Assembly: GCA_020073385.1 (NCBI GenBank) | Contig: JAIQFH010000015.1 | Location: 1-64,000 of the forward strand | DNA: 64,000 nucleotides | Direction: 5' to 3' | Source: Terriglobia bacterium | Lineage (GTDB): Bacteria; Acidobacteriota; Terriglobia; Terriglobales; Acidobacteriaceae | In this document: piece by piece, positions 1 to 64,000 of the stretch | Layout of the letters: each line of letters begins with the position of its first letter | Numbering within the stretch: the first letter of the stretch is position 1 | The notes under the pieces: model-generated | The model's input: only the letters and a program-made list of their open reading frames with translations | What the model was told of the DNA's origin: nothing | Databases searched by the model: none | Made by a program: the position numbers and the translations under genes

Positions 1-200
1 TCCACCCAAATCGAACCGGCGCGAACCCTGGGACTACGATCACGAGCTCTACAAGAAACGGAACCAAGTGGAGCGCCTATTTCGACGGCTGAAAGGTTTC
101 CGTCGAATCTTTTCGCGCTTCGAGAAACTCGACGTTGTGTTTCTGGCCTTTATCTACTTCGCATTCATCATCGAGGCCCTGCGATAGTGTGAACAGGCCC
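1..200 (+). mobile_element. Right end of an IS5-family insertion sequence
   Basis: The first 200 bases are the right end of an insertion sequence whose left part lies outside the window. They carry the end of a DDE transposase and a terminal stretch (TGTGAACAGGCCC, 188-200) running into CTAG at 200-203. IS5-family elements of the IS427 group are known to insert at such sites and duplicate TA, so the junction is placed there. The insertion lies in the last codons of dnaE2. The other end of the element and its second inverted repeat are not visible, so family assignment rests on the transposase tail only. Confidence 0.7.
2..187 (+). CDS. IS5-family transposase, C-terminal fragment
   Basis: The last 61 codons of a DDE transposase, entering from the left edge and ending at TAG. 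The fragment contains the conserved tail with YKKRNQVERLF and RRLKGFRRIFSRFEKLD followed by a hydrophobic end (FLAFIYFAFIIEAL). The Y-(2)-R-(3)-E-R pattern carries the third catalytic acidic residue, the glutamate of the DDE triad, in IS5-type transposases. The gene runs opposite to dnaE2 and its last bases, read on the other strand, supply a new C-terminus and stop codon for dnaE2. Whether the full transposase is intact cannot be told from this window. Confidence 0.8.
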   Translation, partial: PPKSNRREPWDYDHELYKKRNQVERLFRRLKGFRRIFSRFEKLDVVFLAFIYFAFIIEALR

Positions 201-3200
201 TAGTTTCGGCTTTGGTAACAAAGAGCGGTTGCACACGTTCGGCGCGGACGGAGATTACGTTGTCCTGATTCTGCAGGATGCCTTCAATGGCGAGGAAGCG
301 CTCGCTGGTCAGCAGCAGGCGATTTTCGTGAAACAGATCGGGACGGACTATTGCGTTCGCTACTCCCGTTTCATCTTCCAGACTTAAAAAGACGAATCCT
401 TTGGCGGTGCCGGGACGCTGGCGGGTGATGACGCATCCTCCGATGCGGATACGCTTGCCTGTGGGCAGATTGCGCAGTTCGCCGGCGCGGCGGATGCCCA
501 TGGCGTTCAGCCAGTCACGCTTGTAGGCCATGGGATGCGGGCCGACGGTGAGTCCAGTGCCGTGGAAGTCGGCAACCAGGCGCTCTTCCTGGTTCATGGG
601 GGCGAGGGGGGAGCGTTCATCGGGTTCGGCGTGCTGTTCGAGGAGTGGGCCGGAAGGGCGGACGGCGCGTTCGACTTGCCAGAGGGCGTCGCGGCGGTGG
701 AGGTTCGAGTATCGAGTATCGAGTTGCGAGTAGTGAGATTCCTCCGCCCCTCGCGTTCGCTCGGGGGTCGGAATGACAAAGGTTTTACTGGGTACTGGGT
801 ACTGGGTACTGGCAACTGAATTTAACGCCCCGATTTCGGCGAGGGTGGTGAGTTCGTCGCGGCGCAGTTCGGGGACGCGGCGAGTCAGGTCGTGGATTGA
901 GGTGAAAGGGGCGCGGATGCGTTCGAGGAGGAGAGAGCGGGCGGCCTCTTCGCGCAGGCCGCGGACGTAGCGCAGGCCCATACGGAGGGCGGGAGCGGCG
1001 GCAGTTCCGGTGGCGTCCCTACGAGACTCATTTGAGTCTTTAGGCGCTTTCCCAGGACTTCCGTCCTGGGCTTTCACATACCGTCCCTTGCGGGGTTGGT
1101 TACGTTGCAAGTCGCTTCCACCGAGTTGTGGGAAAGAGTGAGATTCCTCCGCCCCTCGCGTTCGCTCGGGGGTCGGAATGACAAGGGGTTTGCTGAGGGC
1201 TGAGGCCTGAGGGCCGACGGCTTTCTGACTGAGAACTGGGAACTGAGAACTGAGAACTGTTTCCAAGGTGCAATTCCACTCTGACTTTGTCACGTCCACG
1301 GGTAGAAGCTTCAGGCCGTGGCGTTGAGCATCTTTCACGATGGTCGCGGGGGAATAGAAGCCCATCGGTTGATTGTTCAGGAGTGCGGCGGTGAAGGCGG
1401 CGAGGTAGTGGCATTTCAGATAGGCGCTGGCGTAGGCGATCAGGGCAAAGCTGGCGGCGTGGGATTCGGGGAATCCGTAGAGCGCGAACGAGGTGATGGA
1501 GAGGATGATTTCTTCCTGCGCTTTGGGAGAGATTCCGTTCGCGGTCATGCCGGCGCGGAGTTTGGCTTCGATCTCGCGCATGCGGGCTTGGGAGCGTTTG
1601 AATCCCATGGCGCGGCGCAGGTCTTCGGCTTCGCCTCCGGTGAAGTTGGCGGCGATCATGGCGATGCGCAGCAGTTGTTCCTGGAAGAGTGGGACTCCCA
1701 ACGTACGCTTCAGAACTGGTTCGAGCGACGGGTGGGCGTAGGTGACTTCCTGGCGTCCCTGGCGACGCTCTAAAAATGGATTCACCATCTGACCGACGAT
1801 GGGGCCGGGGCGGATGATCGCGACTTGCACGACGATGTCGTAAAAACGCAGCGGGCGCAGACGCGGCAGGCAGGACATTTGCGCGCGGCTTTCCACCTGG
1901 AACATTCCTACGGTGTCGGCTTGCTGCAGCGTGGAGTAGACCTGCTTATCGTCTTGCGGGAGATGCGCGAGGTCGACTTCTTCGCGGTAGTGATCGCGGA
2001 TCAGTTCGATGGAATCTTTCAGGACCGCCATCATTCCTAGGCCGAGCAGATCGACTTTGATGATGCCCATGTCGGCGCAGTCTTCTTTGTCCCATTGCAC
2101 GACGACGCGGCCGGGCATGCTCGCGGGTTCGAGCGGGACGACGGAATCGAGTTGTCCCTGGCAGATGACCATGCCGCCGGAATGCTGGCCGAGATGTCGC
2201 GGCATGTCTTGCACGGAGAGGCAGAGTTCGTAGTATTTGCGCAAGCGCGGGTGGGTGAGGTCGAGTCCGGCGTCGCGGAAGCGGCGGTCGAGCGCATCGT
2301 TTTCATCACGGAATTCCCAGGTGGCAACGGCAGCGGAAATTTTTGCGAGAGTTTCGGGATCGAAGCCCAGGGCTTTGCCCATTTCGCGGGCGGCCATGCG
2401 GTTGCGATAGGTGATGACGTTGGCGGTCATAGCAGCGCCGCGCTCGCCATATCGCTTGTAGACGTATTGAATGACCTTTTCACGCTCGTCGCCGCTGGGG
2501 AGATCGAGGTCGATGTCGGGCCACTCGCCGCGTTCTTCGGAGAGGAAGCGTTCGAAGAGGAGCTCCATGCCGACGGCATCGACGGCGGTGATGCCGAGCG
2601 AGTAACAGACGGCGCTGTTGGCGGCAGAGCCGCGGCCTTGCACGAGGATGTTTTGCTCGCGGCAGTAGCGGACTAAATCCCAGACGATGAGGAAGTATCC
2701 GGCGAGTTTGAGCTTTTCGATGAGGGCGAGTTCTTTTTCGATCTGGCGGCGGGCTTTGGCCTGCATGTCTTGTGAGGCGCGGCAGTAGCGATTGCGGAAG
2801 CCGATCCAGGCTTGCTCGCGGAGGTAGGAATTCATGGTCTCGCCTTCGGGCACGGGATAGAGAGGGAATTCATAGCCGAGATCGTTGAGGGTGAATTCGA
2901 GGCGATTGGAAAGTTCTTGTGTGTTGGCGATGGCTTCAGGCAGATCGGCGAAGAGTTGTCGCATCTCCTCTGGAGATTTCAGGTGACGCTCGGAGTTGCG
3001 GGAGAGCATGCGTCCGGCGGTGGAGAGCGTACGGTGATGGCGAATCGCGGTGAAGGCGTCCGCGAGCTCGCGGGCTTTGGGGATGGCGTAGTTGACGCCA
3101 TTGGTGGCTAGCAGCGGGAGATGGAACGAGCGGGCGAGGTCGATGGCGAGGCGGTTGCGGGATTCTTCTTCGCGATGGAAGTGGCGCTGGAGTTCGACAT

Positions 3201-3768
3201 AAACATTCTTGGGGCCGAAGATCGCGATGAGTTGGTCGATGGTCTTATGGGCTTCATCTGCGCCGCCTTGCTGCAGGGCTGCGGCGAGCGGGCCTTCGTC
3301 GCCGCCGGTGAGGCAGATGAGTCCCTCGGCGTGTTCTTCGAGTTCTTGGGTCGTGACGGCGCCTTCACCTTTCTTGGCGCGCAGCTTCATTTTGGTGATG
3401 AGGCGGCAGAGGTTCTGGTAGCCGGGGCGGGAGGTGACCAGGAGGGGAAGTCGGAATTCACCACGGAGACACGGAGACACGGAGGAATGCAATTGTTGAC
3501 TTTTGATTTTTGATTGTTGATTGGTTTTTTCTGTGTCTCTGTGTCTCAGTGGTGAAAATAAATTGGCGGTGACTTCGGCGCCGATGTGCGCCTTGACCTT
3601 GACTTTATTTGCGGCAATGTGGAAGCGCGGGGCGCCGTAGACTCCGTCAGTGTCGAGCAGTGCCATGGCGGGCATCTGGAAGTGCTGGCACACGCCGATT
3701 AACTCCTCGGGCAGAGAAGCGCCTTCGAGGAAGCTGAATGCGGAGCGGGCGTGAAGTTCGACGAACAT
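154..3768 (-). CDS. dnaE2: Error-prone DNA polymerase III alpha subunit DnaE2, C-terminus replaced by IS sequence
   Basis: Translesion DNA polymerase of the C family, the catalytic subunit of the ImuA-ImuB-DnaE2 mutasome. The 1204-residue product starts at ATG 3768, where the typical MFVELHARSAFSFLEGAS opening of the PHP domain begins; in-frame upstream codons come from repeat DNA. Family motifs include GRGSAANSAVCYSLGIT, the palm-domain PDIDLDLPSGDERE with catalytic aspartates, and RHLGQHSGGMVI, followed by a helix-hairpin-helix and an OB domain near the end. The protein carries three non-family, low-complexity insertions encoded by dispersed repeats (about residues 70-105, 833-914 and 980-1023). 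The last 15 residues are encoded by the adjoining IS; family members normally end in a short motif such as SHDFH, so only a few native residues seem lost. It lies 129 bp downstream of imuB, the gap being repeats. Confidence 0.93.
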   Translation of the reverse strand: MFVELHARSAFSFLEGASLPEELIGVCQHFQMPAMALLDTDGVYGAPRFHIAANKVKVKAHIGAEVTANLFSPLRHRDTEKTNQQSKIKSQQLHSSVSPCLRGEFRLPLLVTSRPGYQNLCRLITKMKLRAKKGEGAVTTQELEEHAEGLICLTGGDEGPLAAALQQGGADEAHKTIDQLIAIFGPKNVYVELQRHFHREEESRNRLAIDLARSFHLPLLATNGVNYAIPKARELADAFTAIRHHRTLSTAGRMLSRNSERHLKSPEEMRQLFADLPEAIANTQELSNRLEFTLNDLGYEFPLYPVPEGETMNSYLREQAWIGFRNRYCRASQDMQAKARRQIEKELALIEKLKLAGYFLIVWDLVRYCREQNILVQGRGSAANSAVCYSLGITAVDAVGMELLFERFLSEERGEWPDIDLDLPSGDEREKVIQYVYKRYGERGAAMTANVITYRNRMAAREMGKALGFDPETLAKISAAVATWEFRDENDALDRRFRDAGLDLTHPRLRKYYELCLSVQDMPRHLGQHSGGMVICQGQLDSVVPLEPASMPGRVVVQWDKEDCADMGIIKVDLLGLGMMAVLKDSIELIRDHYREEVDLAHLPQDDKQVYSTLQQADTVGMFQVESRAQMSCLPRLRPLRFYDIVVQVAIIRPGPIVGQMVNPFLERRQGRQEVTYAHPSLEPVLKRTLGVPLFQEQLLRIAMIAANFTGGEAEDLRRAMGFKRSQARMREIEAKLRAGMTANGISPKAQEEIILSITSFALYGFPESHAASFALIAYASAYLKCHYLAAFTAALLNNQPMGFYSPATIVKDAQRHGLKLLPVDVTKSEWNCTLETVLSSQFPVLSQKAVGPQASALSKPLVIPTPERTRGAEESHSFPQLGGSDLQRNQPRKGRYVKAQDGSPGKAPKDSNESRRDATGTAAAPALRMGLRYVRGLREEAARSLLLERIRAPFTSIHDLTRRVPELRRDELTTLAEIGALNSVASTQYPVPSKTFVIPTPERTRGAEESHYSQLDTRYSNLHRRDALWQVERAVRPSGPLLEQHAEPDERSPLAPMNQEERLVADFHGTGLTVGPHPMAYKRDWLNAMGIRRAGELRNLPTGKRIRIGGCVITRQRPGTAKGFVFLSLEDETGVANAIVRPDLFHENRLLLTSERFLAIEGILQNQDNVISVRAERVQPLFVTKAETRACSHYRRASMMNAK
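700..830. repeat. Repeat cluster inside dnaE2 (heptad tandems plus a 44-bp repeat copy)
   Basis: Two runs of 7-bp units (about 703-735, GAGTATC type; about 784-820, TACTGGG type) flank one copy of a 44-bp repeat (735-778) with a small palindrome in its middle (CCCCTCGCG...CGCTCGGGG). All lie in frame within dnaE2 and translate without stops. An identical second copy of the 44-bp repeat is at 1140-1183. Confidence 0.85.
1028..1265. repeat. Second repeat cluster inside dnaE2
   Basis: Contains a palindromic stretch (CCCAGGACTTCCGTCCTGGG at 1051-1070), the second copy of the 44-bp repeat (1140-1183), and a heptad run of GAGAACT units (about 1225-1260). The two 44-bp copies are 405 bp apart, a multiple of three, and are read in the same frame (VIPTPERTRGAEES in both). 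Confidence 0.85.
3455..3565. repeat. CACGGAG/CTCTGTG inverted repeat inside the dnaE2 PHP domain
   Basis: An inverted repeat with arms CCACGGAGACACGGAG (from about 3459) and CTGTGTCTCTGTGTCTC (from about 3531), separated by an AT-rich centre. It is in frame within the N-terminal PHP domain of dnaE2, adding roughly 35 residues (about 70-105) that do not look like DnaE2. Related units occur at 3818-3893, 7597-7640, 14285-14335, 16700-16745 and 28090-28115. Confidence 0.8.
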
Positions 3769-3769
3769 C

Positions 3770-3895
3770 AGTTGCCAGTGGCCAGTTGTCAGTAGCCAGT
3801 AAGAAACAAAATCCACCACAGAGACACAGAGGCACAGAGAAAAAACAACAATTGGAATTCCTCTGTGACTCTGTGTCTCTGTGGTGAAAAGAATC
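3770..3895. repeat. Heptad run and CACAGAG inverted repeat between imuB and dnaE2
   Basis: The whole spacer between dnaE2 and imuB is repeat DNA. It begins with a 7-bp tandem run (AGTTGCC, AGTGGCC, AGTTGTC, AGTAGCC; about 3769-3800), then a long inverted repeat whose arms read CCACCACAGAGACACAGAG and CTCTGTGTCTCTGTGGTG (about 3817-3893). It could form a large hairpin in the imuB-dnaE2 transcript. Confidence 0.85.
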
Positions 3896-3897
3896 TT

Positions 3898-5682
3898 TCA
3901 GTCATAGGTGCCCTCAATAAACCATCCTCCGCCGAGCAAGTCGTGTACGAGGCGGTAGAAGGCGACGGCGTCACCGTTACGCAGGGCTAAGTCCCATTCG
4001 TCGCGGGACCAGGCATCGCGCTCCCACCAATCGCCGGAGAAGCGCCAGGGGCCGGCCTTCCAGAGGACTTCTCCCTGCACTTCTTTTCTTCGACAAACCA
4101 AATATGTAGGCTGGCCATTTTCCTGCGTGACATTTGCGCGCAATGGCGGGCGGAAGCGGCGCAGAGCTGTGACCGCGGCCTGTACTTCCGCCGCGTCGGG
4201 AGTTTTCCTCTGCGGAGTTTTGCGCGCGACCTCAGCGACAAAGCGGCGCATGCGGAATCCTTCGGGATGATGTGTGTCGAGCAGTTCCACGGCGCCGACT
4301 TTTTGTTCACCGACGATGCCGGCGATGCGCGCGAGAGTCAGTTCCAATTTTTCGGGCTCGGGAGAGGGAGGCAGGAATAGGCCTCCCTGGGCTGAGCGCG
4401 GGCGTGCGGGTTCGGCGGAGAGATGAATCTTCATGATGGGTGCGCCTGGGGGATGTGCGTTTAAATCCAGTTGCAGCAGTTTCAGGAAAACTTTGGCGTC
4501 GAGCATGGGAAGAGGAAGAGAAAGCTTGCGAGTGAATTTTGGTTGTCGGCGGTGATGCAGCGGAGCTTCGCTCCGCCGGACAGCCCCTTCGACTTCGCTC
4601 AGGGCAGGCTTGGGGGGCTGTCCCCACATAACCCTATTACTCTCGGCTTCATCGCTCTCGCTGGGGATGCCTGCATTTTCGAATTCATCATCGATGCCGG
4701 TGAGATTGGAGAGTTCCAACGTGAGGCACAGTTCCTGGGTGGAGAGCGCGCGGGAGGCTAGGCGCGCACAGAGTTGCTCGAGCAGACGATTCAGGAGGAA
4801 AGCCAATGGCTCAAGCAGTACGATGGGGTGCTCCAACTCAATGGCCTCTTCAAACACCAGCGGCGCTTCCACCGGGACCAGTGTGCGGGAAGCGGTGCCG
4901 CGCGCTAGTTTCTGCAGATGCAGGCCTTCTTGGCCTAGGCGCTCGCTCAGCGCGATTTCAGGCAATGCGGCTAGTGCGCGCAGGTTGCGGATGCCCCATC
5001 GGGTGAGGGTTTCGAGCAAGCGATCGGCTGTTTGTTTGGGATCACCTTGCAGATGGTCGTCAAACAAAACTTCCACCGGCAACGGGCCCAGTCTTTCTGC
5101 TTCTTTTCCTGCGGGGATCACAATGACCCTGTGATTTGGTGTGCTTTCGGGTGCGGGGGCAAGACCTGTCCTGAGCGAAGCCGAAGGATGCCCCCGCGAC
5201 AGCCGGCAAGATGCCGACGCTACGGAATGGCCGCGGGCGGCTAGCAGGGCCGCATCGGGGTTGGAGGCTGTGGCGACTGTGGCTGCGAGGCTGAGAGCCG
5301 CGGCGCGATCGGAGATGGCGTGTGAGATTTTTGTCAGCGAGCCGAAGAGAGATTCCATGCCGGCTAGATCGAGCAGAACCGTGTCACGAGCGGTGTCTTC
5401 CACCGTGGGGGAGAAAGACTGGGCGCAATCGAGCAGGGCGGAGTGCGCGGACGATTCCTGCAACGGAGAGCGTGGACGCAAGGCAATGTCAGAGCAGAGT
5501 TCGGCCTGGGCCTTGCTCATTCCTGGGGAGATGCCTAGTTCACGGGCCGTTTCATTCACCGCATGAATTTGTTCGAGTGGAGGTTTGCCTTCGAAGATGG
5601 CGATAGCGTGCGCCTGCAATTCCGGCTCGGCGCGAAGCGCGGCGGCGACGGAAAAGTTCGGAACGTAGATGCAGGCGAACAT
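3898..5682 (-). CDS. imuB: ImuB-like inactive Y-family polymerase
   Basis: Y-family polymerase homologue that in known ImuA-ImuB-DnaE2 mutasomes acts as a non-catalytic hub linking DnaE2 to the sliding clamp. The 594-residue protein starts MFACIYVPNFSVAAAL; the first metal-binding aspartate of active Y-family enzymes is absent here, as expected for ImuB. Palm and finger features follow (DTVLLDLAGMESLFG), with helix-hairpin-helix sequence around WGIRNLRALAALP. QGGLF at residues 432-436 fits a beta-clamp-binding motif. Two in-frame insertions derive from dispersed repeats: one near 5155-5215 (PSASLRTGLA) and one near 4560-4630 (PALSEVEG). It lies 42 bp downstream of imuA, the gap being a heptad repeat, so co-transcription is likely. 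Confidence 0.88.
   Translation of the reverse strand: MFACIYVPNFSVAAALRAEPELQAHAIAIFEGKPPLEQIHAVNETARELGISPGMSKAQAELCSDIALRPRSPLQESSAHSALLDCAQSFSPTVEDTARDTVLLDLAGMESLFGSLTKISHAISDRAAALSLAATVATASNPDAALLAARGHSVASASCRLSRGHPSASLRTGLAPAPESTPNHRVIVIPAGKEAERLGPLPVEVLFDDHLQGDPKQTADRLLETLTRWGIRNLRALAALPEIALSERLGQEGLHLQKLARGTASRTLVPVEAPLVFEEAIELEHPIVLLEPLAFLLNRLLEQLCARLASRALSTQELCLTLELSNLTGIDDEFENAGIPSESDEAESNRVMWGQPPKPALSEVEGAVRRSEAPLHHRRQPKFTRKLSLPLPMLDAKVFLKLLQLDLNAHPPGAPIMKIHLSAEPARPRSAQGGLFLPPSPEPEKLELTLARIAGIVGEQKVGAVELLDTHHPEGFRMRRFVAEVARKTPQRKTPDAAEVQAAVTALRRFRPPLRANVTQENGQPTYLVCRRKEVQGEVLWKAGPWRFSGDWWERDAWSRDEWDLALRNGDAVAFYRLVHDLLGGGWFIEGTYD
4560..4632. repeat. GGACAGCC...GGCTGTCC palindromic repeat inside imuB
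   Basis: Outer arms GGACAGCCCC and GGGGCTGTCC enclose a CCTTCGACTTCGCTCAGG core. Related copies occur at 37139-37176 (inside mtaB) and 43301-43336 (between the glycosidase-like and receptor genes); the inner core recurs at 5163-5190 and 11424-11452. In imuB it is read in frame as PALSEVEG. Confidence 0.8.
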
Positions 5683-5724
5683 GAAGCAGTACCCAGTGCG
5701 CAGTTGTCAGTACCCAGTTCGGTT

Positions 5725-6885
5725 TCATCCGGCCCAGGCGGTTTTGGTTTCGAATGTGATGGAGTGAGCGGGTTTGCGATCCAGGCGCGAACGGATTAGC
5801 TCGGCGTGGATTTCGAGTTCGGTTAGTAAGTTTGTGTGTGGGGGATATGAAAATTCAGTCGGTTTTTCTGCGGTTGTGCCAACTTTCTTTCGCCCCTCCA
5901 GGGCTTCGCATTCTTGTGGACCTAACCCACGGCTTGCGCCGTGGGCTGCATTCTTTCGCCGCTTCGCGGCTGGAGAATCAGCAGTCCCCAATTGCAGTAA
6001 TAGTGACGAGCAGCTTCCGGCAATCGGTTGTTGCTCGATGGCGAGCAGGATTGTGGGTTTGTGTTCGATGGCGCGACGGAAGCGGAACCAGGTCGTGAGC
6101 GGGATGCGGCGTGCGGCTTGGGGGGGAAGGTCGGCGAGATCGAGGATGATTAAGCCGAAGCCTCCGCTTTCTAATAGCAGGTCGGTGGCGCGGAGGACTT
6201 GCTCTAGACGGTGCTCGGGGGGACATGTGTTGCGCTCGGATTTTTGCGGGGGTGAGTTTCCCGCGCTGCAGGGACTAGAGCGCTCGACTTCGTTCTGCCA
6301 ACAATCCAAGGGGCTTTGGGAGAGGAAGTCAAAAACCCCACCCTGTCGCAAAGTGCGCGACAAGGGTGGGGCACCCGCTGATTCTGTTGCTGATTTCGGC
6401 GGCTTTTGTTGGATGTCGTCTCCGCAGCGGACCCAGAGCATGCGATCAAGATCAATTCCGACGGCTGCTAGCGAGTGCGGATCTAGCGCGTCGCTGGCGT
6501 CGATTACAGCGCAGTATTCGCCGCGGCGGGTGGCGGCGGCCAGGGCGGCCAGCAGAACCGTGGTGCGACCGGAAGATGCGGGGCCGCAGATTTCGGTGAG
6601 GCATCCGCGGGGGAGGCCGCCGGTCAGGGCGTCGAGCGCGGGAATGCCGCTGGTGACCATTTCCGGCGCGGGGCGGATTTCCAGGCGCGAGGCGGAGGTA
6701 ATGCTCGCCAATCTGGGGTCAGGGGAAAGTTTGGAATAAGGTAGGGATCCTTCGACTCCGCGTGAAATGCGCTTCGCGCATTTCACGCTCCGCTCAGGAT
6801 GACAATACCCGTCGACATCGGGTTCGGCATCAAAAAGAAAAGGGCGGCCCAGGGCCGCCGAAGTGGAAACCACTGCGGAAGACAT
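5725..6885 (-). CDS. imuA: ImuA, RecA-like mutasome protein
   Basis: RecA-fold accessory protein of the ImuA-ImuB-DnaE2 mutasome. The 386-residue product has a Walker A motif GPASSGRT about residue 100 after the ITCGPA-like LTEICGPA strand, a Walker B-like LIILDLADLPP near residue 255, and a basic segment RFRRAIEHKPTILLAIEQQ as in RecA-like ImuA/SulA-type proteins. The first gene of the cassette. Three regions are encoded by dispersed repeats: an N-terminal insertion (6741-6804), a central one (6338-6375), and one near the C-terminus (5920-5975). No clear LexA operator could be recognised, although such cassettes are usually SOS-controlled. The ATG at 6885 has only a weak GAGG upstream; a later start after the N-terminal repeat is possible. 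Confidence 0.85.
   Translation of the reverse strand: MSSAVVSTSAALGRPFLFDAEPDVDGYCHPERSVKCAKRISRGVEGSLPYSKLSPDPRLASITSASRLEIRPAPEMVTSGIPALDALTGGLPRGCLTEICGPASSGRTTVLLAALAAATRRGEYCAVIDASDALDPHSLAAVGIDLDRMLWVRCGDDIQQKPPKSATESAGAPPLSRTLRQGGVFDFLSQSPLDCWQNEVERSSPCSAGNSPPQKSERNTCPPEHRLEQVLRATDLLLESGGFGLIILDLADLPPQAARRIPLTTWFRFRRAIEHKPTILLAIEQQPIAGSCSSLLLQLGTADSPAAKRRKNAAHGASRGLGPQECEALEGRKKVGTTAEKPTEFSYPPHTNLLTELEIHAELIRSRLDRKPAHSITFETKTAWAG
5918..5978. repeat. Double hairpin repeat in imuA
   Basis: Two adjacent palindromes: CCCACGGC/GCCGTGGG (5928-5945) and GCCGC/GCGGC further on (5960-5972). The segment is read in frame in the C-terminal part of ImuA and does not match expectation for the family, so it is treated as inserted repeat DNA. 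Confidence 0.65.
6336..6376. repeat. CCCCACCCT...AGGGTGGGG palindromic repeat in imuA
   Basis: Arms CCCCACCCTGTCGC and GCGACAAGGGTGGGG surround a short centre. A diverged copy is at 19917-19955, between a MATE gene and a SpoIIE-type phosphatase gene, where the arms are CCCCACCCTCTC and GAGTGGGG. The imuA copy is translated in frame. Confidence 0.75.
6741..6804. repeat. Variable-stem palindromic element, single arm, inside imuA
   Basis: Conserved left flank TAGGGATCCTTCGACT, a perfect 13-bp stem (6760-6772 with 6776-6788, 3-base loop), and conserved right flank CGCTCAGGATGACA. Other members are at 8963-9110, 24704-24765 and 49277-49421; the stem differs in each. This copy is in frame near the ImuA N-terminus. 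Confidence 0.85.
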
Positions 6886-6969
6886 AAAAGGACCTCAAGG
6901 GATTTCAGGGAACGCCGCGACGGAAGCTTGCGGAGGCGATTTGTTTTCGCTTTTTATTCGCCTTTGAGT

Positions 6970-6998
6970 ATTCTGCTAGGGTACGGGCTGATTGTCAA
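6970..6998 (-). promoter_or_regulatory. Candidate sigma-70-type promoter of the imuA-imuB-dnaE2 cassette
   Basis: On the minus strand a perfect TTGACA (6993-6998) is followed after 17 bases by CAGAAT (6970-6975, four of six matches to TATAAT). It would give a leader of about 80 bases before the imuA ATG. No LexA-type palindrome overlapping it is evident by eye, but the acidobacterial LexA motif is not something I can score here. Confidence 0.45.
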
Positions 6999-7057
6999 GC
7001 CCCAAGTGCTAAAGCCATGGACTGCTAGCCGTGGACACAAGAAAACCTGAGGCCGTT

Positions 7058-7507
7058 CTACTCTGCCTCAGTGCCGCGTAGGCCAGTCACTGAGCTTACC
7101 CGGATGCGGAAGAACAGCGGCTTGATCTCCTCGTCACGCAGGCGGATGCGACGCTCGGCCATGGCGTTCAACCACCAGTGATGCCTTTTTTGCAGTAGAG
7201 TGCGAGCGCGAGCGCGTTCGTGTTCGAATTGCGGTTCGGGCAGTTCCTGGTACTCTCCGTTGGCGATGACGCTGACCCAATCGGATTGGCTTTTGATCTC
7301 GTCGATCTGCACGCACACCTTGGGATTCGATCGCATCCATTTGATCTTTTGTCCCATGGTTGAAAAAACGTAGATGTAATCCTCTTCGTAAGCTATGCCT
7401 ACCGGTATCACATACGGTTGATCGTTCAGCGAGCAGCCAAGGCGTGCCGAGGAGGCGCGAGACAGGATCTCACGGCATTGGGTTTCGTTCAGTTCATCGA
7501 TTCGCAT
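7058..7507 (-). CDS. PNPOx-fold flavin-binding protein (NimA-like)
   Basis: A 149-residue split-barrel protein of the pyridoxamine 5'-phosphate oxidase superfamily, closest in feel to small NimA-like flavin-nucleotide-binding proteins. Motifs include ARLGCSLNDQPYVIPVGIAYEED, YVFSTMGQKIKWMRSNPKVCVQIDE and a WVSVIANGEYQEL strand, the usual order for this fold. The ATG at 7507 is chosen because the family homology begins at MRIDELN; GGAGG lies about 14 bases upstream. Members bind FMN and in F420-producing bacteria some bind F420; as this genome carries an F420 operon, either cofactor is possible. It stands alone between imuA and a DUF2911 gene on the other strand. Confidence 0.8.
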   Translation of the reverse strand: MRIDELNETQCREILSRASSARLGCSLNDQPYVIPVGIAYEEDYIYVFSTMGQKIKWMRSNPKVCVQIDEIKSQSDWVSVIANGEYQELPEPQFEHERARARTLLQKRHHWWLNAMAERRIRLRDEEIKPLFFRIRVSSVTGLRGTEAE

Positions 7508-7796
7508 AAGTCCGTGCCTGCCTCCATCGTAACCCAAGGCGGGCGTGTCGTTGTTTGCTGAGTGGAGCGGAGTGGAGGGCTCCGCAATTTCGAGAACTCA
7601 CCACAGAGGGCACAGGGAGGCACAGAGAGGATTATCAAAGCATCGGGTCTTTTTCTTCTGCTTACCTTGCGGGGGGCCGCTCGTCTAAGCGCAACAGCAT
7701 CGGGTAAGTGTGCTCAATTCACAAATTCCAATCAGGTTCTAAATAATCGGCTGCCGATCGAGGTCAAAAAGATCCGGCGGCGCGGAGGAGACTTCC

Positions 7797-8870
7797 ATGA
7801 AAAAGAGTCTGTTTGTTGTATTGGCCGGCGTTTTGTCAGTGGCCGGCGTGTGTCGTGCCCAGACTGCCACGGGTGAGACCCTCATGCTCAACTTGCCGCG
7901 GGCGAGCCAGCATGCACTGGTGTCGCAGCGGATCGGGATTACAGATATCACCATCAACTATCACCGGCCAATGGCAAATGGCCGCCAGGTTTGGGGCAAA
8001 CTTGTGCCTTACGGTCAGGTGTGGCGCGCTGGTGCGAATGAAAACACGACGATTCGTTTCACCGACCCGGTAACCATCGAAGGGCAGGCGCTCGACAAGG
8101 GGACCTATGGGCTGCACATGATCCCAGGCGAAAGCGAGTGGACGGTGATCTTCTCGAAGAATTCGACGGCGTGGGGAAGCTTCACCTACAAGCAGGACGA
8201 GGACGCCCTACGCGTCAAAGTGAAGCCGCAGGCGTCTGAGATGCGTGATGCGCTGGCGTACGATTTTGACGACGTGAAGTCAGACTCAGCCGTGGTGACG
8301 ATGCGGTGGGACAAAGTTGCCGTGCCGTTCAAGGTTCATGTCAATGTGAACGAGATTGTGACGGCGAGCATCCGTCAGCAGATTCACGGGTTGAATCAAT
8401 ATTACTGGGAAGGCTGGGACGATGCCGCCGGTTATTTCCTGGCAAACAAGATCAATCTGGATGAGGCGCTCAAAGATGAGGATCAGTCGATACAGGCCGA
8501 AGAGCGCTATGACAATGTGATGAACAAGTCGAAGATCCTGGATGCGATGGGACGCAAGCAGGATGCGGATACGTTCCGCGCCAAGGCGCTCGACATGGCC
8601 AATGCGCTGCAACTCTACGTCTACGGGCGGCAGTTACAGGGGGAGAAGAAACAGGATGAGGCGCTGGCAATTTATCAGTCGACGGCGAAGAAGTTTCCGA
8701 ACTACTGGACCACGCATCTCGGGATGGCGCGCGTGTACAGCGCTAAGGGGGACTTTGACAACGCGGTGAAGGAGGTGAAGCTGTCGCTGAACGGGGCTCC
8801 GGATGCAAACAAGAATACTTTGGAGACTTACGCGAAGCGGCTTGAGAGTAAGGACGACATTAACAAGTAA
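7797..8870 (+). CDS. DUF2911 domain protein with TPR-like C-terminus, secreted
   Basis: A 357-residue exported protein. Residues 1-21 form a Sec signal peptide (MKKSLFVVLAGVLSVAGV, cleavage after CRAQ-type Ala-Gln). Residues about 30-180 match DUF2911 (ITINYHRPMANGRQVWG, VPYGQVWRAGANENTTI, LDKGTYGLHMIP). The C-terminal part, about 230-357, is helical with TPR-like repeats (DEALAIYQSTAKKFPNYWTTHLGMARVYSAKGDFDNAVKEVK). DUF2911 proteins are common secreted proteins of Acidobacteriota and Bacteroidota with no proven function. The start has a strong GGAGGAG eight bases before the ATG. A weak upstream promoter (TTCACA 7718-7723, TAAATA 7740-7745) may drive it. Confidence 0.85.
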   Translation: MKKSLFVVLAGVLSVAGVCRAQTATGETLMLNLPRASQHALVSQRIGITDITINYHRPMANGRQVWGKLVPYGQVWRAGANENTTIRFTDPVTIEGQALDKGTYGLHMIPGESEWTVIFSKNSTAWGSFTYKQDEDALRVKVKPQASEMRDALAYDFDDVKSDSAVVTMRWDKVAVPFKVHVNVNEIVTASIRQQIHGLNQYYWEGWDDAAGYFLANKINLDEALKDEDQSIQAEERYDNVMNKSKILDAMGRKQDADTFRAKALDMANALQLYVYGRQLQGEKKQDEALAIYQSTAKKFPNYWTTHLGMARVYSAKGDFDNAVKEVKLSLNGAPDANKNTLETYAKRLESKDDINK

Positions 8871-8962
8871 GGGGCACTGAGGATAAAGCCGCGTTTTATT
8901 GGGTTGCCTGACGCGGCGCCGAAGGGCCGCTACTGCACCTTGCTTCTACGACTCAATCCGTT

Positions 8963-9110
8963 TGTCATGCTGAGCGGAACAGTGAGATCGCTTGGCGATC
9001 TCACTGTGGAGTCGAAGCATCCCTACTTCAAGAGTGTGCTGGGGGTAGGGATGCTTCGACTGCGAACAAGCAGCGCGCCTTGCGCTGCTTGTTCTTCGCT
9101 CAGCATGACA
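8963..9110. repeat. Variable-stem palindromic element, paired arms
   Basis: Two arms facing each other. Arm one runs TGTCATGCTGAGCGGA, a perfect 13-bp stem (8979-8991 with 8995-9007), then GGAGTCGAAGCATCCCTAC. Arm two (9045-9110) runs GTAGGGATGCTTCGACT, a different perfect 13-bp stem (9064-9076 with 9082-9094), then CGCTCAGCATGACA. The flanks match elements elsewhere in the window while the stems are unrelated. It fills most of the spacer between convergent genes. Confidence 0.9.
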
Positions 9111-9126
9111 GGTTCTTGCGTTTTCC

Positions 9127-11259
9127 CTACCAAACCCGGCAGGCGTTGGCTCTTACCATTTTCTGTCCGCCCTTGCAGCCGAAGGCCTGACCGAATTCCG
9201 GCATGTTGGAGATCACGTTATTGATGCGGAATTCCGGTAGGGAGTGGGGATCGGTGGTGACGATCAGGCGCGCGATTTGCTGGCGGACATTCGCGCACCA
9301 GGAATAGGCATTGGAGAGGAAGAAGCGCTGGCGATAGGTCCAGCCGTCGTCGCCTTTGTCGTCGAGCGACTTGCCTTGCTGCTTCAGTGCGAATTCCAGA
9401 GCGGCCAGGGCGAGACGAATTCCGCCATTGTCGGCTGTGTCCTCACCCTGGGTAAGCAGGCCATTCTGCTTGACTCCGGCCCCGGCGTCGGGAACTTCCT
9501 GCGTGTACTCGTCAGAGATGCACTTGCCGCGTTCGTCATACTTCTTGGCATCGTCGGCGGTCCACCAGTCACGGAGGTTGCCTTTGTCGTCGAATTTGCG
9601 TCCCTGGTCGTCGAAGCCGTGGATGATCTCGTGTCCGATGATCATGCCGATGGCACCGAAATTCACGGCGTCATCTTTCGTGGGATCGAAATAGGGCGGC
9701 TGCAGAATACCAGCGGGAAAGTTGATGGTATTCAACTGGGGATCATAATAGGCATTGATGGTGGGCGGCGTCATGGTCCATTCGGCGCGGTCGACGGGCT
9801 TGCCGATTTTGGCGACCCAGCGCTCGAACTCGAACGAAGTGGCCTGTGCGACGTTGGTCAGATAGCTGTCGCGCGCGATCTTCACGCTGGAGTAGTCGCG
9901 CCAGTGGGAGGGATAGCCGATCTTGTCTTCGATCCCTTTCAACTTGACCACGGCTTGCTGTTTTGTGACTGGAGACATCCAACTCAGGCTTTGAATATCG
10001 GAACTGAGGGCCGTTTCGACGGCATGCACCATCTCGATGGTGCGGGCTTTGCTCTGCGGCGAAAAAGCGCGATCCACATAAGCCTGGCCGAGAGCGTCGC
10101 CGAGATCACGATCAGCGGCGGCTACACATCGACGCCAGCGAGGCCGCTGCTCTTCGGCGCCGGCTAGCGTGTGGGAGAAGAAGTCAAAGTTCTCGTCGAC
10201 GATCGCCTTGGTGAGATAGGGCGCGGAGCGGTGGATGACCTGCCAGCGAAAATAGGCCTGCCAATGATCTAACGGATGGCTGTTGATCAGCTTTTCCTCG
10301 GCTCGGAAGAAGTCGGGAGAGGTCACGATGTAGTGATCACTGGCGGGAGCATTCACGGCTTTGAGGTAACCGTCCCAATCGATGGACGGCGCCAAGGCGC
10401 GAATCTGCGCCATGCTCATTTTGTTGTTGATGTTCTTCGGGTCGCGGCGCTTGACGTTATCCATCTGCGCCTGCGCGAGTGCGGTTTCGAGTTCGATGAC
10501 AGTGCCTGCATCGGCGGCGGCCTGCGATTCCGACTCACCCGCCAGCACGAACATCTTCTGCAGATGCGTGCGGTATTTGGTGAGAATTTCTTTCGACTTG
10601 TCGTCGGTCTTCAGATAGTAGTCGCGGTTGGGAAGGCTGAGTCCGGCCTGATCAATTTGTGCGACGACCATCGAGGCATTGTCATAATCTTGCTGGCCGG
10701 TGAAGCCGAAGAGCGGCGAACTGCTTTCGTTGTCTCCGGGCTGCCATGCGCCAGGAAAAGCATGCTGCAGATGGGCGATCTCGAGCGTGATGTCCTTCTT
10801 CGACTGGAGTGCGGCTACGCGCGCGAGTTCTGACTGGAGAGGCTTGAGTCCGGCCGATTCAATACCGCTCTCGTCCATGCAAGCGGCCCAATAGTCACCA
10901 ATCTTCTGCTGGACTACCGTGCGGTTGGGATCGTTCTTGCTGGCTGCCTCCAGCGTGTCGCGAAGAACTCCCTCATTCCACAGTTCAAGGCCGCTACCGG
11001 TGCTCCAGTAAACCTGGTCCGCGGGAATGGGATTGGTGGTCAACCATTTGTTGCAGGAGTACTTGTAGAAATCATTACAGGGATCGAGTGTCTTGTCGAC
11101 CAGGTTGGCATCGAAATGCTCGAGTTTTGGGACGCTGGTTTCGTCGGCCGCGCTGTTGGCTGCTGCGGGGCGGACGCTTCGGGCCGGCATCGTTTGGGTA
11201 AAAGCAGCGGATGTGGCCAGACAAAGAGCGACGGCAGCGAAGAAGCGAGTCATTAGCAT
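9127..11259 (-). CDS. M13 family metallopeptidase (neprilysin/PepO type), exported
   Basis: Zinc endopeptidase of the M13 family, about 710 residues. An N-terminal signal peptide (MTRFFAAVALCLATSAAFTQ) suggests export. The zinc site is HEIIH at residues 543-547, with the third ligand in EDTADNGG (Glu606, Asp610). The NAYYDPQLNTINFPAGIL substrate-binding strand and the C-terminal CRVW typical of the family are present, so the enzyme is full length. The N-domain begins DPCNDFYKYSCNKW, a family hallmark. The start at 11259 (MLMTRFF) is preceded by AGGAG four bases upstream; an ATG two codons later is equally possible. It is a lone leftward gene. Confidence 0.93.
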   Translation of the reverse strand: MLMTRFFAAVALCLATSAAFTQTMPARSVRPAAANSAADETSVPKLEHFDANLVDKTLDPCNDFYKYSCNKWLTTNPIPADQVYWSTGSGLELWNEGVLRDTLEAASKNDPNRTVVQQKIGDYWAACMDESGIESAGLKPLQSELARVAALQSKKDITLEIAHLQHAFPGAWQPGDNESSSPLFGFTGQQDYDNASMVVAQIDQAGLSLPNRDYYLKTDDKSKEILTKYRTHLQKMFVLAGESESQAAADAGTVIELETALAQAQMDNVKRRDPKNINNKMSMAQIRALAPSIDWDGYLKAVNAPASDHYIVTSPDFFRAEEKLINSHPLDHWQAYFRWQVIHRSAPYLTKAIVDENFDFFSHTLAGAEEQRPRWRRCVAAADRDLGDALGQAYVDRAFSPQSKARTIEMVHAVETALSSDIQSLSWMSPVTKQQAVVKLKGIEDKIGYPSHWRDYSSVKIARDSYLTNVAQATSFEFERWVAKIGKPVDRAEWTMTPPTINAYYDPQLNTINFPAGILQPPYFDPTKDDAVNFGAIGMIIGHEIIHGFDDQGRKFDDKGNLRDWWTADDAKKYDERGKCISDEYTQEVPDAGAGVKQNGLLTQGEDTADNGGIRLALAALEFALKQQGKSLDDKGDDGWTYRQRFFLSNAYSWCANVRQQIARLIVTTDPHSLPEFRINNVISNMPEFGQAFGCKGGQKMVRANACRVW

Positions 11260-11476
11260 AAATCTCCTGGGTGAGTTGAACAGGCTACGCGATTGGACGG
11301 TACGCATTGGCAGAAGATCAAGTTCCGAACACACTTGCGCCTGCGGGACAGCAATACTACAGACGGGCGCCGGGCGCGGGGGTTAGCTGCGGGCTCTAAA
11401 ATCATTAACCGACAGAGGACACCCTTCGGCCTTGCTCAGGGCAAGCTTAGGGCGCGAGGGAAGACCAAGTCAGCTT

Positions 11477-14236
11477 CTAGCCGGTGTTATGCAGCCCGGC
11501 GGCGATTCCGTTTATGGTTGCGCCCAGGGGATATTCCAACTCCGAACTCTTCTGGCCCTGTTGTTTGCGGCGGAGGAGTTCTACCTGAATCAGGCTCATG
11601 GGGTCGACATAAGGATTGCGCAGACGGATGGAGCGGGCCAGCACGCGGTTCCGCGCCAGCAGTTCGCGTTGACCGGTGATGCGCAAGATCATGTGCCGGG
11701 TACGGAGAAATTCTGCTTCAAGCATGGAAAAGACGCGCTTGCGGAGCGCGGAATTCTTGACCAATGCGGAGTATTCGCGGGCGATCCCGAGATCGGCTTT
11801 GGCCATGCCCAGTTCGACGTTGCGCAGCAGGTCGGAGAAGATGGGAAAGCCGCGAGCCATTTGCCGCAGGAGTTGCTCGTTCGCAGCGGTCTTCTCTGAA
11901 AAGTGCTCAAGGGCATGACCGACGCCGAACCAGGCCGGGACAGCGTGGCGGCTCTGCATCCAGCCGAAGACCCAGGGGATGGCGCGGAGATCCTCGAGGC
12001 GACGTCCTTTGGAACGGCGTGCCGGACGAGAGCCGATGCGGGCGGAATCCAATTCATTCACCGGAGTGGCCTGCTCGAAATATTCGAGGACGTCGGGATC
12101 GTCGGCGATATCACGGCGGTAAACGCGATAGGCTTCCTGCGACATCTCTTCGATGGCTTCTTCCCATGCTGGTCGCGGGCTTTCCCCGGCGAGTGCGGGC
12201 CGGGTGAATGCTTCCAGGCTGGCGGCGATCATTAACTCGAGATTCCATTCGGCGAGCACGGGATCGGCGTACTTCCAGTTCAGCACTTCGCCCTGCTCGG
12301 TCACGCGGATCTGGCCGGAAAAGCATCCCGGTGGTTGGGCGAGGATTGCGGAGTGTGTCGGTCCACCGCCCCGTCCCACAGTTCCGCCGCGGCCGTGGAA
12401 CAGGCGAAGGTTCACGCCGAATTCTTTGGCCGCCTGGTGGAGTTCGCGGTGGGCCTTGTAGAGTTCCCATGTGCTGGTGAGCATGCCTCCGTCTTTGTTG
12501 GAGTCGGAGTAGCCGAGCATGACTTCCTGCCAGCGTCCCCAGGAATCGAGCGAGGGCCGATACTCGGGGTTGCTCCAGATTCCGCGCATAACCTTGCTTG
12601 CGGCGCGGAGCGAGTCAATCGATTCGAATAGAGGAACTGGCATCAGGCCAGGATCGTTGGGTGATGCAGCAAGCTGAACGCCGGCTGTTTTTGCGAGCCG
12701 GACAACGTTTATGACGTCGTCCTCAGATTCGGCGCCGCTGATGATGTAGTGGCGAATCGAGTTACTGGGATAGATTCGCTTTAGCTCGGCGATAGTGCGG
12801 AATGTGTCGAGCAGCTCGCGGGCGGCCTCCGAGGTAGGTTCGGCGTTGGGCTCATGGCCGAGTTCGTTGACAACTTGCGCGTGCACGCGCGCATGCTGGC
12901 GGATGTCGAGAGTGTGGAGATGGAATCCGAACTTGCGAACTTTTCGCAGGAGAGACGAGATGTAGGTGTGGGCGAGACGCTCTCCGCGATTCGCCTTCAG
13001 GCTCATTTGGATGAGTACCAGGTCTTGCTCGAATTCCGTTGCACTCTGGTAAAACGCGGGTGCGTCGACCGCCTGCCGGGTGTGCTGCAGTTTGTGAAAA
13101 ATGTAAGAGAGAAAGCGCCGGTAACTCTCGGTCTGATTGTGTGGTCCCCAGGCCAGGTGCACGCCCGAAATCGTGCGTTCGTAGTGATGCAGACGATCAA
13201 GAAGATCTTCTGAAATTGCTGTCTGGCGGCGCGAAGAACTGAGACGATCACTGAGAGCTTCGACATCGTCAAGGTATTCGCGGAGGATGACAGCACGCGC
13301 CATTTCGAGCGCATGGCGGATGGAATGGGGTTTGACGAGGGGATTCCCGTCGCGATCGCCGCCAATCCATGAGCCAAAATGGATGATGTTCGGGACGGAC
13401 GATTCGTCGAGTTCAAGTCCGTAGACATCACGGAAGGATTCCACAATTTCTTCGTAGATCCGAGGCAAGGTGTCGAACAACGACAGGCGGAAGTAACGCA
13501 GCCCCATGCGGATTTCGTCATCGACGGTTGGCTTCGTCAGCCGGACCTCGTCGGTTTGCCACAATGAGGTAACTTCGGCGCGAATGTTGTTTTCGCAGAT
13601 ATCGGCGTCTTGCGGAGTGAGCGGGAGGCGGTCGAGACGTTCCAATTGTTTGGTGATGCGGCGGCGCTTCAGAAGAACGGTCTGGCGGGCCACTTCGGTG
13701 GGATGTGCGGTGAATACCGGAGTGATCTGGATTTGACGCAGGGCAGCGAGGGAATCCTGCGCCGACATGCCGGATTCTTTCATGCGCAGAAGAGTTCCGC
13801 GAAACGAACCGGGAATGGGGGGGTGATCGCGATCCAATTTGCCGGCGCGGCGTCGTCGTTTGCGGTGGTTGGTCTCGGCTAAGTTGGTCAACTCGAAGTA
13901 AGTCGCGAAGGCTTTCGTCACCTGATAGGCGCGAGGCAGATCCATGTTTGAAATGAGTTGCTGCGCCTGGCTCATGAGTTCTTCAGAGGGCGACTCTCCG
14001 GGACTGCGGCGGGTGCTTTCGCGATGCTCGATCAGCAATCGGCGCAACGTCTCGACCGATTCGAACAACTCCTGCCCAGCTTGTTCGGAGATCACTTGGC
14101 CCAGGATGGCGCCCAGCGAGCGAACATCCCGCCGCAGCGGATTATCCTTTGCAGCTTCGTCCGAGGGAGCGATGAGTTCAGCCAGGCGTGCCTGCTGGTC
14201 GTCCACCTTCCACAGGGGTTTGGACTTGTTCGGCAT
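11477..14236 (-). CDS. ppc: Phosphoenolpyruvate carboxylase
   Basis: Cytoplasmic enzyme that adds bicarbonate to phosphoenolpyruvate to form oxaloacetate, replenishing the citric acid cycle. The 919-residue product is of normal length and carries the family motifs VFTAHPTEVARQT, GSWIGGDRDGNP, LGYSDSNKDGG, FHGRGGTVGRGGGPTH, the RAIPWVFGWMQSRH segment, and the C-terminal GIAAGLHNTG that closes the active site (usually MRNTG; Leu-His here is a mild variant). The first ATG is at 14236; an in-frame TTG at 14284 would add 16 residues, but neither has a good Shine-Dalgarno site. It lies 141 bp downstream of phoB on the same strand. Confidence 0.96.
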   Translation of the reverse strand: MPNKSKPLWKVDDQQARLAELIAPSDEAAKDNPLRRDVRSLGAILGQVISEQAGQELFESVETLRRLLIEHRESTRRSPGESPSEELMSQAQQLISNMDLPRAYQVTKAFATYFELTNLAETNHRKRRRRAGKLDRDHPPIPGSFRGTLLRMKESGMSAQDSLAALRQIQITPVFTAHPTEVARQTVLLKRRRITKQLERLDRLPLTPQDADICENNIRAEVTSLWQTDEVRLTKPTVDDEIRMGLRYFRLSLFDTLPRIYEEIVESFRDVYGLELDESSVPNIIHFGSWIGGDRDGNPLVKPHSIRHALEMARAVILREYLDDVEALSDRLSSSRRQTAISEDLLDRLHHYERTISGVHLAWGPHNQTESYRRFLSYIFHKLQHTRQAVDAPAFYQSATEFEQDLVLIQMSLKANRGERLAHTYISSLLRKVRKFGFHLHTLDIRQHARVHAQVVNELGHEPNAEPTSEAARELLDTFRTIAELKRIYPSNSIRHYIISGAESEDDVINVVRLAKTAGVQLAASPNDPGLMPVPLFESIDSLRAASKVMRGIWSNPEYRPSLDSWGRWQEVMLGYSDSNKDGGMLTSTWELYKAHRELHQAAKEFGVNLRLFHGRGGTVGRGGGPTHSAILAQPPGCFSGQIRVTEQGEVLNWKYADPVLAEWNLELMIAASLEAFTRPALAGESPRPAWEEAIEEMSQEAYRVYRRDIADDPDVLEYFEQATPVNELDSARIGSRPARRSKGRRLEDLRAIPWVFGWMQSRHAVPAWFGVGHALEHFSEKTAANEQLLRQMARGFPIFSDLLRNVELGMAKADLGIAREYSALVKNSALRKRVFSMLEAEFLRTRHMILRITGQRELLARNRVLARSIRLRNPYVDPMSLIQVELLRRKQQGQKSSELEYPLGATINGIAAGLHNTG

Positions 14237-14284
14237 AAAAAGGGAATGCAGGACAGAATATATGACCGAGCGGAGTTGGGACAA

Positions 14285-14335
14285 AAAAGCATAACCGCAG
14301 AGAACGCGGAGGGCGCGTTGAGTACGCGGAGGAAA
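14285..14335. repeat. CCGCAGAG-type dispersed repeat
   Basis: A short degenerate member of the (A)ACCGCAGAG(G)ACGC family lying in the spacer between ppc and phoB. Related units lie at 16700-16745, 36378-36440, 40805-40910 and 55040-55165. Confidence 0.55.
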
Positions 14336-14377
14336 GAGTGGAGATCAATGTTGATCTCCGCGCCAAGAAAAAGCCGA

Positions 14378-15127
14378 CTATCGAGGTACTTCGAAGCGAT
14401 AGCCGATACCGCGGAGCGTTTTCAGATACTGAGGATGGCGGGGATCGGGTTCAATCTTCTCGCGCAAGCGGCGGATGTAAACGTCGATGGAGCGCGGTGT
14501 GACGAAGGGAGTCTCCTTCCATACGGCGTCGAGGAGTTGATCGCGCGTGAGGACGCGTCCGCGATGCGAGGCCAGATACTCGAGCAGGCGGAACTCACGG
14601 ACGGTGGTCAGGACGTTGTGTCCTGCGACCTGGACCGTCATGCTCGAGATATCAATTTCGAGGTCGCCGAAGCGAAGCACCTCGGTTCCACTGGACGGGT
14701 GACCGAGGCCGCGCAGCACCGTTCGAATTCGCGCAACCAGTTCGCGCGGGCTGAACGGTTTGGTGATGTAGTCATCTCCGCCAAGTTCAAGGCCCTTAAC
14801 GCGGTCGGCTTCCGAAGTTTTCGCGGTGAGAAAGATGATGGGGATGGCGGACAGCGCCGGAGTTTGGCGGATCTGGCGGCAGAGTTCGAAGCCATCGGTG
14901 CCGGGCAACATAACATCGAGCAGAAACAGTGAGGGCAATTCGCGGACGGCCTCGGTAAGAACGGAGGCTCCGCTGACAAAACTCTGGACCTCGAATCCTG
15001 CAGCCTGGAGATTGTGGGAGATGAGTCGCGCGATATCCTCTTCGTCCTCCACCACAAAGATGATGGGACGATTGGACAGGGAGGGGCCACCGCTAAGGCG
15101 TTCTGAGGGTTCTGCCGGTAAATGCAT
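14378..15127 (-). CDS. phoB: PhoB-like OmpR-family response regulator
   Basis: Two-component DNA-binding regulator, 249 residues. The receiver domain (about residues 20-140) has the acidic pocket VVEDEED, the phosphoacceptor aspartate in LLDVMLPGTDGFELC, the LTAKT switch threonine and TKPFSPRELVARI with the conserved lysine. The C-terminal winged helix (about 150-249) has REFRLLEYLASHRGRVLTRDQLLDAVW and RSIDVYIRRLREKIE. The wording of both domains and the phoU gene just upstream point to the phosphate regulator PhoB. No PhoR-type histidine kinase lies in this window. The 203-bp spacer from phoU contains a heptad repeat. Confidence 0.85.
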   Translation of the reverse strand: MHLPAEPSERLSGGPSLSNRPIIFVVEDEEDIARLISHNLQAAGFEVQSFVSGASVLTEAVRELPSLFLLDVMLPGTDGFELCRQIRQTPALSAIPIIFLTAKTSEADRVKGLELGGDDYITKPFSPRELVARIRTVLRGLGHPSSGTEVLRFGDLEIDISSMTVQVAGHNVLTTVREFRLLEYLASHRGRVLTRDQLLDAVWKETPFVTPRSIDVYIRRLREKIEPDPRHPQYLKTLRGIGYRFEVPR

Positions 15128-15245
15128 GTGACTTCAGGTGTACTCAGCTAGACACTTCGGAACACGAATGAGATCGGATACCCAAGAACTCTATGGAGGG
15201 AATGTTGCGCGAATGTTTCCAGCTTGTTAATGAATGATGAATTTG

Positions 15246-15312
15246 TGGAGAGCTATGAGCAGTGAGCCATGAGCTGTGAGCCATGAGCTGTGAGCTAGAA
15301 CCAAGAACCCAA
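15246..15312. repeat. Heptad tandem repeat (GAGCTGT/GAGCCAT units)
   Basis: Seven-base units GAGCAGT, GAGCCAT, GAGCTGT, GAGCCAT, GAGCTGT, GAGCTAG in tandem, followed by AACCAAGAACCCAAG. It lies between phoU and phoB. The period is 7 as in the other tandem runs of the window, but the unit differs. Confidence 0.85.
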
Positions 15313-15330
15313 GGCCTAAGACCGACCGAA

Positions 15331-16053
15331 TTAGTTCGCGGCCTTCTTCTTAGGCGCATGCCGCAGGCTGCGCCCCTCGATAAGGCTGTAGAGGTCTTCG
15401 GCGAGGTTGGTGGTATGGTCGCCGGCGCGCTCGAGGGCTTGCGCCATGAGCAGGATCTCGAAGCCTGAGGTGTCGCCCTGAACCACGGTTTCGGCCAGGT
15501 GCTTTTGGAAAAGAGCGTGGCAAACGCGATCGATTTCCTTGTCCATCTGCAGGACCTTTCGCGCACATTCGAGGTTCAGGTTGGAGAATCCTTGATGAGT
15601 CAGATCGAGCATATCCCGCAGTACCGTCGCCATTTCGACGAGCTGGCGCGAGTCGGATGCCGGAATCTTTGTTGTGCGGGCCTGAACCCGCAAGGCCACG
15701 CTCATCACTAGATCACCAATACGTTCGAGATCCGTGGTCGACTTGAGGGTGGAGAGCAGCTGCCGCGCGCGGGACTCATTCACGCGAGTGATGGCTTGGG
15801 GCAGACGCTCATCGATCTGACGCTCGATCAGGTCGAGCTCCTTCTCGCAATCTTTTATGGCGAGGAAGGCCATGCGCGAAGAATTCGTCAGCAGGTCGCG
15901 GACGTTGAATGCGGCGTCGCGGGCGATGAGGCAGGCTTTCAAGGCGAGGTTGGCTAGATCCTCCGAGTCGCTGGCCGCCGACGTTTTCGGCGCACGCGGA
16001 CGAGCAGTCGTTTCTGCGTCGGGCTTCTTGAGTGCTGGCGGCTTGCGTGGCAT
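15331..16053 (-). CDS. phoU: PhoU-like phosphate signalling protein
   Basis: Helical PhoU-family protein of 240 residues that in other bacteria couples the Pst phosphate transporter to the PhoR-PhoB system. Two three-helix repeats are visible, each with the metal-binding D/E-rich pattern (LERIGDLVMSVALRV near residue 110; LERAGDHTTNLAEDLYSLIEG near residue 210). The N-terminal 25 residues (MPRKPPALKKPDAETTARPR) and the tail (APKKKAAN) are basic extensions that most PhoU proteins lack. Upstream of and in line with phoB and ppc. No pst genes are in the window. Confidence 0.85.
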   Translation of the reverse strand: MPRKPPALKKPDAETTARPRAPKTSAASDSEDLANLALKACLIARDAAFNVRDLLTNSSRMAFLAIKDCEKELDLIERQIDERLPQAITRVNESRARQLLSTLKSTTDLERIGDLVMSVALRVQARTTKIPASDSRQLVEMATVLRDMLDLTHQGFSNLNLECARKVLQMDKEIDRVCHALFQKHLAETVVQGDTSGFEILLMAQALERAGDHTTNLAEDLYSLIEGRSLRHAPKKKAAN

Positions 16054-16159
16054 TTCGGTGCAGCAACTTCCGGCTCGAAGTCTATTCTCCCAATGTGAAA
16101 GGATGGTTACAAGATTGCCGGGTTGCGGCGTAACGACTAGAGTACGCTGAAGAGAGTGG

Positions 16160-16642
16160 ATGGAGGGCGTTTTGAATCTTGCTGATTACTTGCGGAAGGA
16201 TTTTGCCTATAACGCGTGGGCAAACCATGAGGTTTTGGATGCCATCCGGTCGAGTGGTGGGGAGAATACCCGCTCACTGCAGTTGATGGCGCATATTCTG
16301 GCGGCGGAGCGGGTATGGCTGGAGCGGCTCCAGCAAGTGCCGCAGAGCTTGCCGGTCTGGCCGGAACCCAACTTGTCGCAGTGCGAAACCGAAGCCGACA
16401 AACTGGGTGGGGAGTGGCATGAGTACCTTGATCTGGTGACCGCAGGGGATGTGAACCAGACGATTTCGTATAAGAACAGCAAGGGCGAGGCGTGGACGAG
16501 CGCCATCGTCGATGTGCTGACTCATGTAGTGATGCATTCGGCGTATCATCGCGGGCAGATCGCGAGTTACATGCGGTCGATCGGACAGACGCCGGCCTAC
16601 ACGGACTTCATCCATGGAGTGCGGCAGGGTCTAGTGAAGTAG
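16160..16642 (+). CDS. DinB-fold putative metal-dependent hydrolase
   Basis: A 160-residue four-helix-bundle protein of the DinB/YfiT family (not the DNA polymerase DinB). The three metal-ligand histidines typical of the fold are likely in MAHILAAERVW (early), and HVVMHSAYHRGQIASYMR (late), the latter being the family signature. Members include thiol transferases and many proteins of unknown substrate. The start is uncertain: the ATG at 16160 is immediately followed by GGAGGG, which could serve as Shine-Dalgarno for an in-frame TTG at 16172. It is transcribed away from phoU. Confidence 0.8.
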   Translation: MEGVLNLADYLRKDFAYNAWANHEVLDAIRSSGGENTRSLQLMAHILAAERVWLERLQQVPQSLPVWPEPNLSQCETEADKLGGEWHEYLDLVTAGDVNQTISYKNSKGEAWTSAIVDVLTHVVMHSAYHRGQIASYMRSIGQTPAYTDFIHGVRQGLVK

Positions 16643-16808
16643 CGCGAATTTCAATTTGGGATCGTGGATCTTGCCTGTTTGTGGACTCTACGCAAAGTCT
16701 TAACCGCAGAGGACGCAGAGAAATTCCGCGGAGTTCGCGGAGGGGGCAGTCATCTAGTGCGGAGGCCTCCTTTGCTCCCGCTCCTTCGGAAGACGTAATA
16801 TTGCTGCG

Positions 16809-17846
16809 ATGAACAGACGCCTTGTGCTCTTCCTCCCTGTCGCGTTTTCACTTCTTCTGCTGGCAGCCGATCAACCCAAGATTCCTCCGATGCCGAATGC
16901 GGTTACGAGCAATGCCGTTGCTTCGCTGAGGGGCGGGCTTGACGTTTACTCCCTAATGGGCCTCGGGACCAAGAAGACGTGGGACGACGTGAGCAATAAG
17001 ATGTACGTCCTCGGGCTGAGGTCGGGGAAGTGGATCGAGGGGCGGCCTGTGCCGGGCGTCGCGGGGCGGTTGGGGGCTTCGGCGGTGGGGGCGAAGGGGC
17101 AGATTTTCCTTTTCGGCGGATACACGATCGATGGGCAGGGAACTGAATCCGTGTTAGGCGATGTGAATTCATATGTCCCGGGGGAACATCGGTGGTATCG
17201 CGCGGAAGACATCCCGACGCCGGTCGACAGCGCTGTCATCGGAATGACACACGATCGCTACATCTATCTGGTCGGCGGCAGGTCGCGAAGCGGGCCAGTG
17301 AACAATGTGCAGGTATATGACGCGGAGAAGAATACCTGGAGCCAGGCGACAGCGTTTCCCGGCACACCAGTATTCGGGCATGCGGGAGGAATCGCCGACG
17401 AGACGATCGTGTACGTAGACGGCGCCAAGAAGGATCCGGCGAATGGGAAATATATTGCTTCCGACGAATGCTGGATGGGGAGAATTGACCACAAAGATCC
17501 GAACAAGATTGAGTGGAGCAAATTGCCGGCCCATCCCGGACCTGGGCGCTTCGGTATTGTGGCAGGAGCAGGAGAGCACGACCACCGATTGCTTTTTTCC
17601 GGAGGCACCACGGCTCCGCACAACTACAAAGGTCTGGATGGCGATGGCAAGCAGGCAGAACTTTCGCCGGTGACATTTGCGTTTGAGTTGCATGGAAATA
17701 AGTGGGAGACCATCACGGAAGACACTTACGACGTGCGTGCGGATACGCGCGGGATTGCGTTTACGCCGATCGGTCCGTTGGTCCTGGGGGGGACGCTGAA
17801 GAATTCGGCGATCTCGGCGCGAGTATTAACTTTGCCTAAGAAGTAG
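16809..17846 (+). CDS. Secreted kelch-repeat beta-propeller protein
   Basis: A 345-residue protein with a Sec signal peptide (MNRRLVLFLPVAFSLLLLAA) followed by kelch-type repeats: GKWIEGRPVPGVAGRLGASAVGAKGQ, IFLFGGYT, HRWYRAEDIPTPVDSAVIGMTHDRYIYLVGGRS, NTWSQATAFP and RFGIVAGAGEHDHRLLFSGGTT. The regular spacing of W, GG and hydrophobic strands fits a six-bladed propeller. Related proteins include cyclically permuted sialic-acid mutarotase-like NanM, but the substrate here is unknown. A monocistronic gene; a CCGCAGAG-type repeat (16700-16745) lies upstream and a strong hairpin terminator lies about 160 bp downstream. Confidence 0.8.
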   Translation: MNRRLVLFLPVAFSLLLLAADQPKIPPMPNAVTSNAVASLRGGLDVYSLMGLGTKKTWDDVSNKMYVLGLRSGKWIEGRPVPGVAGRLGASAVGAKGQIFLFGGYTIDGQGTESVLGDVNSYVPGEHRWYRAEDIPTPVDSAVIGMTHDRYIYLVGGRSRSGPVNNVQVYDAEKNTWSQATAFPGTPVFGHAGGIADETIVYVDGAKKDPANGKYIASDECWMGRIDHKDPNKIEWSKLPAHPGPGRFGIVAGAGEHDHRLLFSGGTTAPHNYKGLDGDGKQAELSPVTFAFELHGNKWETITEDTYDVRADTRGIAFTPIGPLVLGGTLKNSAISARVLTLPKK

Positions 17847-18006
17847 TGGCGTGTAGCAATTCGAGGGCAATGCATTCATTTGTGAGTCCATTCCAATAAT
17901 CTGAATCGCGATTCTTGCTATACCTTCGTGATCTTTCCAAGCAATGCGCAGAGCGTTAGGATGGCCTTGTTGCAGAGAGCGAACATCACTCATACCTCCT
18001 GAGAGA
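17847..18006. other. Non-coding stretch before the 18007 terminator
   Basis: The 415-bp gap between the kelch gene and the MATE gene. The left part holds an extended -10-like element (TTGCTATACC near 17912-17921) about 90 bases before the hairpin, with a CATACCTCCTGAG stretch just before it. A short untranslated RNA ending at the hairpin is possible; otherwise this is a plain 3' region of the kelch gene. No convincing reading frame was seen. Confidence 0.35.
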
Positions 18007-18040
18007 GCGGCGAAGGGACCTCCGACCCTTCGCCGCTTTT
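18007..18040 (+). terminator. Strong intrinsic terminator
   Basis: A perfect 11-bp stem GCGGCGAAGGG (18007-18017) with CCCTTCGCCGC (18026-18036), loop ACCTCCGA, followed by TTTT. It separates the kelch gene from the MATE gene. The exposed CCUCC of the loop is complementary to Shine-Dalgarno sequences. Confidence 0.85.
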
Positions 18041-18261
18041 CTACTTGGATATCAGGTTCCAAGTGCGGTAATATTCCGCCTACGCGGTTCGTTTCCCGTG
18101 GGGACCTGCAGTTCAAACGATCCGCGCTGAGGAATACCATGTTCATCCCTCGCTAATTCGCTCTCCTGCTTGCCCGTGATCGGGCTTCCCTGATTTGTCT
18201 TTCTTCTTAAGCATTGGGCCTGCGCGTTGGCGCACGCCATTGCAGAAAGTTCAAGGTTGGT

Positions 18262-19677
18262 ATGGATACTGCTGTTGCGGCGGTGGAGCCGCGCCGCTCA
18301 CTTTGGTCATCGTTAGTCGAGGCCGTTCGAGGTTCGCACCAGGACTACACGGATGGCGACTTGAATCGCGCCATCCTGCTGTTGGCCGTGCCCATGGTCC
18401 TCGAGATGGTGCTGGAGTCTCTGTTTGCAGTGGTGGACGTTTTCTTTGTGGGCAGGCTGGGGGCGGATGCGGTGGCTACGGTCGGTTTGACGGAGTCGAT
18501 GTTGAGCCTTGTGTTCGCGGTGGGCATGGGGCTGAGCCTGTCGACTACGGCGATGGTCGCGCGTCGTATCGGAGAAAAGGATCCGGAAGGCGCTGCAGAC
18601 GCAGCGGTGCAGGCGATCTTCCTTGGTCTGATCATTTCGCTGGCCATTGGACTTCCCTGTCTGCTGTTCGCTCCGAACCTTCTGCGGCTGATGGGAGCGA
18701 CGCCGCAAATTGTAGCCGTGGGTAGCGGCTATACACGAATCTGCTTGGGTGGAAGTTGCGCCGTATTGCTGCTGTTCTTGAATAACGCGATTTTCCGGGG
18801 TGCGGGCGATGCGGCGATCGCAATGCGGCTGCTGTGGGTATCCAACATCATCAATCTCTTTCTCGACCCCTGCCTGATCTTTGGTTTGGGGCCATTCCCG
18901 AGATTAGGTGTGACGGGAGCGGCGCTGGCAACATTCACCGGGCGAAGCATCGGCGTGATGTACCAGTTCTACCGGCTCTTTAAAGGGACGGAGCGCATTC
19001 GAGTGCTGGCCCGGCAGATTCACATTCACTTTGCCGTGCTGTGGAAGCTGGTTCGCGTGTCGCTGACCGGAATTTTGCAATTTGCGATCGCGCACACGAG
19101 TTGGATCGGGCTGGTCCGGATCGTGAGCACGTTCGGCGCAGCGGCGCTGGCCGGGTACACGATCGCGATTCGAATTGTGATCTTCGTGATCCTGCCGTCA
19201 TGGGGAATGAGCAATGCCGCAGCAACGCTGGTCGGGCAAAACCTGGGCGCGGGAAAGCCGGACCGCGCCGAGGCCGCGGTGTGGAGGACCGGACTCTACA
19301 ACGTGCTCTTCCTGGGTGCTGTCGGTGTTTTCTTCGTGCTCTTTGCCGAGCCGGTCGTTCGCTTGTTTATCAGGGATCCGGAGGTGGTACCTTTGGGAGC
19401 GGCGTGCCTGCGGATCGTCAGCTACGGCAATCTGGGATATGCGTACTTCATGGTGATGATGCAGGCCTTCAACGGCGCCGGGGACACGATTACTCCGACG
19501 ATCGTGAATTTCTTCGGCTTCTGGCTGCTGGAGATTCCGCTGGCATATGTGCTGGCGAAGCCGCTGGGCATGAAGTCGAATGGCGTCTTCTTTTCGATCG
19601 CGATCGCGGAGTCGGCGATGGCTGCGGCGAGCGCCATCCTGTTCAAGCAAGGAAGGTGGAAGCAGAAGAAGATCTGA
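18262..19677 (+). CDS. MATE family efflux transporter
   Basis: Inner-membrane multidrug and toxin extrusion transporter, 471 residues with about twelve hydrophobic segments in two homologous halves. Characteristic pieces are LNRAILLLAVPMVLEMVLESLFAVVDVFFVGRLG at the start of half one, the MGLSLSTTAMVARRIGEKD loop, and SWGMSNAAATLVGQNLGAGKPDRAE in half two. It probably exchanges cationic compounds for sodium ions or protons, as is known for the family; the substrate is unknown. The ATG at 18262 is chosen since the upstream in-frame TTG at 18214 adds an atypical arginine-rich leader. Confidence 0.9.
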   Translation: MDTAVAAVEPRRSLWSSLVEAVRGSHQDYTDGDLNRAILLLAVPMVLEMVLESLFAVVDVFFVGRLGADAVATVGLTESMLSLVFAVGMGLSLSTTAMVARRIGEKDPEGAADAAVQAIFLGLIISLAIGLPCLLFAPNLLRLMGATPQIVAVGSGYTRICLGGSCAVLLLFLNNAIFRGAGDAAIAMRLLWVSNIINLFLDPCLIFGLGPFPRLGVTGAALATFTGRSIGVMYQFYRLFKGTERIRVLARQIHIHFAVLWKLVRVSLTGILQFAIAHTSWIGLVRIVSTFGAAALAGYTIAIRIVIFVILPSWGMSNAAATLVGQNLGAGKPDRAEAAVWRTGLYNVLFLGAVGVFFVLFAEPVVRLFIRDPEVVPLGAACLRIVSYGNLGYAYFMVMMQAFNGAGDTITPTIVNFFGFWLLEIPLAYVLAKPLGMKSNGVFFSIAIAESAMAAASAILFKQGRWKQKKI

Positions 19678-19695
19678 AGCGTTTGTCGCGAAAAC

Positions 19696-19774
19696 TGGGG
19701 CGGGAGGAACGGTTTCGAACCCGTCATCTCCGGGATGGAGCCCCGGCGCATTGCCGTGGTTATGCTACTCCCGC
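19696..19774 (-). tRNA. Irregular tRNA-like sequence (Gly-UCC-like), possibly degenerate
   Basis: On the minus strand a 79-base cloverleaf can be drawn. Acceptor stem GCGGGAG (19768-19774) with CTCCCGC (19700-19706), discriminator C, encoded CCA (19696-19698), D stem GCAT/ATGC, and a perfect anticodon stem CCGGG/CCCGG with loop GCTCCAT (UCC in anticodon position) are good. Three features are wrong for a normal tRNA: C instead of U at position 33, an extra G giving an eight-base T loop (GTTCGAAA), and a bulged C between T and acceptor stems. It may be a pseudo-tRNA, or one of the unusual tRNAs reported from Acidobacteria. It lies between convergent MATE and phosphatase genes. Confidence 0.5.
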
Positions 19775-19914
19775 ACGTCCGAACTGATTCACTCGGGACG
19801 TTCAAAGTATTGCATGGAGAAATTTCTGTCAAGAAATCTCGCGGAACGGGTTTGGGACAGGGCGTCCACCGCTCTAGCGCTCGAATGCAGGGACAGCTCG
19901 TACGAAAGTCAAAA

Positions 19915-19956
19915 TCCCCACCCTCTCCCACAAGCCGCGAGAAGAGTGGGGCACTT
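19915..19956. repeat. CCCCACCCT...GAGTGGGG palindromic repeat
   Basis: A diverged copy of the repeat found inside imuA at 6336-6376: CCCCACCCTCTCCCACAAG then CCGCGAGAAGAGTGGGGCA. It lies just beyond the end of the SpoIIE-type phosphatase gene and could act as a terminator hairpin for either convergent transcript. Confidence 0.65.
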
Positions 19957-19976
19957 CGCTTTTAGATTTGCAGCTG

Positions 19977-22178
19977 TTATCGTGCTCTTGCAAGAACCAG
20001 CGTGACGTCGTCCGGCTGCTCTTTGTCGCCGATCCAATCGTCCACCGCCATGGTGACGATCTGGCTGATCTCGGGCAACGGGAGGTTGCGGTTCTCGCGG
20101 ACCAGTTCGATCAGGCGTTGCTCGCCGAACTCGCCGAAATCATTCTCAGGCTCAGTGACTCCGTCGCTGTAAGCGAGAAAGACTTCGCCGGGAACCATCT
20201 CGACGGAGTCTTCTTCGTAAGTCATGCCATCGAAGAGGCCGACTACGGTGCCACCAGCTTCGAGTCGGCGCACCGTGCCGTCTTTTCCGATCAGAATCGG
20301 CGGCAGGTGGCCTCCGTTGCTGAAGGTGAGGGTACGCGAGCGGCCGTCGTAGATTCCCACGAATAACGTCGCGTATTTCTCAGGCGGGGTGCTTTCGAAG
20401 AGCTGATGATTTAGAAGCCCGAGCAGCGCTCCGGGAGAGACTTCGATGCCCTCAGGCCAGGTGGCCATGACTCTGCCCGAACCGGCAACAGCGCCCACCG
20501 CGACAGGTTCGCGCATCTGTGGCAGGTTCTCGACGCTGTACGCTCGGACCGCTGAATGGATCGTCGCCATGAGTAGCGCGGCGGAGATTCCCTTGCCGCT
20601 GATGTCGCCGACGGCAAGGATCAATTTGTGCGAACTGGCGGAAAGGAAATCGTAGTAGTCGCCGCTCACGGTGCGGGCGGGGCGGCAGAATCCGTGGACT
20701 TCCAAGGATTCGAGGCCGGCAGTTTGCCGCGGAAATAGTTGGTCCTGCACCTCCTGCGCGATGGCGAGCTCATTCTCCAGCCGCTGCTTTTCCCTCTGTT
20801 CCACCATCAGCTTCTCGATCGAAGCGGTCATGGAGTTGAAGGAACGCGCGAGATCCGACAACTGATCGCTGGATTTCACCGGGATGCGGTGGCTGAAGTC
20901 GCCACGGTCGACGTGGCCGGTGGCGACGTGTAGGTCCGCAACAGCCGCGGTTACGGTGCGTGTCATGCGCGTGCCGATGATCAGCGCGATGAGTTCGATG
21001 ATCGCGAAGAAGATCGCGACCCCCATCAGGATATAGGTGACGCCGCGAACGAATTCCCCGAGCGCTGCAAACAGGTGGCTGTAGAGAACTGCGGGACGGG
21101 TTGTCACCTGGAGAACTGGGCCGTACTTGTCGGATACACCGTTTTCCCAATCGACTACGGGGAGCGGTGTGCCGAAGGTGATTTCCCGGTCGAAGCTGGC
21201 TGTGGGTTCGGGCAAGGATCCGACTGTGAAGGCAGGATGCAGGACCCGCGGACCACTGCCTTGAGGCGCTCCACGCTGATTGTCGGTGGTATTGATCACA
21301 AATCCGCTGGTAGGTTTCGGCGCATTCGAAACTGGAGCGTTGTCCTTTGCTCCGGTTGTTTGGGGGGGCTGCTGTTTCGGCGGATTTGCATCTTCCCCCG
21401 TGGTATAGAGGGTGATCTCTCCAAGTCCCTCGGCGATCTTTCCCACGAGTTCCTTATCAAAAGGTTCGCTGATGACCACCGTCAGTTTGTTGGAGCCGAC
21501 TTGCAAAGAAGATCCCACTCGCAGGTGCAACCGCTCATGATCACGGACAAGGTCCTGAAACTTGCCCTTCACAAAAGAAGGAAAGGCGAGGGAGGCGCCG
21601 CGAAATTCGTTGCACAGAGGAAGGGGCTTATCGCCGTACCACGCGCAGACCTGGCGGCGATTCCAGCCTGGATCACGCTGGATAAGGCCGGCCAGAGCTT
21701 CCGGCACCGGTTTTTCGCCGCGCTCCAAATGTGCCGCCAGTTCGCTGCTCACGGTCACATTGACAGCCTCCAGACTGCGTAGCTGCGCGTCGATCTCGGA
21801 CGTGACCACGAAGACAGCGAATTGCCCGCCCAGTCCGTAGAGCGTGATCAGTCCCATCGCGACCAGCAGCACGGCAGGAATTACGCCGATGAACATGTAG
21901 GTGACGATGAGACGATTGCGGAGCCGCCACAGGATGCGGCGCTTGACCCAGCGGAAGGCCAGAATGAAAAACAGGACGCAGGCCAGGAATGTGAGAAAGC
22001 TGACCCATCCACCCAGATGCGCGCCCCAGTTGAGCGAGAAAAAGCCCAGAAGTTTTTCCAAGGCGAAGAGCGCGATGGCTAGGGCTGCCAAATAGCAGGC
22101 CAGGCGGGCCATCCGGCCCTGCGGCCAGAGTCCGACCTCCGTCAGCTTGCGTCTCAGTTCTGGGTAAGACCATTGCAT
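19977..22178 (-). CDS. Membrane PP2C-type (SpoIIE) phosphatase with HAMP domain
   Basis: A 733-residue signalling protein. The N-terminus has three hydrophobic segments (about residues 25-47, 57-76 and 93-118), then an extracytoplasmic sensor region (about 120-370) with a proline/glutamine-rich linker (NPPKQQPPQTTGAKDN), a further membrane helix (about 380-402), a HAMP domain (RTVTAAVADLHVATGHVDRGDFSHRIPV) and a short coiled coil. The C-terminal SpoIIE/RsbU phosphatase domain has RPARTVSGDYYDF, VGDISGKGISAALLMA, FSNGGHLPPIL and YSDGVTEPEND, which carry the metal-binding aspartates. Such proteins usually dephosphorylate an anti-sigma-factor antagonist. No partner genes are adjacent. Confidence 0.9.
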   Translation of the reverse strand: MQWSYPELRRKLTEVGLWPQGRMARLACYLAALAIALFALEKLLGFFSLNWGAHLGGWVSFLTFLACVLFFILAFRWVKRRILWRLRNRLIVTYMFIGVIPAVLLVAMGLITLYGLGGQFAVFVVTSEIDAQLRSLEAVNVTVSSELAAHLERGEKPVPEALAGLIQRDPGWNRRQVCAWYGDKPLPLCNEFRGASLAFPSFVKGKFQDLVRDHERLHLRVGSSLQVGSNKLTVVISEPFDKELVGKIAEGLGEITLYTTGEDANPPKQQPPQTTGAKDNAPVSNAPKPTSGFVINTTDNQRGAPQGSGPRVLHPAFTVGSLPEPTASFDREITFGTPLPVVDWENGVSDKYGPVLQVTTRPAVLYSHLFAALGEFVRGVTYILMGVAIFFAIIELIALIIGTRMTRTVTAAVADLHVATGHVDRGDFSHRIPVKSSDQLSDLARSFNSMTASIEKLMVEQREKQRLENELAIAQEVQDQLFPRQTAGLESLEVHGFCRPARTVSGDYYDFLSASSHKLILAVGDISGKGISAALLMATIHSAVRAYSVENLPQMREPVAVGAVAGSGRVMATWPEGIEVSPGALLGLLNHQLFESTPPEKYATLFVGIYDGRSRTLTFSNGGHLPPILIGKDGTVRRLEAGGTVVGLFDGMTYEEDSVEMVPGEVFLAYSDGVTEPENDFGEFGEQRLIELVRENRNLPLPEISQIVTMAVDDWIGDKEQPDDVTLVLARAR

Positions 22179-22341
22179 GCTACGCGCCAGGCACCTGGAA
22201 GATTAGGAATTATACGGCCAGCGAGGGCTCAATCTCAGCGATCATGGCAAAGCAGCTGCCCGTCCTTAACCGATGATTCCATGTCAGTCGAGATTGAGCT
22301 GCTGAAAACTCACATTTGACCTCGACAGCATCCCTCTGTGG

Positions 22342-22550
22342 CTAAACAGTTTGCTGAAAAATTCGCGACTTCAGGACTAAAGCCCATCGGAAAAGGAAGC
22401 TTTTATCGCAGCGCTGAAAGCGCTGCGCCACCCAAAAGTCGAGTTTTTCATAAAACTGAAGCCGGGTTGATTTTGCGGCGATTGGCGGCACGGCTGTAAG
22501 CCCTGCCCCTTCAAAATAAAGCTCACGCCGGTGTTTCAGCAACCTGTTAG
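22342..22550. mobile_element. MITE-like element with terminal inverted repeats in a CTAG site
   Basis: About 209 bp bounded by CTAAACAGTTTGCTGAAA (22342-22359) and, inverted, CTAACAGGTTGCTGAAA (22534-22550). The ends read CTA...TAG, as expected for insertion into CTAG with TA duplication (IS630/mariner style). The inside has no transposase gene, only small palindromes (AGCGCTGAAAGCGCT). The right end supplies the stop codon of the small gene at 22547-22747. The remaining part of this 368-bp gap (22179-22341) holds nothing recognised. Confidence 0.7.
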
Positions 22551-22747
22551 ATCTCGGGATAAAGATCAAAAAAAGCCTCCAAGCTTGTACGAAGCTGCTT
22601 TTCGATCTGCTCTTTGCTGCCTTCGAGCACGTGCATGGTGACGTGCGCCTCTCGTCCATTCGCGAGTTTCACTGGGGCTTGGCCGACCTCGACCACGTCT
22701 TCGGAGGGCAGTAGCCTCATCCCGTAAACCAACGTCAGATTTGCCAT
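22547..22747 (-). CDS. Small conserved-looking hypothetical protein
   Basis: A 66-residue protein (MANLTLVYGMRLLPSEDVVEVG...) with a regular alternation of strand and helix and normal codon use for the region. I do not recognise a family. There is no obvious Shine-Dalgarno site before the ATG. The stop codon TAA falls within the terminal inverted repeat of the neighbouring MITE-like element, so the natural C-terminus may have been altered by that insertion. It is transcribed leftward, divergent from the secreted protein at 22843. Confidence 0.55.
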   Translation of the reverse strand: MANLTLVYGMRLLPSEDVVEVGQAPVKLANGREAHVTMHVLEGSKEQIEKQLRTSLEAFFDLYPEI

Positions 22748-22842
22748 AATTCGATTTTACGACGTTCGCGGTGGGTCTTCGCGCCAATGCGGTGGCTTTT
22801 TGAAATTTAGAATTCGGGGGTGCTCTCATTTAGAATTCCGGC

Positions 22843-23616
22843 GTGTCTAGAACTCAGGTATTCCGTCTATCCATCAGCGTAGTTACGATTCTCTGCGCGG
22901 CGCAGGTAATAGCGCAGCAGCAGCCCGATGCGGCGGCGTCACAACAGCCCCAGGTCAAGGTCAACATGCTGAATGTCTGCACGCCGTCTGCTGAAGAGCA
23001 GAAGGAGATTGCGGCAGCGCTGGCGAAAATCCCGAAGCAGCCCTTGTTTGACGCGGATTTCGAAGTTTCCCGCGGACGCTCGACCTTGACTGACATGCCG
23101 ACCATGCTGGAAGCCGGACAGGCCGGGCATGTGGCCGGGGAGCCATCGATTGCGAGCTATGTGCGCATCCGGCGCGAGTTCTCGGTGCAGGCGATGTTCT
23201 CAAGCGTGCAGTACTCATTCAGCAACGACGGCGTGAATATGATCGAGACCTTGGTGCTGCATGTACGCGATCCTAAGGACCTGATTCAGGTCTCGCTGGA
23301 AGACAGCGCTTCGGCGGTTACGAGTTCCACGACGATGCTCAGTGTGAATACGCCGGCCAGCCGCATGCGGTTAGAGCGGTTCGGCAAGCCATCGGTGGCC
23401 CTGGCGCGCTGCCAGGAGACTGCGGCCGGTCCGGCGCCAAATCAGGGCGCCTATGAGCCTTTGTTCCACAGCGCGTCGGAAGTGCTGGCGAACTATCGGG
23501 GGCTGCTGGGAGTGAAGAAAGTTGTGCCGGAGGAACTGGCGAAAATCGGCGCTGAATCGAAGTCCACGGTTCCGTCAAAATCCAAGATGATGAGACCGAA
23601 GGAACCACAGAAGTGA
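22843..23616 (+). CDS. Secreted hypothetical protein
   Basis: A 257-residue protein starting at GTG with a Sec signal peptide (about residues 1-25, cleavage near VIAQQQ). The mature part starts with a glutamine-rich stretch, then a mixed alpha/beta body with TPSAEEQKEIAAALAKIPKQPLFDADFEVSRGR and a YVRIRREF-VQYSFSND strand pair. The C-terminus is lysine-rich. I do not recognise a domain; similar secreted proteins appear typical of Acidobacteriota, which is an impression only. It is followed after 82 bp by trxB and may be transcribed with it. Confidence 0.65.
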   Translation: MSRTQVFRLSISVVTILCAAQVIAQQQPDAAASQQPQVKVNMLNVCTPSAEEQKEIAAALAKIPKQPLFDADFEVSRGRSTLTDMPTMLEAGQAGHVAGEPSIASYVRIRREFSVQAMFSSVQYSFSNDGVNMIETLVLHVRDPKDLIQVSLEDSASAVTSSTTMLSVNTPASRMRLERFGKPSVALARCQETAAGPAPNQGAYEPLFHSASEVLANYRGLLGVKKVVPEELAKIGAESKSTVPSKSKMMRPKEPQK

Positions 23617-23698
23617 GTGGACTGAGGAAGAGCTTCGCCGAAGCAGCGGTGCATCGTAATCAGAAACATTCCATCTAATCTGCAAGCACAAATTATCC

Positions 23699-24631
23699 AT
23701 GAGCGAAACTCGCAACCTAGTGATCATTGGGTCCGGATGCTCCGGACATACGGCAGCCCTCTACGCCGCACGAGCGAACCTGAAGCCGCTGGTTATTGAG
23801 GGCCACGAGCCGGGCGGACAACTCTCCATGACAACTCTGGTGGAGAATTTTCCCGGCTTTCCTGAAGGGATTATGGGGCCGCAGTTGGTCGAGAACATGC
23901 GCAAGCAGGCGGAGCGGTTTGGCGCGGAATATCGCATGGCACACTTGACCAGCGCCGATCTCAGCCAAAGGCCATTTCTGTTACACCTGGGTCATCAGCA
24001 GGTTCACACGCAGACTCTCATCATTGCCAGTGGCGCATCGGCCCGCTGGCTTGGGTTGCCGCACGAGCAACACCTGATCGGGCATGGGGTGTCGTCATGC
24101 GCGACCTGCGACGGGTTCTTTTTCTCCGGCAAAGAAATCGTAGTTGTTGGAGGTGGCGACTCCGCGATGGAAGAGGCGCTTTTCCTTACCCGGTTTGCGA
24201 CGAAGGTGACGATTATTCACCGGCGCGATGCCTTTCGCGCTTCGAAGATCATGCTGGAACGGGCGCAGAAGCACGCGAAGATCCATTTCCTGCTCGACAC
24301 GGTCGTGGAGGACGTCTACGACGCCGGCAAGAATGAGGTCACCGGGCTCAAGCTAAAAAATCTGAAGACGGGGAAGGAATTTGATTTTCCGACGAGCGCG
24401 TTGTTCCTGGGAATCGGGCACGAGCCTAACGCAAAGATGTTTGCCGGCCAGCTCGACATGGATTCCGACGGATATTTGAAGACTCACAACTACGTTTTCA
24501 CACGCGTTCACGGTGTATTCGCCTGCGGCGACGTGCAGGACCGGCGCTATCGACAGGCGATTACGGCAGCGGGCACCGGTTGCATGGCTGCCATAGAGGT
24601 GGAGAAGTTTCTGGAAGAACAGGGCAAGTGA
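23699..24631 (+). CDS. trxB: Thioredoxin reductase
   Basis: FAD- and NADPH-dependent reductase of thioredoxin, 310 residues, cytoplasmic. It shows the FAD-binding GSGCSGHTAALYAARANL, the GGQLSMTTLVENFPGFP loop, the redox-active CATC in SSCATCDGFFF, the NADPH-binding VVGGGDSAMEEALFLTR, the HRRDAFRASKIM basic segment for the NADP phosphate, and the C-terminal GVFACGDVQDRRYRQAITAAGTGCMAA. The first Rossmann motif has Cys where Pro or Ala is usual (GSGCSG), a minor variant. Length and order are normal for low-molecular-weight TrxB. A paired-flank palindromic repeat (24704-24765) lies downstream. Confidence 0.95.
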   Translation: MSETRNLVIIGSGCSGHTAALYAARANLKPLVIEGHEPGGQLSMTTLVENFPGFPEGIMGPQLVENMRKQAERFGAEYRMAHLTSADLSQRPFLLHLGHQQVHTQTLIIASGASARWLGLPHEQHLIGHGVSSCATCDGFFFSGKEIVVVGGGDSAMEEALFLTRFATKVTIIHRRDAFRASKIMLERAQKHAKIHFLLDTVVEDVYDAGKNEVTGLKLKNLKTGKEFDFPTSALFLGIGHEPNAKMFAGQLDMDSDGYLKTHNYVFTRVHGVFACGDVQDRRYRQAITAAGTGCMAAIEVEKFLEEQGK

Positions 24632-24703
24632 CTGGAATTGCTTCTGCAGATCTCGGCGTTTCTCGCGAAGCAACGAATCCCTAGCGTCGGCCATGCATTC
24701 CGG

Positions 24704-24765
24704 GTAGGGATGCTTCGACTCCGAGCGAGTTCGCTTCGCGATCTCGCTCTACGCTCAGCATGACA
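24704..24765. repeat. Variable-stem palindromic element, single arm
   Basis: Left flank GTAGGGATGCTTCGACT, stem GAGCGAGTTCGC (24723-24734) with GCGATCTCGCTC (24738-24749; 11 of 12 pairs), right flank CGCTCAGCATGACA. It lies in the 211-bp spacer between trxB and the short TonB-like gene. Confidence 0.85.
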
Positions 24766-24842
24766 ACCAAGCAAATGGGTACAAGTACCATTACCTTTGT
24801 GATCTTCGGTGAGAGGCAGGTATTCATTAGACTCTTTTCACT

Positions 24843-25178
24843 ATGAAGACCCGGATGCGGCAAGGCAGCCTTGTGGGTCTGCTGCTTGCTGCAGTAGTTG
24901 TCTTGCCGATCAGCGCCCAGGAACCCAGCGAAGGATCCAGAAAAGTTCTGGTTCAAACTCCTGCGGTATACCCCACACTAGCCCGTTCGATGAATATCCA
25001 TGGGACGGTGAAGCTTCAGGCTCAAGTCGCACCCAACGGCACAGTCAAGAAAGTCGACATTATGGGGGGCCATCCACTGCTGACCCAGAGCGCGGTTACG
25101 GCCGTGGGACACTGGAAGTTTGAGCCCGCACCGCACGAAACCAAGGAAGCGATAGAAATAAAGTTCGATCCCAAATAA
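24843..25178 (+). CDS. Short TonB C-terminal domain protein
   Basis: A 111-residue exported protein: signal peptide MRQGSLVGLLLAAVVVLPISAQ, then a single TonB C-terminal domain (YPTLARSMNIHGTVKLQAQVAPNGTVKKVDIMGGHPLLTQSAVTAVGHWKFEP). It lacks the long proline-rich spanning region of classical TonB, and its N-terminal segment appears cleavable. Such mini TonB-domain proteins are abundant in Acidobacteriota. Its energy-transducing role is uncertain; it could act periplasmically. It stands alone, pointing toward rlpA on the other strand. Confidence 0.8.
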   Translation: MKTRMRQGSLVGLLLAAVVVLPISAQEPSEGSRKVLVQTPAVYPTLARSMNIHGTVKLQAQVAPNGTVKKVDIMGGHPLLTQSAVTAVGHWKFEPAPHETKEAIEIKFDPK

Positions 25179-25266
25179 TCTCGGCCGGCCCTTTCTGAAT
25201 CGTCCTCGGTTGGGACATCGATTACGATCAAAAGCGCTCTGCGCGAACATCGTTTACATTGAGCGA

Positions 25267-26094
25267 TCAGTCTAATCGCACCAGGAAAACGGCGCCTTCG
25301 GGAGTCGTGGTTTCGGCTGCGAGTTTCTGGGCGCGATCGCGGTCGTCATCGAGTACGCGGATGCGAATCCACCAATCCCCAGCTGGGCTCTTGAAGCGCA
25401 GCACTTTGGCGGTGTGATAGCGGCGCGTGAGATGATCTGCGAGTTTGGTCGCGGCTTTTTCATCGGGCATGCCGCCAATCTGCACGGCCCACTTTCCCGA
25501 CGATGCGGCTTGGGCTCCAGATTCCATTAACTCTACCTTTACCTCGGCGATGCCCGGCTGCCAGACGTCGACCTTGTGCGCGGCGGCAAGGGAAAGATCG
25601 ACAATGCGTCCGGGGATGAAGGGGCCGCGGTCGGTGATGCGGACCAGCGCCGTACTGCCGGTTTTCACGTTGGTGACGCGCACAATCGAGCCGAGCGGGA
25701 AGGTGCGGTGGGCGGCCGTCATGGCGTGCATGTTGTAGACCTCGCCGTTCGATCCGCGGCGGTTGTGATAGGGCGGTCCGTACCAACTGGCGAGGCCGGT
25801 CTGGGTTTCAATCGGCTTGGCGCCGGGAGGGATCACGGGCTCGGCGAGGTCGGCATCTTCCGCGGGCTTTGATGGAATGGCGCTCTCAGCGGGCTTCGTC
25901 GACTTGGGGACCGGTTGCGAAGGCGATGGCACTTCGGTCGCTGACGCCGGGGGCGGAGGTGGGGGCACATTCACGCGCGCCTGCTTGGGATGGCCGCAGG
26001 AGCTTAGTAGAAGCACCGCGATCAACACGACAATGAGCATAACTATGCTGACGAAGTGGGCGCGGGGCAGAACTGGGTCCGAGGTAGTCGACAC
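25267..26094 (-). CDS. rlpA: RlpA-like lipoprotein with SPOR domain
   Basis: Predicted septal-ring lytic transglycosylase of the RlpA family, about 275 residues. A hydrophobic segment and lipobox LLLSSC mark it as a lipoprotein; a proline-rich linker follows (VNVPPPPPPASATEVPSPSQP). The double-psi beta-barrel domain has TGLASWYGPPYHNRRGSNGEVYNMHAMTAAHRTFPLGSIVRVTNVKTGS and VRITDRGPFIPGRIVDLS, including the catalytic aspartate in TDRGP. The C-terminus (about residues 200-275) is a SPOR domain that binds denuded glycan (WAVQIGGMPDEKAATKLADHL). The GTG at 26094 overlaps the stop of the gene upstream by one base, suggesting translational coupling; an ATG at 26040 would give a shorter N-region. 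Confidence 0.85.
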   Translation of the reverse strand: MSTTSDPVLPRAHFVSIVMLIVVLIAVLLLSSCGHPKQARVNVPPPPPPASATEVPSPSQPVPKSTKPAESAIPSKPAEDADLAEPVIPPGAKPIETQTGLASWYGPPYHNRRGSNGEVYNMHAMTAAHRTFPLGSIVRVTNVKTGSTALVRITDRGPFIPGRIVDLSLAAAHKVDVWQPGIAEVKVELMESGAQAASSGKWAVQIGGMPDEKAATKLADHLTRRYHTAKVLRFKSPAGDWWIRIRVLDDDRDRAQKLAAETTTPEGAVFLVRLD

Positions 26095-26321
26095 TATTTG
26101 GGCTGAGTCGGGTGTTGCTCCATGTAGTCGGCGAATTCCGCCAATTTTTGGGACGCGGTGCGCAGGGCGCGAGTGGAGTGCGTCCGCACGGCGGGAACGA
26201 CCTCGTCGTTCAGGTACTTGATGAATTCCGGGATTTCTTTTTCCAGGCGCTCGGCGGCTTCGTTGATGGTTTGACTGACGCGCGTCGACGCGTCTTCCAC
26301 CTTGCGGTTGAAGTCGTTCAT
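26094..26321 (-). CDS. Small hypothetical helical protein upstream of rlpA
   Basis: A 75-residue protein (MNDFNRKVEDASTRVSQTINEAAERLEKEIPEF...) predicted wholly helical with charged heptads. The start at 26321 has AGGAG six bases upstream. Its TAG stop overlaps the GTG start of rlpA by one base (TAGTG), so the two are likely translated together. I do not recognise the family; the amphipathic helix pattern suggests an envelope- or DNA-associated small protein, which is only a guess. Confidence 0.7.
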   Translation of the reverse strand: MNDFNRKVEDASTRVSQTINEAAERLEKEIPEFIKYLNDEVVPAVRTHSTRALRTASQKLAEFADYMEQHPTQPK

Positions 26322-26482
26322 GACACTCCTCGTGATGACTGGGCGTGAATGGGTCCACGCAATACTGCGGATGCCAGGCGAGGCTATTATTTCGTGCCCG
26401 GGAGTCTGGGTCAATGATAACTGCTGATGCTGGAGGGTTCTGGGAATCCGATTTGTCCCTGAGATAGAATGCGGGTTTCGCG

Positions 26483-27520
26483 ATGAAGCCCTCTCCAAGC
26501 CCCCACGTCAAACTCAGCGTGAAAGACTTTCAAAATAAGATGCTGGCCTGGTATGACGTTCACGCGCGCGATCTGCCATGGCGGGAGAGCCGCGATCCGT
26601 ACCGGGTGTGGGTGTCGGAAATCATGCTGCAGCAGACGCGGGTGGCTGCGGTCATTGAGCATTATCACGAATTCCTGCGGCGATTTCCTACAGTGAATAA
26701 ATTGGCGGCGGCCCGGGAAGCGTCCGTGCTGGCGGCGTGGAGCGGCCTGGGATACTACCGGCGGGCGAGAATGCTGCATGCGGCGGCGAAGGTGGTGGCA
26801 CGCGAACGGGAGGGTAGGTTTCCAAAAACGGCGGACGACTGGCGGACTTTGCCGGGCGTGGGACGCTACACTGCGGCGGCAGTTGCCAGCATCGCGTTTG
26901 GGGAACCAGTGGCCGTTGTAGATGGCAATGTGGAACGCGTGCTACAGCGGATCGCTGGGAGGACGATTTCAGGAGAGCAGATATGGCAACAGGCCGAGAA
27001 CCTGCTCGATCGCAACCGTCCGGGAGATTTCAATCAGGCGATGATGGAACTCGGGGCGACCGTGTGCATGCCCCGGGCGCCAGCGTGCTTGACGTGTCCG
27101 CTGGTGGAATTGTGCGCGACCCGTGGTGAGCTTGCAGGCGCGGAAAAGAAATCCAGGCCGCGAAAGCGCGAGATTCACTACGCGCTTGACCGGCGGAATG
27201 GGTCAGTGTTCCTGACTAAGAGGCCCGCGGATATTCGGCTCATGGCGGGGATGTGGGAGTTGCCGGAGATTTCACGTCCGGAGGATTACGGTGAACCGTT
27301 CCTCACGGTAAAACACTCCATCACGGTGACCGATTACACGGTGCACGTCTGGGCGGTGACCGCACCGCTCAAAGGGGAATGGTGCGCCATCGATCGGTTG
27401 CCGAGGCTTGCGTTAACGGGACTGGCAAGGAAAATCCTTCGGAAAAGCGGGATAATCCCCGCATCCACAACGGGTGTCGAGTCATCTAGAAGTGGAGGGC
27501 GCAGGTTAAGCGCTCGCTGA
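26483..27520 (+). CDS. mutY: A/G-specific adenine DNA glycosylase
   Basis: Base-excision-repair glycosylase that removes adenine mispaired with 8-oxoguanine; 345 residues. The helix-hairpin-helix region reads LPGVGRYTAAAVASIAFGEPVAVVDGNV with the catalytic aspartate in VVDGNV. The early acidic residue lies in WVSEIMLQQTRVAAV. The four iron-sulfur cysteines appear as C-x6-C-x2-C-x5-C (CMPRAPACLTCPLVELC). The C-terminal NUDIX-like 8-oxoguanine recognition domain is short and ends in a basic tail. It is divergent from the rlpA pair and is followed closely (22 bp) by a redoxin gene. Confidence 0.93.
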   Translation: MKPSPSPHVKLSVKDFQNKMLAWYDVHARDLPWRESRDPYRVWVSEIMLQQTRVAAVIEHYHEFLRRFPTVNKLAAAREASVLAAWSGLGYYRRARMLHAAAKVVAREREGRFPKTADDWRTLPGVGRYTAAAVASIAFGEPVAVVDGNVERVLQRIAGRTISGEQIWQQAENLLDRNRPGDFNQAMMELGATVCMPRAPACLTCPLVELCATRGELAGAEKKSRPRKREIHYALDRRNGSVFLTKRPADIRLMAGMWELPEISRPEDYGEPFLTVKHSITVTDYTVHVWAVTAPLKGEWCAIDRLPRLALTGLARKILRKSGIIPASTTGVESSRSGGRRLSAR

Positions 27521-27542
27521 TCGCGATTTTGGAGGACTGGAG

Positions 27543-28040
27543 ATGGCGGCTCTGGCAACTGGTGCAAAGGCTCCGGAATTTGAGCTGAAAACGTTGGACG
27601 GCAAGAGATTCTCGTTGAGCGAGCAATTGGCTAAAGGGCCCGTGGTGCTGGCCTTCTTCAAGGTCTCATGTCCGACGTGCCAGTATGCGATGCCGTTCCT
27701 GGAAAGGCTTTATAAGGCCTACAAAGACAAGGGTGTCACGCTGGTCGGCGTTTCGCAGAACGATGCCAAGGAAACCGCGGCATTCTGTAAGGATTTTGGC
27801 GTGACCTTCCCCATGCTGCTCGACGATATCCGCACGTATCCCGTGTCGAATGCTTACGGCTTGACCAATGTGCCGACGGTCTTCTGGATCGTGGAGGACG
27901 GTGAAATCGAACTCTCGAGCGTGGGATGGGTGAAGGCTGACTTCGAACTGATTAATCGCAAGATGGCTGAAGCCGGGAAAATCGCGGCGGCGGCCGTGTT
28001 CAAGTCTGGGGAAGACGTGCGGGACTTCCGCGCTGGTTGA
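27543..28040 (+). CDS. TlpA/AhpC-type redoxin
   Basis: A 165-residue thioredoxin-fold protein: G-KAPEFELKTLDGKRFSLSEQLAKGPVVLAFFKVSCPTCQYAMPFLERLYKAY. The CPTC motif at the fold's active-site position makes it a thiol-disulfide oxidoreductase or peroxiredoxin-like enzyme. The cis-proline lies in NVPTVFWI. There is no signal peptide, so it should be cytoplasmic. The GGAGG before the ATG is strong. It lies 22 bp downstream of mutY and may form an oxidative-damage-related transcription unit with it. Confidence 0.85.
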   Translation: MAALATGAKAPEFELKTLDGKRFSLSEQLAKGPVVLAFFKVSCPTCQYAMPFLERLYKAYKDKGVTLVGVSQNDAKETAAFCKDFGVTFPMLLDDIRTYPVSNAYGLTNVPTVFWIVEDGEIELSSVGWVKADFELINRKMAEAGKIAAAAVFKSGEDVRDFRAG

Positions 28041-28303
28041 GGGTCGAAAAACTAGCGCCGGGCTGGCGCTTCCTTCAAGAGCAAGACTTACCACAGAGGG
28101 CACTGAGGATCACGGGGGTACTTCCACCGCTCTTCCGGGCCTCGGATAAGCGCTGGATTCCAAGGGTGGGGTGCACTCTCGTGCACCACTGTGTGCCACT
28201 TCTCCTACAACCCGGGGTAGGCCGTCCATTACAATTTCCTCCAGAACTTCAGAAAAATGTTGGACTTCCAGCGGGCGCCGCTTTGTTGGGGGAGAGACCT
28301 ATC
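28041..28303. other. Spacer with CCACAGAG repeat, no gene recognised
   Basis: The 263 bases between the redoxin and the M28 peptidase are open in one frame but look non-coding: a short ACCACAGAGGGCACTGAGGA unit (28090-28110), a GCGCCGGGCTGGCGC palindrome (28053-28067) that may end the redoxin transcript, and a short GGGTGGGGTGCACTCTCGTG stretch. Confidence 0.5.
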
Positions 28304-29995
28304 ATGCAAGGAATAGCCAGAGTCACTTCGGCGTGTCTGATGGTGTGCGCAAGTCTGCTCGTGTGGGCTGAGAGTGGGGCAGGCGCGGGCGGATCCAAAG
28401 CGCCTTCGGTCCGCCTTCCTGGGGCGGCTTTTGTGGCGCTGGAAACGATTAATCCTGACCATATCCGCTGGCACGTGCGCTATCTGTCGCACGATCTGCT
28501 GGAGGGACGCGGCACGGGGCAGCGTGGGGGCGATCTCGCGGCAGAGTACATTGCGACGCAGTTTGCCGAATATGGTCTCAAACCGGCAGGGGATCATGGG
28601 ACTTACATGCAGAAAGTTCCCCTGGTCGGAATCACGACGTTGCCTGAGACCCAGTTCTCCCTGATCCCCAAACAGGGCGAAACCATGAATCTGAAGCCGC
28701 TGGATGAGTATGTCGCCTACGACCAGAGCCAGCAGGCACAGTCGGATGTCGACGCTGAGGTCGTGTTCGTGGGATACGGAATCGAGGCGCCCGAGTACAA
28801 CTGGGACGACTACAAGGGTGCGGATGTCCGCGGGAAGGTGCTGCTGATGCTGGTGAATGAGCCGCCGTCGGACGATGCGAAATTCTTCAAAGGCAAGGCG
28901 CTTACCTACTACGGCCGCTGGACCTACAAGTACGAAGAGGGGCTGCGCAAGGGTGCGGTGGGAGTGATCCTGATTCATCAGACGCAGATGGCGAGTTATC
29001 CGTGGGAAGTCGTGCGGAACTCGAACTCCGGAGAGAAATCGTTCTTAAAGGCGGAAGGGCCGGCGTTGAAAGTCGCGTCATGGATTCATCTGGATGTGGC
29101 GAGTCGGCTGGCCTCGGCGTCTGGAATGAGTCTGGACAAGCTGATGACATCGGCGCAGTCGCGTGATTTTCATCCAGTAAATCTTGGTGCGCGATTGAAG
29201 GCGCACATAGTCAGCAAGGTCCGGAAGTTCGAATCGAACAATGTGCTGGCGATACTGCCCGGATCAGACCGCAAAGTCGCCGATGAAGCCGTGATGTATA
29301 CGGCGCATTACGATCATTTCGGCATTCGTTCAGACATGCCGGGAGACAACATCTTCAACGGAGCCGATGACAACGCCACCGGTTGCGGCATTCTTCTGGA
29401 AGTAGCGCGGGCCTTTGGGATCGCTGCCGCAAAGCCGCGGCGATCGATTTTGTTCGCCGCTGTCACGGCTGAGGAGCAGGGACTGCTCGGGTCAGAGTAT
29501 CTGGGGAAGCATCCGCCGATCGCGGCAGGGAAGGTCTCGCTCGATCTGAACTATGACGATGTAAAGCCGCTGGGCGCGCCGGAGGAAGTGCAGGTAGCGG
29601 GTGCGGAGCGGACGAGTTTCTACCCAATGGTGGATGCTACGGCCAAGGAATTCCGGCTGGCGATTCGGGCGGACGCGCGGCCCGAGGCGGGCCACTTCTA
29701 TCGCTCCGATCACTTCAGCCTGGCGAGGGTGGGGATTCCGTCTTTCTCGATTAACGAGGGAATGAAGTTTAAGGGGCATCCAGAATCGTGGGGACTGGAC
29801 CAGGAAAAGGAGTACGTCGACAAGCACTACCACCAACCCAGCGACGAATATCGCCCGGAGATGGATTTTGTCGGGGACTCGGCGATGGCTAGGTTCGGAT
29901 TTGCTCTGGGGTGGGAGGCCGCGAGTCTGCCGAAGCTGATCGGTTGGCAGAAGGGCGACGAGTTTGAAGCGGCCCGGGTCAAGAGCCAGCGGTAG
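28304..29995 (+). CDS. Secreted M28 family zinc aminopeptidase with PA domain
   Basis: About 563 residues. A signal peptide (MQGIARVTSACLMVCASLLVWA) precedes a body with an inserted PA-type domain (about residues 130-270, VVFVGYGIEAPEYNWDDYKGADVRGKVLLMLV). The di-zinc site is given by YTAHYDHFG (His, Asp), NGADDNATG, AVTAEEQGLLGS (catalytic and ligand glutamates), NYDDVK and the late HYHQPSDEY histidine, all in family order. The ATG at 28304 follows GGGGGAG; in-frame upstream sequence (28037-28303) encodes no family sequence and includes a CCACAGAG repeat, so it is excluded. Confidence 0.92.
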   Translation: MQGIARVTSACLMVCASLLVWAESGAGAGGSKAPSVRLPGAAFVALETINPDHIRWHVRYLSHDLLEGRGTGQRGGDLAAEYIATQFAEYGLKPAGDHGTYMQKVPLVGITTLPETQFSLIPKQGETMNLKPLDEYVAYDQSQQAQSDVDAEVVFVGYGIEAPEYNWDDYKGADVRGKVLLMLVNEPPSDDAKFFKGKALTYYGRWTYKYEEGLRKGAVGVILIHQTQMASYPWEVVRNSNSGEKSFLKAEGPALKVASWIHLDVASRLASASGMSLDKLMTSAQSRDFHPVNLGARLKAHIVSKVRKFESNNVLAILPGSDRKVADEAVMYTAHYDHFGIRSDMPGDNIFNGADDNATGCGILLEVARAFGIAAAKPRRSILFAAVTAEEQGLLGSEYLGKHPPIAAGKVSLDLNYDDVKPLGAPEEVQVAGAERTSFYPMVDATAKEFRLAIRADARPEAGHFYRSDHFSLARVGIPSFSINEGMKFKGHPESWGLDQEKEYVDKHYHQPSDEYRPEMDFVGDSAMARFGFALGWEAASLPKLIGWQKGDEFEAARVKSQR

Positions 29996-30116
29996 GCTGT
30001 ACCTAGTAGTCGTTGGGCAGAGGAATTTTCTCCGATTCCCGCTTGGGGGCGCCTTCCGACCCCGGGAATTGCCGTGTGATATCAGTCCACTTTGATTCCA
30101 GACAACTTAGGTGCCC

Positions 30117-30130
30117 GTAACCTAGGTAAC
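30117..30130. promoter_or_regulatory. Palindromic ACCTAGGT operator-like site
   Basis: GTAACCTAGGTAAC, nearly a perfect palindrome around ACCTAGGT, 77 bases before the cyclase-like gene. A close copy, GTGACCTAGGTAAC, lies at 54711-54724, 28 bases upstream of the cpaE-like gene. It may be a shared regulator site; chance cannot be excluded. Confidence 0.3.
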
Positions 30131-30207
30131 TTTCGCCCTCTTCCTCGTCCTGCTAGCCTCGATATGTAGGTTTGTAATCAGCAACTTCCGAATCGAATCC
30201 TGCTAGG

Positions 30208-32445
30208 ATGCCGAGAATACCTATTTTTCGCCTGGGTGGAGCGCCGGAGAAGCCGGGACTGCCCAATCTGTCGGCGTCGACACCCTTTGTGTCGCTGGAA
30301 GGGCTGACAGTTGGGGTCGACAACCTGCGCCACGATGTGTTGCTCAGTGCGAAGTTTGTCGAACTGGCTCGCGCGCAGATTGCGCGATTGATCGCGCGGC
30401 ACGGCGAATTGGAAGGGCTGCTGGGCGCAGAGGCTCCGCAGGCGGCGCAGGGGCCATCCTGGCTTCGAAGCCAACTGGGAAAGCCCTTGCGGCCCAAGAA
30501 CGATCCCGGGGAATGGAAATCGGCGCTGACCGAGTTGCAGGTCGCATCGCTCAACCGCGCAAAAAAAGAATTCAAGCTTTCCGTCGATCTGTTGGCCCGC
30601 CTGGCGGTGACAAAGTTCCTGCGGGCGGAAATGAACCAGCAGTTCGCGCAGGTGTTGGAGCGTTGCCGGGTCCTGCTGAAGAGCTACGACAACACTCGCC
30701 AGCAGCGGGCACACGAGTATCGCGAGAAGGTTGCATCATTCCAGGTACGGAAGAAGATCATTCTGCGCAGAACGGGGCAGGAGATCTTTGAAACGCTACG
30801 CGAAGTCGAGAAGAGCACCCTGGCGCGCACACGGCGATCCCTGTTCGGGGAGGAGACCTGCGGCGGCAGTTACTTTACCTATCCACTCTTCCTGAACCGG
30901 CTGTTGTTTTCTGAAGACGGGCGGGATGACTACCTGTGCGCAGAGCATTACGTCATGCTGGGGAATTGGGATCGCGATCCTGATCGCTACGGGCGCATGC
31001 GCGAGATCGTTTCTGGTTTTCTGCGTCTCCTGTATGGCGAGGAAACGAGCGTGGAAACGATTGATTCCTGGATGAACGTTCCGGAGAATGCCCGCGACCT
31101 GGTAGGCACGGGCACGCCGGAAGATTCCAGTGAGGGATTGGCGCAGCAGGAGAGGCTCGCTGCCTGGGTACGGTTGCTGGAAGACGAGCGGGTCATGGAA
31201 AACGTGATCGCTTCGTATCATGTGGTGCCGCTGCTCAGCGAGTACGCGCCGAGAATCAATCCACAGCAACTGAAGAATGCTCTGATCGACCGCACGGATT
31301 GTGACCGTGTGGAGCGCATGATCCAGGAGAGCGGCAAACTTTCGCCCAACAGCCTGTACACCGCCGTGGCGAAGGTGGCCAGTTGTCGCGGCGCGGAGCG
31401 CGCCAAAGTGGCGGCGCGGTTCCTCGCCGATTTCTTCCACTATCACCGGGATCTACGCCGGCTGGAAACCATCAACGCCGCGCTGGATTCCGTAAACCTT
31501 GTTGGGAACGAGCGACTGCAAGAACTGTCACGTGTGAACGGGACGCTTTACGAATTCTTGCTGCCTGAAGAACAGGGAGAGACTGACTCGGACCGCGTGC
31601 TGCGCCACGTGGTGCTCAAAGCCGATGTCCGCGACTCGACCCGTTTGACGCGGATGATGATGGAGAAGGGGCTCAATCCAGCATCGTACTTCAGCCTGAA
31701 CTTCTACGATCCGGTCAACAAGTTGCTCGACAAGTACGGGGCCCAGAAAGTCTTTCTGGAGGGCGATGCGATCATCCTGGCCATCCTCGAGAAAGAAGGA
31801 GAGCCATCGTTGTCCGTAAGCCGAATGTGCGTGCTGGCGCGGGAAATCATCGAAATCGTACGCGGTTACAACGAGTTGATGCAGCGCTCGGGCATGCCGC
31901 AATTGGAACTGGGCCTGGGGATTACCCTGCAGGAGTCGGCGCCGTTGTACCTGATGGATGGCGAACATCAGATCATGATTTCTGAGGCGCTGAACGAAAG
32001 CGACCGGCTTTCTTCCTGCAATAAGCGCGCGCGCAAGGTCATGGAACCGCAGGCCGGCCCGTTTCACGTCTATGCTTTTCAGGCGGCGGATGCCGATGCA
32101 GGTGGAAACCCTGAGGACGTTATCTTGAGCTTCAATTTGGGCGGAATTCGCATGAACGAGGTGGCATTCCGCAAGCTGCAGAAAGAGATTACGCTTGAGC
32201 CGTTAAAGGTGAGATTGCCTGCGTCGCTGGCCTCGTCCGACAAAGGGGAATACAAGCTGTACAGCGCCACTGTGCCGGTTGATCACGAGATCTTCCGCAA
32301 GATCGTGGTTCGTGAGAGCCGCATTCCTCGGATCGATGCGACCGACTTCTCCGTGAAGGGCTGGACTGAGCGGTCTTACTACGAAGTCTGTACCGATCCC
32401 GGGATTTACAACGCGCTGGAGAAGCGCAAAGGCGCAAGCGGATAG
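30208..32445 (+). CDS. Large protein with class III nucleotide-cyclase-like domain, function unknown
   Basis: A 745-residue soluble protein without signal peptide or membrane segment. The first 460 residues are mostly helical and unrecognised (a charged coiled-coil-like part about 130-220, EFKLSVDLLARLAVTKFLRAE). Residues about 468-610 resemble a class III adenylate/guanylate cyclase: HVVLKADVRDSTRLTRMM (Asp473), KYGAQKVFLEGDAIILAI (Asp520) and LELGLGITL. The two aspartates are 47 residues apart, close to the metal-binding pair of true cyclases. The purine-selecting lysine position reads Phe, so activity is uncertain. A further 120-residue domain follows. It is monocistronic, ending before two hairpins. 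Confidence 0.6.
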   Translation: MPRIPIFRLGGAPEKPGLPNLSASTPFVSLEGLTVGVDNLRHDVLLSAKFVELARAQIARLIARHGELEGLLGAEAPQAAQGPSWLRSQLGKPLRPKNDPGEWKSALTELQVASLNRAKKEFKLSVDLLARLAVTKFLRAEMNQQFAQVLERCRVLLKSYDNTRQQRAHEYREKVASFQVRKKIILRRTGQEIFETLREVEKSTLARTRRSLFGEETCGGSYFTYPLFLNRLLFSEDGRDDYLCAEHYVMLGNWDRDPDRYGRMREIVSGFLRLLYGEETSVETIDSWMNVPENARDLVGTGTPEDSSEGLAQQERLAAWVRLLEDERVMENVIASYHVVPLLSEYAPRINPQQLKNALIDRTDCDRVERMIQESGKLSPNSLYTAVAKVASCRGAERAKVAARFLADFFHYHRDLRRLETINAALDSVNLVGNERLQELSRVNGTLYEFLLPEEQGETDSDRVLRHVVLKADVRDSTRLTRMMMEKGLNPASYFSLNFYDPVNKLLDKYGAQKVFLEGDAIILAILEKEGEPSLSVSRMCVLAREIIEIVRGYNELMQRSGMPQLELGLGITLQESAPLYLMDGEHQIMISEALNESDRLSSCNKRARKVMEPQAGPFHVYAFQAADADAGGNPEDVILSFNLGGIRMNEVAFRKLQKEITLEPLKVRLPASLASSDKGEYKLYSATVPVDHEIFRKIVVRESRIPRIDATDFSVKGWTERSYYEVCTDPGIYNALEKRKGASG

Positions 32446-32469
32446 AACACTTCCCAGAATTCTCCGTAG

Positions 32470-32543
32470 AGACGTTGCCTGCAACGTCTTGCTCGCCGTC
32501 ATTCATGAACGGTGTCGACAGAGACGTAGCCAGCTACGTCTCT
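32470..32543. repeat. Two AGACGT hairpins between convergent genes
   Basis: AGACGTTGC (32470-32478) pairs with GCAACGTCT (32481-32489), and AGAGACGTAGC (32520-32530) pairs with GCTACGTCTCT (32533-32543), each with a two-base loop. The two share the AGACGT/ACGTCT outer stem but differ inside. They lie between the stops of convergent genes and may terminate both, though T tracts are missing. Confidence 0.75.
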
Positions 32544-32546
32544 AGG

Positions 32547-34346
32547 TCAGAAGTTTGTTCCCATGCTAGCCGGTCGAAATGGAATCTGGAACGTTGCTTC
32601 GACATCGACCGGAGTTCCGGCCCTTGTCGCCGGCTCAAACTTCCACTGCTGGACGGCTTCGGCCGCATAGCGGTCGAGACGCTGGTCGACTCCGCGAAGG
32701 ATTCGCACATTGCCGACGCTTCCGTCGGCATGAATTACCGCATACAAGATCACTGTTCCGTGGACATTCTCCCGCATGAGTTGCATCGGGTAGGCGGGGT
32801 CAACTTTCCGCGTAGCCATGGGCTGGGATAGATCTGCCGTCTGGGCGTTCGGATCGCGATCGCTGAAGTCATGTTTGAGTTCGGCGAAACGGATGATCCA
32901 GCTTCCTCCCGCCGAGTTCAGGTTCGGCATGTTCAGCGTGACTGAGTAGAACCGGCGGCCGCCGAAGACGCTGCGTTCGGGCTCGGAGAGTTTGGCTGCG
33001 CCGTCGGGCTGCATGGGGCGCGCCGAGGTGACGCGTGGTGGACGAACGCTGGCGATGAGGTCGGGGTTCACTGAAGAGGCTACCGTCTTATTAGCGGGAT
33101 CTCCCGCAACCGGCGTGGGCTTCGCGGCGTTGCCAACGTAGAGGCCGGCGGGAGCGTCGCTGGTCGGCTTTGAAGTCGAGCCTCCGCCGTTTCCTCCATT
33201 CCCGTGACCACCGTTCGACGCGGAACCTGATGTGTTGCTTGCGGTAAGCGATCCGGCAGTCCCCGATGCCCCGGCATGTCCTTCGGGCGTAGCCGCGAAT
33301 GTTCCTCTACGGTTGCCGGCTGGCGGGTCAGGGGGAGCGTTTACCTCGGGACGGGCACTGAGGGCGATCACGCGTCCGGGTGATCCCGATGCTCCTGAGG
33401 CCGCCAGAGAAGGAGGCGGAGGGGCGACTTGCGGGGCACCGAGCGAGGGTGCTCTTCGGCCACCCGACATCGTCCGTTGAGCGGCGACGGGAAGTTGCGG
33501 CGCGGGAGCGATCACTGAGCTCGTCGCGATGTTCATGTCCCCAAGTCTTCGCGAAGAGGAGTCGGCGATGTCCTGGGGTGGCACGATGAGCGCGGGTTGA
33601 AGTCCTTGGGCGAGGTTCGGAGCGCTTGAACGGATGTCAGTCGGAGGCGCGGCGACTGGATCCTGTAGCGTCGGAGAACTACGCCGCTGCGCTATATAGT
33701 TTGCGTCCGGAGGTGCGACAACAGAATTCTGGAGCGAAGGGGCAATGCGAGTGAGCTGCGCCGCGGGAGAGAGCGGGGCAGGAGGAATTGCCAGTCGCGG
33801 CTTCTGGACCGTGTCGGACCAGGCCACGATGTTAGGTAGTGAGACGTTGGTTCTTAGCTTGACTTGAGGCGGAGTGACCACGGTCTGCGAGCGATTGTCA
33901 GCTTCGCGTGGAACCGAAATGATGGGTTGACGCGAGAACTCTGGATCGGCTTTCCGGGGAGGATCGCCAGAGGCGCGCAGGGTGTCGAGTGGTGGAAGGT
34001 ATTCGGCCGGCCGGTAATAGACTACTTGCGAATGGTCGAAAGCGGGCTTCGTCTCGACTCGCGGGCGCAAGGCGAACAGATGTGTGAAACCAATGAGGAG
34101 AGTCATCGCGATCACGTGATACGCGACTGACTCGAGGAAGCAATACCAGGGAAGGCTCCGTCTCACGAAGACGTCCGACCAGAATGGGGCCGGTGCAGAG
34201 TGAAGTTCGAGTGGCGGCAGACGGCGTGGGAGCAGAATGTCGCGCAGATTGCCGAAGAAAACCCGGGGTCGGGAGGGCAGGTCGACCAGAAGCCGCGGAA
34301 CAGAGCGGTCTTGCGGGGTCTCAATGACGGGTGGGACTGCGGACAT
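32547..34346 (-). CDS. TonB-domain membrane protein with long proline-rich periplasmic region
   Basis: A 599-residue inner-membrane energy-transducer-like protein. After about 75 cytoplasmic residues comes a single membrane helix (SVAYHVIAMTLLIGFTHLFAL), then about 400 residues rich in Pro, Ala, Ser and Gly (APAPQLPVAAQRTMSGG, GHGNGGNGGGSTSKP) long enough to span the periplasm, and a C-terminal TonB domain (KVDPAYPMQLMRENVHGTVILYAVIHADGSVGNVRILRG, QQWKFEPATRAGTPVDVEATFQIPF). Start ATG at 34346 is preceded by GGAGAGAT. It is divergent from aspS. No exbB or exbD gene is nearby. A plausible partner is the receptor at 43349-46546. Confidence 0.85.
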   Translation of the reverse strand: MSAVPPVIETPQDRSVPRLLVDLPSRPRVFFGNLRDILLPRRLPPLELHSAPAPFWSDVFVRRSLPWYCFLESVAYHVIAMTLLIGFTHLFALRPRVETKPAFDHSQVVYYRPAEYLPPLDTLRASGDPPRKADPEFSRQPIISVPREADNRSQTVVTPPQVKLRTNVSLPNIVAWSDTVQKPRLAIPPAPLSPAAQLTRIAPSLQNSVVAPPDANYIAQRRSSPTLQDPVAAPPTDIRSSAPNLAQGLQPALIVPPQDIADSSSRRLGDMNIATSSVIAPAPQLPVAAQRTMSGGRRAPSLGAPQVAPPPPSLAASGASGSPGRVIALSARPEVNAPPDPPAGNRRGTFAATPEGHAGASGTAGSLTASNTSGSASNGGHGNGGNGGGSTSKPTSDAPAGLYVGNAAKPTPVAGDPANKTVASSVNPDLIASVRPPRVTSARPMQPDGAAKLSEPERSVFGGRRFYSVTLNMPNLNSAGGSWIIRFAELKHDFSDRDPNAQTADLSQPMATRKVDPAYPMQLMRENVHGTVILYAVIHADGSVGNVRILRGVDQRLDRYAAEAVQQWKFEPATRAGTPVDVEATFQIPFRPASMGTNF

Positions 34347-34450
34347 ATCTCTCCATACTAGATGCGAATCTGCGGTCCGGGAAAGCCGGGAGGACACTCC
34401 GAAGATCTGCAACCCGCAGATCATGACGCGGGCTCTCATGACAAACCGTT

Positions 34451-34456
34451 TATAAT
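34451..34456 (+). promoter_or_regulatory. Candidate -10 element for aspS
   Basis: A perfect TATAAT 46 bases before the aspS start codon, in the 155-bp spacer to the divergent TonB-domain gene. No good -35 hexamer is seen at the usual distance, so the call rests on the -10 alone. Confidence 0.45.
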
Positions 34457-34501
34457 CATGGGCTCGGCATACTGCCGGAATTCTCACAGTAAGGAAACAC
34501 T

Positions 34502-36361
34502 TTGCTCGACTTTTTAGGAGATTTACGACGCACCCACATGTGCGGAACGCTGCGCGCCTCCGACGCTGGAAAAAAAGCTGTGCTGATGGGTTGGGTCAAC
34601 AAGCGCCGCGATCACGGCAGCTTGCTTTTTGTTGATCTACGCGATCGCAGCGGCGTTACACAGGTCGTGGTCAATGCGGATCGAAATGCCGCGATCCATG
34701 AAAAGGCGGAAACGCTGCGGAACGAGTATGTAATCGCCGCCATTGGGTCGGTGAAGTTGCGCGAGGTCAACACCGTGAACCCGAACATGCCGACGGGCGA
34801 AGTGGAACTGGTTGCCGATGACATTCGCATCCTGAATGAGTCGAAGCTGCCGCCGTTCCTGCCTTCGGATACGGCTTTGACCAATGAAGAGACGCGGCTG
34901 AAGTATCGGTATATCGACCTGCGGCGCGACGCGATGCAGTTCAATATTGAGACGCGACACAACGTCGCCAAGGCTATCCGAGACTATCTTTCGGCGCAGG
35001 GATTTTTCGAGATCGAGACGCCTTTCATGACGCGATCCACGCCCGAGGGCGCGCGCGATTATCTGGTGCCCAGCCGCGTTCAACCTGGGACGTTCTACGC
35101 GCTGCCGCAGTCTCCGCAGATGTTCAAGCAGATCCTGATGATCTCAGGGTTCGACAGGTATTTCCAGATCGTGCGCTGCTTCCGCGATGAAGATTTGCGG
35201 GCGGACCGGCAGCCCGAGTTCACGCAAATCGATCTGGAGATGACGTATCCGCAGCCGGAGAGCGTTTGGGGCGTGGTGGAAGGATTTCTGCAAGCTGCCT
35301 TTAAGGCTGCGGGCGAACAGATTGACACTTCGTTCCCCCGGATGGATTACGACGAGGCGATCCGGCAATACGGGATCGACAAGCCCGATCTGCGGATACC
35401 GCCGTTTACCGACGTCCAGGAATGCTTCACTGCAGGAAATCTGCAGGAGTTGGCGATCAATCCGAATCTGCCAGTGATCGCGATTCGGATACCGAAAGTC
35501 GGCGAGTTGTCGCGCAAGGAGCGCGATGACATCAAGCCGATGTTCCACTCCAAGGGCGGAGCTCGAGTGTACGAGGACTTCAAGCGCATTGGGAACAAGT
35601 ATCCGGAGGCTGCGGCGGCAATTTCGAAGAAGAGCGGGATGGAAGAAGGCGACCTGATCGTGCTGGTCGCGGGATCGGCGCAAGCCGGCCCTCAGACGGC
35701 GCTGCCTGCGCATCGGAAGGTAACGCCTGCGGAGCTCGCGATTTACGCCTCGGCGGGACTGCTGCGGCTGGCGCTCGCGCAGAAGTATGCAGACCGTCAC
35801 GGAATCTTCAAGAAGACCGGCGATCCGATGAAAGACTACCGTTTCTTGTGGGTCACGAATTTTCCGATGTTCGAGTGGGACGAGGGCGAAAAGCAGTGGA
35901 TGGCGGCGCACCATCCGTTTACCTCGCCGCATGAGCAGGACATGGGCCTGCTCGAGCAGGGAGTCGATTCGGTGAACGATCCGCAATCGACCCTGAGCGC
36001 CGTGCGCGCGCTCGCGTACGACGTTGTGCTCAATGGCACCGAGTTGGGCTCAGGATCAATCCGTATTCACCGGCAGGATATTCAAGCCAAAATCTTCAAA
36101 GCGCTCGGCATGACCGATGAGGAGGCCAGGAAGCGTTTCGGATTCTTCCTGGAGGCGCTGGAGTACGGCACCCCGCCACACGGTGGAATCGCGCTGGGGC
36201 TAGATCGGATCGTGATGATTCTGGCGGGCGCGGAGAGTCTGCGCGAAGTGATTCCGTTCCCGAAGACGGCGCGCGCGGTGGATTTGATGGTGGATGCGCC
36301 CACGCCGGTGGATGAGAGGCAGCTGCGGGATCTCGGGATTTCGATCAAGAAACCGAGCTAG
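34502..36361 (+). CDS. aspS: Aspartyl-tRNA synthetase
   Basis: Class II aminoacyl-tRNA synthetase of bacterial type, 619 residues. The N-terminal anticodon-binding OB fold (about 10-130) has VLMGWVNKRRDHGSLLFVDLRDRSGVTQVV. Motif 2 reads FRDEDLRADRQPEFTQIDLEM and motif 3 GGIALGLDRIVMILAG. The inserted GAD domain specific to bacterial AspRS occupies about residues 285-420. The chosen TTG at 34502 has AAGGAAA six bases upstream; the first ATG (34538) would remove the opening DLRRTH segment that belongs to the family. Whether it also charges tRNA-Asn cannot be told here. Its end faces mtaB across a repeat. Confidence 0.96.
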   Translation: MLDFLGDLRRTHMCGTLRASDAGKKAVLMGWVNKRRDHGSLLFVDLRDRSGVTQVVVNADRNAAIHEKAETLRNEYVIAAIGSVKLREVNTVNPNMPTGEVELVADDIRILNESKLPPFLPSDTALTNEETRLKYRYIDLRRDAMQFNIETRHNVAKAIRDYLSAQGFFEIETPFMTRSTPEGARDYLVPSRVQPGTFYALPQSPQMFKQILMISGFDRYFQIVRCFRDEDLRADRQPEFTQIDLEMTYPQPESVWGVVEGFLQAAFKAAGEQIDTSFPRMDYDEAIRQYGIDKPDLRIPPFTDVQECFTAGNLQELAINPNLPVIAIRIPKVGELSRKERDDIKPMFHSKGGARVYEDFKRIGNKYPEAAAAISKKSGMEEGDLIVLVAGSAQAGPQTALPAHRKVTPAELAIYASAGLLRLALAQKYADRHGIFKKTGDPMKDYRFLWVTNFPMFEWDEGEKQWMAAHHPFTSPHEQDMGLLEQGVDSVNDPQSTLSAVRALAYDVVLNGTELGSGSIRIHRQDIQAKIFKALGMTDEEARKRFGFFLEALEYGTPPHGGIALGLDRIVMILAGAESLREVIPFPKTARAVDLMVDAPTPVDERQLRDLGISIKKPS

Positions 36362-36377
36362 CCGCGGTCAAAAGCAA

Positions 36378-36440
36378 TCAACCACGAAGGGCACGAAGTT
36401 ACACGAAGGAAAACGCAGTGCTTCGTGAACCTTCGCGGTT
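36378..36440. repeat. Imperfect hairpin repeat between aspS and mtaB
   Basis: ACCACGAAGGGCACGAAG-type direct units followed by CTTCGTGAACCTTCGCGGTT in opposite sense form an imperfect hairpin with arms of about 20 bases. It belongs to the broad ACCRCGAAG/CCGCAGAG repeat group. The mtaB reading frame continues into it, giving mtaB an unusual basic C-terminal tail. Confidence 0.65.
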
Positions 36441-37907
36441 ATCGCTTTTGTGAACCTCGCCCCCGAGCACTCCGTCGATGACGTCCTTAATCCTAGCTAG
36501 GGTCCAGCAGTTGGATTCGTGGTGTCCGCGCAGGCGGAGCTTGAGGTAGTTGTCGGTGAGGGCTTCGGTGAACTCTCCGTTTGCGTCATTCCCCAGGACA
36601 TTCAGCGTGATTGCTTCGAGTGTCTTGCCGACAAAGCTCCGCATGAAGGACAACTTCTTCTCTGACGCCAACTCGCGCAGAACGCGATTGCGCTCTCGCG
36701 CCACGTGCACTGGGACTTGATTATTCATCTCTGCCGCCGGAGTCCCAGGACGGGGTGAGTAGGTGAACACGTGAAGGTAAGTGAACGAAAGGTCCTCGAT
36801 CATCTGCCATGTGGCTTCGAATTCGGAATCGGTCTCGCCGGGGAAGCCGACCATCACATCCGCGCCGATCGCCGCGTCCGGCATGGCGGCGTGAATCTTC
36901 TCGATCTTCTCGCGATAGTGCCAGGGGCGATACTTGCGGTGCATGCGCCGTAACACGGCGTCGCTGCCGGATTGCATGGGGACGTGCGTGTGCTTGGCGA
37001 TACGCGGCGAGGTCGCGACGAGAGCGATGAGTTCGTCGGACCAGTCCATTGGTTCGACGGAGGAGATGCGAAGCTTCTCGAGGCTGGTTTCGTTCAGGAT
37101 GCTGCGGATCAGCCCCACCAAAGACGCAGGCGAGCTTTGCTCGCCCGGACAGCCGAGGGCGGCTGTCCCCACATGAACTGAAGATGAGGGCTGGCTGAGG
37201 TCTGAGGCCCGAGGTCCGACGTCCAGATCCCTTCCCCATCGGCCTAAATTGATGCCGCTGATGACTACTTCTCGATAGCCCGCCTCGACGAGCGCGTTGA
37301 CTTCGCGAATGATGCGAGCCATAGGCAACGAGCGGCTGTGGCCACGGACGTAGGGAATCACGCAGAAGGAACAGCGATTATCACATCCTTCTTGCACTTT
37401 GAGGTTGGGGCGGGTGCGTTCGTTGGCAGCATCGAAGACCGGAGCGGCTAGGAGTTCAGTGTGGGCGAATATGTCGGAGACGAAAATTGAGTTGTCAGTT
37501 CTCAGTTCTCGGTTCTCAGTCAACCCCGCGAGCGGTACGAAAGCCGGTCGAGTGTTCTCGGCGCTCGTCGGCCCACAGAGGGCGATTTCCGCCAGTTGGT
37601 GTTTATGAGAGTTGCCGACGACCAGGTCCACTCCCGGCAGGGTTGCGAGTTCCTCGGGCGCCCGTTGCGCGTAGCAGCCGGTGACAACGATTCTGGCTTC
37701 AGGATTCTGGCGGCGGACTCGGCGAATCGCGGCGCGGGCGTCCTGATCGGCGCCCGCAGTCACGGTGCAGGTATTCAGGATTACGACTGAAGCTTGCGTC
37801 GGACTGGAAGCGCGCGCAAGTCCGCGCTCTTCGAACTGCCGTTCGAGGGCGGCGCCATCGGCCTGCGTGGCACGGCAGCCGAAGTTTTCTACAAAGAATC
37901 CGGGCAC
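36399..37907 (-). CDS. mtaB: tRNA methylthiotransferase, MtaB type
   Basis: Radical-SAM methylthiotransferase that adds a methylthio group to a modified adenosine 37 of tRNA, here of the MtaB (t6A-specific) kind. Of 502 residues, the N-terminal UPF0004 domain has three cluster cysteines (ENFGCRATQADG, LNTCTVTAGADQ, VTGCYAQRAPEEL), the radical-SAM motif is VQEGCDNRCSFCVIP, and a TRAM-like region is at the end. Two segments derive from repeats in frame: about 37485-37545 (LTENRELRTDNS) and 37130-37240 (GTAALGCPGEQSS). The GTG at 37907 is used because a stop precedes it. The C-terminal 15 or so residues come from the repeat at 36399-36440. Confidence 0.9.
   Translation of the reverse strand: MPGFFVENFGCRATQADGAALERQFEERGLARASSPTQASVVILNTCTVTAGADQDARAAIRRVRRQNPEARIVVTGCYAQRAPEELATLPGVDLVVGNSHKHQLAEIALCGPTSAENTRPAFVPLAGLTENRELRTDNSIFVSDIFAHTELLAAPVFDAANERTRPNLKVQEGCDNRCSFCVIPYVRGHSRSLPMARIIREVNALVEAGYREVVISGINLGRWGRDLDVGPRASDLSQPSSSVHVGTAALGCPGEQSSPASLVGLIRSILNETSLEKLRISSVEPMDWSDELIALVATSPRIAKHTHVPMQSGSDAVLRRMHRKYRPWHYREKIEKIHAAMPDAAIGADVMVGFPGETDSEFEATWQMIEDLSFTYLHVFTYSPRPGTPAAEMNNQVPVHVARERNRVLRELASEKKLSFMRSFVGKTLEAITLNVLGNDANGEFTEALTDNYLKLRLRGHHESNCWTLARIKDVIDGVLGGEVHKSDNREGSRSTAFSFV
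37130..37245. repeat. In-frame repeat cluster inside mtaB
   Basis: GCCCGGACAGCCGAGGGC and GGCTGTCCCCACA (37138-37176) form a palindrome of the GGACAGCC family, followed by a degenerate heptad run (GAGGTCT, GAGGCCC, GAGGTCC; about 37198-37225). It adds roughly 35 residues within the radical-SAM domain of mtaB. Confidence 0.75.
37486..37530. repeat. Heptad tandem repeat inside mtaB
   Basis: AGTTGTC, AGTTCTC, AGTTCTC, GGTTCTC, AGTCAAC in tandem, read in frame in mtaB between the N-terminal domain and the radical-SAM domain. Confidence 0.75.
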
Positions 37908-37955
37908 ATCCTATGGTACCGTACTCCCCGAATCCTTAAACGAAGCGGCGGGGAA

Positions 37956-38273
37956 TCAGGCAGTAGCCTGCGTTCTCCGCGATTGGAAGCACTCCCGGCA
38001 AAACACCGGACGTCCCTGGGTTGGACGGAAAGGGACGGTTGTCTGCTTGCCGCAGCCCGAGCATGTGGCCTGGGTCTCGACCTTCGTGTAACGATAGTTC
38101 TGTCCCGGGGCAGGAGGCGCTCCCAGCACGGCCAGCCGCTTGCCTTTGCATGCTTTACAGCGTTTGGGTTCGTTCTTGAACTGCTTATCGTGAAAGAAAA
38201 GCTGTTCCCCGGCCGTGAAGATGAAGTCGGTCCCACAGTCGATACACTTCAGCACCTTGTCCTGAAATTCCAT
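37956..38273 (-). CDS. Zinc-ribbon domain protein
   Basis: A 105-residue cytoplasmic protein with two zinc ribbons. The first (CIDCGTDFIFTAGEQLFFHDKQFKNEPKRCKACK) matches the zf-trcl type: Cys-x2-Cys, then the GEQ-FF signature and Cys-x2-Cys. The second is CSGCGKQTTVPFRPTQGRPVFCRECF. Function of the family is unknown; nucleic-acid binding is plausible because it lies near mtaB and rpsU. It is 48 bp upstream of mtaB on the same strand and could be co-transcribed. There is no clear Shine-Dalgarno change of note. Confidence 0.85.
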   Translation of the reverse strand: MEFQDKVLKCIDCGTDFIFTAGEQLFFHDKQFKNEPKRCKACKGKRLAVLGAPPAPGQNYRYTKVETQATCSGCGKQTTVPFRPTQGRPVFCRECFQSRRTQATA

Positions 38274-38502
38274 TGAGGATGGCTCCTTCAGCCCGTTTCC
38301 GTCGCGCCCACTCGCGGGGAATGAACTGCGGTGGTGACACCGAAAGACAGGTCGTCTACTACTCCCCCCTCTGTACTGCCCCTTGGACTCGGCCCTCCGC
38401 GCAGTCGGAAGACCGCGTGGGTTACTGAATATCGTTTATGCCGGGAAGAATGTTGATATGAAATCCCTGATGCAGCTCAACATGGTGGGGGCCAGATCGA
38501 GC

Positions 38503-38529
38503 AGGGCCGCTCCGGGACGGAGCGGCCCT
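38503..38529 (-). terminator. Hairpin terminator of rpsU
   Basis: Eleven-base stem AGGGCCGCTCC (38503-38513) with GGAGCGGCCCT (38519-38529), loop GGGAC, starting nine bases beyond the rpsU stop. There is no strong U tract on the minus strand, so termination may be partial or Rho-assisted. Confidence 0.65.
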
Positions 38530-38537
38530 TCATTGCG

Positions 38538-38735
38538 TTAATCCTGTTCTTTGCGTGTCTTCTTTCTGGCGCGCTTGCGAGCCAGAGCAGCTTTTACACG
38601 CTTTTTTTCGCCGGGCTTCAGGTAGAAGGAGTGGCGCTTAACCTCCTTGATGATGTCTTCCTGTTGCACCTTGCGCTTGAAGCGGCGTAGAGCATTCTCG
38701 AGGGATTCTCCCTCTTGAAGCCTAACTTCTGCCAA
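38538..38735 (-). CDS. rpsU: 30S ribosomal protein S21
   Basis: Small-subunit ribosomal protein of 65 residues: AEVRLQEGESLENALRRFKRKVQQEDIIKEVKRHSFYLKPGEKKRVK followed by an Arg/Lys-rich tail (KRARKKTRKEQD). This is the complete family length. The start is a TTG at 38735, because homology begins with (M)AEVRLQEGE and a GGGGGTG Shine-Dalgarno-like stretch precedes it; the in-frame upstream region encodes a non-family cysteine-rich leader. In many bacteria rpsU is in an operon with dnaG and rpoD, but here it stands alone. Confidence 0.95.
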   Translation of the reverse strand: MAEVRLQEGESLENALRRFKRKVQQEDIIKEVKRHSFYLKPGEKKRVKAALARKRARKKTRKEQD

Positions 38736-38821
38736 ATCTACACACCCCCAGACTCGTCCGGGATGGACCGAATAGTTATGACAAGGATTTGACCGCAAGT
38801 CAAGTGGGACTGACGAATTTC

Positions 38822-40288
38822 TTAACAGTTTGCCTGATTTGGGCCGGAATTTGGCTCAGTTTGAGACTCGGGGGACGTTTGACGGCCCACAAACAAGAAA
38901 AACAGGAATGTGGTGCTTGGCCAAAGCTGCAGAAACAAGCGGTTTAGCGAGAATCGCAGGTGCCAGTAGAGCTCATTGGGAGTGATGACATATACGGCGA
39001 AGTATCCGGCCAGGGTCAACGCCACTGTGACAATTGAAGACCGGAATGCCGCTTCTTTGCGACGAATTCTGGAGGAAGGGAGCAACAAGCTGAGCGCTAC
39101 GAACAAGACGGTGGTGGGAACGACCCATTTCCCGAAGCGGAAGAAGTCCTTGGCATACCACTGCAGAATCGCCCAGTAACGTCCCGGAGTAAGAATCTTG
39201 TGAATCATGGTTTCAGAGTTGGAGAATAAATCGCCGGGCGGTGCGATGAAATGCTTGAACGAGGCGATCAGGACAACGAATGGAGCAATTGCGAGCAGAA
39301 GCACACCAAACTGGCGCACGGAGTCGAGGCCCAATCTACCCGATGCCGGCCGGCGCATCCGCAGTTGAACGGTCTGAGAGACCAGAAACGCGAGAAGAAA
39401 AAGCAGGCCTTCGTTCTTCGTCCAGGCTGCGAAGCCCGTCGCTGTGCCCAACAGCACTAACAGGCCTCGCTTCCGGCCATCGGCATTTGTTGCCGAACGC
39501 TGCTGATACAGATGCAGAAGCGCAATAGCGGCCAGGAAGAAAAACGACAGAGGAATGTCAGCGTACTGGGCAGCTCCCTGTTCGATGAAGAAGGGGGTGG
39601 ATGCCAGCGCGATGCCTGCCATGGCCGCAGAGGTGATGCCGCGGAGAGTCGCCACAGCCGAAACCAGAAGCCCAAGCGTCGCGAAAGTGAACACGAGACT
39701 GATTATCGCGGGGACGATCGGATCGTCATGGCCGATATAGCTCCAGACGTGCGCGATCGCCGCCGGGACAAGCGGCGGGTAGTCGGGATGAGACCAGGGG
39801 ATCAAGGTGCTGAAGCCATCGTGCCAGTGGCTGCCTCCCACGGAAAAAAAACGGGCGTGCAGATTCCAGATGGCGAAAGCATCCCAGCCATCGCCGTGCG
39901 GATGGGCGCGCGCGCGAAGCACGGTGGCGAAGAGCACGGCGGGAATGGAGATCGCGAGAGAAGCCATCAAAAGACGGTGAAGCCAGTGGGGTAGTTTGAG
40001 ATCCGGGACACGGGAGATGATTGAGTTTGAAGGTCTGCGACGAGCGCGAACGAAGAGATACACGCCAAGCAGCACCCCTGTCACGCATAAGTCGGCAGTT
40101 AGTATGTGAACGATGCCTAGCAGGCGCTCGATGAAATAAGCTGAAGAGAAGATCCCGAATCCAAATCCAACCGACAAGGACAGATTCATCCACCATTCCG
40201 ACTTGTTGGACTCTTGGCACGGCCATGCCGCGGAAGTGACCATGTATCCCGAGATGAAGCAGAGTCCTAGCGCCAGGGTAATGTTCAT
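38822..40288 (-). CDS. Polytopic membrane protein, GT-C-type glycosyltransferase-like
   Basis: A 488-residue membrane protein with about ten to twelve hydrophobic segments. The first large loop has RAHPHGDGWDAFAIWNLHARFF, placing acidic residues where GT-C glycosyltransferases (ArnT/PMT-like) have theirs, and SHPDYPPLVPAAIAHVW follows. Such enzymes transfer sugars from lipid carriers on the outer face of the inner membrane. The specific family is not certain and it could be a DUF membrane protein. Its ATG follows directly on the stop of the upstream gene (TAG-ATG), so the two are one operon. Confidence 0.65.
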   Translation of the reverse strand: MNITLALGLCFISGYMVTSAAWPCQESNKSEWWMNLSLSVGFGFGIFSSAYFIERLLGIVHILTADLCVTGVLLGVYLFVRARRRPSNSIISRVPDLKLPHWLHRLLMASLAISIPAVLFATVLRARAHPHGDGWDAFAIWNLHARFFSVGGSHWHDGFSTLIPWSHPDYPPLVPAAIAHVWSYIGHDDPIVPAIISLVFTFATLGLLVSAVATLRGITSAAMAGIALASTPFFIEQGAAQYADIPLSFFFLAAIALLHLYQQRSATNADGRKRGLLVLLGTATGFAAWTKNEGLLFLLAFLVSQTVQLRMRRPASGRLGLDSVRQFGVLLLAIAPFVVLIASFKHFIAPPGDLFSNSETMIHKILTPGRYWAILQWYAKDFFRFGKWVVPTTVLFVALSLLLPSSRIRRKEAAFRSSIVTVALTLAGYFAVYVITPNELYWHLRFSLNRLFLQLWPSTTFLFFLFVGRQTSPESQTEPNSGPNQANC

Positions 40289-40705
40289 CTATCTCGCGTC
40301 CTCGCCAGCGAGGAGCAGGACTCCGCTGCCGAAGTCTTTAACCAGTCGAAGGTTCGGAGGAAGATTCGAAGGCGGCGAAAGAGGGAAGTTGCCGATCACG
40401 ATCGCGTGATGGGTTGAACGATCTACGACTAACGGGGCAAGGGCATACTGGGTCAGATAATGGTCGGGAGTTGAGGAATTGCCACTCTCCCCGATGTAGC
40501 CGATGACTCCGGTTGCGGGCAGACGGGTTTTCACGGCAGCAAAACGCTGATCCGATCGCTTGGAAGTGTCATCCTGGCTCAGGTGCGCCGGGTTCGGTGC
40601 TTCGCGAAGAATGCGGATCGTGGATAGCAGACAACAGAATATGAAGAGAAGGGTGGCACAGGTCGCTCTGGGCGAAGCGGACTCCGTGGATTGTGACAGT
40701 TGCAT
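40289..40705 (-). CDS. Hypothetical membrane-anchored protein paired with the GT-C-like gene
   Basis: A 138-residue protein with one hydrophobic segment near the N-terminus (CATLLFIFCCLLSTIRIL), then a soluble domain on the outer side with IGYIGESGNSSTPDHYLTQYALAPLVVDRSTHHAIVIGNF, reminiscent of small domains found at the end of GT-C type membrane proteins in Acidobacteriota. It directly precedes and is joined to the 38822-40288 gene, so they probably form a two-part protein. I do not recognise a family. Confidence 0.65.
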   Translation of the reverse strand: MQLSQSTESASPRATCATLLFIFCCLLSTIRILREAPNPAHLSQDDTSKRSDQRFAAVKTRLPATGVIGYIGESGNSSTPDHYLTQYALAPLVVDRSTHHAIVIGNFPLSPPSNLPPNLRLVKDFGSGVLLLAGEDAR

Positions 40706-40799
40706 ATAGAGGAACTCGCAGCATTATATGTCTGCGAGTCCGGGCAAACGTGCCGACTTCCCTAATTAGTCCTGAATTAGTCCTGCAGAAAATAGAAAT

Positions 40800-40912
40800 T
40801 CCACGCTTCGTTCTTTGCGATCTTTGCGAATCCTTCGCGATCTTAGCGGTTCAGAAGCCTTTAACCGCGAGGGTCGCGAAGAACGCCGCAAAGGTCGCGA
40901 GGAAATTCAGCT
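40800..40912. repeat. Inverted TTTGCG/CGCGA repeat
   Basis: CTTTGCGATCTTTGCGAA, CTTCGCGATCTTAGCGGTT, then AACCGCGAGGGTCGCGAAG and CCGCAAAGGTCGCGAGGAA in opposite sense, i.e. an inverted repeat about 110 bases long, related to the CCGCAGAG group. It lies in the 269-bp spacer between the glycosidase-like gene and the membrane-protein pair. Confidence 0.8.
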
Positions 40913-40974
40913 GCCTGTGATTTGCAAACAGATTCTTGCTGCATTGTGCATTGATCAATCAATAAGCTTCTGCC

Positions 40975-43185
40975 TCAAGATCCTGCTTTGGCGCGGAGTG
41001 TGGTTACAGAGGCCTTGGGAAGCGTCATGAACTGCGTCCCTGAAGCCAGCGTTTTCGCGATGGGGGGCTCATTCGGATCTGGATGGCCGTTGGGCCCGTC
41101 CGACTTCCACATGTACTGATCGCTGCCGAAGGTGATCGTGGTGATTGGTCCAGTAAATGATCTGTGGGCAGCGTCATCGAAAGCAATGCGAACCTCGTGC
41201 GGGTTGGATTGATCTTTGTTGATCAGCATCAGTGACCAATTTCCGTCCGGGCGCTCAACGGAGTAGGCCGTGATGAGCGTATGGCCGGCGGCGTCCTGAA
41301 GATCGCAGGCTGCCGGATAGAGTTTATGGACTCCCGCCCGATGTTGCACCCACTCGAGGTTGATCAGGCGGCTAGCGTGGTACTGCGATGTGTAGGTCTT
41401 TACGTTGAGTTTCTCGTCGGCGACATAGTTGCCATAGGTGCCGAAGCCGTGGCATCCCGGACGCAGGGGTTCTGGTTGGATTGGCGAGTGATAGTAGACC
41501 GCTCCGCCGGCGGTGAGAAACGCCCCGACGCTGTCTGCGAGCCAGAGGGCGGCGAAGATGTCCGCCATCTGCTGGGCGTTGCCGTAAGTGACATTGCTCT
41601 CGGTGTTCATCATGGGGACGTTCGCGGGAAGGCCATCCTGACGCCACACGTCGAGAATGTGGCTGATCAGCTGCGGCTCACGAAATAAGTCGGCCCATAC
41701 GATCTCACACGGTGGATAGGGATAATGCTCGAAGCTCATGAAGGCCAGATCAGAGATACGGTTGCGCGCCTTCAGGTAATCAAGGAAGCGACCGAGCCAT
41801 GAGGTGCGGCCCTGCGCGTCTGGCCAGACCTTGATGTCTTCGTTTACGCCCTCGAAGACTGGGCCACCGAGCTTCAGGTTCGGATCGACCTTATGCATCG
41901 CGGCCGCGAACTGCAGATAGAGTTCCGCGTAGTCTTCGGGCAGCATGTACTGGCCGTCGGGTTCCTCGCCCATTTCTACGTACGAGATGGGAAAGCCACG
42001 CTTCTTCAGATACTCCATCTGTCCGGCAGCGTCATCCGGAGTTCCGTAGAGCAGCGAAATCGGGATCATCGCGGGCAGGTTGTTAGTGATGCCGCTGGTG
42101 AAGAACAGGTCGAGTCCGGTTTGGTCACCACGCGTGTCGATGTCTGTTTCGGAGTGCCACGGGTCGATGGAAGAGCACAACGTGACGGTTTGATTCTGAT
42201 CGGGACGGTGCTGGATCAGGTCGACGAATTCGCCCGCCGGAGTGACCGTTCCGACATAGATTTCGCGGATTGCGTATCCGGCTGCGCTGCGAGGATCCTT
42301 CGGGTCATGCGTGGCGTTGGGCCTCGTATCAACCGTATTCGACGATTCCGTCATCCAGATGCGCAGATGACGCGCGTTGATTGGAGATGAAGAGAGTTGT
42401 AGCGTTGCCGTGCCGCCCTTGCCGTCAGTGATCGCGCCGTTGGGAAACGCAGTCCAAATGCCCGAAGTCGGCCGCTCCATCGGTGAACTTTCCGCGCTGG
42501 CTTTCTCTGGCGCCCAGTACTGCACTTCATAGCGCCGCGCGTAGGGATCCATCCAGTCGATTCGAATGTGGGATACGGGCTCGTGTGATCCGAGATCGAT
42601 AACGATCCATTGAGGATGCTCCGAATCGGGCTGTCCGGTAAATTTGCTGGACAAGTACGGATTACTCTTCCAGAAGGTTTCTGGATTGCCGTCAGTAATC
42701 CGCGAGTAGCCGCGCTCGGCGCCGCCATTGCGCGTATGGCCGCGGTGCGGGAGAGGATATCCGTAAGAGTGGCGGATGGGCTCTTTCAGGTCCGTGCTGC
42801 CGGTGAAGTATCCACGCTTGTTGGCCAGATCACTCCAGGTGCCATTGGGATTCCAGTGCCAGGCTCCGATCGACAATTCTGTGTTCTGGCGGTAGGTGAT
42901 CGGGCCCCAACCGGCCGACAGGCACTGCTTGACCATCTCGGGCGTGTAGATCTTCTCGACAACATCGTGCGAGAGGATGTCCATGGAACTGCCGAGCGCC
43001 TGATCGGGATCGAAGAGGATGGGCTTCGCTGCAGAAGAGATGCGGACCGTGGACGCCGTCGAGCTGGCTTCGGGCGTCCCTGGCTCGCGCGCCGCGGTCA
43101 GAAGAGGGGCCGGAATGGCCGTTAGCGTCACGGCGGCGCTGGCGGCGCCAATAAATTTGCGGCGAGAGATGCTTGGGGTTTTCAT
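40975..43185 (-). CDS. Tat-exported glycoside hydrolase-like protein with F5/8C (discoidin) domain
   Basis: A 736-residue exported protein. The N-terminus has a twin-arginine signal (SISRRKFIGAASAAVTLTA). A discoidin-like carbohydrate-binding module lies about residues 165-300 (WKSNPYLSSKF, PQWIVIDLGSHEPVSHIRIDWMDPYARRYEVQYW). The remainder fits a clan GH-A barrel: ISYVEMGEEPDG, with candidate acid/base at Glu407-Glu408, and VPMMNTESN with candidate nucleophile Glu529, 120 residues apart as in GH39/GH51-like enzymes. A C-terminal beta domain follows. The substrate is unknown. The start at 43185 is set by the Tat motif. It is directly downstream (163 bp) of the TonB-dependent receptor, and both may serve glycan use. 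Confidence 0.7.
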   Translation of the reverse strand: MKTPSISRRKFIGAASAAVTLTAIPAPLLTAAREPGTPEASSTASTVRISSAAKPILFDPDQALGSSMDILSHDVVEKIYTPEMVKQCLSAGWGPITYRQNTELSIGAWHWNPNGTWSDLANKRGYFTGSTDLKEPIRHSYGYPLPHRGHTRNGGAERGYSRITDGNPETFWKSNPYLSSKFTGQPDSEHPQWIVIDLGSHEPVSHIRIDWMDPYARRYEVQYWAPEKASAESSPMERPTSGIWTAFPNGAITDGKGGTATLQLSSSPINARHLRIWMTESSNTVDTRPNATHDPKDPRSAAGYAIREIYVGTVTPAGEFVDLIQHRPDQNQTVTLCSSIDPWHSETDIDTRGDQTGLDLFFTSGITNNLPAMIPISLLYGTPDDAAGQMEYLKKRGFPISYVEMGEEPDGQYMLPEDYAELYLQFAAAMHKVDPNLKLGGPVFEGVNEDIKVWPDAQGRTSWLGRFLDYLKARNRISDLAFMSFEHYPYPPCEIVWADLFREPQLISHILDVWRQDGLPANVPMMNTESNVTYGNAQQMADIFAALWLADSVGAFLTAGGAVYYHSPIQPEPLRPGCHGFGTYGNYVADEKLNVKTYTSQYHASRLINLEWVQHRAGVHKLYPAACDLQDAAGHTLITAYSVERPDGNWSLMLINKDQSNPHEVRIAFDDAAHRSFTGPITTITFGSDQYMWKSDGPNGHPDPNEPPIAKTLASGTQFMTLPKASVTTLRAKAGS

Positions 43186-43300
43186 GGGAACGGGGAAGTA
43201 TAACGCCATGCGGCGCGGGAGTTTTTTATCTGCTGAAAACGTCGGAGGTTTTCTTGAGAGAGACTTCGGCAGCATCGCGCTGCCGCTCGGCTTCGCCTTC

Positions 43301-43337
43301 GCGGGACAGCCGAAGGCGGCTGTCCCCACATTGTCAT
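43301..43337. repeat. GGACAGCC palindromic repeat
   Basis: GGGACAGCCGAAGGCGGCT then GTCCCC forms a short palindrome followed by ACAT, matching the copies in mtaB (37138-37176) and imuB (4572-4632). It lies in the spacer between the receptor and the glycosidase-like gene. Confidence 0.8.
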
Positions 43338-43348
43338 TGTTCAGTCAT

Positions 43349-46300
43349 TCAGAAGACGAACTTCAGGGCTAACTGAATTTGCCGTGGAGCGTAGGCCGCG
43401 TTCGGCTTCATGAAATTGTTGGGCAACTTGTAGTAACCGGGATACGTCGCGATGTTGGCGGTGACCGAATCTTGCGCGAACGTGCTCGCGCTGGCGATCA
43501 TTCCGTTGGAAGTGATGGCGACGCGCTGATTGTCGCGGTTCAACAGATTGAACGACTCGGCCACCAGGTTGAGTTTGTAGCGCTCGTGGAAACGAATTGT
43601 GCGCGTGAGGCGAAGGTCCGTTGTGGCATAGTCAGGTCCGGTAAAGGCGTTGCGGCTGTATCCCGGGAGACGATCGTTGAGATCGTTGCCGTCCTGGTTG
43701 GGATCGCCGGAGACGGTTGCGTTCACCGGGCGGCCGGTGCCGTAGTTCACGACAGATGAAAGTTTCCAATCGTTGAAGAGGTGCCCGAGGAGTTCGTGTC
43801 CACGGTGAAAGAATCGAGGTTCGGCGGAGAAAGCTATAACGAAACGATGGCGTTGGTCGGTAACACTGGGGCCGCGCTCGGCGCTGGGCACATAGGAATT
43901 CTGCACGGTGGCAGGCTGGCCGGCGACCAGAGCGTCCTGCCCGTCATCCATTGCGCGGGCGTATGTGTAGGAAAGCCGGAAGTAAGTGCCGCGCGCAATG
44001 CGGCGGTTCATGGAGAGAGTCGCGCCATTGTAGTTGCTGGATGCGGCGCTCTGAAACTCGTTGATGGCGCCAAGTTGGGCAATAGGACGTCCGAGCGGAT
44101 TAATGCAGGGCGGCCACGGACACGTCAGCGTGCGGGTGAACTGCCAAGTCGAAAACGAATCGATGGTGTAGTAGCCGCCTTCGAAAGTCGAGCCGGTGGA
44201 ATCGAAGATCGGATAAGAGAGCGCAATTGGTTGCGGAAGGTTCACGTCGAGCGCGCGGATGAGATGCTCTCCGCGGACATTCAATAAGGAAAGCGAAACA
44301 GTCATGCGATTGGCGACTTCCTTCTCGATAGTCAAGCTGGACTGCTGTACCCGAGGAGTGACGAAATTCGGCGCAAACGCTGAGACCTCGTGAGTTACGC
44401 CTTGCGTGAATCCGGCGGGCAAGTTACAGTTTGCGCCGTCCAGAGGACAATTCACCAGCGGATTGGGATACGCGGGGAAGACCTGGTGATCGTAATAGTC
44501 GTTGTTTCTCAGGAAGACGTGAGAATCCGTGACGCCGTTCTCGGTCTGAACGATTGAGTTGTAGATCTGCGGGATGCGAACAAAGAAGATCCCGTATCCG
44601 CCGCGGATCACAAACGGACGCTTGTCTCCCAGAGAGTAGGCGAACCCGGCGCGCGGAGCGAAGTTGTACGGCTGAAATGGGAGCTTGCCGGAAGGCGGGA
44701 ATAGTGGACTTGAGACTACGCCCGCAGTCGTGAACGTCTGCAGATCCCAGCGTACGCCGAGGTTTAGAGCGAGCCGGTTAGTCACGCGAATGGTGTCTTG
44801 CGCGAAAGCGGCGTATTCGTTGGTGTCCGGACGCGAGCTGGCGCTACCGAAATTCTGGAGATAGTAGTGCGGGACCTGATGCGCATAGGCGCGAAGGGGT
44901 GTAAGCTGCAGTCCGCCCTGCCTCGGTTCGAATGTGAACGGGTCGACCTTGAGGGGATAAAAAAGGTATTCACCGCTCTGCTGGCTGGGGAAGAAGTCGT
45001 AGATCGAGGTTAACAGGGCGTCTGCGCCGAATTTCCACGTATTGCGGGAACCCTCAAAGCTGAGCGTGTCGGCCACGTGCAGCCGGTGCTCGCGCGTTTG
45101 GCGCGGCAGGATATTGGAGCGTCCCACACCGTCGAGGATCGTGGGAATCTTCACCAGCACATCACTGGAGTTGCTATAGGACTGCTGCTGATCGCGGGAG
45201 AACTGCACGCGGAAATGGCTGATCAGGCGCGACGTGATGCTGGAGGTCAGCGACAGGTTCGCGGTTTCAGTCGAGACGTGTTCCTCGCCATTATTGCTGA
45301 TGGAATTGTAGGTGACAGGACTGGCTGGATCGAGGAACACATTATTCGATCCCCAATACCGGGTAGTGTTCACACGCAACGCGAGTTGGTTGCGCGGGTT
45401 GAGGTTGATATCGAGCTTCGCGTAAGAAGAATTTCCAATTTGTGCGGCTGGATACTCGCCCGCAAGAGACGTAAGCTGCGCAGCAGCGCCAAAGACCAAG
45501 GCTTGGTCGGTAGCTTCGTAATCGCCGCCGCTGTAAGGTCCAGTGCTGGCCTGTGGAACGACGCGCGAGCTGCCGTTCAGAAATTCGACGACATTGGGCA
45601 CGTGAAAGATATGTTGATCGAATCCGGTGAAGAAGAAGATTTTGTTGCGCTTCAGAGGTCCGCCGATGGTGCCTCCGACCTGCTGCTGACGGTTGTGTGG
45701 TTTGAAGGCGAGAAATGGAACGGAGGCGCCAAACGAGCTGTCGCGGAGATAGTAGAACGCCGTACCATGCAGATGGTTCGAGCCCGATTTGGTTACCACA
45801 TTGACCACGGCGCCGCCGGATCGTCCTTGCTCAGCGCCGTAGGCATTCGAAGACACGCGAAATTCCTGCACGACTTCGGTGGAGAACTGATACGGCGCCC
45901 GATAGCGGCCGCGCGCCTGCGCGAAGAATGCATTGTTGTAATCACTGCCATCGACGAGAAAGGTGTTGTGCACCCCGCGAATACCGCCGAAGGATAGGTC
46001 GCCACTCGTAGCGGAAGTCAGGCCGCGGGGATCCTGTGTGACTCCGGGCGAGAACAGGGCGAGGTCTGAGAAACGGCGGCCATTCAACGGGAAGTCGTTC
46101 AAGGAGCGCTCATCGAGCAGGGTGGAGACGGCGCTCGGCTTGGTCTCAACCATCGCGGGTGCGCTCGATACGGTGAGGCTTTCCTGAGCGCCCGCAATCT
46201 TGACTCGAAATGCGAGTTCTGCCACGCCACCGACATCGACATGCAATGGGGGGCTAACCTGGGGCGACATGCCTTGCGCTTCCACTCGAGCGGAATAATC

Positions 46301-46546
46301 TCCGGGCGGCAGTAACTCCAGGGCGAAGTGACCTTCCGAATCGCTGGTTGCCGTGTATTGTGTGCCTGTCCCGGCGTTCACGAGCACGATCGAAGCCTGC
46401 GTCACGCGGGCGCCGGCGGGATCGACCACGGTGCCGCGAATCGATCCGGTGGCGGAGTCTTGTCCGGCGAGTTGGACTGGAGTGCCCAGTACAATCACGA
46501 GAGTGGAGAAAGCAAAAAGAAGAGAGGTAGTGCGGACTGCGAGCAT
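43349..46546 (-). CDS. TonB-dependent receptor with carboxypeptidase-regulatory-like domain
   Basis: A 1065-residue outer-membrane protein. A signal peptide (MLAVRTTSLLFAFSTLVIVL) is followed by a CarboxypepD_reg-like domain (GSIRGTVVDPAGARVTQASIVLVNAGTGTQYTATSDSEGHFALELLPPGDY), a plug domain (LLDERSLNDFPLNGRRFSDLALFSPGV; RGVHNTFLVDGSDYNNAFFAQ), and a long 22-strand barrel ending in the aromatic C-terminus LALKFVF. This is the oar-like receptor type that is greatly expanded in Acidobacteriota. The ligand is unknown, probably an oligosaccharide or peptide. It precedes a Tat-exported glycosidase-like gene on the same strand. Confidence 0.9.
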   Translation of the reverse strand: MLAVRTTSLLFAFSTLVIVLGTPVQLAGQDSATGSIRGTVVDPAGARVTQASIVLVNAGTGTQYTATSDSEGHFALELLPPGDYSARVEAQGMSPQVSPPLHVDVGGVAELAFRVKIAGAQESLTVSSAPAMVETKPSAVSTLLDERSLNDFPLNGRRFSDLALFSPGVTQDPRGLTSATSGDLSFGGIRGVHNTFLVDGSDYNNAFFAQARGRYRAPYQFSTEVVQEFRVSSNAYGAEQGRSGGAVVNVVTKSGSNHLHGTAFYYLRDSSFGASVPFLAFKPHNRQQQVGGTIGGPLKRNKIFFFTGFDQHIFHVPNVVEFLNGSSRVVPQASTGPYSGGDYEATDQALVFGAAAQLTSLAGEYPAAQIGNSSYAKLDINLNPRNQLALRVNTTRYWGSNNVFLDPASPVTYNSISNNGEEHVSTETANLSLTSSITSRLISHFRVQFSRDQQQSYSNSSDVLVKIPTILDGVGRSNILPRQTREHRLHVADTLSFEGSRNTWKFGADALLTSIYDFFPSQQSGEYLFYPLKVDPFTFEPRQGGLQLTPLRAYAHQVPHYYLQNFGSASSRPDTNEYAAFAQDTIRVTNRLALNLGVRWDLQTFTTAGVVSSPLFPPSGKLPFQPYNFAPRAGFAYSLGDKRPFVIRGGYGIFFVRIPQIYNSIVQTENGVTDSHVFLRNNDYYDHQVFPAYPNPLVNCPLDGANCNLPAGFTQGVTHEVSAFAPNFVTPRVQQSSLTIEKEVANRMTVSLSLLNVRGEHLIRALDVNLPQPIALSYPIFDSTGSTFEGGYYTIDSFSTWQFTRTLTCPWPPCINPLGRPIAQLGAINEFQSAASSNYNGATLSMNRRIARGTYFRLSYTYARAMDDGQDALVAGQPATVQNSYVPSAERGPSVTDQRHRFVIAFSAEPRFFHRGHELLGHLFNDWKLSSVVNYGTGRPVNATVSGDPNQDGNDLNDRLPGYSRNAFTGPDYATTDLRLTRTIRFHERYKLNLVAESFNLLNRDNQRVAITSNGMIASASTFAQDSVTANIATYPGYYKLPNNFMKPNAAYAPRQIQLALKFVF

Positions 46547-46699
46547 GAGATCGCCCCTGAGTGCGGAGATATGCTCGGAGGGATGGTCCAGCACCGTTAA
46601 CCGGACGTGCGCCAGACAGTCAACGGAGGAGAACCGGAGGGCGCGTTCTTGCGAAGCGCGGCCGGGAAGCTCCTCCGCCAAAATTGAGAAACCCAGTCC

Positions 46700-46705
46700 T
46701 GTATA
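46700..46705 (-). promoter_or_regulatory. Candidate extended -10 element for the TonB-dependent receptor
   Basis: Minus-strand TGCTATACA (TATACA at 46700-46705 with TG one base upstream) lies 154 bases before the receptor start, in the 295-bp gap between the receptor and the TIGR03118 gene. A -35 hexamer is not convincing. The remainder of the gap carries only the terminator at 46805. Confidence 0.35.
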
Positions 46706-46804
46706 GCATCGGCGAAAAAGTAGTTCTGTGATCCTAGGGATTTATTTGGACATGATTCCCGGAGTGGAAAATCAGATGCTGTGCTGTCTCAGCATGAAGA
46801 GAAG

Positions 46805-46833
46805 AATCCGAGGTGCACCACGCACCCCGGATT
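46805..46833 (-). terminator. Intrinsic terminator of the TIGR03118 gene
   Basis: Stem AATCCGAGGTGC (46805-46816) with GCACCCCGGATT (46822-46833), one mismatch in twelve, loop ACCAC. On the minus strand it begins nine bases after the stop and is followed by the T-rich CTTCTCTT. Confidence 0.75.
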
Positions 46834-46841
46834 GTTGTTTG

Positions 46842-48398
46842 TTAACGAACGGTGACAGAAACCGGAACGGAATGGCTCAAGCCACCTGACGTACCCGTAA
46901 TAGTCAGGGACGCCTGGTTGTTGGTCGGTGTGTGATTCGAATAGTTTCCGCATGCGACGGTGAACGTCATGCCCGTGGCAAGCAGAGCCAGAATGGCGAG
47001 CAACATCAGCTTCTTCCCTGCAGTCGATGTAACCTTGCTGCGGCGCACGGTGAACAGCGTCCCAAAGAGGCCCAGGCTTGAAAGCAAGAGCATTCCGGGA
47101 TGTCCGTAGCCTCCGCCCGGAGGTGTTGCTGCCGCAGAAACGGTCAGCGTGGAACTCGAGGCGTTTGATCCGGGTGAAATCGTGTTAGGAGCGAAGCTGC
47201 AGGTGAGTCCGGCGGCTGGCGTGCAAGAGAGAGCGATCTGGCCATTGAAGCCACCTACGGCCGCGGATCCAATCGTGAGCGTGGTCGAGCCTCCCGCAGT
47301 GACTGTCACGGCTTGCGCTGAAAGATTCAGCGAAAAATTCGGCCCGTTGACGGTCGTTGCAGGAACGAGAGTTGCGAATAAACCGCTCGTCTGGTTGGCG
47401 CCTCCAGCGGTGAAGTAGAGCGTGCTCGGATCGCCGGTGCCACCCTCTCCGAAGACCATATCCCAGAGGCCCGGGTTGACGATGACGTGGCCCGCGGAAT
47501 CCGTCACTTGACCTTTAAAGTTGCCGGCCGTGTCGTAGGCATTGATGGTGCCGTCTCCGAAATTGCCGACCAGTAGATCAGTGGAGAAGGTCCCAAAAGT
47601 TGCCGGAGTAATCACCATGCCCCACGGAGCATTCAAGGTGCCTCCCGTCGCGAAGTTGCGCGTGAAATTGCCTTCAGCGTCGAATGCGTCGATGATTCCC
47701 AACCCCGCCCCAATCACTGGATCGTGCTTGGCGGCATCCTGCATGGCGTAAGCAACCAGAATGACATTGGCGATTACCTTGACTCCGTGCGGCGCATACC
47801 CCGCCGGAAGGTGGGGATCGGTGAAATTGCCGGCAAGATGTGTCGGGTTGAAGTTGTGGTCGAACACATCGATTTTGCCGCTATTAAAGTTGGCAGCCAG
47901 AAGGAACGCACCCTCGTTGTTGTTTAGGAGAGCGAGGCCCTTGTAGACCGCGCCGGCGGCAGAGTTGTCGACTACGGTGAAGGCGTTGCCCTGACCCGTC
48001 CAGTTGGCGATGATGCCGTCCTCGGTATCGAACAGGAAGGCTCCATTGCCGAAGATTCCGGCCTGGGAGTTGGCAACTGCCCCCGTAGGGCAGCCTTGCG
48101 GGCAGGGATTGTGCGCGGCAACCGGGATGACCACCGTTGGCTGAGTCTTGTTCCCTTGCGCGTCATACAGCGTGGAAGTACCGCCGTTGTTGTTTGCGAC
48201 CCAGAAGGGCTGTCCCGGAATGAAGGAAATTCCCCACGGGTTCGACAGCTGCGCGTCAGTGTGGTTGGCCACACCGGCGGTGTTAGCGACCAGATTGGTT
48301 TGCGAGTAGCCATTCTGTTGAGCGAAGACCGAAGAAGCGCCCGCGATCGTGAGCAACCCGAGTATCACTGCCCGAAAAGTCAGTGTTTTGATTTGCAT
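46842..48398 (-). CDS. TIGR03118 family secreted beta-propeller protein
   Basis: A 518-residue exported protein: signal peptide (ILGLLTIAGASSVFAQ), then about 330 residues of a six-bladed propeller with the TIGR03118 pattern (TNLVANTAGVANHTDAQLSNPWGISFIPGQPFWVANNNGGTSTLYDAQG; APHGVKVIANVILVAYA; LNAPWGMVITPATFGTFSTDLLVGNFGDGTINAYD). After it comes an Ig-like strand set (GFNGQIALSCTPAAGLTCSFAP), two membrane-like segments (HPGMLLLSSLGLFGTLFTV; MLLAILALLATGMTFTVACG), and a final LTITGTSGGLSHSVPVSVTVR strand pair. The strong AGGAGGAAA before ATG fixes the start. Function unknown. Confidence 0.85.
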   Translation of the reverse strand: MQIKTLTFRAVILGLLTIAGASSVFAQQNGYSQTNLVANTAGVANHTDAQLSNPWGISFIPGQPFWVANNNGGTSTLYDAQGNKTQPTVVIPVAAHNPCPQGCPTGAVANSQAGIFGNGAFLFDTEDGIIANWTGQGNAFTVVDNSAAGAVYKGLALLNNNEGAFLLAANFNSGKIDVFDHNFNPTHLAGNFTDPHLPAGYAPHGVKVIANVILVAYAMQDAAKHDPVIGAGLGIIDAFDAEGNFTRNFATGGTLNAPWGMVITPATFGTFSTDLLVGNFGDGTINAYDTAGNFKGQVTDSAGHVIVNPGLWDMVFGEGGTGDPSTLYFTAGGANQTSGLFATLVPATTVNGPNFSLNLSAQAVTVTAGGSTTLTIGSAAVGGFNGQIALSCTPAAGLTCSFAPNTISPGSNASSSTLTVSAAATPPGGGYGHPGMLLLSSLGLFGTLFTVRRSKVTSTAGKKLMLLAILALLATGMTFTVACGNYSNHTPTNNQASLTITGTSGGLSHSVPVSVTVR

Positions 48399-48743
48399 TG
48401 TGTTTCCTCCTTTCGCGAATTACCCGGATCGGCTCCAGAACTGGTGGTTCGTGGTGCTGCTTTCAACGTTTCAGTCAGCTTGCGTCCGTTCTGCAATCCG
48501 CTTACAGGATTGAGGGTACGGACCGCATACAATCCGCGTGTCACCTCTGCGTCTTGACCTTGTAAAACGCGCGTAGCAATGTCCGCGGATAGTCTCCAGT
48601 TTGTAAAGAGCTATGCGAGGGCCGAAATATCAGCGTTTCTGCGTGCTGGAACGGCGCAGTCGCGCGGCCGGAATAAGCACGCCCACTCGGAAATCTGGTA
48701 TGTTGAGTGTCTTTATCTCTATGGAGAATTTTCAGGCGAGAAC
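48399..48743. other. Divergent 345-bp intergenic region
   Basis: Between the leftward TIGR03118 gene and the rightward carbonic anhydrase gene. The left end carries the AGGAGG ribosome site of the former. I saw no strong promoter pair or repeat in the rest. An open frame runs through the right half (from 48579), in phase with the carbonic anhydrase, but its translation is unlike the family and is not taken as coding. Confidence 0.5.
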
Positions 48744-49256
48744 GTGATTCGGTCCTTTAAGGGCGTGAAGCCGACGGTTCCGGCCAGTTGCTATGTCGAT
48801 GAATCGGCGCAGATTATCGGCGACGTTGTGCTGGGTGAGCATGCCTCGGTGTGGATGAACGCCGTGGTGCGCGGCGACGTGCACGAGATCAGGATCGGGG
48901 CGTACTCCAACGTGCAGGACAACAGCGTGCTGCACGGCATGAAGCAGCGATGGGGCGTATATCTCGGCGAGTATGTGACGGTCGGGCACTCGGTGACGCT
49001 GCACGGGTGCGTGATTGAGGATCGGTGCCTGATCGGCATGGGATCGATCATTCTGAATGGCGCACGGATCGGTGCGGGATCGATCATTGCCGCAGGAACT
49101 CTGATTCCGGAAAAGACGGTTGTGGAACCCGGATCGCTGTGGATGGGATCGCCAGGGAAGTTCCGCAAGAAGCTCGGTCCGGAAGAGGATGAGATGATTC
49201 TGCGGTATGCGAGGAATTATCTTGGATATAAAGACGAGTATTTGAAGGAGAGGTAG
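48744..49256 (+). CDS. Gamma-class carbonic anhydrase family protein
   Basis: A 170-residue left-handed beta-helix protein of the YrdA/gamma-carbonic-anhydrase family. The metal-ligand histidines are present in NSVLHGMKQ and VTVGHSVTLHGC, and the hexapeptide-repeat pattern runs through IIGDVVLGEHASVWMNAVVRGDVHEIRIGAYSNVQDN. The C-terminal helix is EDEMILRYARNYLGYKDEYL. Members hydrate CO2 or are inactive in this respect. The start GTG at 48744 is chosen as homology begins with (M)IRSFKG; a longer in-frame start is possible. It lies upstream of hisS, with a 145-bp palindromic element between. Confidence 0.88.
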   Translation: MIRSFKGVKPTVPASCYVDESAQIIGDVVLGEHASVWMNAVVRGDVHEIRIGAYSNVQDNSVLHGMKQRWGVYLGEYVTVGHSVTLHGCVIEDRCLIGMGSIILNGARIGAGSIIAAGTLIPEKTVVEPGSLWMGSPGKFRKKLGPEEDEMILRYARNYLGYKDEYLKER

Positions 49257-49276
49257 GTATTACCGAGTACCGAGAA

Positions 49277-49421
49277 TTGTCATCCTGAGCGGAGCGGGCA
49301 GGTGAGCATAGCGAACCGGCCTGCGGAGTCGAAGGATCCCTATAGCGAATGATGCGTCGAAGGAGCTAGGGATCCTTCGACTCCGCGAGCTCATTCGAGC
49401 TCGCTTGCGCTCAGGATGACA
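49277..49421. repeat. Variable-stem palindromic element, paired arms, just before hisS
   Basis: Left arm begins TTGTCATCCTGAGCGGAGCG and ends GGAGTCGAAGGATCCC; its stem is imperfect. The right arm (49366-49421) has CTAGGGATCCTTCGACTC, an 8-bp stem GCGAGCTC (49385-49392) with GAGCTCGC (49397-49404), and CGCTCAGGATGACA. It ends 16 bases before the hisS start, so it occupies the place where a promoter or leader would lie. Confidence 0.9.
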
Positions 49422-49437
49422 GGCGATAACAAACCAT

Positions 49438-50724
49438 ATGATCAAGGCTGTTCGAGGAACGCGAGACCTTCTGCCGCCGGATACGGCGCTGTGGAACTTC
49501 GTGGAGGCTACAGCGCGCGACGTTTTCCGCGCCTACAACTTCCAGGAGATTCGCACGCCGATTTTCGAGGTGACGGAGTTGTTTGCCCGCGGTGTCGGGG
49601 AAGAGACCGACATCGTCGCGAAAGAGATGTACACGTGGGAGGATCGAGGGCGAGCGGAGAGCGATAGAGGACAATCGCTGACACTCCGTCCAGAGGCCAC
49701 TGCCGGCATCGTCCGAGCCTACATCGAGCACAAACTCGGCGACCGCGGACTGAACAAGCTTTATTGCATCGGCCCGATGTTCCGGCGAGAGCGCCCGCAA
49801 AAGGGCCGCTATCGGCAGTTCTACCAGATCGATGCTGAAATCATCGGGCCGCCGTCCGCCGGCAGCGAATCTCCTGCGCGGGATGCGGAAGTTCTGGAAA
49901 TGCTCGCCACGCTTCTCGACCGACTCGGGATTACAAACTGGAATCTCCAGTTGAACTCGGTGGGCACGCCCACCGATCGCGTCCAGTTTAACGAGGCACT
50001 GCGCGCGGCGTTGCAGCCGGTAGTCGGACAGATGTGCGCGGACTGTCAGCGGCGAGCGGTGACGAACCCACTGCGAGTATTCGACTGCAAAGTGCCGGAG
50101 GACCAGTCGGTCATTGAAACCTTGCCGCGCATCACCCAGTTTCTCGGCGAAGACTCCCGCAAGCACTTCGAAGCGGTGCAGGCGATCCTTGCTAAGGTTG
50201 GCGTTCCATTTTCGTTGAACGACAGGCTGGTGCGCGGGCTCGACTACTACACGCGAACCGCGTTCGAATTCACGCATGGCGCGTTAGGCGCGCAAAATGC
50301 GATTCTTGGCGGCGGTCGCTATGACGGGTTGTCGGATGCCTTGGGAGGTCCCGCGGCTCCGGGCATTGGATTTGCGATCGGCGAGGATCGACTGGTGATG
50401 TCGCTTCAGGAGAAGACGCCGGCCGAGAGCGTGCTGCGCAAGCCCGATGTTTATGTTGCTCCCATGGCCGGAATGAACGGAGATGCGGCGCGGCTGGCAC
50501 GGGAGCTGCGGCGCCACGAGTTGGTCGTGGAATTGGGAGACGACGCTTTCCGGTTGAAGAAATCGTTCGAGGCTGCGACGAAGGTCGGCGCGAAATACAT
50601 TCTCATCGTCGGTGAGAACGAAGTGAAGGCGGATGCCTTCGCTTTGAAGAATCTCGCCACCGGTGAGCAGGTGTCGATCGTACGCGCTAACTTGGCAGCG
50701 TGGTTGAGGAGCAATCGTGGGTAA
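49438..50724 (+). CDS. hisS: Histidyl-tRNA synthetase
   Basis: Class II aminoacyl-tRNA synthetase, 428 residues. Motifs: IKAVRGTRDLLPPDTALW at the start, LRPEATAGIVRAYIEHKL, motif 2 FRRERPQKGRYRQFYQIDAEIIG, the histidine-A loop GLDYYTRTAFEF, GGGRYDGLSDALGGPAAPGIGFAIGEDRLV, and the C-terminal anticodon-binding domain (DVYVAPMAGMNGDAARLARELR). It is full length and shows no repeat insertions. The ribosome-binding region is unusual: the 16 bases before the ATG (GGCGATAACAAACCAT) have no clear Shine-Dalgarno site and everything further upstream is a palindromic repeat element. Confidence 0.96.
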   Translation: MIKAVRGTRDLLPPDTALWNFVEATARDVFRAYNFQEIRTPIFEVTELFARGVGEETDIVAKEMYTWEDRGRAESDRGQSLTLRPEATAGIVRAYIEHKLGDRGLNKLYCIGPMFRRERPQKGRYRQFYQIDAEIIGPPSAGSESPARDAEVLEMLATLLDRLGITNWNLQLNSVGTPTDRVQFNEALRAALQPVVGQMCADCQRRAVTNPLRVFDCKVPEDQSVIETLPRITQFLGEDSRKHFEAVQAILAKVGVPFSLNDRLVRGLDYYTRTAFEFTHGALGAQNAILGGGRYDGLSDALGGPAAPGIGFAIGEDRLVMSLQEKTPAESVLRKPDVYVAPMAGMNGDAARLARELRRHELVVELGDDAFRLKKSFEAATKVGAKYILIVGENEVKADAFALKNLATGEQVSIVRANLAAWLRSNRG

Positions 50725-50774
50725 ACTCCATATCGAAATCAATGATGAACTGGCGAGATGATCCAGGGGGGAAT

Positions 50775-51245
50775 ATGAAACGCGGGTGTGCAGCACTACT
50801 TCTGATTTTGTGCAGCGCTAACGTCTTCGCGAAGACGGGACAGGCCAAGGCCGATAAGGTACCCACGGAATTCGAGCAAACTCTGATGACGGCCGAAAAG
50901 GGATTTATCGACGCCGCGAAGAAGGGTGATGCTTCCTTCTTTAAGCGTACTCTGACGGATGATTTTTCCTTCGTTTCCTACGATGGTCAACTCTACAACC
51001 GCCAGGAAATGATCGACCAGTATGGTCAAGCTGGCACCGATATCCTGCCCTATGAAATGAAAGTGGTATCTGCTGGTGAGGGTGTTGCGATTGTGACCTA
51101 CAACGTTGTGCTGAGAGTGCCTGCCTCGGAGGATCAAGGACCGCCGCCGCGCTATCAGCACTTCACCACGGTCTGGGTGAAGCAGGGTGACGTCTGGAAG
51201 ATGAAGTTCCAGCAGATGACCGCGGCTCACTGGGGAGACTGGTAG
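50775..51245 (+). CDS. Secreted NTF2-like (DUF4440) protein
   Basis: A 156-residue exported protein with signal peptide (MKRGCAALLLILCSANVFA) and an NTF2-like fold: FEQTLMTAEKGFIDAAKKGDASFFKRTLTDDFSFVSYDGQLYNRQEMIDQYG followed by the curved sheet YEMKVVSAGEGVAIVTYNVVLRV and HFTTVWVKQGDVWKMKFQQMTAAHW. These belong to the DUF4440/SnoaL-like group, where function varies and is usually unknown. GGGGGGAAT precedes the ATG. It opens a run of small secreted proteins that follows hisS. Confidence 0.8.
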   Translation: MKRGCAALLLILCSANVFAKTGQAKADKVPTEFEQTLMTAEKGFIDAAKKGDASFFKRTLTDDFSFVSYDGQLYNRQEMIDQYGQAGTDILPYEMKVVSAGEGVAIVTYNVVLRVPASEDQGPPPRYQHFTTVWVKQGDVWKMKFQQMTAAHWGDW

Positions 51246-51299
51246 GAATTGTTGATTGCGGAGCAATGTTTGTCGATTGGAAAACTCAAGACCTTAAAT

Positions 51300-51328
51300 T
51301 TGACTGTTTTCTCTATTCCATCTACTAT
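51300..51328 (+). promoter_or_regulatory. Candidate sigma-70-type promoter for the DUF1579 pair
   Basis: TTGACT (51300-51305) and TACTAT (51323-51328) with 17 bases between them, 52 bases before the ATG of the first DUF1579 gene, after the end of the preceding gene. Confidence 0.5.
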
Positions 51329-51380
51329 CGCGCCCGCAGTGCCCGGTCGATTCAACAATAAACACATCGGAGGTGCGCAA

Positions 51381-51914
51381 ATGAAGACTCTACAACTTTC
51401 CTGTGTGGCCGCGCTGATACTGGCGGCGTCTGCTGTTGCCCAGATGCCAATGCCCAAACCTGGGCCTGAGCATAAGAAACTCGACGTCTTTGCAGGATCA
51501 TGGACGCTGGAAGGTGATATGAAACCGGGTCCTATGGGACCGGGAGGTAAGGTCACCGAAAACGAGACCTGTGAGTGGATGGAAGGCGGATTCTTTCTCG
51601 CCTGCCATGTGAAGTTCAGCAGCGCGGCGATGGGGAACGGATCCGGCCAGTCGTTCTTGGGCTATTCAGAGAACGATAAGGCCTACACGTATCGCGCGTT
51701 CAATAGCTGGGGCGAGTTTGAAGAGGCTAAAGGTTCTTGGGACAACGATACTCTGACCTGGTTGAGCGACGACAACATGGGCGGCATGAAGATGAAGGGC
51801 CGCTTCACGATGAAAGTTAATTCCCCCACGTCCTATAACTTCTCGTACGAAGTTTCCCAGGACGGGACCAAGTGGACCACCGCCATGGACGGCAAGGCTA
51901 CCAAGAACAAGTGA
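51381..51914 (+). CDS. Secreted DUF1579 family protein, first paralogue
   Basis: A 177-residue exported protein: signal peptide MKTLQLSCVAALILAASAVAQ, then a DUF1579-like beta-rich domain (HKKLDVFAGSWTLEGDMKPGPMGPGGKVTENETCEWMEGGFFLACHVKFSS, FLGYSENDKAYTYRAFNSWGEFEEAKGSWDNDTLTW). Both the GSWTLEG strand and the GxFLxxxxK strand are repeated in the next gene, so the two are tandem duplicates (they also share MKLDYF/KKLDVF motifs). Lipocalin-like small-molecule binding is possible but unproven. GGAGGTG precedes the ATG. Confidence 0.82.
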   Translation: MKTLQLSCVAALILAASAVAQMPMPKPGPEHKKLDVFAGSWTLEGDMKPGPMGPGGKVTENETCEWMEGGFFLACHVKFSSAAMGNGSGQSFLGYSENDKAYTYRAFNSWGEFEEAKGSWDNDTLTWLSDDNMGGMKMKGRFTMKVNSPTSYNFSYEVSQDGTKWTTAMDGKATKNK

Positions 51915-52028
51915 GAATCAGCTGACAAATGTCATAGGTCTGGGTTGACGAATCGCACTGGACGGGGCGGCCCCAGCGCGCTAACGTTTCGTGGAACATC
52001 TAACATCCCCGCCTCGAAGGAGCAAAAC

Positions 52029-52562
52029 TTGAATCGAAGAATCGGCTTGTTACCTTTTCTGATTTTGATTGCGGTGTCAGCCTGGGCTCAGATGGGCGGT
52101 CCCCCGGGTCCAGAGGTGAAGAAACTCGATTACTTCGTCGGAACGTGGACGACCGAAGGCATGATCGCACAGGGTCCATGGGGTGCAGGCGGCAAGTTTA
52201 CTGCAAGCGGCACCAGCGAGTGGATGTCAGGCAACTTCTTCCTCCAGTCGCACTCGGATGCAAAAATGCCCCCTGAGGTCGGCGGCGACTCCAAAGACTT
52301 CGCGGTCATGGGATACGACACGCAGGCGAATGTCTATACCTACGATTCCTTTAACAGCCAGGGACGACATGAATCGTCCAAGGGAACGCTCAGCGGCGAT
52401 ACCTGGACCTGGACCAGTTCATCGAATTATGGAGGAATGGAAATCCAGGGGAAAATGACGATCAAGACCGTATCGCCGACCAGTTACACGATGAAGTATG
52501 AAGTCTCGATGGACGGCAAGAACTGGATGCCGTTCATGGACGTAAAGGCCACCAAAAAATAA
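52029..52562 (+). CDS. Secreted DUF1579 family protein, second paralogue
   Basis: A 177-residue exported protein. Start is TTG at 52029, supported by AAGGAG eight bases upstream and by the signal peptide NRRIGLLPFLILIAVSAWAQ. The body parallels the preceding gene: VKKLDYFVGTWTTEGMIAQGPWGAGGKFTASGTSEWMSGNFFLQSHSDAK, VMGYDTQANVYTYDSFNSQGRHESSKGTLSGDTWTW. It is the same length as its neighbour, so this is a tandem duplication. A strong terminator follows, so the pair forms one short transcription unit, perhaps starting from 51300. Confidence 0.82.
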   Translation: MNRRIGLLPFLILIAVSAWAQMGGPPGPEVKKLDYFVGTWTTEGMIAQGPWGAGGKFTASGTSEWMSGNFFLQSHSDAKMPPEVGGDSKDFAVMGYDTQANVYTYDSFNSQGRHESSKGTLSGDTWTWTSSSNYGGMEIQGKMTIKTVSPTSYTMKYEVSMDGKNWMPFMDVKATKK

Positions 52563-52581
52563 GCGGGTTGCTGGAAGCATG

Positions 52582-52614
52582 GCCTCAGTCCGAGCGACTG
52601 AGGCTTTTGTTTTT
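52582..52614 (+). terminator. Intrinsic terminator after the DUF1579 pair
   Basis: Perfect 9-bp stem GCCTCAGTC (52582-52590) with GACTGAGGC (52596-52604), loop CGAGC, followed by TTTTGTTTTT. Confidence 0.9.
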
Positions 52615-52742
52615 AGGGACTCAGACCCGGAATCAGCCGATTCAGTGCACGATCGCCGCGCCGGCGCTCGCCCCTGCTGCCCGCAGAGAACTTGGTCGGG
52701 TGCTCCTCCGGGTAGTACGATGTGGGCGGGGCGGAATTCATT

Positions 52743-53288
52743 ATGAAAACAGTGCCATCTTTTCTGATCTGTGGATTGATCGGGTGCGGAATGTGGTGTG
52801 CGTCGGCGGACCTCCGCGCACAAGATGCAAAGGCCCCCAGCGAGAAACAGGCAGATAAGGCCCAGCCTTCCTCGGCCGATGCGAAGGAAGGGCAAGCGTA
52901 CTCCGGAATGTACAGCTTCCTGAAAGACGGCGAGTTTGTGCAGCTGACGGTGGAGGACAGTGGCACTGTCACCGGATTCGTCTCGCGGTTCGGGGACGGC
53001 GAGAGTGATAAGGGTGCTTTTCTGGATCAGTTCTTCAAGACCGGAAAACTCGACGGAAACAAGTTGAGCTTCACGACGGAAGTTGTGCATGGCGTCGCGT
53101 TCGATTTTCAAGGTGCTGTGGAGCGCGGTGAGGGTAAGAATCCCGGCGATGAGGCGTACTTCGTCCTGAAAGGGACTTTGACCGAAAACGTCAGTGACGC
53201 GAACAAAAAGGTCACGCCCCACTCGCGACCGGTGGTGTTCAAGATGTTTCCCCAGGAAGCATCGCCGGCACCGACAGTCAGGAAGTGA
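52743..53288 (+). CDS. Secreted hypothetical protein
   Basis: A 181-residue exported protein with signal peptide (MKTVPSFLICGLIGCGMWCASADLRA). A charged linker (DAKAPSEKQADKAQPSSADAKEG) leads into a small beta-rich domain: YSGMYSFLKDGEFVQLTVEDSGTVTGFVSRFGDGESDKGAFLDQFFKTGKLDGNKLSFTTEVVHGVAFDF. I do not recognise a family with certainty. A weak GGCGG lies upstream of the ATG. It is followed by heptad repeats (53290-53330, 53390-53418). Confidence 0.65.
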   Translation: MKTVPSFLICGLIGCGMWCASADLRAQDAKAPSEKQADKAQPSSADAKEGQAYSGMYSFLKDGEFVQLTVEDSGTVTGFVSRFGDGESDKGAFLDQFFKTGKLDGNKLSFTTEVVHGVAFDFQGAVERGEGKNPGDEAYFVLKGTLTENVSDANKKVTPHSRPVVFKMFPQEASPAPTVRK

Positions 53289-53289
53289 G

Positions 53290-53418
53290 ATCCGGGTACC
53301 GAGTACCGGGAACCGAGATAACATCTCACTGGCATTCCGTCAGAGAAATTCTGGAAATTGAAGCGGAAGTAACAGGACCGGATTCGCCCGGTACTGGGTA
53401 CTAGCAACCCGGTACTTG
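53290..53418. repeat. Heptad tandem repeats between secreted protein and cpaE-like gene
   Basis: GGGTACC, GAGTACC, GGGAACC, GAGATAA units (53293-53320), and further GGTACTGGGTACT and GGTACTTGG units (53390-53418). They fill the spacer between convergent genes. Confidence 0.75.
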
Positions 53419-53419
53419 G

Positions 53420-54682
53420 TCAGTGTCCGGCGCGGGCCGGCGACAGGTTCAGACTGCCGTGTGTTTTCTTGCGGGCAGCATCGCCGCCATACACGAGATC
53501 GGCGCCGTCGGAGTGAGATGAGGCTTCTGCCAGAGCCGCTGCCAGCGCGCGGTACGAGCGGCTGATCTCCGGGCCCTCCTGCAACACGATCGGAGTTCCG
53601 TGATCGATGGAAGGCGAAATCACCTGGTAGGCATTCGGAACCTTCCACAAGACCTTGCAGTTCGTGACCTGCTGGACATCCTCGTCGCTAAATCCAGGAA
53701 TCTTCTTATAACGATTCAGAACGATCCGCAGGCGGTCGCGTCCGGTTCCTTCTTCCAGGAAAGTGTGAATGCGGCCGGCACTCCACAGCGATACGACGTC
53801 GGTTTGCGCGACCACCAGCACTGCGTTGGAGAGATCGGAGAGCAGCCTGGTAGTGGGATCAAGGCGGCTGGAACCATCGACCACCACGAAGCGATAGTGG
53901 TTCACGACCAAATCAAAGAGCCGCGCCAGTTCGCCCGGTGTGGGCTCGCTCGGATAAGGCTGCTGGGGTCCGGCAAGAAGATGCAGGCCCTCTTTTGTCG
54001 TGGTCATCAGACCGTCGAGAAGCGAAACGTCCATGCGATGCAGGTTCTGCAGCGCGTCGAGCACACCAAACTGCGGCCGCAGATTCAGATGTAGGGCGGC
54101 GTGTCCGATGGGAGCAAAGTCGAGAAGAACAACGTCCCCATGAGACTGCTGCAAAGCAAGCGCGGTATTGACCGCGGCCGTCGTGCAGCCGGCGCCTCCC
54201 TTGGCGCTGAGGAACGTGAAAACCCGCGCCCTGCCCCCGGCTCCAAAGGAGCGTGAGCGCGATGAGCTATACCGCGTGAGGGCTTCCAGCAGAGCGTCGG
54301 ATCCAGCGGACTGATCGACATACTCTCCGGCCCCTGCGCGCATACTGGCAACAATATTGGCCGGTTGCGTCATTTCCCCGTTGGCAAAAATACCGATCTG
54401 AAGTGTTGTCGTCTTGATCAGTTCGATGGCGCGAATGGCGCGCTGGGCATCACGCGGAGAGATATCTACGATGACGACTTCAGCGCGTGAGTCCTGGAGT
54501 TCGCGGATGATCGAATCGGTGGGCCCGGTGGGGAATCCAACATTGGTAAAGACCGCGCGTCCCATCCGCGTCGCCTCCAAACGGCTCTGGAGTGCCGACA
54601 ACTGTTCCCGGTCCTCGGTCAGGAGGGCGACTGCGATGCCATGCATAGCGCGGTGCTCGCCGAATTCTCTCGGTGTCTGCAT
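53420..54682 (-). CDS. CpaE-like (TadZ-type) ATPase
   Basis: A 420-residue cytoplasmic protein: an atypical receiver-like N-terminal domain (about residues 13-140, VALLTEDREQLSALQSRL, VVIVDISPRDAQRAI) followed by a MinD/ParA-type ATPase domain with the deviant Walker A KGGAGCTT (the second lysine missing, as in CpaE/TadZ proteins), VVLLDFAPIGHAALHLNL and FVVVDGSSRLDPTTRLLSDLSNAVLVV. CpaE homologues place Flp-pilus assembly at the cell pole. No tad or cpa genes are adjacent, so this is an orphan. Start may also be at the ATG 12 codons downstream. Confidence 0.8.
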   Translation of the reverse strand: MQTPREFGEHRAMHGIAVALLTEDREQLSALQSRLEATRMGRAVFTNVGFPTGPTDSIIRELQDSRAEVVIVDISPRDAQRAIRAIELIKTTTLQIGIFANGEMTQPANIVASMRAGAGEYVDQSAGSDALLEALTRYSSSRSRSFGAGGRARVFTFLSAKGGAGCTTAAVNTALALQQSHGDVVLLDFAPIGHAALHLNLRPQFGVLDALQNLHRMDVSLLDGLMTTTKEGLHLLAGPQQPYPSEPTPGELARLFDLVVNHYRFVVVDGSSRLDPTTRLLSDLSNAVLVVAQTDVVSLWSAGRIHTFLEEGTGRDRLRIVLNRYKKIPGFSDEDVQQVTNCKVLWKVPNAYQVISPSIDHGTPIVLQEGPEISRSYRALAAALAEASSHSDGADLVYGGDAARKKTHGSLNLSPARAGH

Positions 54683-54710
54683 GTTAGAAAGAGAAGCTAG
54701 TCTCCGCCAA

Positions 54711-54724
54711 GTGACCTAGGTAAC
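54711..54724. promoter_or_regulatory. Palindromic ACCTAGGT operator-like site upstream of cpaE-like gene
   Basis: GTGACCTAGGTAAC, nearly palindromic, 28 bases before the start of the cpaE-like gene. Thirteen of 14 bases match the site at 30117-30130. Confidence 0.3.
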
Positions 54725-54955
54725 GGAAGAAACGCATGACTGTCCGCGATCTGTGCCGACACACCACCGCCCCACGATGCTCGAAGGATGGCTGGGAGGG
54801 AGAGCACAACGTGGAAAGCATTTGAAGTCTCTTTGATGGTTGCAAATCATTGTAAGCCCGCCGAGGCGGGTTGAAAAGAGCACTTCGGCGCCATGGCCTT
54901 GAAACAATCGTGCCATCGTTCCCGGGGGACGCGGTACGAGGGATGCCCAGACACA
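54725..54955. other. Intergenic stretch, no gene recognised
   Basis: Part of the 584-bp gap between the cpaE-like gene and the PilZ gene. It contains the small palindrome CCCGCCGAGGCGGG (54858-54871). No credible reading frame or promoter was identified. Confidence 0.4.
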
Positions 54956-55251
54956 CTAGTGGCCTGTCGCATAGATTTCTTAGGTAGGTGCGAGCCGTTG
55001 CGTTGCTGGCAGAAGTTGAACCGTGTCGTCAGATAGCTTTTCTCCGCGAACTCGGCGTGGGTTCTCGGCGGCCTCTGTGTTTTGGGATTTTGGTCAGGCT
55101 GGGGGAAAACAGAGGCTTAGACCGCGGAGGTCGCCGAGAAGGTCCGCAGAGAGCGCTGAGAAAAGCATAATGCCTTTATCGTGGTTGAGTTTGTTGAATT
55201 TAGCCACGTTTCCACCACTAACGCTAATGCTTTTTGCGGACAGTCCACTAG
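54956..55251. mobile_element. MITE-like element with CTAGTGG terminal inverted repeats
   Basis: About 296 bp bounded by CTAGTGGCCTGTCGCATAGA (54956-54975) and, inverted, CTAGTGGACTGTCCGCAAAA (55232-55251). Both ends begin with CTAG, as expected for IS630-type insertion with TA duplication. The inside holds two parts of a CCGCGGAGGTCGCCGAG-type inverted repeat (about 55040-55165) and no transposase gene. It is distinct in sequence from the element at 22342-22550. Confidence 0.7.
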
Positions 55252-55266
55252 ATGCGGTTTGATCCG

Positions 55267-55713
55267 CTACGGGCGAACTGCGGAATGGGACGGCGGCTGC
55301 TCTTCGTCGGGATGGGAGTGCAGCGAGGTGAGCCGCCCCAGACTGGCGGACGAGGGATCTGGCAGATATTCGTAACATTCCAGGCGGACTGCCACACCAA
55401 TCTTGGTTTCCGCGGCGATTGGGGTGACGTTGTAGGCAGAGTTGGCGGGTCGCACCACGCGCAAGATGCGTCCCCGGCAGCGTACCGGCATGCTTTCACC
55501 CAGTGTGATCTCTGAGGGCATTCGCAGCGTGATTTCGATTTCGGCGCCCTCAGTCAGAGGCGCATCAGTAAAGAAAAAAACTCCCCGTGAACTTAGGTCT
55601 TGGGTGAATCCGACGCCTTCCGCCGATCCGTCTGGTTGGCGAAGAGAAAGGGCAAGCAAATAAGGGAACCGCTGTCCCGCGCGGCGTTCAACCCGGACTG
55701 GAGAAGTGGTCAT
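55267..55713 (-). CDS. PilZ domain protein
   Basis: A 148-residue cytoplasmic protein consisting of one PilZ domain, which in other bacteria binds cyclic di-GMP. The basic RxxxR motif is RRAGQRF (about residues 10-16) and the DxSxxG-type motif is DLSSRGVFFFTD. The beta barrel continues through GAEIEITLRMP and MPVRCRGRILRVV. A charged tail (HSHPDEEQPPSHSAVRP) ends the protein. It is a single gene near a MITE-like element. Whether it binds c-di-GMP is likely but unproven. Confidence 0.85.
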   Translation of the reverse strand: MTTSPVRVERRAGQRFPYLLALSLRQPDGSAEGVGFTQDLSSRGVFFFTDAPLTEGAEIEITLRMPSEITLGESMPVRCRGRILRVVRPANSAYNVTPIAAETKIGVAVRLECYEYLPDPSSASLGRLTSLHSHPDEEQPPSHSAVRP

Positions 55714-55968
55714 GGTGTCACTTCCTTTGGCGAAGCGCCGAAAAACGCAGGAACTACTTTAACGCAGGTTGCCCGCCAATAGAAGTTCAAAGTTGGTCAC
55801 ATGTCCGGGATCGGCGGAAGCCGAGCCTTTGCCGGTAGTTGTAGTGGAAATCCGGGAATCGGTATTGCCTCTTAAGTAAAGCCCTCGCGGCGGAAAAGTC
55901 AGACATTCGGAGCCAGTTCGAGTAGAGAATATTCCTGAAGTACAAAGTGCGGCTGGGTCATCTAAAGA

Positions 55969-57384
55969 GTGACAGTGTCTGATTCCAGAACGTCTATTCA
56001 AGATTCGTCCTCGCCCAACAACGGGCAGACGGCCGAACGCAAGCTGAACTGGCAGGCCGCGGGCAGGGCGCTTCGGCACCGAAACTTTCAGCTGTTCTTC
56101 AGCGGACAACTTATTTCCCTGGTGGGCACGTGGATGCAGACCGTGGCCCAGTCGTGGCTCGTCTACAAACTCACGGGGTCCGGGCTGTTGCTGGGTTCCG
56201 TCGGATTCGCCAGCCAGATCCCCGTGTTTCTCTTCGCGCCCCTCGGAGGAATAACTGCCGACCGGTCTAATCGGCAGCGAGTCGTAATCGCTACGCAGAC
56301 GGCCTCCATGATCCTCGCCTTGGTGCTGGCCGCGTTGACGCTTACACACAGGGTGACCGTAAAGGAGATTTTCGTTCTGGCCGCGTTACTTGGTGTTGTG
56401 AACGCATTCGATATCCCAGGACGGCAGGCGTTTCTCGTCGATATGGTGGGCAAGGGAGACCTGATGAACGCGATCGCCTTAAATTCGTCGATGTTCAATG
56501 GCGCGCGCGTGGTGGGGCCGGCGGTCGCTGGCGTTCTGGTGGCGAGACTGGGCGAGGGGTGGTGCTTTTTTGCGAATGGCGTGAGTTATATTGCTGTCAT
56601 TGTGGGCTTACTGATGATGAATGTGCATGCACCCGCCCGGGCGTCCGTGGATACGTCGCCCTTCGAGCACATCATCGAAGGATTCCGGTTTGTCGGCAAA
56701 ACCGCGCCTATTCGCGCCCTTCTTATCTTGCTTGGAGTGGTGAGCATGACGGGCATGCCCTATGTCGTGCTCATGCCGATTTTCGCGGATAAGATCCTGC
56801 ACCGGGGCGGGCAGGAACTGGCGTCATTGATCGGGTCACACGATCTGGGAGCGGTCCGGCTCGGGATCCTGATGGGCGCCGCCGGCGTGGGAGCGCTTCT
56901 CGGAGCGCTGACTCTTGCCATGCGCTCTGGCGTGAAAGGGCTCGGGACCTGGGTTTCGGTGTGCTGCGCCGGCTTCGGAGTGAGTCTCATCTTGTTCGCG
57001 TTTTCCACATCGTTCTGGCTGTCGGTTCTGCTGCTGCTCCCCGTGGGCTACTTCATCATGCTGCAGATGGCCTCATCGAATACCCTGATTCAGGCCATGG
57101 TGCCAGACGCGCTTCGCGGCCGCACTATGGCCGTGTATTCCATGATGTTTATGGGACTCGCTCCCGTAGGAGCGCTGTTGGGCGGGGCGCTGTCCGATCG
57201 CTTGGGAGCGCCCTGGACGGTGGCTATCGGTGGCTTGGCTTCTGTCCTGGGTGCCTGGTGGTTCAGCCAACAACTGCCCAAGGTCCGAGCGGAAGCTCGG
57301 CAATTGATCAGGACGCAAGGCATGACTCCGGGTGAACCGGCGGAAGCGATGACCACTCCTGTGATTGAGGTAGAGGACGACTAA
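55969..57384 (+). CDS. MFS transporter (EntS-like, DHA3 family)
   Basis: A 471-residue inner-membrane major facilitator with twelve hydrophobic segments. Starts with ALRHRNFQLFFSGQLISLVGTWMQTVAQSWLVYKLTGSGLLLG, typical of the DHA3/EntS group, and has the loop GGITADRSNRQRVVIATQT matching the MFS A-motif. DIPGRQAFLVDMV is another group hallmark. Probably an exporter of siderophores or drugs, the substrate being unknown. The GTG start at 55969 could equally be the GTG two codons later. Its TAA stop overlaps the stop of the sagB-like gene on the other strand by three bases. Confidence 0.85.
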   Translation: MTVSDSRTSIQDSSSPNNGQTAERKLNWQAAGRALRHRNFQLFFSGQLISLVGTWMQTVAQSWLVYKLTGSGLLLGSVGFASQIPVFLFAPLGGITADRSNRQRVVIATQTASMILALVLAALTLTHRVTVKEIFVLAALLGVVNAFDIPGRQAFLVDMVGKGDLMNAIALNSSMFNGARVVGPAVAGVLVARLGEGWCFFANGVSYIAVIVGLLMMNVHAPARASVDTSPFEHIIEGFRFVGKTAPIRALLILLGVVSMTGMPYVVLMPIFADKILHRGGQELASLIGSHDLGAVRLGILMGAAGVGALLGALTLAMRSGVKGLGTWVSVCCAGFGVSLILFAFSTSFWLSVLLLLPVGYFIMLQMASSNTLIQAMVPDALRGRTMAVYSMMFMGLAPVGALLGGALSDRLGAPWTVAIGGLASVLGAWWFSQQLPKVRAEARQLIRTQGMTPGEPAEAMTTPVIEVEDD

Positions 57385-58964
57385 CGACGCGAGGATTCTG
57401 ATTTGCGCAATGCGCTGCGCCCTAGCGCTATGAGAAAGATCGCGCTTTTTCCGCGCGCGTGAGGCGAGAAGAAGCTTGCCACGTCGTCGTCGTAGAAGGT
57501 GAGCCCGCTGCATCCCAGCTTCTGAGCGTAGGCTGCGAGATACAGTTTCCCGCCCAGGATTCCTGCTTCCAGTTGCGCGGCGCGATAGCCGCGGTTCCCA
57601 TAACGCTCCAGGATCTTTTTCAAATCTGCCAGGAAGAAAATGTCTACGGCCGCGTCCGCCGGGATTTGTTGTTCGAGTCCGAGGTATCCCGCCTTGTCGC
57701 GGAACTCCCCGCGCTTCAGCGGTTCGAGGAATTTCTCATCCCAGTGATAAACGTAAGCCCCCGCGGCCAACCCGATCACGTTGTTCACGATTAGGTAAAG
57801 ATCGTTGAGATGGCTTCCGGGTGGATCGATAAAATCTGCTGGGATACCCCGAGTGGCGCGATCGAGCATGGTTGAGAGTTCCGCCATTGTGATGGGATCG
57901 CGTGAGAACTGCCGCGTCGATCCCCGACGGGAGATCACCTGTTCGATCGTATCGGGCGGAATGCGCGAGTCGCTGAGCGACAGCAACGCTGAAGTAGTTT
58001 CCTTGGCGGGGGCCATTTCATTGCCGGGCGTTTTGCCCCGCCACGCGATCACCTCCGCGACTGAATCGAGAGAAGAAGCCTCATGTATCTTGCGCATCGA
58101 GGCATAGTCGACTTCCTTTGCCGAGTAGGGGACGACCGGCAGGGCTAGAGGCTCGATGGCGGGCGGTGAAGGCGGCACCAACTGCGTCCAGCCAACCGGA
58201 ACTATGGAGAATGAGACTTCGCGTTTGGTGTCCAGATCCAGCAAGGTATTAACTTGTGGGTCAATAAATCCGGTGATAACACGCGTGGGCAGACCCATGG
58301 CGCCCGAGATCGCGAGACAGTTGGCTAGGATCGTGCCATTGTCCCAGCCGAAGTGACGGTAGGTGCGGGACCGATATTTCCAGGCGTTACGCCAATACGT
58401 CCCTGTGCAGATGATGATGACAGGGGCATGCGCCACGGCCGGATCATCGCCTGCGGCAGTGATGAGTGCCTGTCGACAGTCTCCCGCTCGAAGCTGGCGC
58501 AATCCAAACTCGGCGGCTCCGAAATGGTAGACCCCAGCAGGCAGCGCCGGCGGGCTCCCGGAAAGCTGAATCTTCGATCGGAGATCAGAGCAGACGACGT
58601 AGAGTTCGATTTCGTAAAGCGCCCCCGTGCAGGCGGCAGCGCGAAAAAAGGTTTCTCCTTCCCCGTGCTTCCTGCTCTTTGTGACTCCAGCGGAAAAAAA
58701 CAGCACTTGCGCGAGAGTTTCGAGGTCGGGGACGGCTTCGCCTTTCGGCTCAACGCCGGCGGCTGCGATCGCTGACAACGCCGGCTTGCCCGTATCCTGA
58801 AAGTCACGGGGCAACCGCGTGACTTCCATTGTCGGATAGATCTTGAACAGAAGCGGCTTGTTCTCCCAATCGAGCGCGTGCGGATGCAGGCGCACGCTGA
58901 GATACGAGTGCTTGGTCCCACTGTGATACTGGCGCGCGGCATCGATCAGGCTGTTTTCACTCAA
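57381..58964 (-). CDS. SagB/ThcOx-type nitroreductase, last gene of the F420 operon
   Basis: A 527-residue FMN-dependent oxidoreductase of the SagB family, with two nitroreductase-fold halves. The first half starts ARQYHSGTKHSYLSVR, a family signature, and includes HAPVIIICTGTYWRNAWKYRSRTYRHFGWDNGTILANCLAISGAMGLPTRVITGF. The second half starts VISRRGSTRQFSRDPITMAELSTMLDRA and ends with LEAGILGGKLYLAAYAQKLGCSGLTFYDDD. The TTG start at 58964 has AGGAG nine bases upstream. It lies 21 bp after the F420:NADPH oxidoreductase gene. SagB proteins make azoles in peptide toxins, but no precursor peptide or cyclodehydratase is near. It may reduce dehydro-F420-0. Confidence 0.85.
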   Translation of the reverse strand: MSENSLIDAARQYHSGTKHSYLSVRLHPHALDWENKPLLFKIYPTMEVTRLPRDFQDTGKPALSAIAAAGVEPKGEAVPDLETLAQVLFFSAGVTKSRKHGEGETFFRAAACTGALYEIELYVVCSDLRSKIQLSGSPPALPAGVYHFGAAEFGLRQLRAGDCRQALITAAGDDPAVAHAPVIIICTGTYWRNAWKYRSRTYRHFGWDNGTILANCLAISGAMGLPTRVITGFIDPQVNTLLDLDTKREVSFSIVPVGWTQLVPPSPPAIEPLALPVVPYSAKEVDYASMRKIHEASSLDSVAEVIAWRGKTPGNEMAPAKETTSALLSLSDSRIPPDTIEQVISRRGSTRQFSRDPITMAELSTMLDRATRGIPADFIDPPGSHLNDLYLIVNNVIGLAAGAYVYHWDEKFLEPLKRGEFRDKAGYLGLEQQIPADAAVDIFFLADLKKILERYGNRGYRAAQLEAGILGGKLYLAAYAQKLGCSGLTFYDDDVASFFSPHARGKSAIFLIALGRSALRKSESSRR

Positions 58965-58985
58965 CCGAAAGGCTCCTCAAGGCGG

Positions 58986-59690
58986 TCAGCGATATGCTGC
59001 AGGGGGCAGACCTGTGATGCGGATTCCAGCATGTCCTTTGTGGCGGATGTTCAGACCGATCAGCAATGCTGTGATCTGTTCAACGATGCGCGCGTTTTCC
59101 AATTTGCCGCCATCCAGGGCACGCACTCCCGGAATCTTTGCCGCCAGTTCTCGGGTGAGCTGTGCCGCATCTGGATCGTCACTGCAAACAACGACATCAC
59201 AATCGACAGGAGCATCGCCGTTGAGCAGGTCTGCCGAGAGATTGTGAAAAGCGGCGACCACGCTGATTCCCTTGGGAACCAGTTCCGCGGCTTGCTGCGC
59301 GGCTGAGCCTTGCCAGACTCCCAGCAGGCGCGAGGCGCGGCCTCCAACCGAAGATGCCAAGGGGACGGTGGCGTCGATCAGAATGCTGCCCTCCGTGATC
59401 GAGTTTTTGAGTTGCTTGAGCAGCGTCGCTTGACCCTCGAAAGGAACGGTCAACATCAGGATGTCAGCCGCAGCGCAAGCTAAACTGTTCTCCATTCCCG
59501 CAACATTGGCCTGACTTCCTGCTTTGAGCTGAATGGCAGCGGCCGCGACTTGGGCGCGCTGCTCGTCGCGCGAGCCGATGATGATGGTTTCGCCGGCGCG
59601 CGCCCAACGCAGCGCCAGACCCATGCCCGCCGGGCCGGTCCCGCCAATGATCGCAATGGGGCGAATAGACGTTCGGGGCTCAGAGCTCAT
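58986..59690 (-). CDS. npdG: F420:NADPH oxidoreductase
   Basis: A 234-residue cytoplasmic enzyme that transfers hydride between reduced F420 and NADP+. The dinucleotide fold starts IAIIGGTGPAGMGLALRWARAGETIIIGSRDEQRA, with Gly-Gly-Thr-Gly and the basic residues (SRDEQR) that favour NADPH. AADILMLTVPFEGQ and VPKGISVVAAFHNLSADLL follow, as does DCDVVVCSDDPDAAQLTRELAAKIPGVRALDGGKLENARIVEQITALLIGLN. Start ATG overlaps the stop of cofH (ATGA), consistent with translational coupling. Location within the F420 operon supports the assignment. Family resemblance to ketol-reductoisomerase-like domains is known but less fitting. Confidence 0.88.
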   Translation of the reverse strand: MSSEPRTSIRPIAIIGGTGPAGMGLALRWARAGETIIIGSRDEQRAQVAAAAIQLKAGSQANVAGMENSLACAAADILMLTVPFEGQATLLKQLKNSITEGSILIDATVPLASSVGGRASRLLGVWQGSAAQQAAELVPKGISVVAAFHNLSADLLNGDAPVDCDVVVCSDDPDAAQLTRELAAKIPGVRALDGGKLENARIVEQITALLIGLNIRHKGHAGIRITGLPPAAYR

Positions 59691-60919
59691 GCAAACTCAG
59701 CCTCGAGCGCCTGTTCTGCGGTGAATTCGTCGAGCGGCAGCTTGATGGTGATGCGCGAGTAAGTGGTGTTGCGTTCGGCCGGGATGCGCCCGATCTCGAG
59801 AATGAGGCTTTGGAAATCCTCCGGGCTGGTGTACTGACCGGCCGTGGCCCCCGCTTCGCGCGAGATGTTCTCTTCCATCAGCGTGCCGCCGTAGTCATTC
59901 GCGCCCGCATGCAGACAGAGTTGCGAAAGCTGGCGGTTCAGCTTCACCCATGAAACCTGAAGATTGTTGATCGATCCGGCGAGCAACACGCGGGCCAGTG
60001 CGTGAACCTTGAGATGTTCGGCCAGAGTTGGTCCGGTGCGGGCCAGTCCCTGATGAAAGAGGATCGTGTTCTGATGGACGAACCCAAGCGGGACGAATTC
60101 AGTGAAGCCTCCGGTTTCCGATTGAATCTCGCGCAAGAGGCGCATCTGGCGTACCCAGTGCCCGGGGGTTTCGGTATGTCCGTACATCATTGTGGAAGTC
60201 GTGCGGATCCCACAGCGGTGCGCCGTGCGGATGACTTCGATCCATTGCGCGGTCGAAAGCTTGTTCGCCGAGAGGATGTGCCGGATCTCGTCGTCGAGAA
60301 TTTCGGCCGCGGTGCCCGGCAGCGTGCCGAGGCCGTTGTCGCGCAGCATGGAAAGATAGTCGGCCAATGGCATGCCGGTGAGTTCAACGCCGTAAACGAT
60401 CTCCATCGGCGAGAAGGCATGAATGTGTATTCGCGGCACAGCATCCTTCACCGCGCGCAAAATATCGCGGTAATAGAACTTGGGAAGATTGCGGGGAAGC
60501 CCGCCCTGTATGCAGACCTCGGTGGCACCTTGTTGCCACGCCTCGACCGCCTTTCGCGCCATGTCATCCAGGCTATGGAAGTAAGCATCGGCCTCGCGCG
60601 GACCGCGGCTGAACGCGCAGAACTTGCATCCCACAAAACAGATGTTCGTGAAGTTGATATTCCGGTTCACGACGTAAGTCACGATGTTGCCCGCGAGTTC
60701 CGCCCGGAGCATGTTTGCAGCGACTAAGAGGCCAAGCAGATCGTCGCCCTCGGAGTTCGCCAAGGCATACGACTCCTCCAGGGAAAGATCACCGCCATTG
60801 AGTGTTTCCAACACTCTTTCCAGCGGACGGCGGTTTTGCGGAGTCAGACGCGACGAGATGTCGGACCAGTCGAGCGAAGGAAAGGATTCCAGTTCTGAGC
60901 CAGAAAGGTTGCGGTGCAC
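59687..60919 (-). CDS. cofH: FO synthase subunit CofH
   Basis: Radical-SAM enzyme joining tyrosine to 5-amino-6-ribitylaminouracil, the first step of the deazaflavin core; CofG completes the ring. 410 residues, with the cluster motif CFVGCKFCAFSRGP (C-x3-C-x2-C) preceded by NRNINFTNIC, and CIQGGLPRNLPKFYYRDILRAVKD, HIHAFSPMEI, NGLGTLPGTAAEIL, TSTMMYGHTETPGHWVRQMRLLREIQ, all characteristic. The C-terminus has NDYGGTLMEENISREAGA. It starts at GTG with GGAG seven bases upstream. A 254-bp repeat-bearing gap separates it from cofE. Confidence 0.93.
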   Translation of the reverse strand: MHRNLSGSELESFPSLDWSDISSRLTPQNRRPLERVLETLNGGDLSLEESYALANSEGDDLLGLLVAANMLRAELAGNIVTYVVNRNINFTNICFVGCKFCAFSRGPREADAYFHSLDDMARKAVEAWQQGATEVCIQGGLPRNLPKFYYRDILRAVKDAVPRIHIHAFSPMEIVYGVELTGMPLADYLSMLRDNGLGTLPGTAAEILDDEIRHILSANKLSTAQWIEVIRTAHRCGIRTTSTMMYGHTETPGHWVRQMRLLREIQSETGGFTEFVPLGFVHQNTILFHQGLARTGPTLAEHLKVHALARVLLAGSINNLQVSWVKLNRQLSQLCLHAGANDYGGTLMEENISREAGATAGQYTSPEDFQSLILEIGRIPAERNTTYSRITIKLPLDEFTAEQALEAEFA

Positions 60920-60973
60920 GATGTTCTCCGTCGGTACAGTGTAGCTCTATCTGTTCGGAGCCACAAAAGCGAC

Positions 60974-61143
60974 GTCATCCCGAAACGCAGCGCAGCTGGG
61001 TTGAAGAACCCTACGGCGGGTGAAATTCTGATGCAGCGATGGGAATGCCTGTGCCGCATGCACCAAGCGCTCTCGCCGACAGCATAATCGTCTGCCGCGC
61101 ATCGTAAGGTCCCTCGGAGAGCTATCGCCCTCCTCAGGATGAC
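60974..61143. repeat. Degenerate GTCATCC...GGATGAC repeat in the cofE-cofH gap
   Basis: GTCATCC (60974-60980) and GGATGAC (61137-61143) bound a spacer with GAAGAACCCTACGG and GTAAGGTCCCTCGG segments. It resembles the outer flanks of the variable-stem elements but the arms are weak. It occupies most of the only long gap in the cof operon. Confidence 0.5.
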
Positions 61144-61173
61144 ATTCTTTGCGATAAGACTCTTGGGGATGGG

Positions 61174-61944
61174 TCAGCGGAATAGATCGGTGGCTGCAGG
61201 ACGAAGCAGGTCGCGGACGGCGCCTGGGCCGGGGTCGTAGCGGAATCCGCGCACGATGCAGGCGGGCGCTCGGTTCAGCTTTCCACACACCAAACCGGCA
61301 GCGCAGGCCAACTCATCCGCCACCGCCTCCACACTCGCCTTGAGTTCGTACCCATGGGGATCGCGGCGGCCGCGATCATCGCGCAGAGGCTTCATGCCCG
61401 CGATCCCGATGGCGAATTCAGCCAATCCCTCGCGCCAGGGACGGCCGAAGCTGTCCGTAATGATCACTGGAACCGAAATGCCGGTCTTCTTCTTCAGAGC
61501 GCGTCGGAGGATAGCGGCGGAACGGTCGGGATCCTCGGGCAGCAGCAGCGCCGTATTCCCTCCATCCACGTTCGAGACATCAATGCCGCTATTGGCGCAA
61601 AGAAATCCATGCTGCGTTTCAGTGATGAGCACGCCGTTTTTCCGTCTTATGACGGAGCGGCTCTCCCGAAGCGCCAGTTCGATCACCCGCGCATCGAGTT
61701 TGTATTGCTCGGCCCAGGCAACCGATTCAGCCGACGGCTGGATCGACGCGAGATCGACAAGCCGGCCCTCCGCTTTAGAAACGATCTTATGTTTCACGAC
61801 GAGAATGTCGCCTGGGTGGAACCGCTGGCGGCCTCGTCGCAGCGCTTCAACCAGCTTGCCGGCGATCGACGCGCCCGGGACGATTTCTTCCGCGAGAGTA
61901 ATCGGTATCAGTCGGATTTCGCCAACTTTGCTTGTCTTTCGCAT
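61174..61944 (-). CDS. cofE: F420-0:L-glutamate ligase CofE
   Basis: Adds L-glutamates to F420-0 with GTP, 256 residues. Family motifs: GDILVVKHKIVSKAEGRLVDL, RKNGVLITETQHGFLCANSGIDVSNVDGGNTALLLPEDPD, VIITDSFGRPWREGLAEFAIGIAGMKPLRDDRGRRDPHGYEL and CGKLNRAPACIVRGF, which carry the metal-binding and substrate residues. The protein ends with the ligase domain: the C-terminal nitroreductase-like domain of mycobacterial FbiB is absent, and a SagB-type nitroreductase gene lies further along the same operon. It lies 24 bp after cofC. Confidence 0.93.
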   Translation of the reverse strand: MRKTSKVGEIRLIPITLAEEIVPGASIAGKLVEALRRGRQRFHPGDILVVKHKIVSKAEGRLVDLASIQPSAESVAWAEQYKLDARVIELALRESRSVIRRKNGVLITETQHGFLCANSGIDVSNVDGGNTALLLPEDPDRSAAILRRALKKKTGISVPVIITDSFGRPWREGLAEFAIGIAGMKPLRDDRGRRDPHGYELKASVEAVADELACAAGLVCGKLNRAPACIVRGFRYDPGPGAVRDLLRPAATDLFR

Positions 61945-61968
61945 CGCGAAGGACTGCGGAGAATCTGG

Positions 61969-62631
61969 TTATACCGCATCCGCGCCGCTTGTGAGTAAGT
62001 CTGCGGTCAAGTTCCAACTCCTTGCCAGACGCTGCGCGCGGGTATCTCCCGGAAGAGACAGAAGCTGCTGTAAGTCCGCTGGATTGTCGACGTCCACGGC
62101 GATCCCCGGCAGGTTCAATACGACGCAACGTTTGCCAGTGCCTAGCGCGGCAGCATGATGCGGTTTGAAGCTGTCATTCCCGAAGCGAAGTGGAAATAAG
62201 TTCGCGGGACGGCGGAAAGCGCCATTGGTACCCCGGCCATCGCCTGCGGGCACGAGCACGCTTCCTTCGGCGGGCGCGTGCTTGTAAATTTCCTGCAGTT
62301 CCCAGGACTCGATCAGAGGAATGTCTGCAGGAATCACGAGCGTGCTGTCTTCTCCGCGCTCCACGCATACTCGAGTTGCCATCTCAATCGCACTGGTTTC
62401 CCCGGGATTGTCCGGGTCAGGGATTACCTCAAACTGATACTCGGCTGCCAGTTTCGTCGCGTACGGATCGCTGGTGACGATGCCGACCGTGGGACGATTT
62501 TCCCAGTCGCGGAGTGCCGTCAATACGTCGGTCAGCATGGCTTGTGCCAGCTGTGTTCGCGCCGGCTGATCAAGCACGGAAGCCAGTCGCTGTTTTGCCG
62601 AGACGGTGTTCTTGATCGGAACCAGGATCAC
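61969..62631 (-). CDS. cofC: Phospholactate/phosphoenolpyruvate guanylyltransferase CofC (FbiD-like)
   Basis: Activates 2-phospho-L-lactate or phosphoenolpyruvate with GTP for F420 assembly; 220 residues. Nucleotidyltransferase start MILVPIKNTVSAKQRLASVL, the VIPADIPLI metal-binding strand, and RGTNGAFRRPANLFPLRFGNDSF, then VDVDNPADLQQLL near the C-terminus. All fit the CofC/FbiD family. Which of the two phospho-acids it prefers cannot be read off. The GTG start overlaps the stop of cofD by four bases (GTGA). Confidence 0.93.
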   Translation of the reverse strand: MILVPIKNTVSAKQRLASVLDQPARTQLAQAMLTDVLTALRDWENRPTVGIVTSDPYATKLAAEYQFEVIPDPDNPGETSAIEMATRVCVERGEDSTLVIPADIPLIESWELQEIYKHAPAEGSVLVPAGDGRGTNGAFRRPANLFPLRFGNDSFKPHHAAALGTGKRCVVLNLPGIAVDVDNPADLQQLLSLPGDTRAQRLARSWNLTADLLTSGADAV

Positions 62632-63614
62632 GGCTGGCGGTCCAGACGGCGAAAAGAGGTATCCGAGGCGGGCTCTTCTCGAAGCAGGCTTGCAGTCACG
62701 AAAGAGAGAGTTTCCCGCGCCAGCGCGGCTTTATCTTCGGCGCTTCGCATGATGGTCTGCGTACACTGCACGCGCAATCCGGTTTGGCGCAGAGCTTCGG
62801 CGGCGCGGGAATCGCGTGTGTCGCAGATCAGGATGTCGAGAAAGTCCTCGTAGGCTTGCGCGACTCCGGCAATCGAGCTGGGCAGTCCGTGCGCCTCCAT
62901 CAAAATTCCGGCGGGACCAGCAACCGGAGCATTCCCCACGATGGGGCTGACGGCAGCGATCTTCCCGCGGGCGTGCAACAGGGCGTCATGGATGCCCGGC
63001 ACAGCCAGGATGGGGCCGATGCTGGTGACAGGATTACTCGGAGCGATTAATACGGCGTCAGCGTTCGTGATCGCGTCGATGACTCCGGGAGCAGGCTCCG
63101 CATCCGAAGCCCCGGCGAAACGCACCGACTTAACCGGATCCTGATACCAGCGCTGCACGAAATATTCCTCGAAGCTGAGCTCACCGATCGGAGTGTCGAC
63201 ACGAGTCTCTACCCGCGAGTTGCTCATGGGCAGAACCCGCGCCTTCACGCCCAGTTTCTGCGAGATCACCGCTGTCGCTTCGGAGAGCGTCTTGCCTTCT
63301 GCGAGCAGGCGCGAGCGAAGCAAATGCATGGCCAGGTCGCGATCCCCGGTATGGAACCATGTCGGCTCGCCGAGTTGTCCCATCGCCTGCAGGCACAGGA
63401 ATGTGTCGCCCTTGACGCCCCATCCGCGCTCGCGGCTCAGCATGCCGGAGAGCACGTAGGTGATCGAATCGATATCCGGCGAGACGTAGAGACCCCACCA
63501 GAGCAAATCGTCACCAGTGTTGACGACCAGGGTAATCTCTTCAGCGGGCATGACCTGACGCAGGCCATCGACGAATTTCGCTCCACCGGTTCCGCCGCTG
63601 AGGACGCAGATCAT
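62628..63614 (-). CDS. cofD: Phospholactate transferase CofD (FbiA)
   Basis: Joins the activated phospho-acid unit to FO, giving F420-0 or its dehydro form; 328 residues. MICVLSGGTGGAKFVDGLRQVMP is the classic N-terminus, followed by VVNTGDDLLWWGLYVSPDIDSITYVLSG, GWGVKGDTFLCLQAMGQLGEPTWFHTGDRDLAMHLLRSRLL and APSNPVTSIGPILAVPGI, all conserved. Its ATG overlaps the cofG stop by four bases (ATGA), so translation is likely coupled. Confidence 0.95.
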   Translation of the reverse strand: MICVLSGGTGGAKFVDGLRQVMPAEEITLVVNTGDDLLWWGLYVSPDIDSITYVLSGMLSRERGWGVKGDTFLCLQAMGQLGEPTWFHTGDRDLAMHLLRSRLLAEGKTLSEATAVISQKLGVKARVLPMSNSRVETRVDTPIGELSFEEYFVQRWYQDPVKSVRFAGASDAEPAPGVIDAITNADAVLIAPSNPVTSIGPILAVPGIHDALLHARGKIAAVSPIVGNAPVAGPAGILMEAHGLPSSIAGVAQAYEDFLDILICDTRDSRAAEALRQTGLRVQCTQTIMRSAEDKAALARETLSFVTASLLREEPASDTSFRRLDRQP

Positions 63615-64000
63615 GCCGCCCTCCGTGCGAGGCCGTCGTCGCCCGTCGCCGCGCGGAGTCTGTCAGACAGCAGACCGGGACGCGCAATCACGTCAGAAAC
63701 GAATTCTGGATACACTGGCAGACGCTGGCGCAGAATAGCCCCCTTGGCCTCAGTGCGCAGCCGCAACTGCTCAATATGCGGCCACGGCTTTTCCGGATTG
63801 ATAAAGTCGGGGGTCAGCGGCGAAATGCCTCCCCAGTCGTTGATGCCCGCATCTATCAAGTCTTCATAGTAAGGCGCGGAAAGATTCGGTGGCGCCTGAA
63901 TATTGACCTCGGGGAGTAACAAGCGAGCTACCGCCACCGTGCGCAGCATCTCGCCTGGACTCGGCTCGGGCCAGTTCGCCATCGGAATCGTCGGTTTGAC
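63611..64000 (-). CDS. cofG: FO synthase subunit CofG, C-terminal part (cut by window edge)
   Basis: The last 129 codons of a gene continuing past the right edge. They match the C-terminus of CofG: PMANWPEPSPGEMLRTVAVARLLLPEVNIQAPPNL and INDWGGISPLTPDFINPEKPWPHIEQLRL, the well-conserved substrate-site region of the radical-SAM enzyme that closes the deazaflavin ring. The N-terminal radical-SAM cysteines are outside the window. It is probably an upstream gene of the operon running down to the nitroreductase. Confidence 0.88.
   Translation of the reverse strand, partial: VKPTIPMANWPEPSPGEMLRTVAVARLLLPEVNIQAPPNLSAPYYEDLIDAGINDWGGISPLTPDFINPEKPWPHIEQLRLRTEAKGAILRQRLPVYPEFVSDVIARPGLLSDRLRAATGDDGLARRAA

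Follow-up and report, generated by a model that had tools for sequence, protein, structure and literature searches.

A tandem SagB-type nitroreductase encoded in an F420 operon of Acidobacteriota belongs to a family that probably works with F420

The C-terminal domain of FbiB (FbiB-C), a member of the nitroreductase superfamily, reduces dehydro-F420-0 with FMNH2 (PMC6450877). As described in the same source, an overlay of its structures with F420 (4XOQ) and with FMN (4XOO) shows that F420 would lie over the FMN, which indicates that this fold is able to hold F420. Stand-alone dehydro-F420 reductases of the same superfamily have been published for Thermomicrobia (Braga et al. 2020, cited in PMC8498797 and PMC8764529). 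The use of 3-phosphoglycerate (3-PG) is marked by a serine of CofC (PMC8764529). The protein studied here is also of nitroreductase type, and its relatives appear in databases as SagB family peptide dehydrogenase, SagB/ThcOx family dehydrogenase or SagB-type dehydrogenase. We refer to it below as SagB.

The window, which is the whole 64,000-nucleotide stretch of DNA that was analysed, comes from a genome of 8.2 Mb that is listed as 100% complete; its nearest named loci place it in Acidobacteriota. On its minus strand is an F420 operon with the order cofG-cofD-cofC-cofE-cofH-npdG-SagB. The operon starts with cofG, whose 3′ part occupies 63611..64000 (TIGR03550, 130.7 bits for the window portion) and whose open frame runs past the window to about position 65017 of the contig. 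This gene is followed by cofD for the transferase (62628..63614, 328 aa; TIGR01819, 332.7 bits), cofC for the guanylyltransferase (61969..62631; TIGR03552, 151 bits), cofE for a single-domain F420-0:glutamate ligase (61174..61944, 256 aa; TIGR01916, 244.1 bits), cofH for the FO synthase subunit (59687..60919, 410 aa; TIGR03551, 488.6 bits) and npdG for the NADPH-dependent F420 reductase (58986..59690, 234 aa; TIGR01915, 234.7 bits). The last gene encodes the SagB-type tandem nitroreductase (57381..58964, 527 aa), which has a TTG start with GAGGAG eight bases upstream. Apart from cofG, which reaches into the window with its end only, every gene of the operon scores above its NCBIfam cut-off. 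A convergent MFS transporter gene on the plus strand (55969..57384; PF05977) bounds the operon and lies outside it. The initial annotation had described cofH-npdG-SagB as a tight operon. The gene order and the close spacing stand, with a 4-base overlap of cofH and npdG and a gap of 21 bases between the end of npdG and SagB, whereas 254 bases separate cofE from cofH. The operon is continuous, although its tightness is uneven.

The assignment of the 527-residue product to the SagB type is borne out by a TIGR03605 score of 165.4 bits (cut-off 78.4) and by two PF00881 matches, which correspond to two nitroreductase halves. A confident structure model shows a predicted tandem fold, and the two halves align end to end, as in tandem nitroreductases of the 3eo7 type. 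Structural neighbours of the model are McbC, ThcOx and BmdC, with the N-half matching ThcOx and McbC and the C-half matching BmdC. The single-domain nature of the 256-residue CofE was likewise confirmed, since its TIGR01916 match extends to the end of the protein, leaving a ligase domain and no FbiB-type nitroreductase domain; the match to NF009810 at cofE stops at position 265 of 449, beyond the cofE stop codon. SagB itself gives no match to NF009810 at E 0.001. In hhalign comparisons with a three-sequence FbiB-C profile, the C-half aligned over 40 columns only (78% probability) and the N-half scored 1.4%, such that the profile likeness consists of an FMN motif and nothing beyond it. The alignment ends short of P289, R337 and M372, the F420-contacting residues of Mycobacterium tuberculosis FbiB (PMC6450877), and no F420-binding residue is identifiable in SagB. 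FbiB (4xom) is not among the structural matches listed for the model, which is no evidence against a common fold. PADLOC gave no result.

Related loci reveal a recurring association with F420 genes. Among the best 80 of 142 such loci, at least 11 carry cof genes near SagB on the same stretch in various arrangements, and this number is a lower bound because many stretches are short; a further locus with cofH 6.5 kb from SagB (L061) was counted apart. The order seen in the window is common to seven loci (L006, L007, L008, L010, L011, L012 and L056), four of which have an npdG-SagB spacing of about 2.4 to 2.7 kb. Elsewhere SagB is divergent from cofD (L052), convergent with cofE (L064) or divergent from npdG-cofE (L078), and the arrangement in L070 also differs from that of the window. 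In L075 and L078, a gene for an F420-dependent PPOX protein directly follows SagB downstream on its strand, and in L070 one lies about 1.8 kb away, across cofE (TIGR03618, 108–121 bits, cut-off 79); the PPOX gene of L052 is assigned through sequence clustering only. Away from cof genes, neighbour families and clusters included no recurrent neighbour that hints at a substrate, and among the 104 nearest called neighbours at loci outside the 11 no family matched more than three. For 50 of the 80 loci, hand-picked for spread and consisting of L061 and 49 others that show no cof match nearby, the genomes were searched as a whole. CofD exceeded its cut-off in 45 of these 50 genomes, in which SagB lies away from cof genes. 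The other five (G152, G169, G171, G173 and G181) have neither CofD nor a convincing CofE and may be incomplete assemblies.

The same association is seen in draws from three phyla, which comprised 149 genomes of Acidobacteriota, 201 of Chloroflexota and 297 of a third phylum, to which G186 belongs (the genome of L071, labelled Deltaproteobacteria). Each draw of these 647 genomes includes its own centre genome, picked for having SagB, and the score limits for close relatives were chosen after gaps in the scores had been seen. The draws overlap the set of 50 through G170, G185, G186 and G195 and through the pairs G116/G169 and G148/G183. In Acidobacteriota, SagB is present in 7 genomes and CofD in 22, with both in 6; the exception, G116 (90% complete), has a SagB sequence identical to that of L043, whose genome is G169. 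SagB and cofD are on separate contigs in G065, G107, G066 and G148, which argues that the link to F420 is more than operon inheritance. Nine Chloroflexota genomes have a tandem relative, eight at 330 bits or more and G293 as two fragments; seven of the nine have CofD, G313 has CofE and G303 has an FbiB-C homologue. Within this phylum alone the link is weak (p 0.02) because most genomes there (133/201) have some F420 gene. The nine genomes of the third phylum with a relative at 500 bits or more all have CofE, compared to 15 of 297 overall (p 1e-13, phylogeny ignored; one of the 15, G475, has a partial CofE match only). As a negative control, CofE was found in none of the 16 genomes of that phylum that have only a distant tandem relative (207–268 bits). 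A C-T-G-A motif was considered as a mark of the F420-linked clade and rejected as not required, because CofE is also present in four genomes of the third phylum whose motif is SAGALYP.

When the draws are pooled, 25 genomes have a close relative and 24 of them carry F420 biosynthesis genes, against a background of 170/647 (p 6e-14, phylogeny ignored), and the figures without the three centre genomes are 21/22 and 167/644 (p 3e-12, phylogeny ignored). With the exceptions of G116 and the five CofD-negative genomes noted above, the family is confined to genomes with F420 genes. Thus, the tie to F420 that the initial annotation had drawn from a single operon extends to the close family, and a wide occurrence without cof genes, which would have spoken against it, was not seen. 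We consider the association with F420 to be nearly certain. The family is found almost only in F420-making bacteria and probably works with this cofactor.

A narrower proposal of the initial annotation was that SagB supplies in trans a dehydro-F420-0 reductase activity that is missing from the pathway. In this case the FMNH2 of SagB would reduce the enolpyruvyl double bond before CofE adds glutamates or, in a weaker form, SagB would repair dehydro-F420 that results from mistaken use of PEP by CofC/CofD. The two forms together seem to us possible but rather unlikely, and slightly less likely still is the prospect that SagB is an independently recruited tandem reductase, obligatory or for repair, that serves several FbiB-C-less phyla as a second evolutionary solution. 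The precedent of FbiB-C, from the same superfamily, favours such a role, as does the absence of a second domain from CofE in each of the 22 genomes that have it among 23 searched. With a score of roughly 150 bits upwards on the C-half of NF009810 as the mark of an FbiB-C homologue (generic nitroreductases reach at most 65), such a homologue is missing from 47 of the 50 SagB genomes, the exceptions being G170, G185 and G197; it is also absent from all 22 CofD-positive Acidobacteriota, whether SagB is present or not. Among the CofD-positive Acidobacteriota, 11 of the 16 that lack SagB but 1 of the 6 that have it give weak matches to the FbiB-C half (E 1e-5 or better, at most 65 bits). These would agree with the proposal, although this search also fires in 10 of 14 control genomes, which makes the meaning of the weak matches doubtful. 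Moreover, SagB is the only PF00881 protein in G066 and G084, and the only other one in the source genome, a SagB-like protein below the TIGR03605 cut-off (46.5 bits), is probably exported, as judged by eye from an N-terminal signal peptide. Among 162 F420 producers from the three phyla, SagB accompanies 19 of the 88 that lack FbiB-C and 3 of the 74 that have it (p 0.001, uncorrected). However, this seeming exclusion is not significant in independent pairs on a CofD tree of 115 genomes (21/22 Acidobacteriota, 80/125 Chloroflexota and 14/15 of the third phylum), and Chloroflexota taken by themselves show no significant difference either (p 0.13 and 0.65). On that tree SagB requires at least 14 changes for 21 presences, and FbiB-C 10 changes for 41. 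Chloroflexota were counted as FbiB-C-positive when they gave two matches to NF009810 of E 1e-22 or lower (71 genomes), to which G252 and G342 were added; G221 and G310, counted as positive, may instead have split ligases. A stop codon interrupts the over-cut-off NF009810 matches of G170 and of Chloroflexota, which suggests neighbouring genes instead of fusions; open frames show this for G252 and G342 only. Further points against a reductase are that 69 of the 88 producers without FbiB-C also lack SagB, that SagB and FbiB-C coexist in G170, G185, G197 and G231, and that the profile likeness between the two is limited to the 40-column FMN motif.

The strongest evidence against this role comes from genomes that make F420 without SagB. 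G074, which is of the window's genus and listed as 100% complete, has the whole cofG-cofD-cofC-cofE-cofH-npdG set with a CofD that is 83% identical, yet it has no SagB, no SagB remnant in the stretch between npdG and the transporter and no FbiB-C match at 1e-5. Its sole PF00881 protein is of the malonic semialdehyde reductase (RutE) type (NF003768, 301 bits). The place of SagB is equally empty in G022. G009, G023, G045 and G124 are CofD-positive as well, and they too lack SagB and show no FbiB-C match at 1e-5; G124 (91% complete) has no PF00881 match at this threshold. Either the CofD of this operon does not make dehydro-F420-0, in which case the reductase role falls, or another enzyme carries out the reduction, or G074 lives with dehydro-F420. 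The window's CofC has glycine at the position, by our own count in an alignment, of the diagnostic serine of 3-PG-type CofC, so that 3-PG-F420 is unlikely and 2-phospholactate (2-PL) or PEP is possible. PEP would suit a reductase, and a 2-PL-derived intermediate would make one unneeded. The window's CofD is 41% identical to that of Methanosarcina mazei and 35% identical to FbiA of M. smegmatis, values that are uninformative on type and if anything lean to 2-PL, and no position among 140 CofD genes interpretably separates Chloroflexota with FbiB-C from those without. The expected co-occurrence of SagB with a single-domain cofE in Acidobacteriota stands only in part, as six of seven SagB genomes have CofD and CofE is single-domain, but SagB is present in only 6 of 22 CofD-positive genomes. 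Some absences of SagB may reflect incomplete draft assemblies, though not readily that in G074, given its listed completeness. With 16 of the 22 CofD-positive Acidobacteriota lacking SagB, G074 and G124 among them, and with a few genomes having both proteins, the proposal that SagB is the missing reductase is not supported.

Two other readings of the locus carry less weight. SagB might act in some other step of F420 maturation or turnover, in which it would alter or mend F420 itself or its tail by a reaction undescribed so far. The dependence on F420 genes and the operon position agree with this, and it accounts for the dispensability of the gene, but F420 roles outside Actinobacteria are described as lacking experimental study in the accessible text of a 2021 FEMS review (PMC8498797), and we judge it improbable. 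Far less credible is that the gene encodes a SagB/McbC-type peptide-azoline dehydrogenase and is in the operon by chance. The TIGR03605 score, which is well above the cut-off, and the structural neighbours McbC, ThcOx and BmdC fit such an enzyme, but the co-occurrence with F420 genes far exceeds background. Furthermore, no YcaO cyclodehydratase or precursor peptide partner is present among the nine genes annotated at 55–64 kb, and no cyclodehydratase stands out in the best 25 of 165 families of the 104 neighbours; a linkage of relatives to such genes would have spoken against the initial annotation.

We tentatively favour, as the best single explanation and at somewhat under even odds, an accessory F420-coupled FMN oxidoreductase that is not essential to F420 synthesis. 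Its two nitroreductase halves would, most likely, pair within the one chain as a pseudo-dimer with bound FMN. NpdG, encoded next door, would make F420H2, which would hand its hydride to the SagB-bound FMN, and the reduced FMN could then reduce a small molecule. Alternatively, the direction might be reversed, with SagB oxidising its substrate and F420 serving as the acceptor. An accessory F420 user that is inessential for synthesis would be gained and lost among F420 makers. The patchiness of the family and the adjoining genes for F420-dependent PPOX proteins at some loci fit an accessory FMN enzyme better than a missing reductase. Its need for F420, its ready gain and loss, its often solitary position and its occasional place beside cof or PPOX genes make the gene look like that of an F420 user. 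Against this reading, the operon partners, biosynthetic genes and npdG, fit a biosynthetic step equally well, SagB has no identifiable F420-binding residue, no recurrent neighbour away from cof genes hints at a substrate, and no nitroreductase-fold enzyme is known to us that has F420H2 as its reductant.

A search of the open-licence literature yielded no report joining SagB-type proteins with F420; a paper on Actinomarinales (PMC7771536) contains both terms, with no passage joining them in its accessible text, and both terms also occur in an editorial. What is new, as far as searched, is a branch of tandem SagB-type proteins that is bound to F420 and present in several phyla. With a stand-alone nitroreductase in the reductase role already published (Braga et al. 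2020), the novelty would be limited to the tandem SagB type, which the initial annotation had named as new, and to the tie with F420. The data place one large branch of SagB-named proteins in the F420 metabolism of mostly uncultured lineages. Use of F420H2 by SagB would add a structurally new class to the F420 enzymes, and reduction of dehydro-F420-0 by it would close a gap in the pathway.

A parallel is found in the stand-alone dehydro-F420 reductases of Thermomicrobia, which are free-standing nitroreductase-superfamily enzymes in F420 synthesis. These are reportedly single-domain homologues of FbiB-C rather than tandem SagB-type proteins. The FbiB C-terminal domain is likewise of the nitroreductase superfamily, and the C-half of SagB has an FMN-type RRxSxR motif; however, FbiB-C is a single half, and SagB shows neither the APSPHN nor the YPDxxRxxAE stretch of that domain. 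Like SagB, the protein Ava_2154 of Anabaena variabilis (PDB 3eo7, entitled putative nitroreductase) is a tandem one. It has the motif PSAGGLYP, whereas the window's family mostly has A/S-C-T-GALY. To our knowledge, Anabaena has no F420. The window's protein is related to the peptide oxidases SagB, McbC, ThcOx and BmdC by its TIGR03605 score above the cut-off and by the matches of its halves; unlike them, it has no peptide-pathway partner in view, is tandem and is linked to F420.

The place that SagB, the tandem nitroreductase, takes at the end of the F420 operon is occupied in G074, a genome of the same genus, by a short reverse-strand reading frame (L304:5100-5700), the sequence of which, judged by eye, looks like that of a STAS anti-sigma antagonist. 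At five other loci, glycine-betaine-type ABC transporter-like genes are present with SagB close behind; all five (L009, L010, L011, L012 and L056) were assigned by sequence clustering, and OpuAC was confirmed by Pfam at L009 only.

The contig of SagB locus L072 bears the title Klebsiella pneumoniae, but its SagB groups in a pair with that of the Binatia locus L083. In addition, the CofD search of genomes with SagB found CofD in the genome behind L072, and for these two reasons the locus probably represents a mislabelled bin. The genome behind another locus, L028 (G159), encodes two CofD proteins, both full, and two CofE proteins. In the Chloroflexota genome G303 (L147), which was searched for CofD and CofE and yielded neither, tandem SagB and a homologue of the C-terminal reductase domain of FbiB are both present.

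The source genome of the window encodes a second SagB-like protein (L001:1378-2001, contig C49), which scores 46.5 bits against TIGR03605, below the cut-off of 78.4 bits, and carries an apparent signal peptide when inspected by eye. A protein of the Acidobacteriota genome G107 (L124) resembles it, again by eye.
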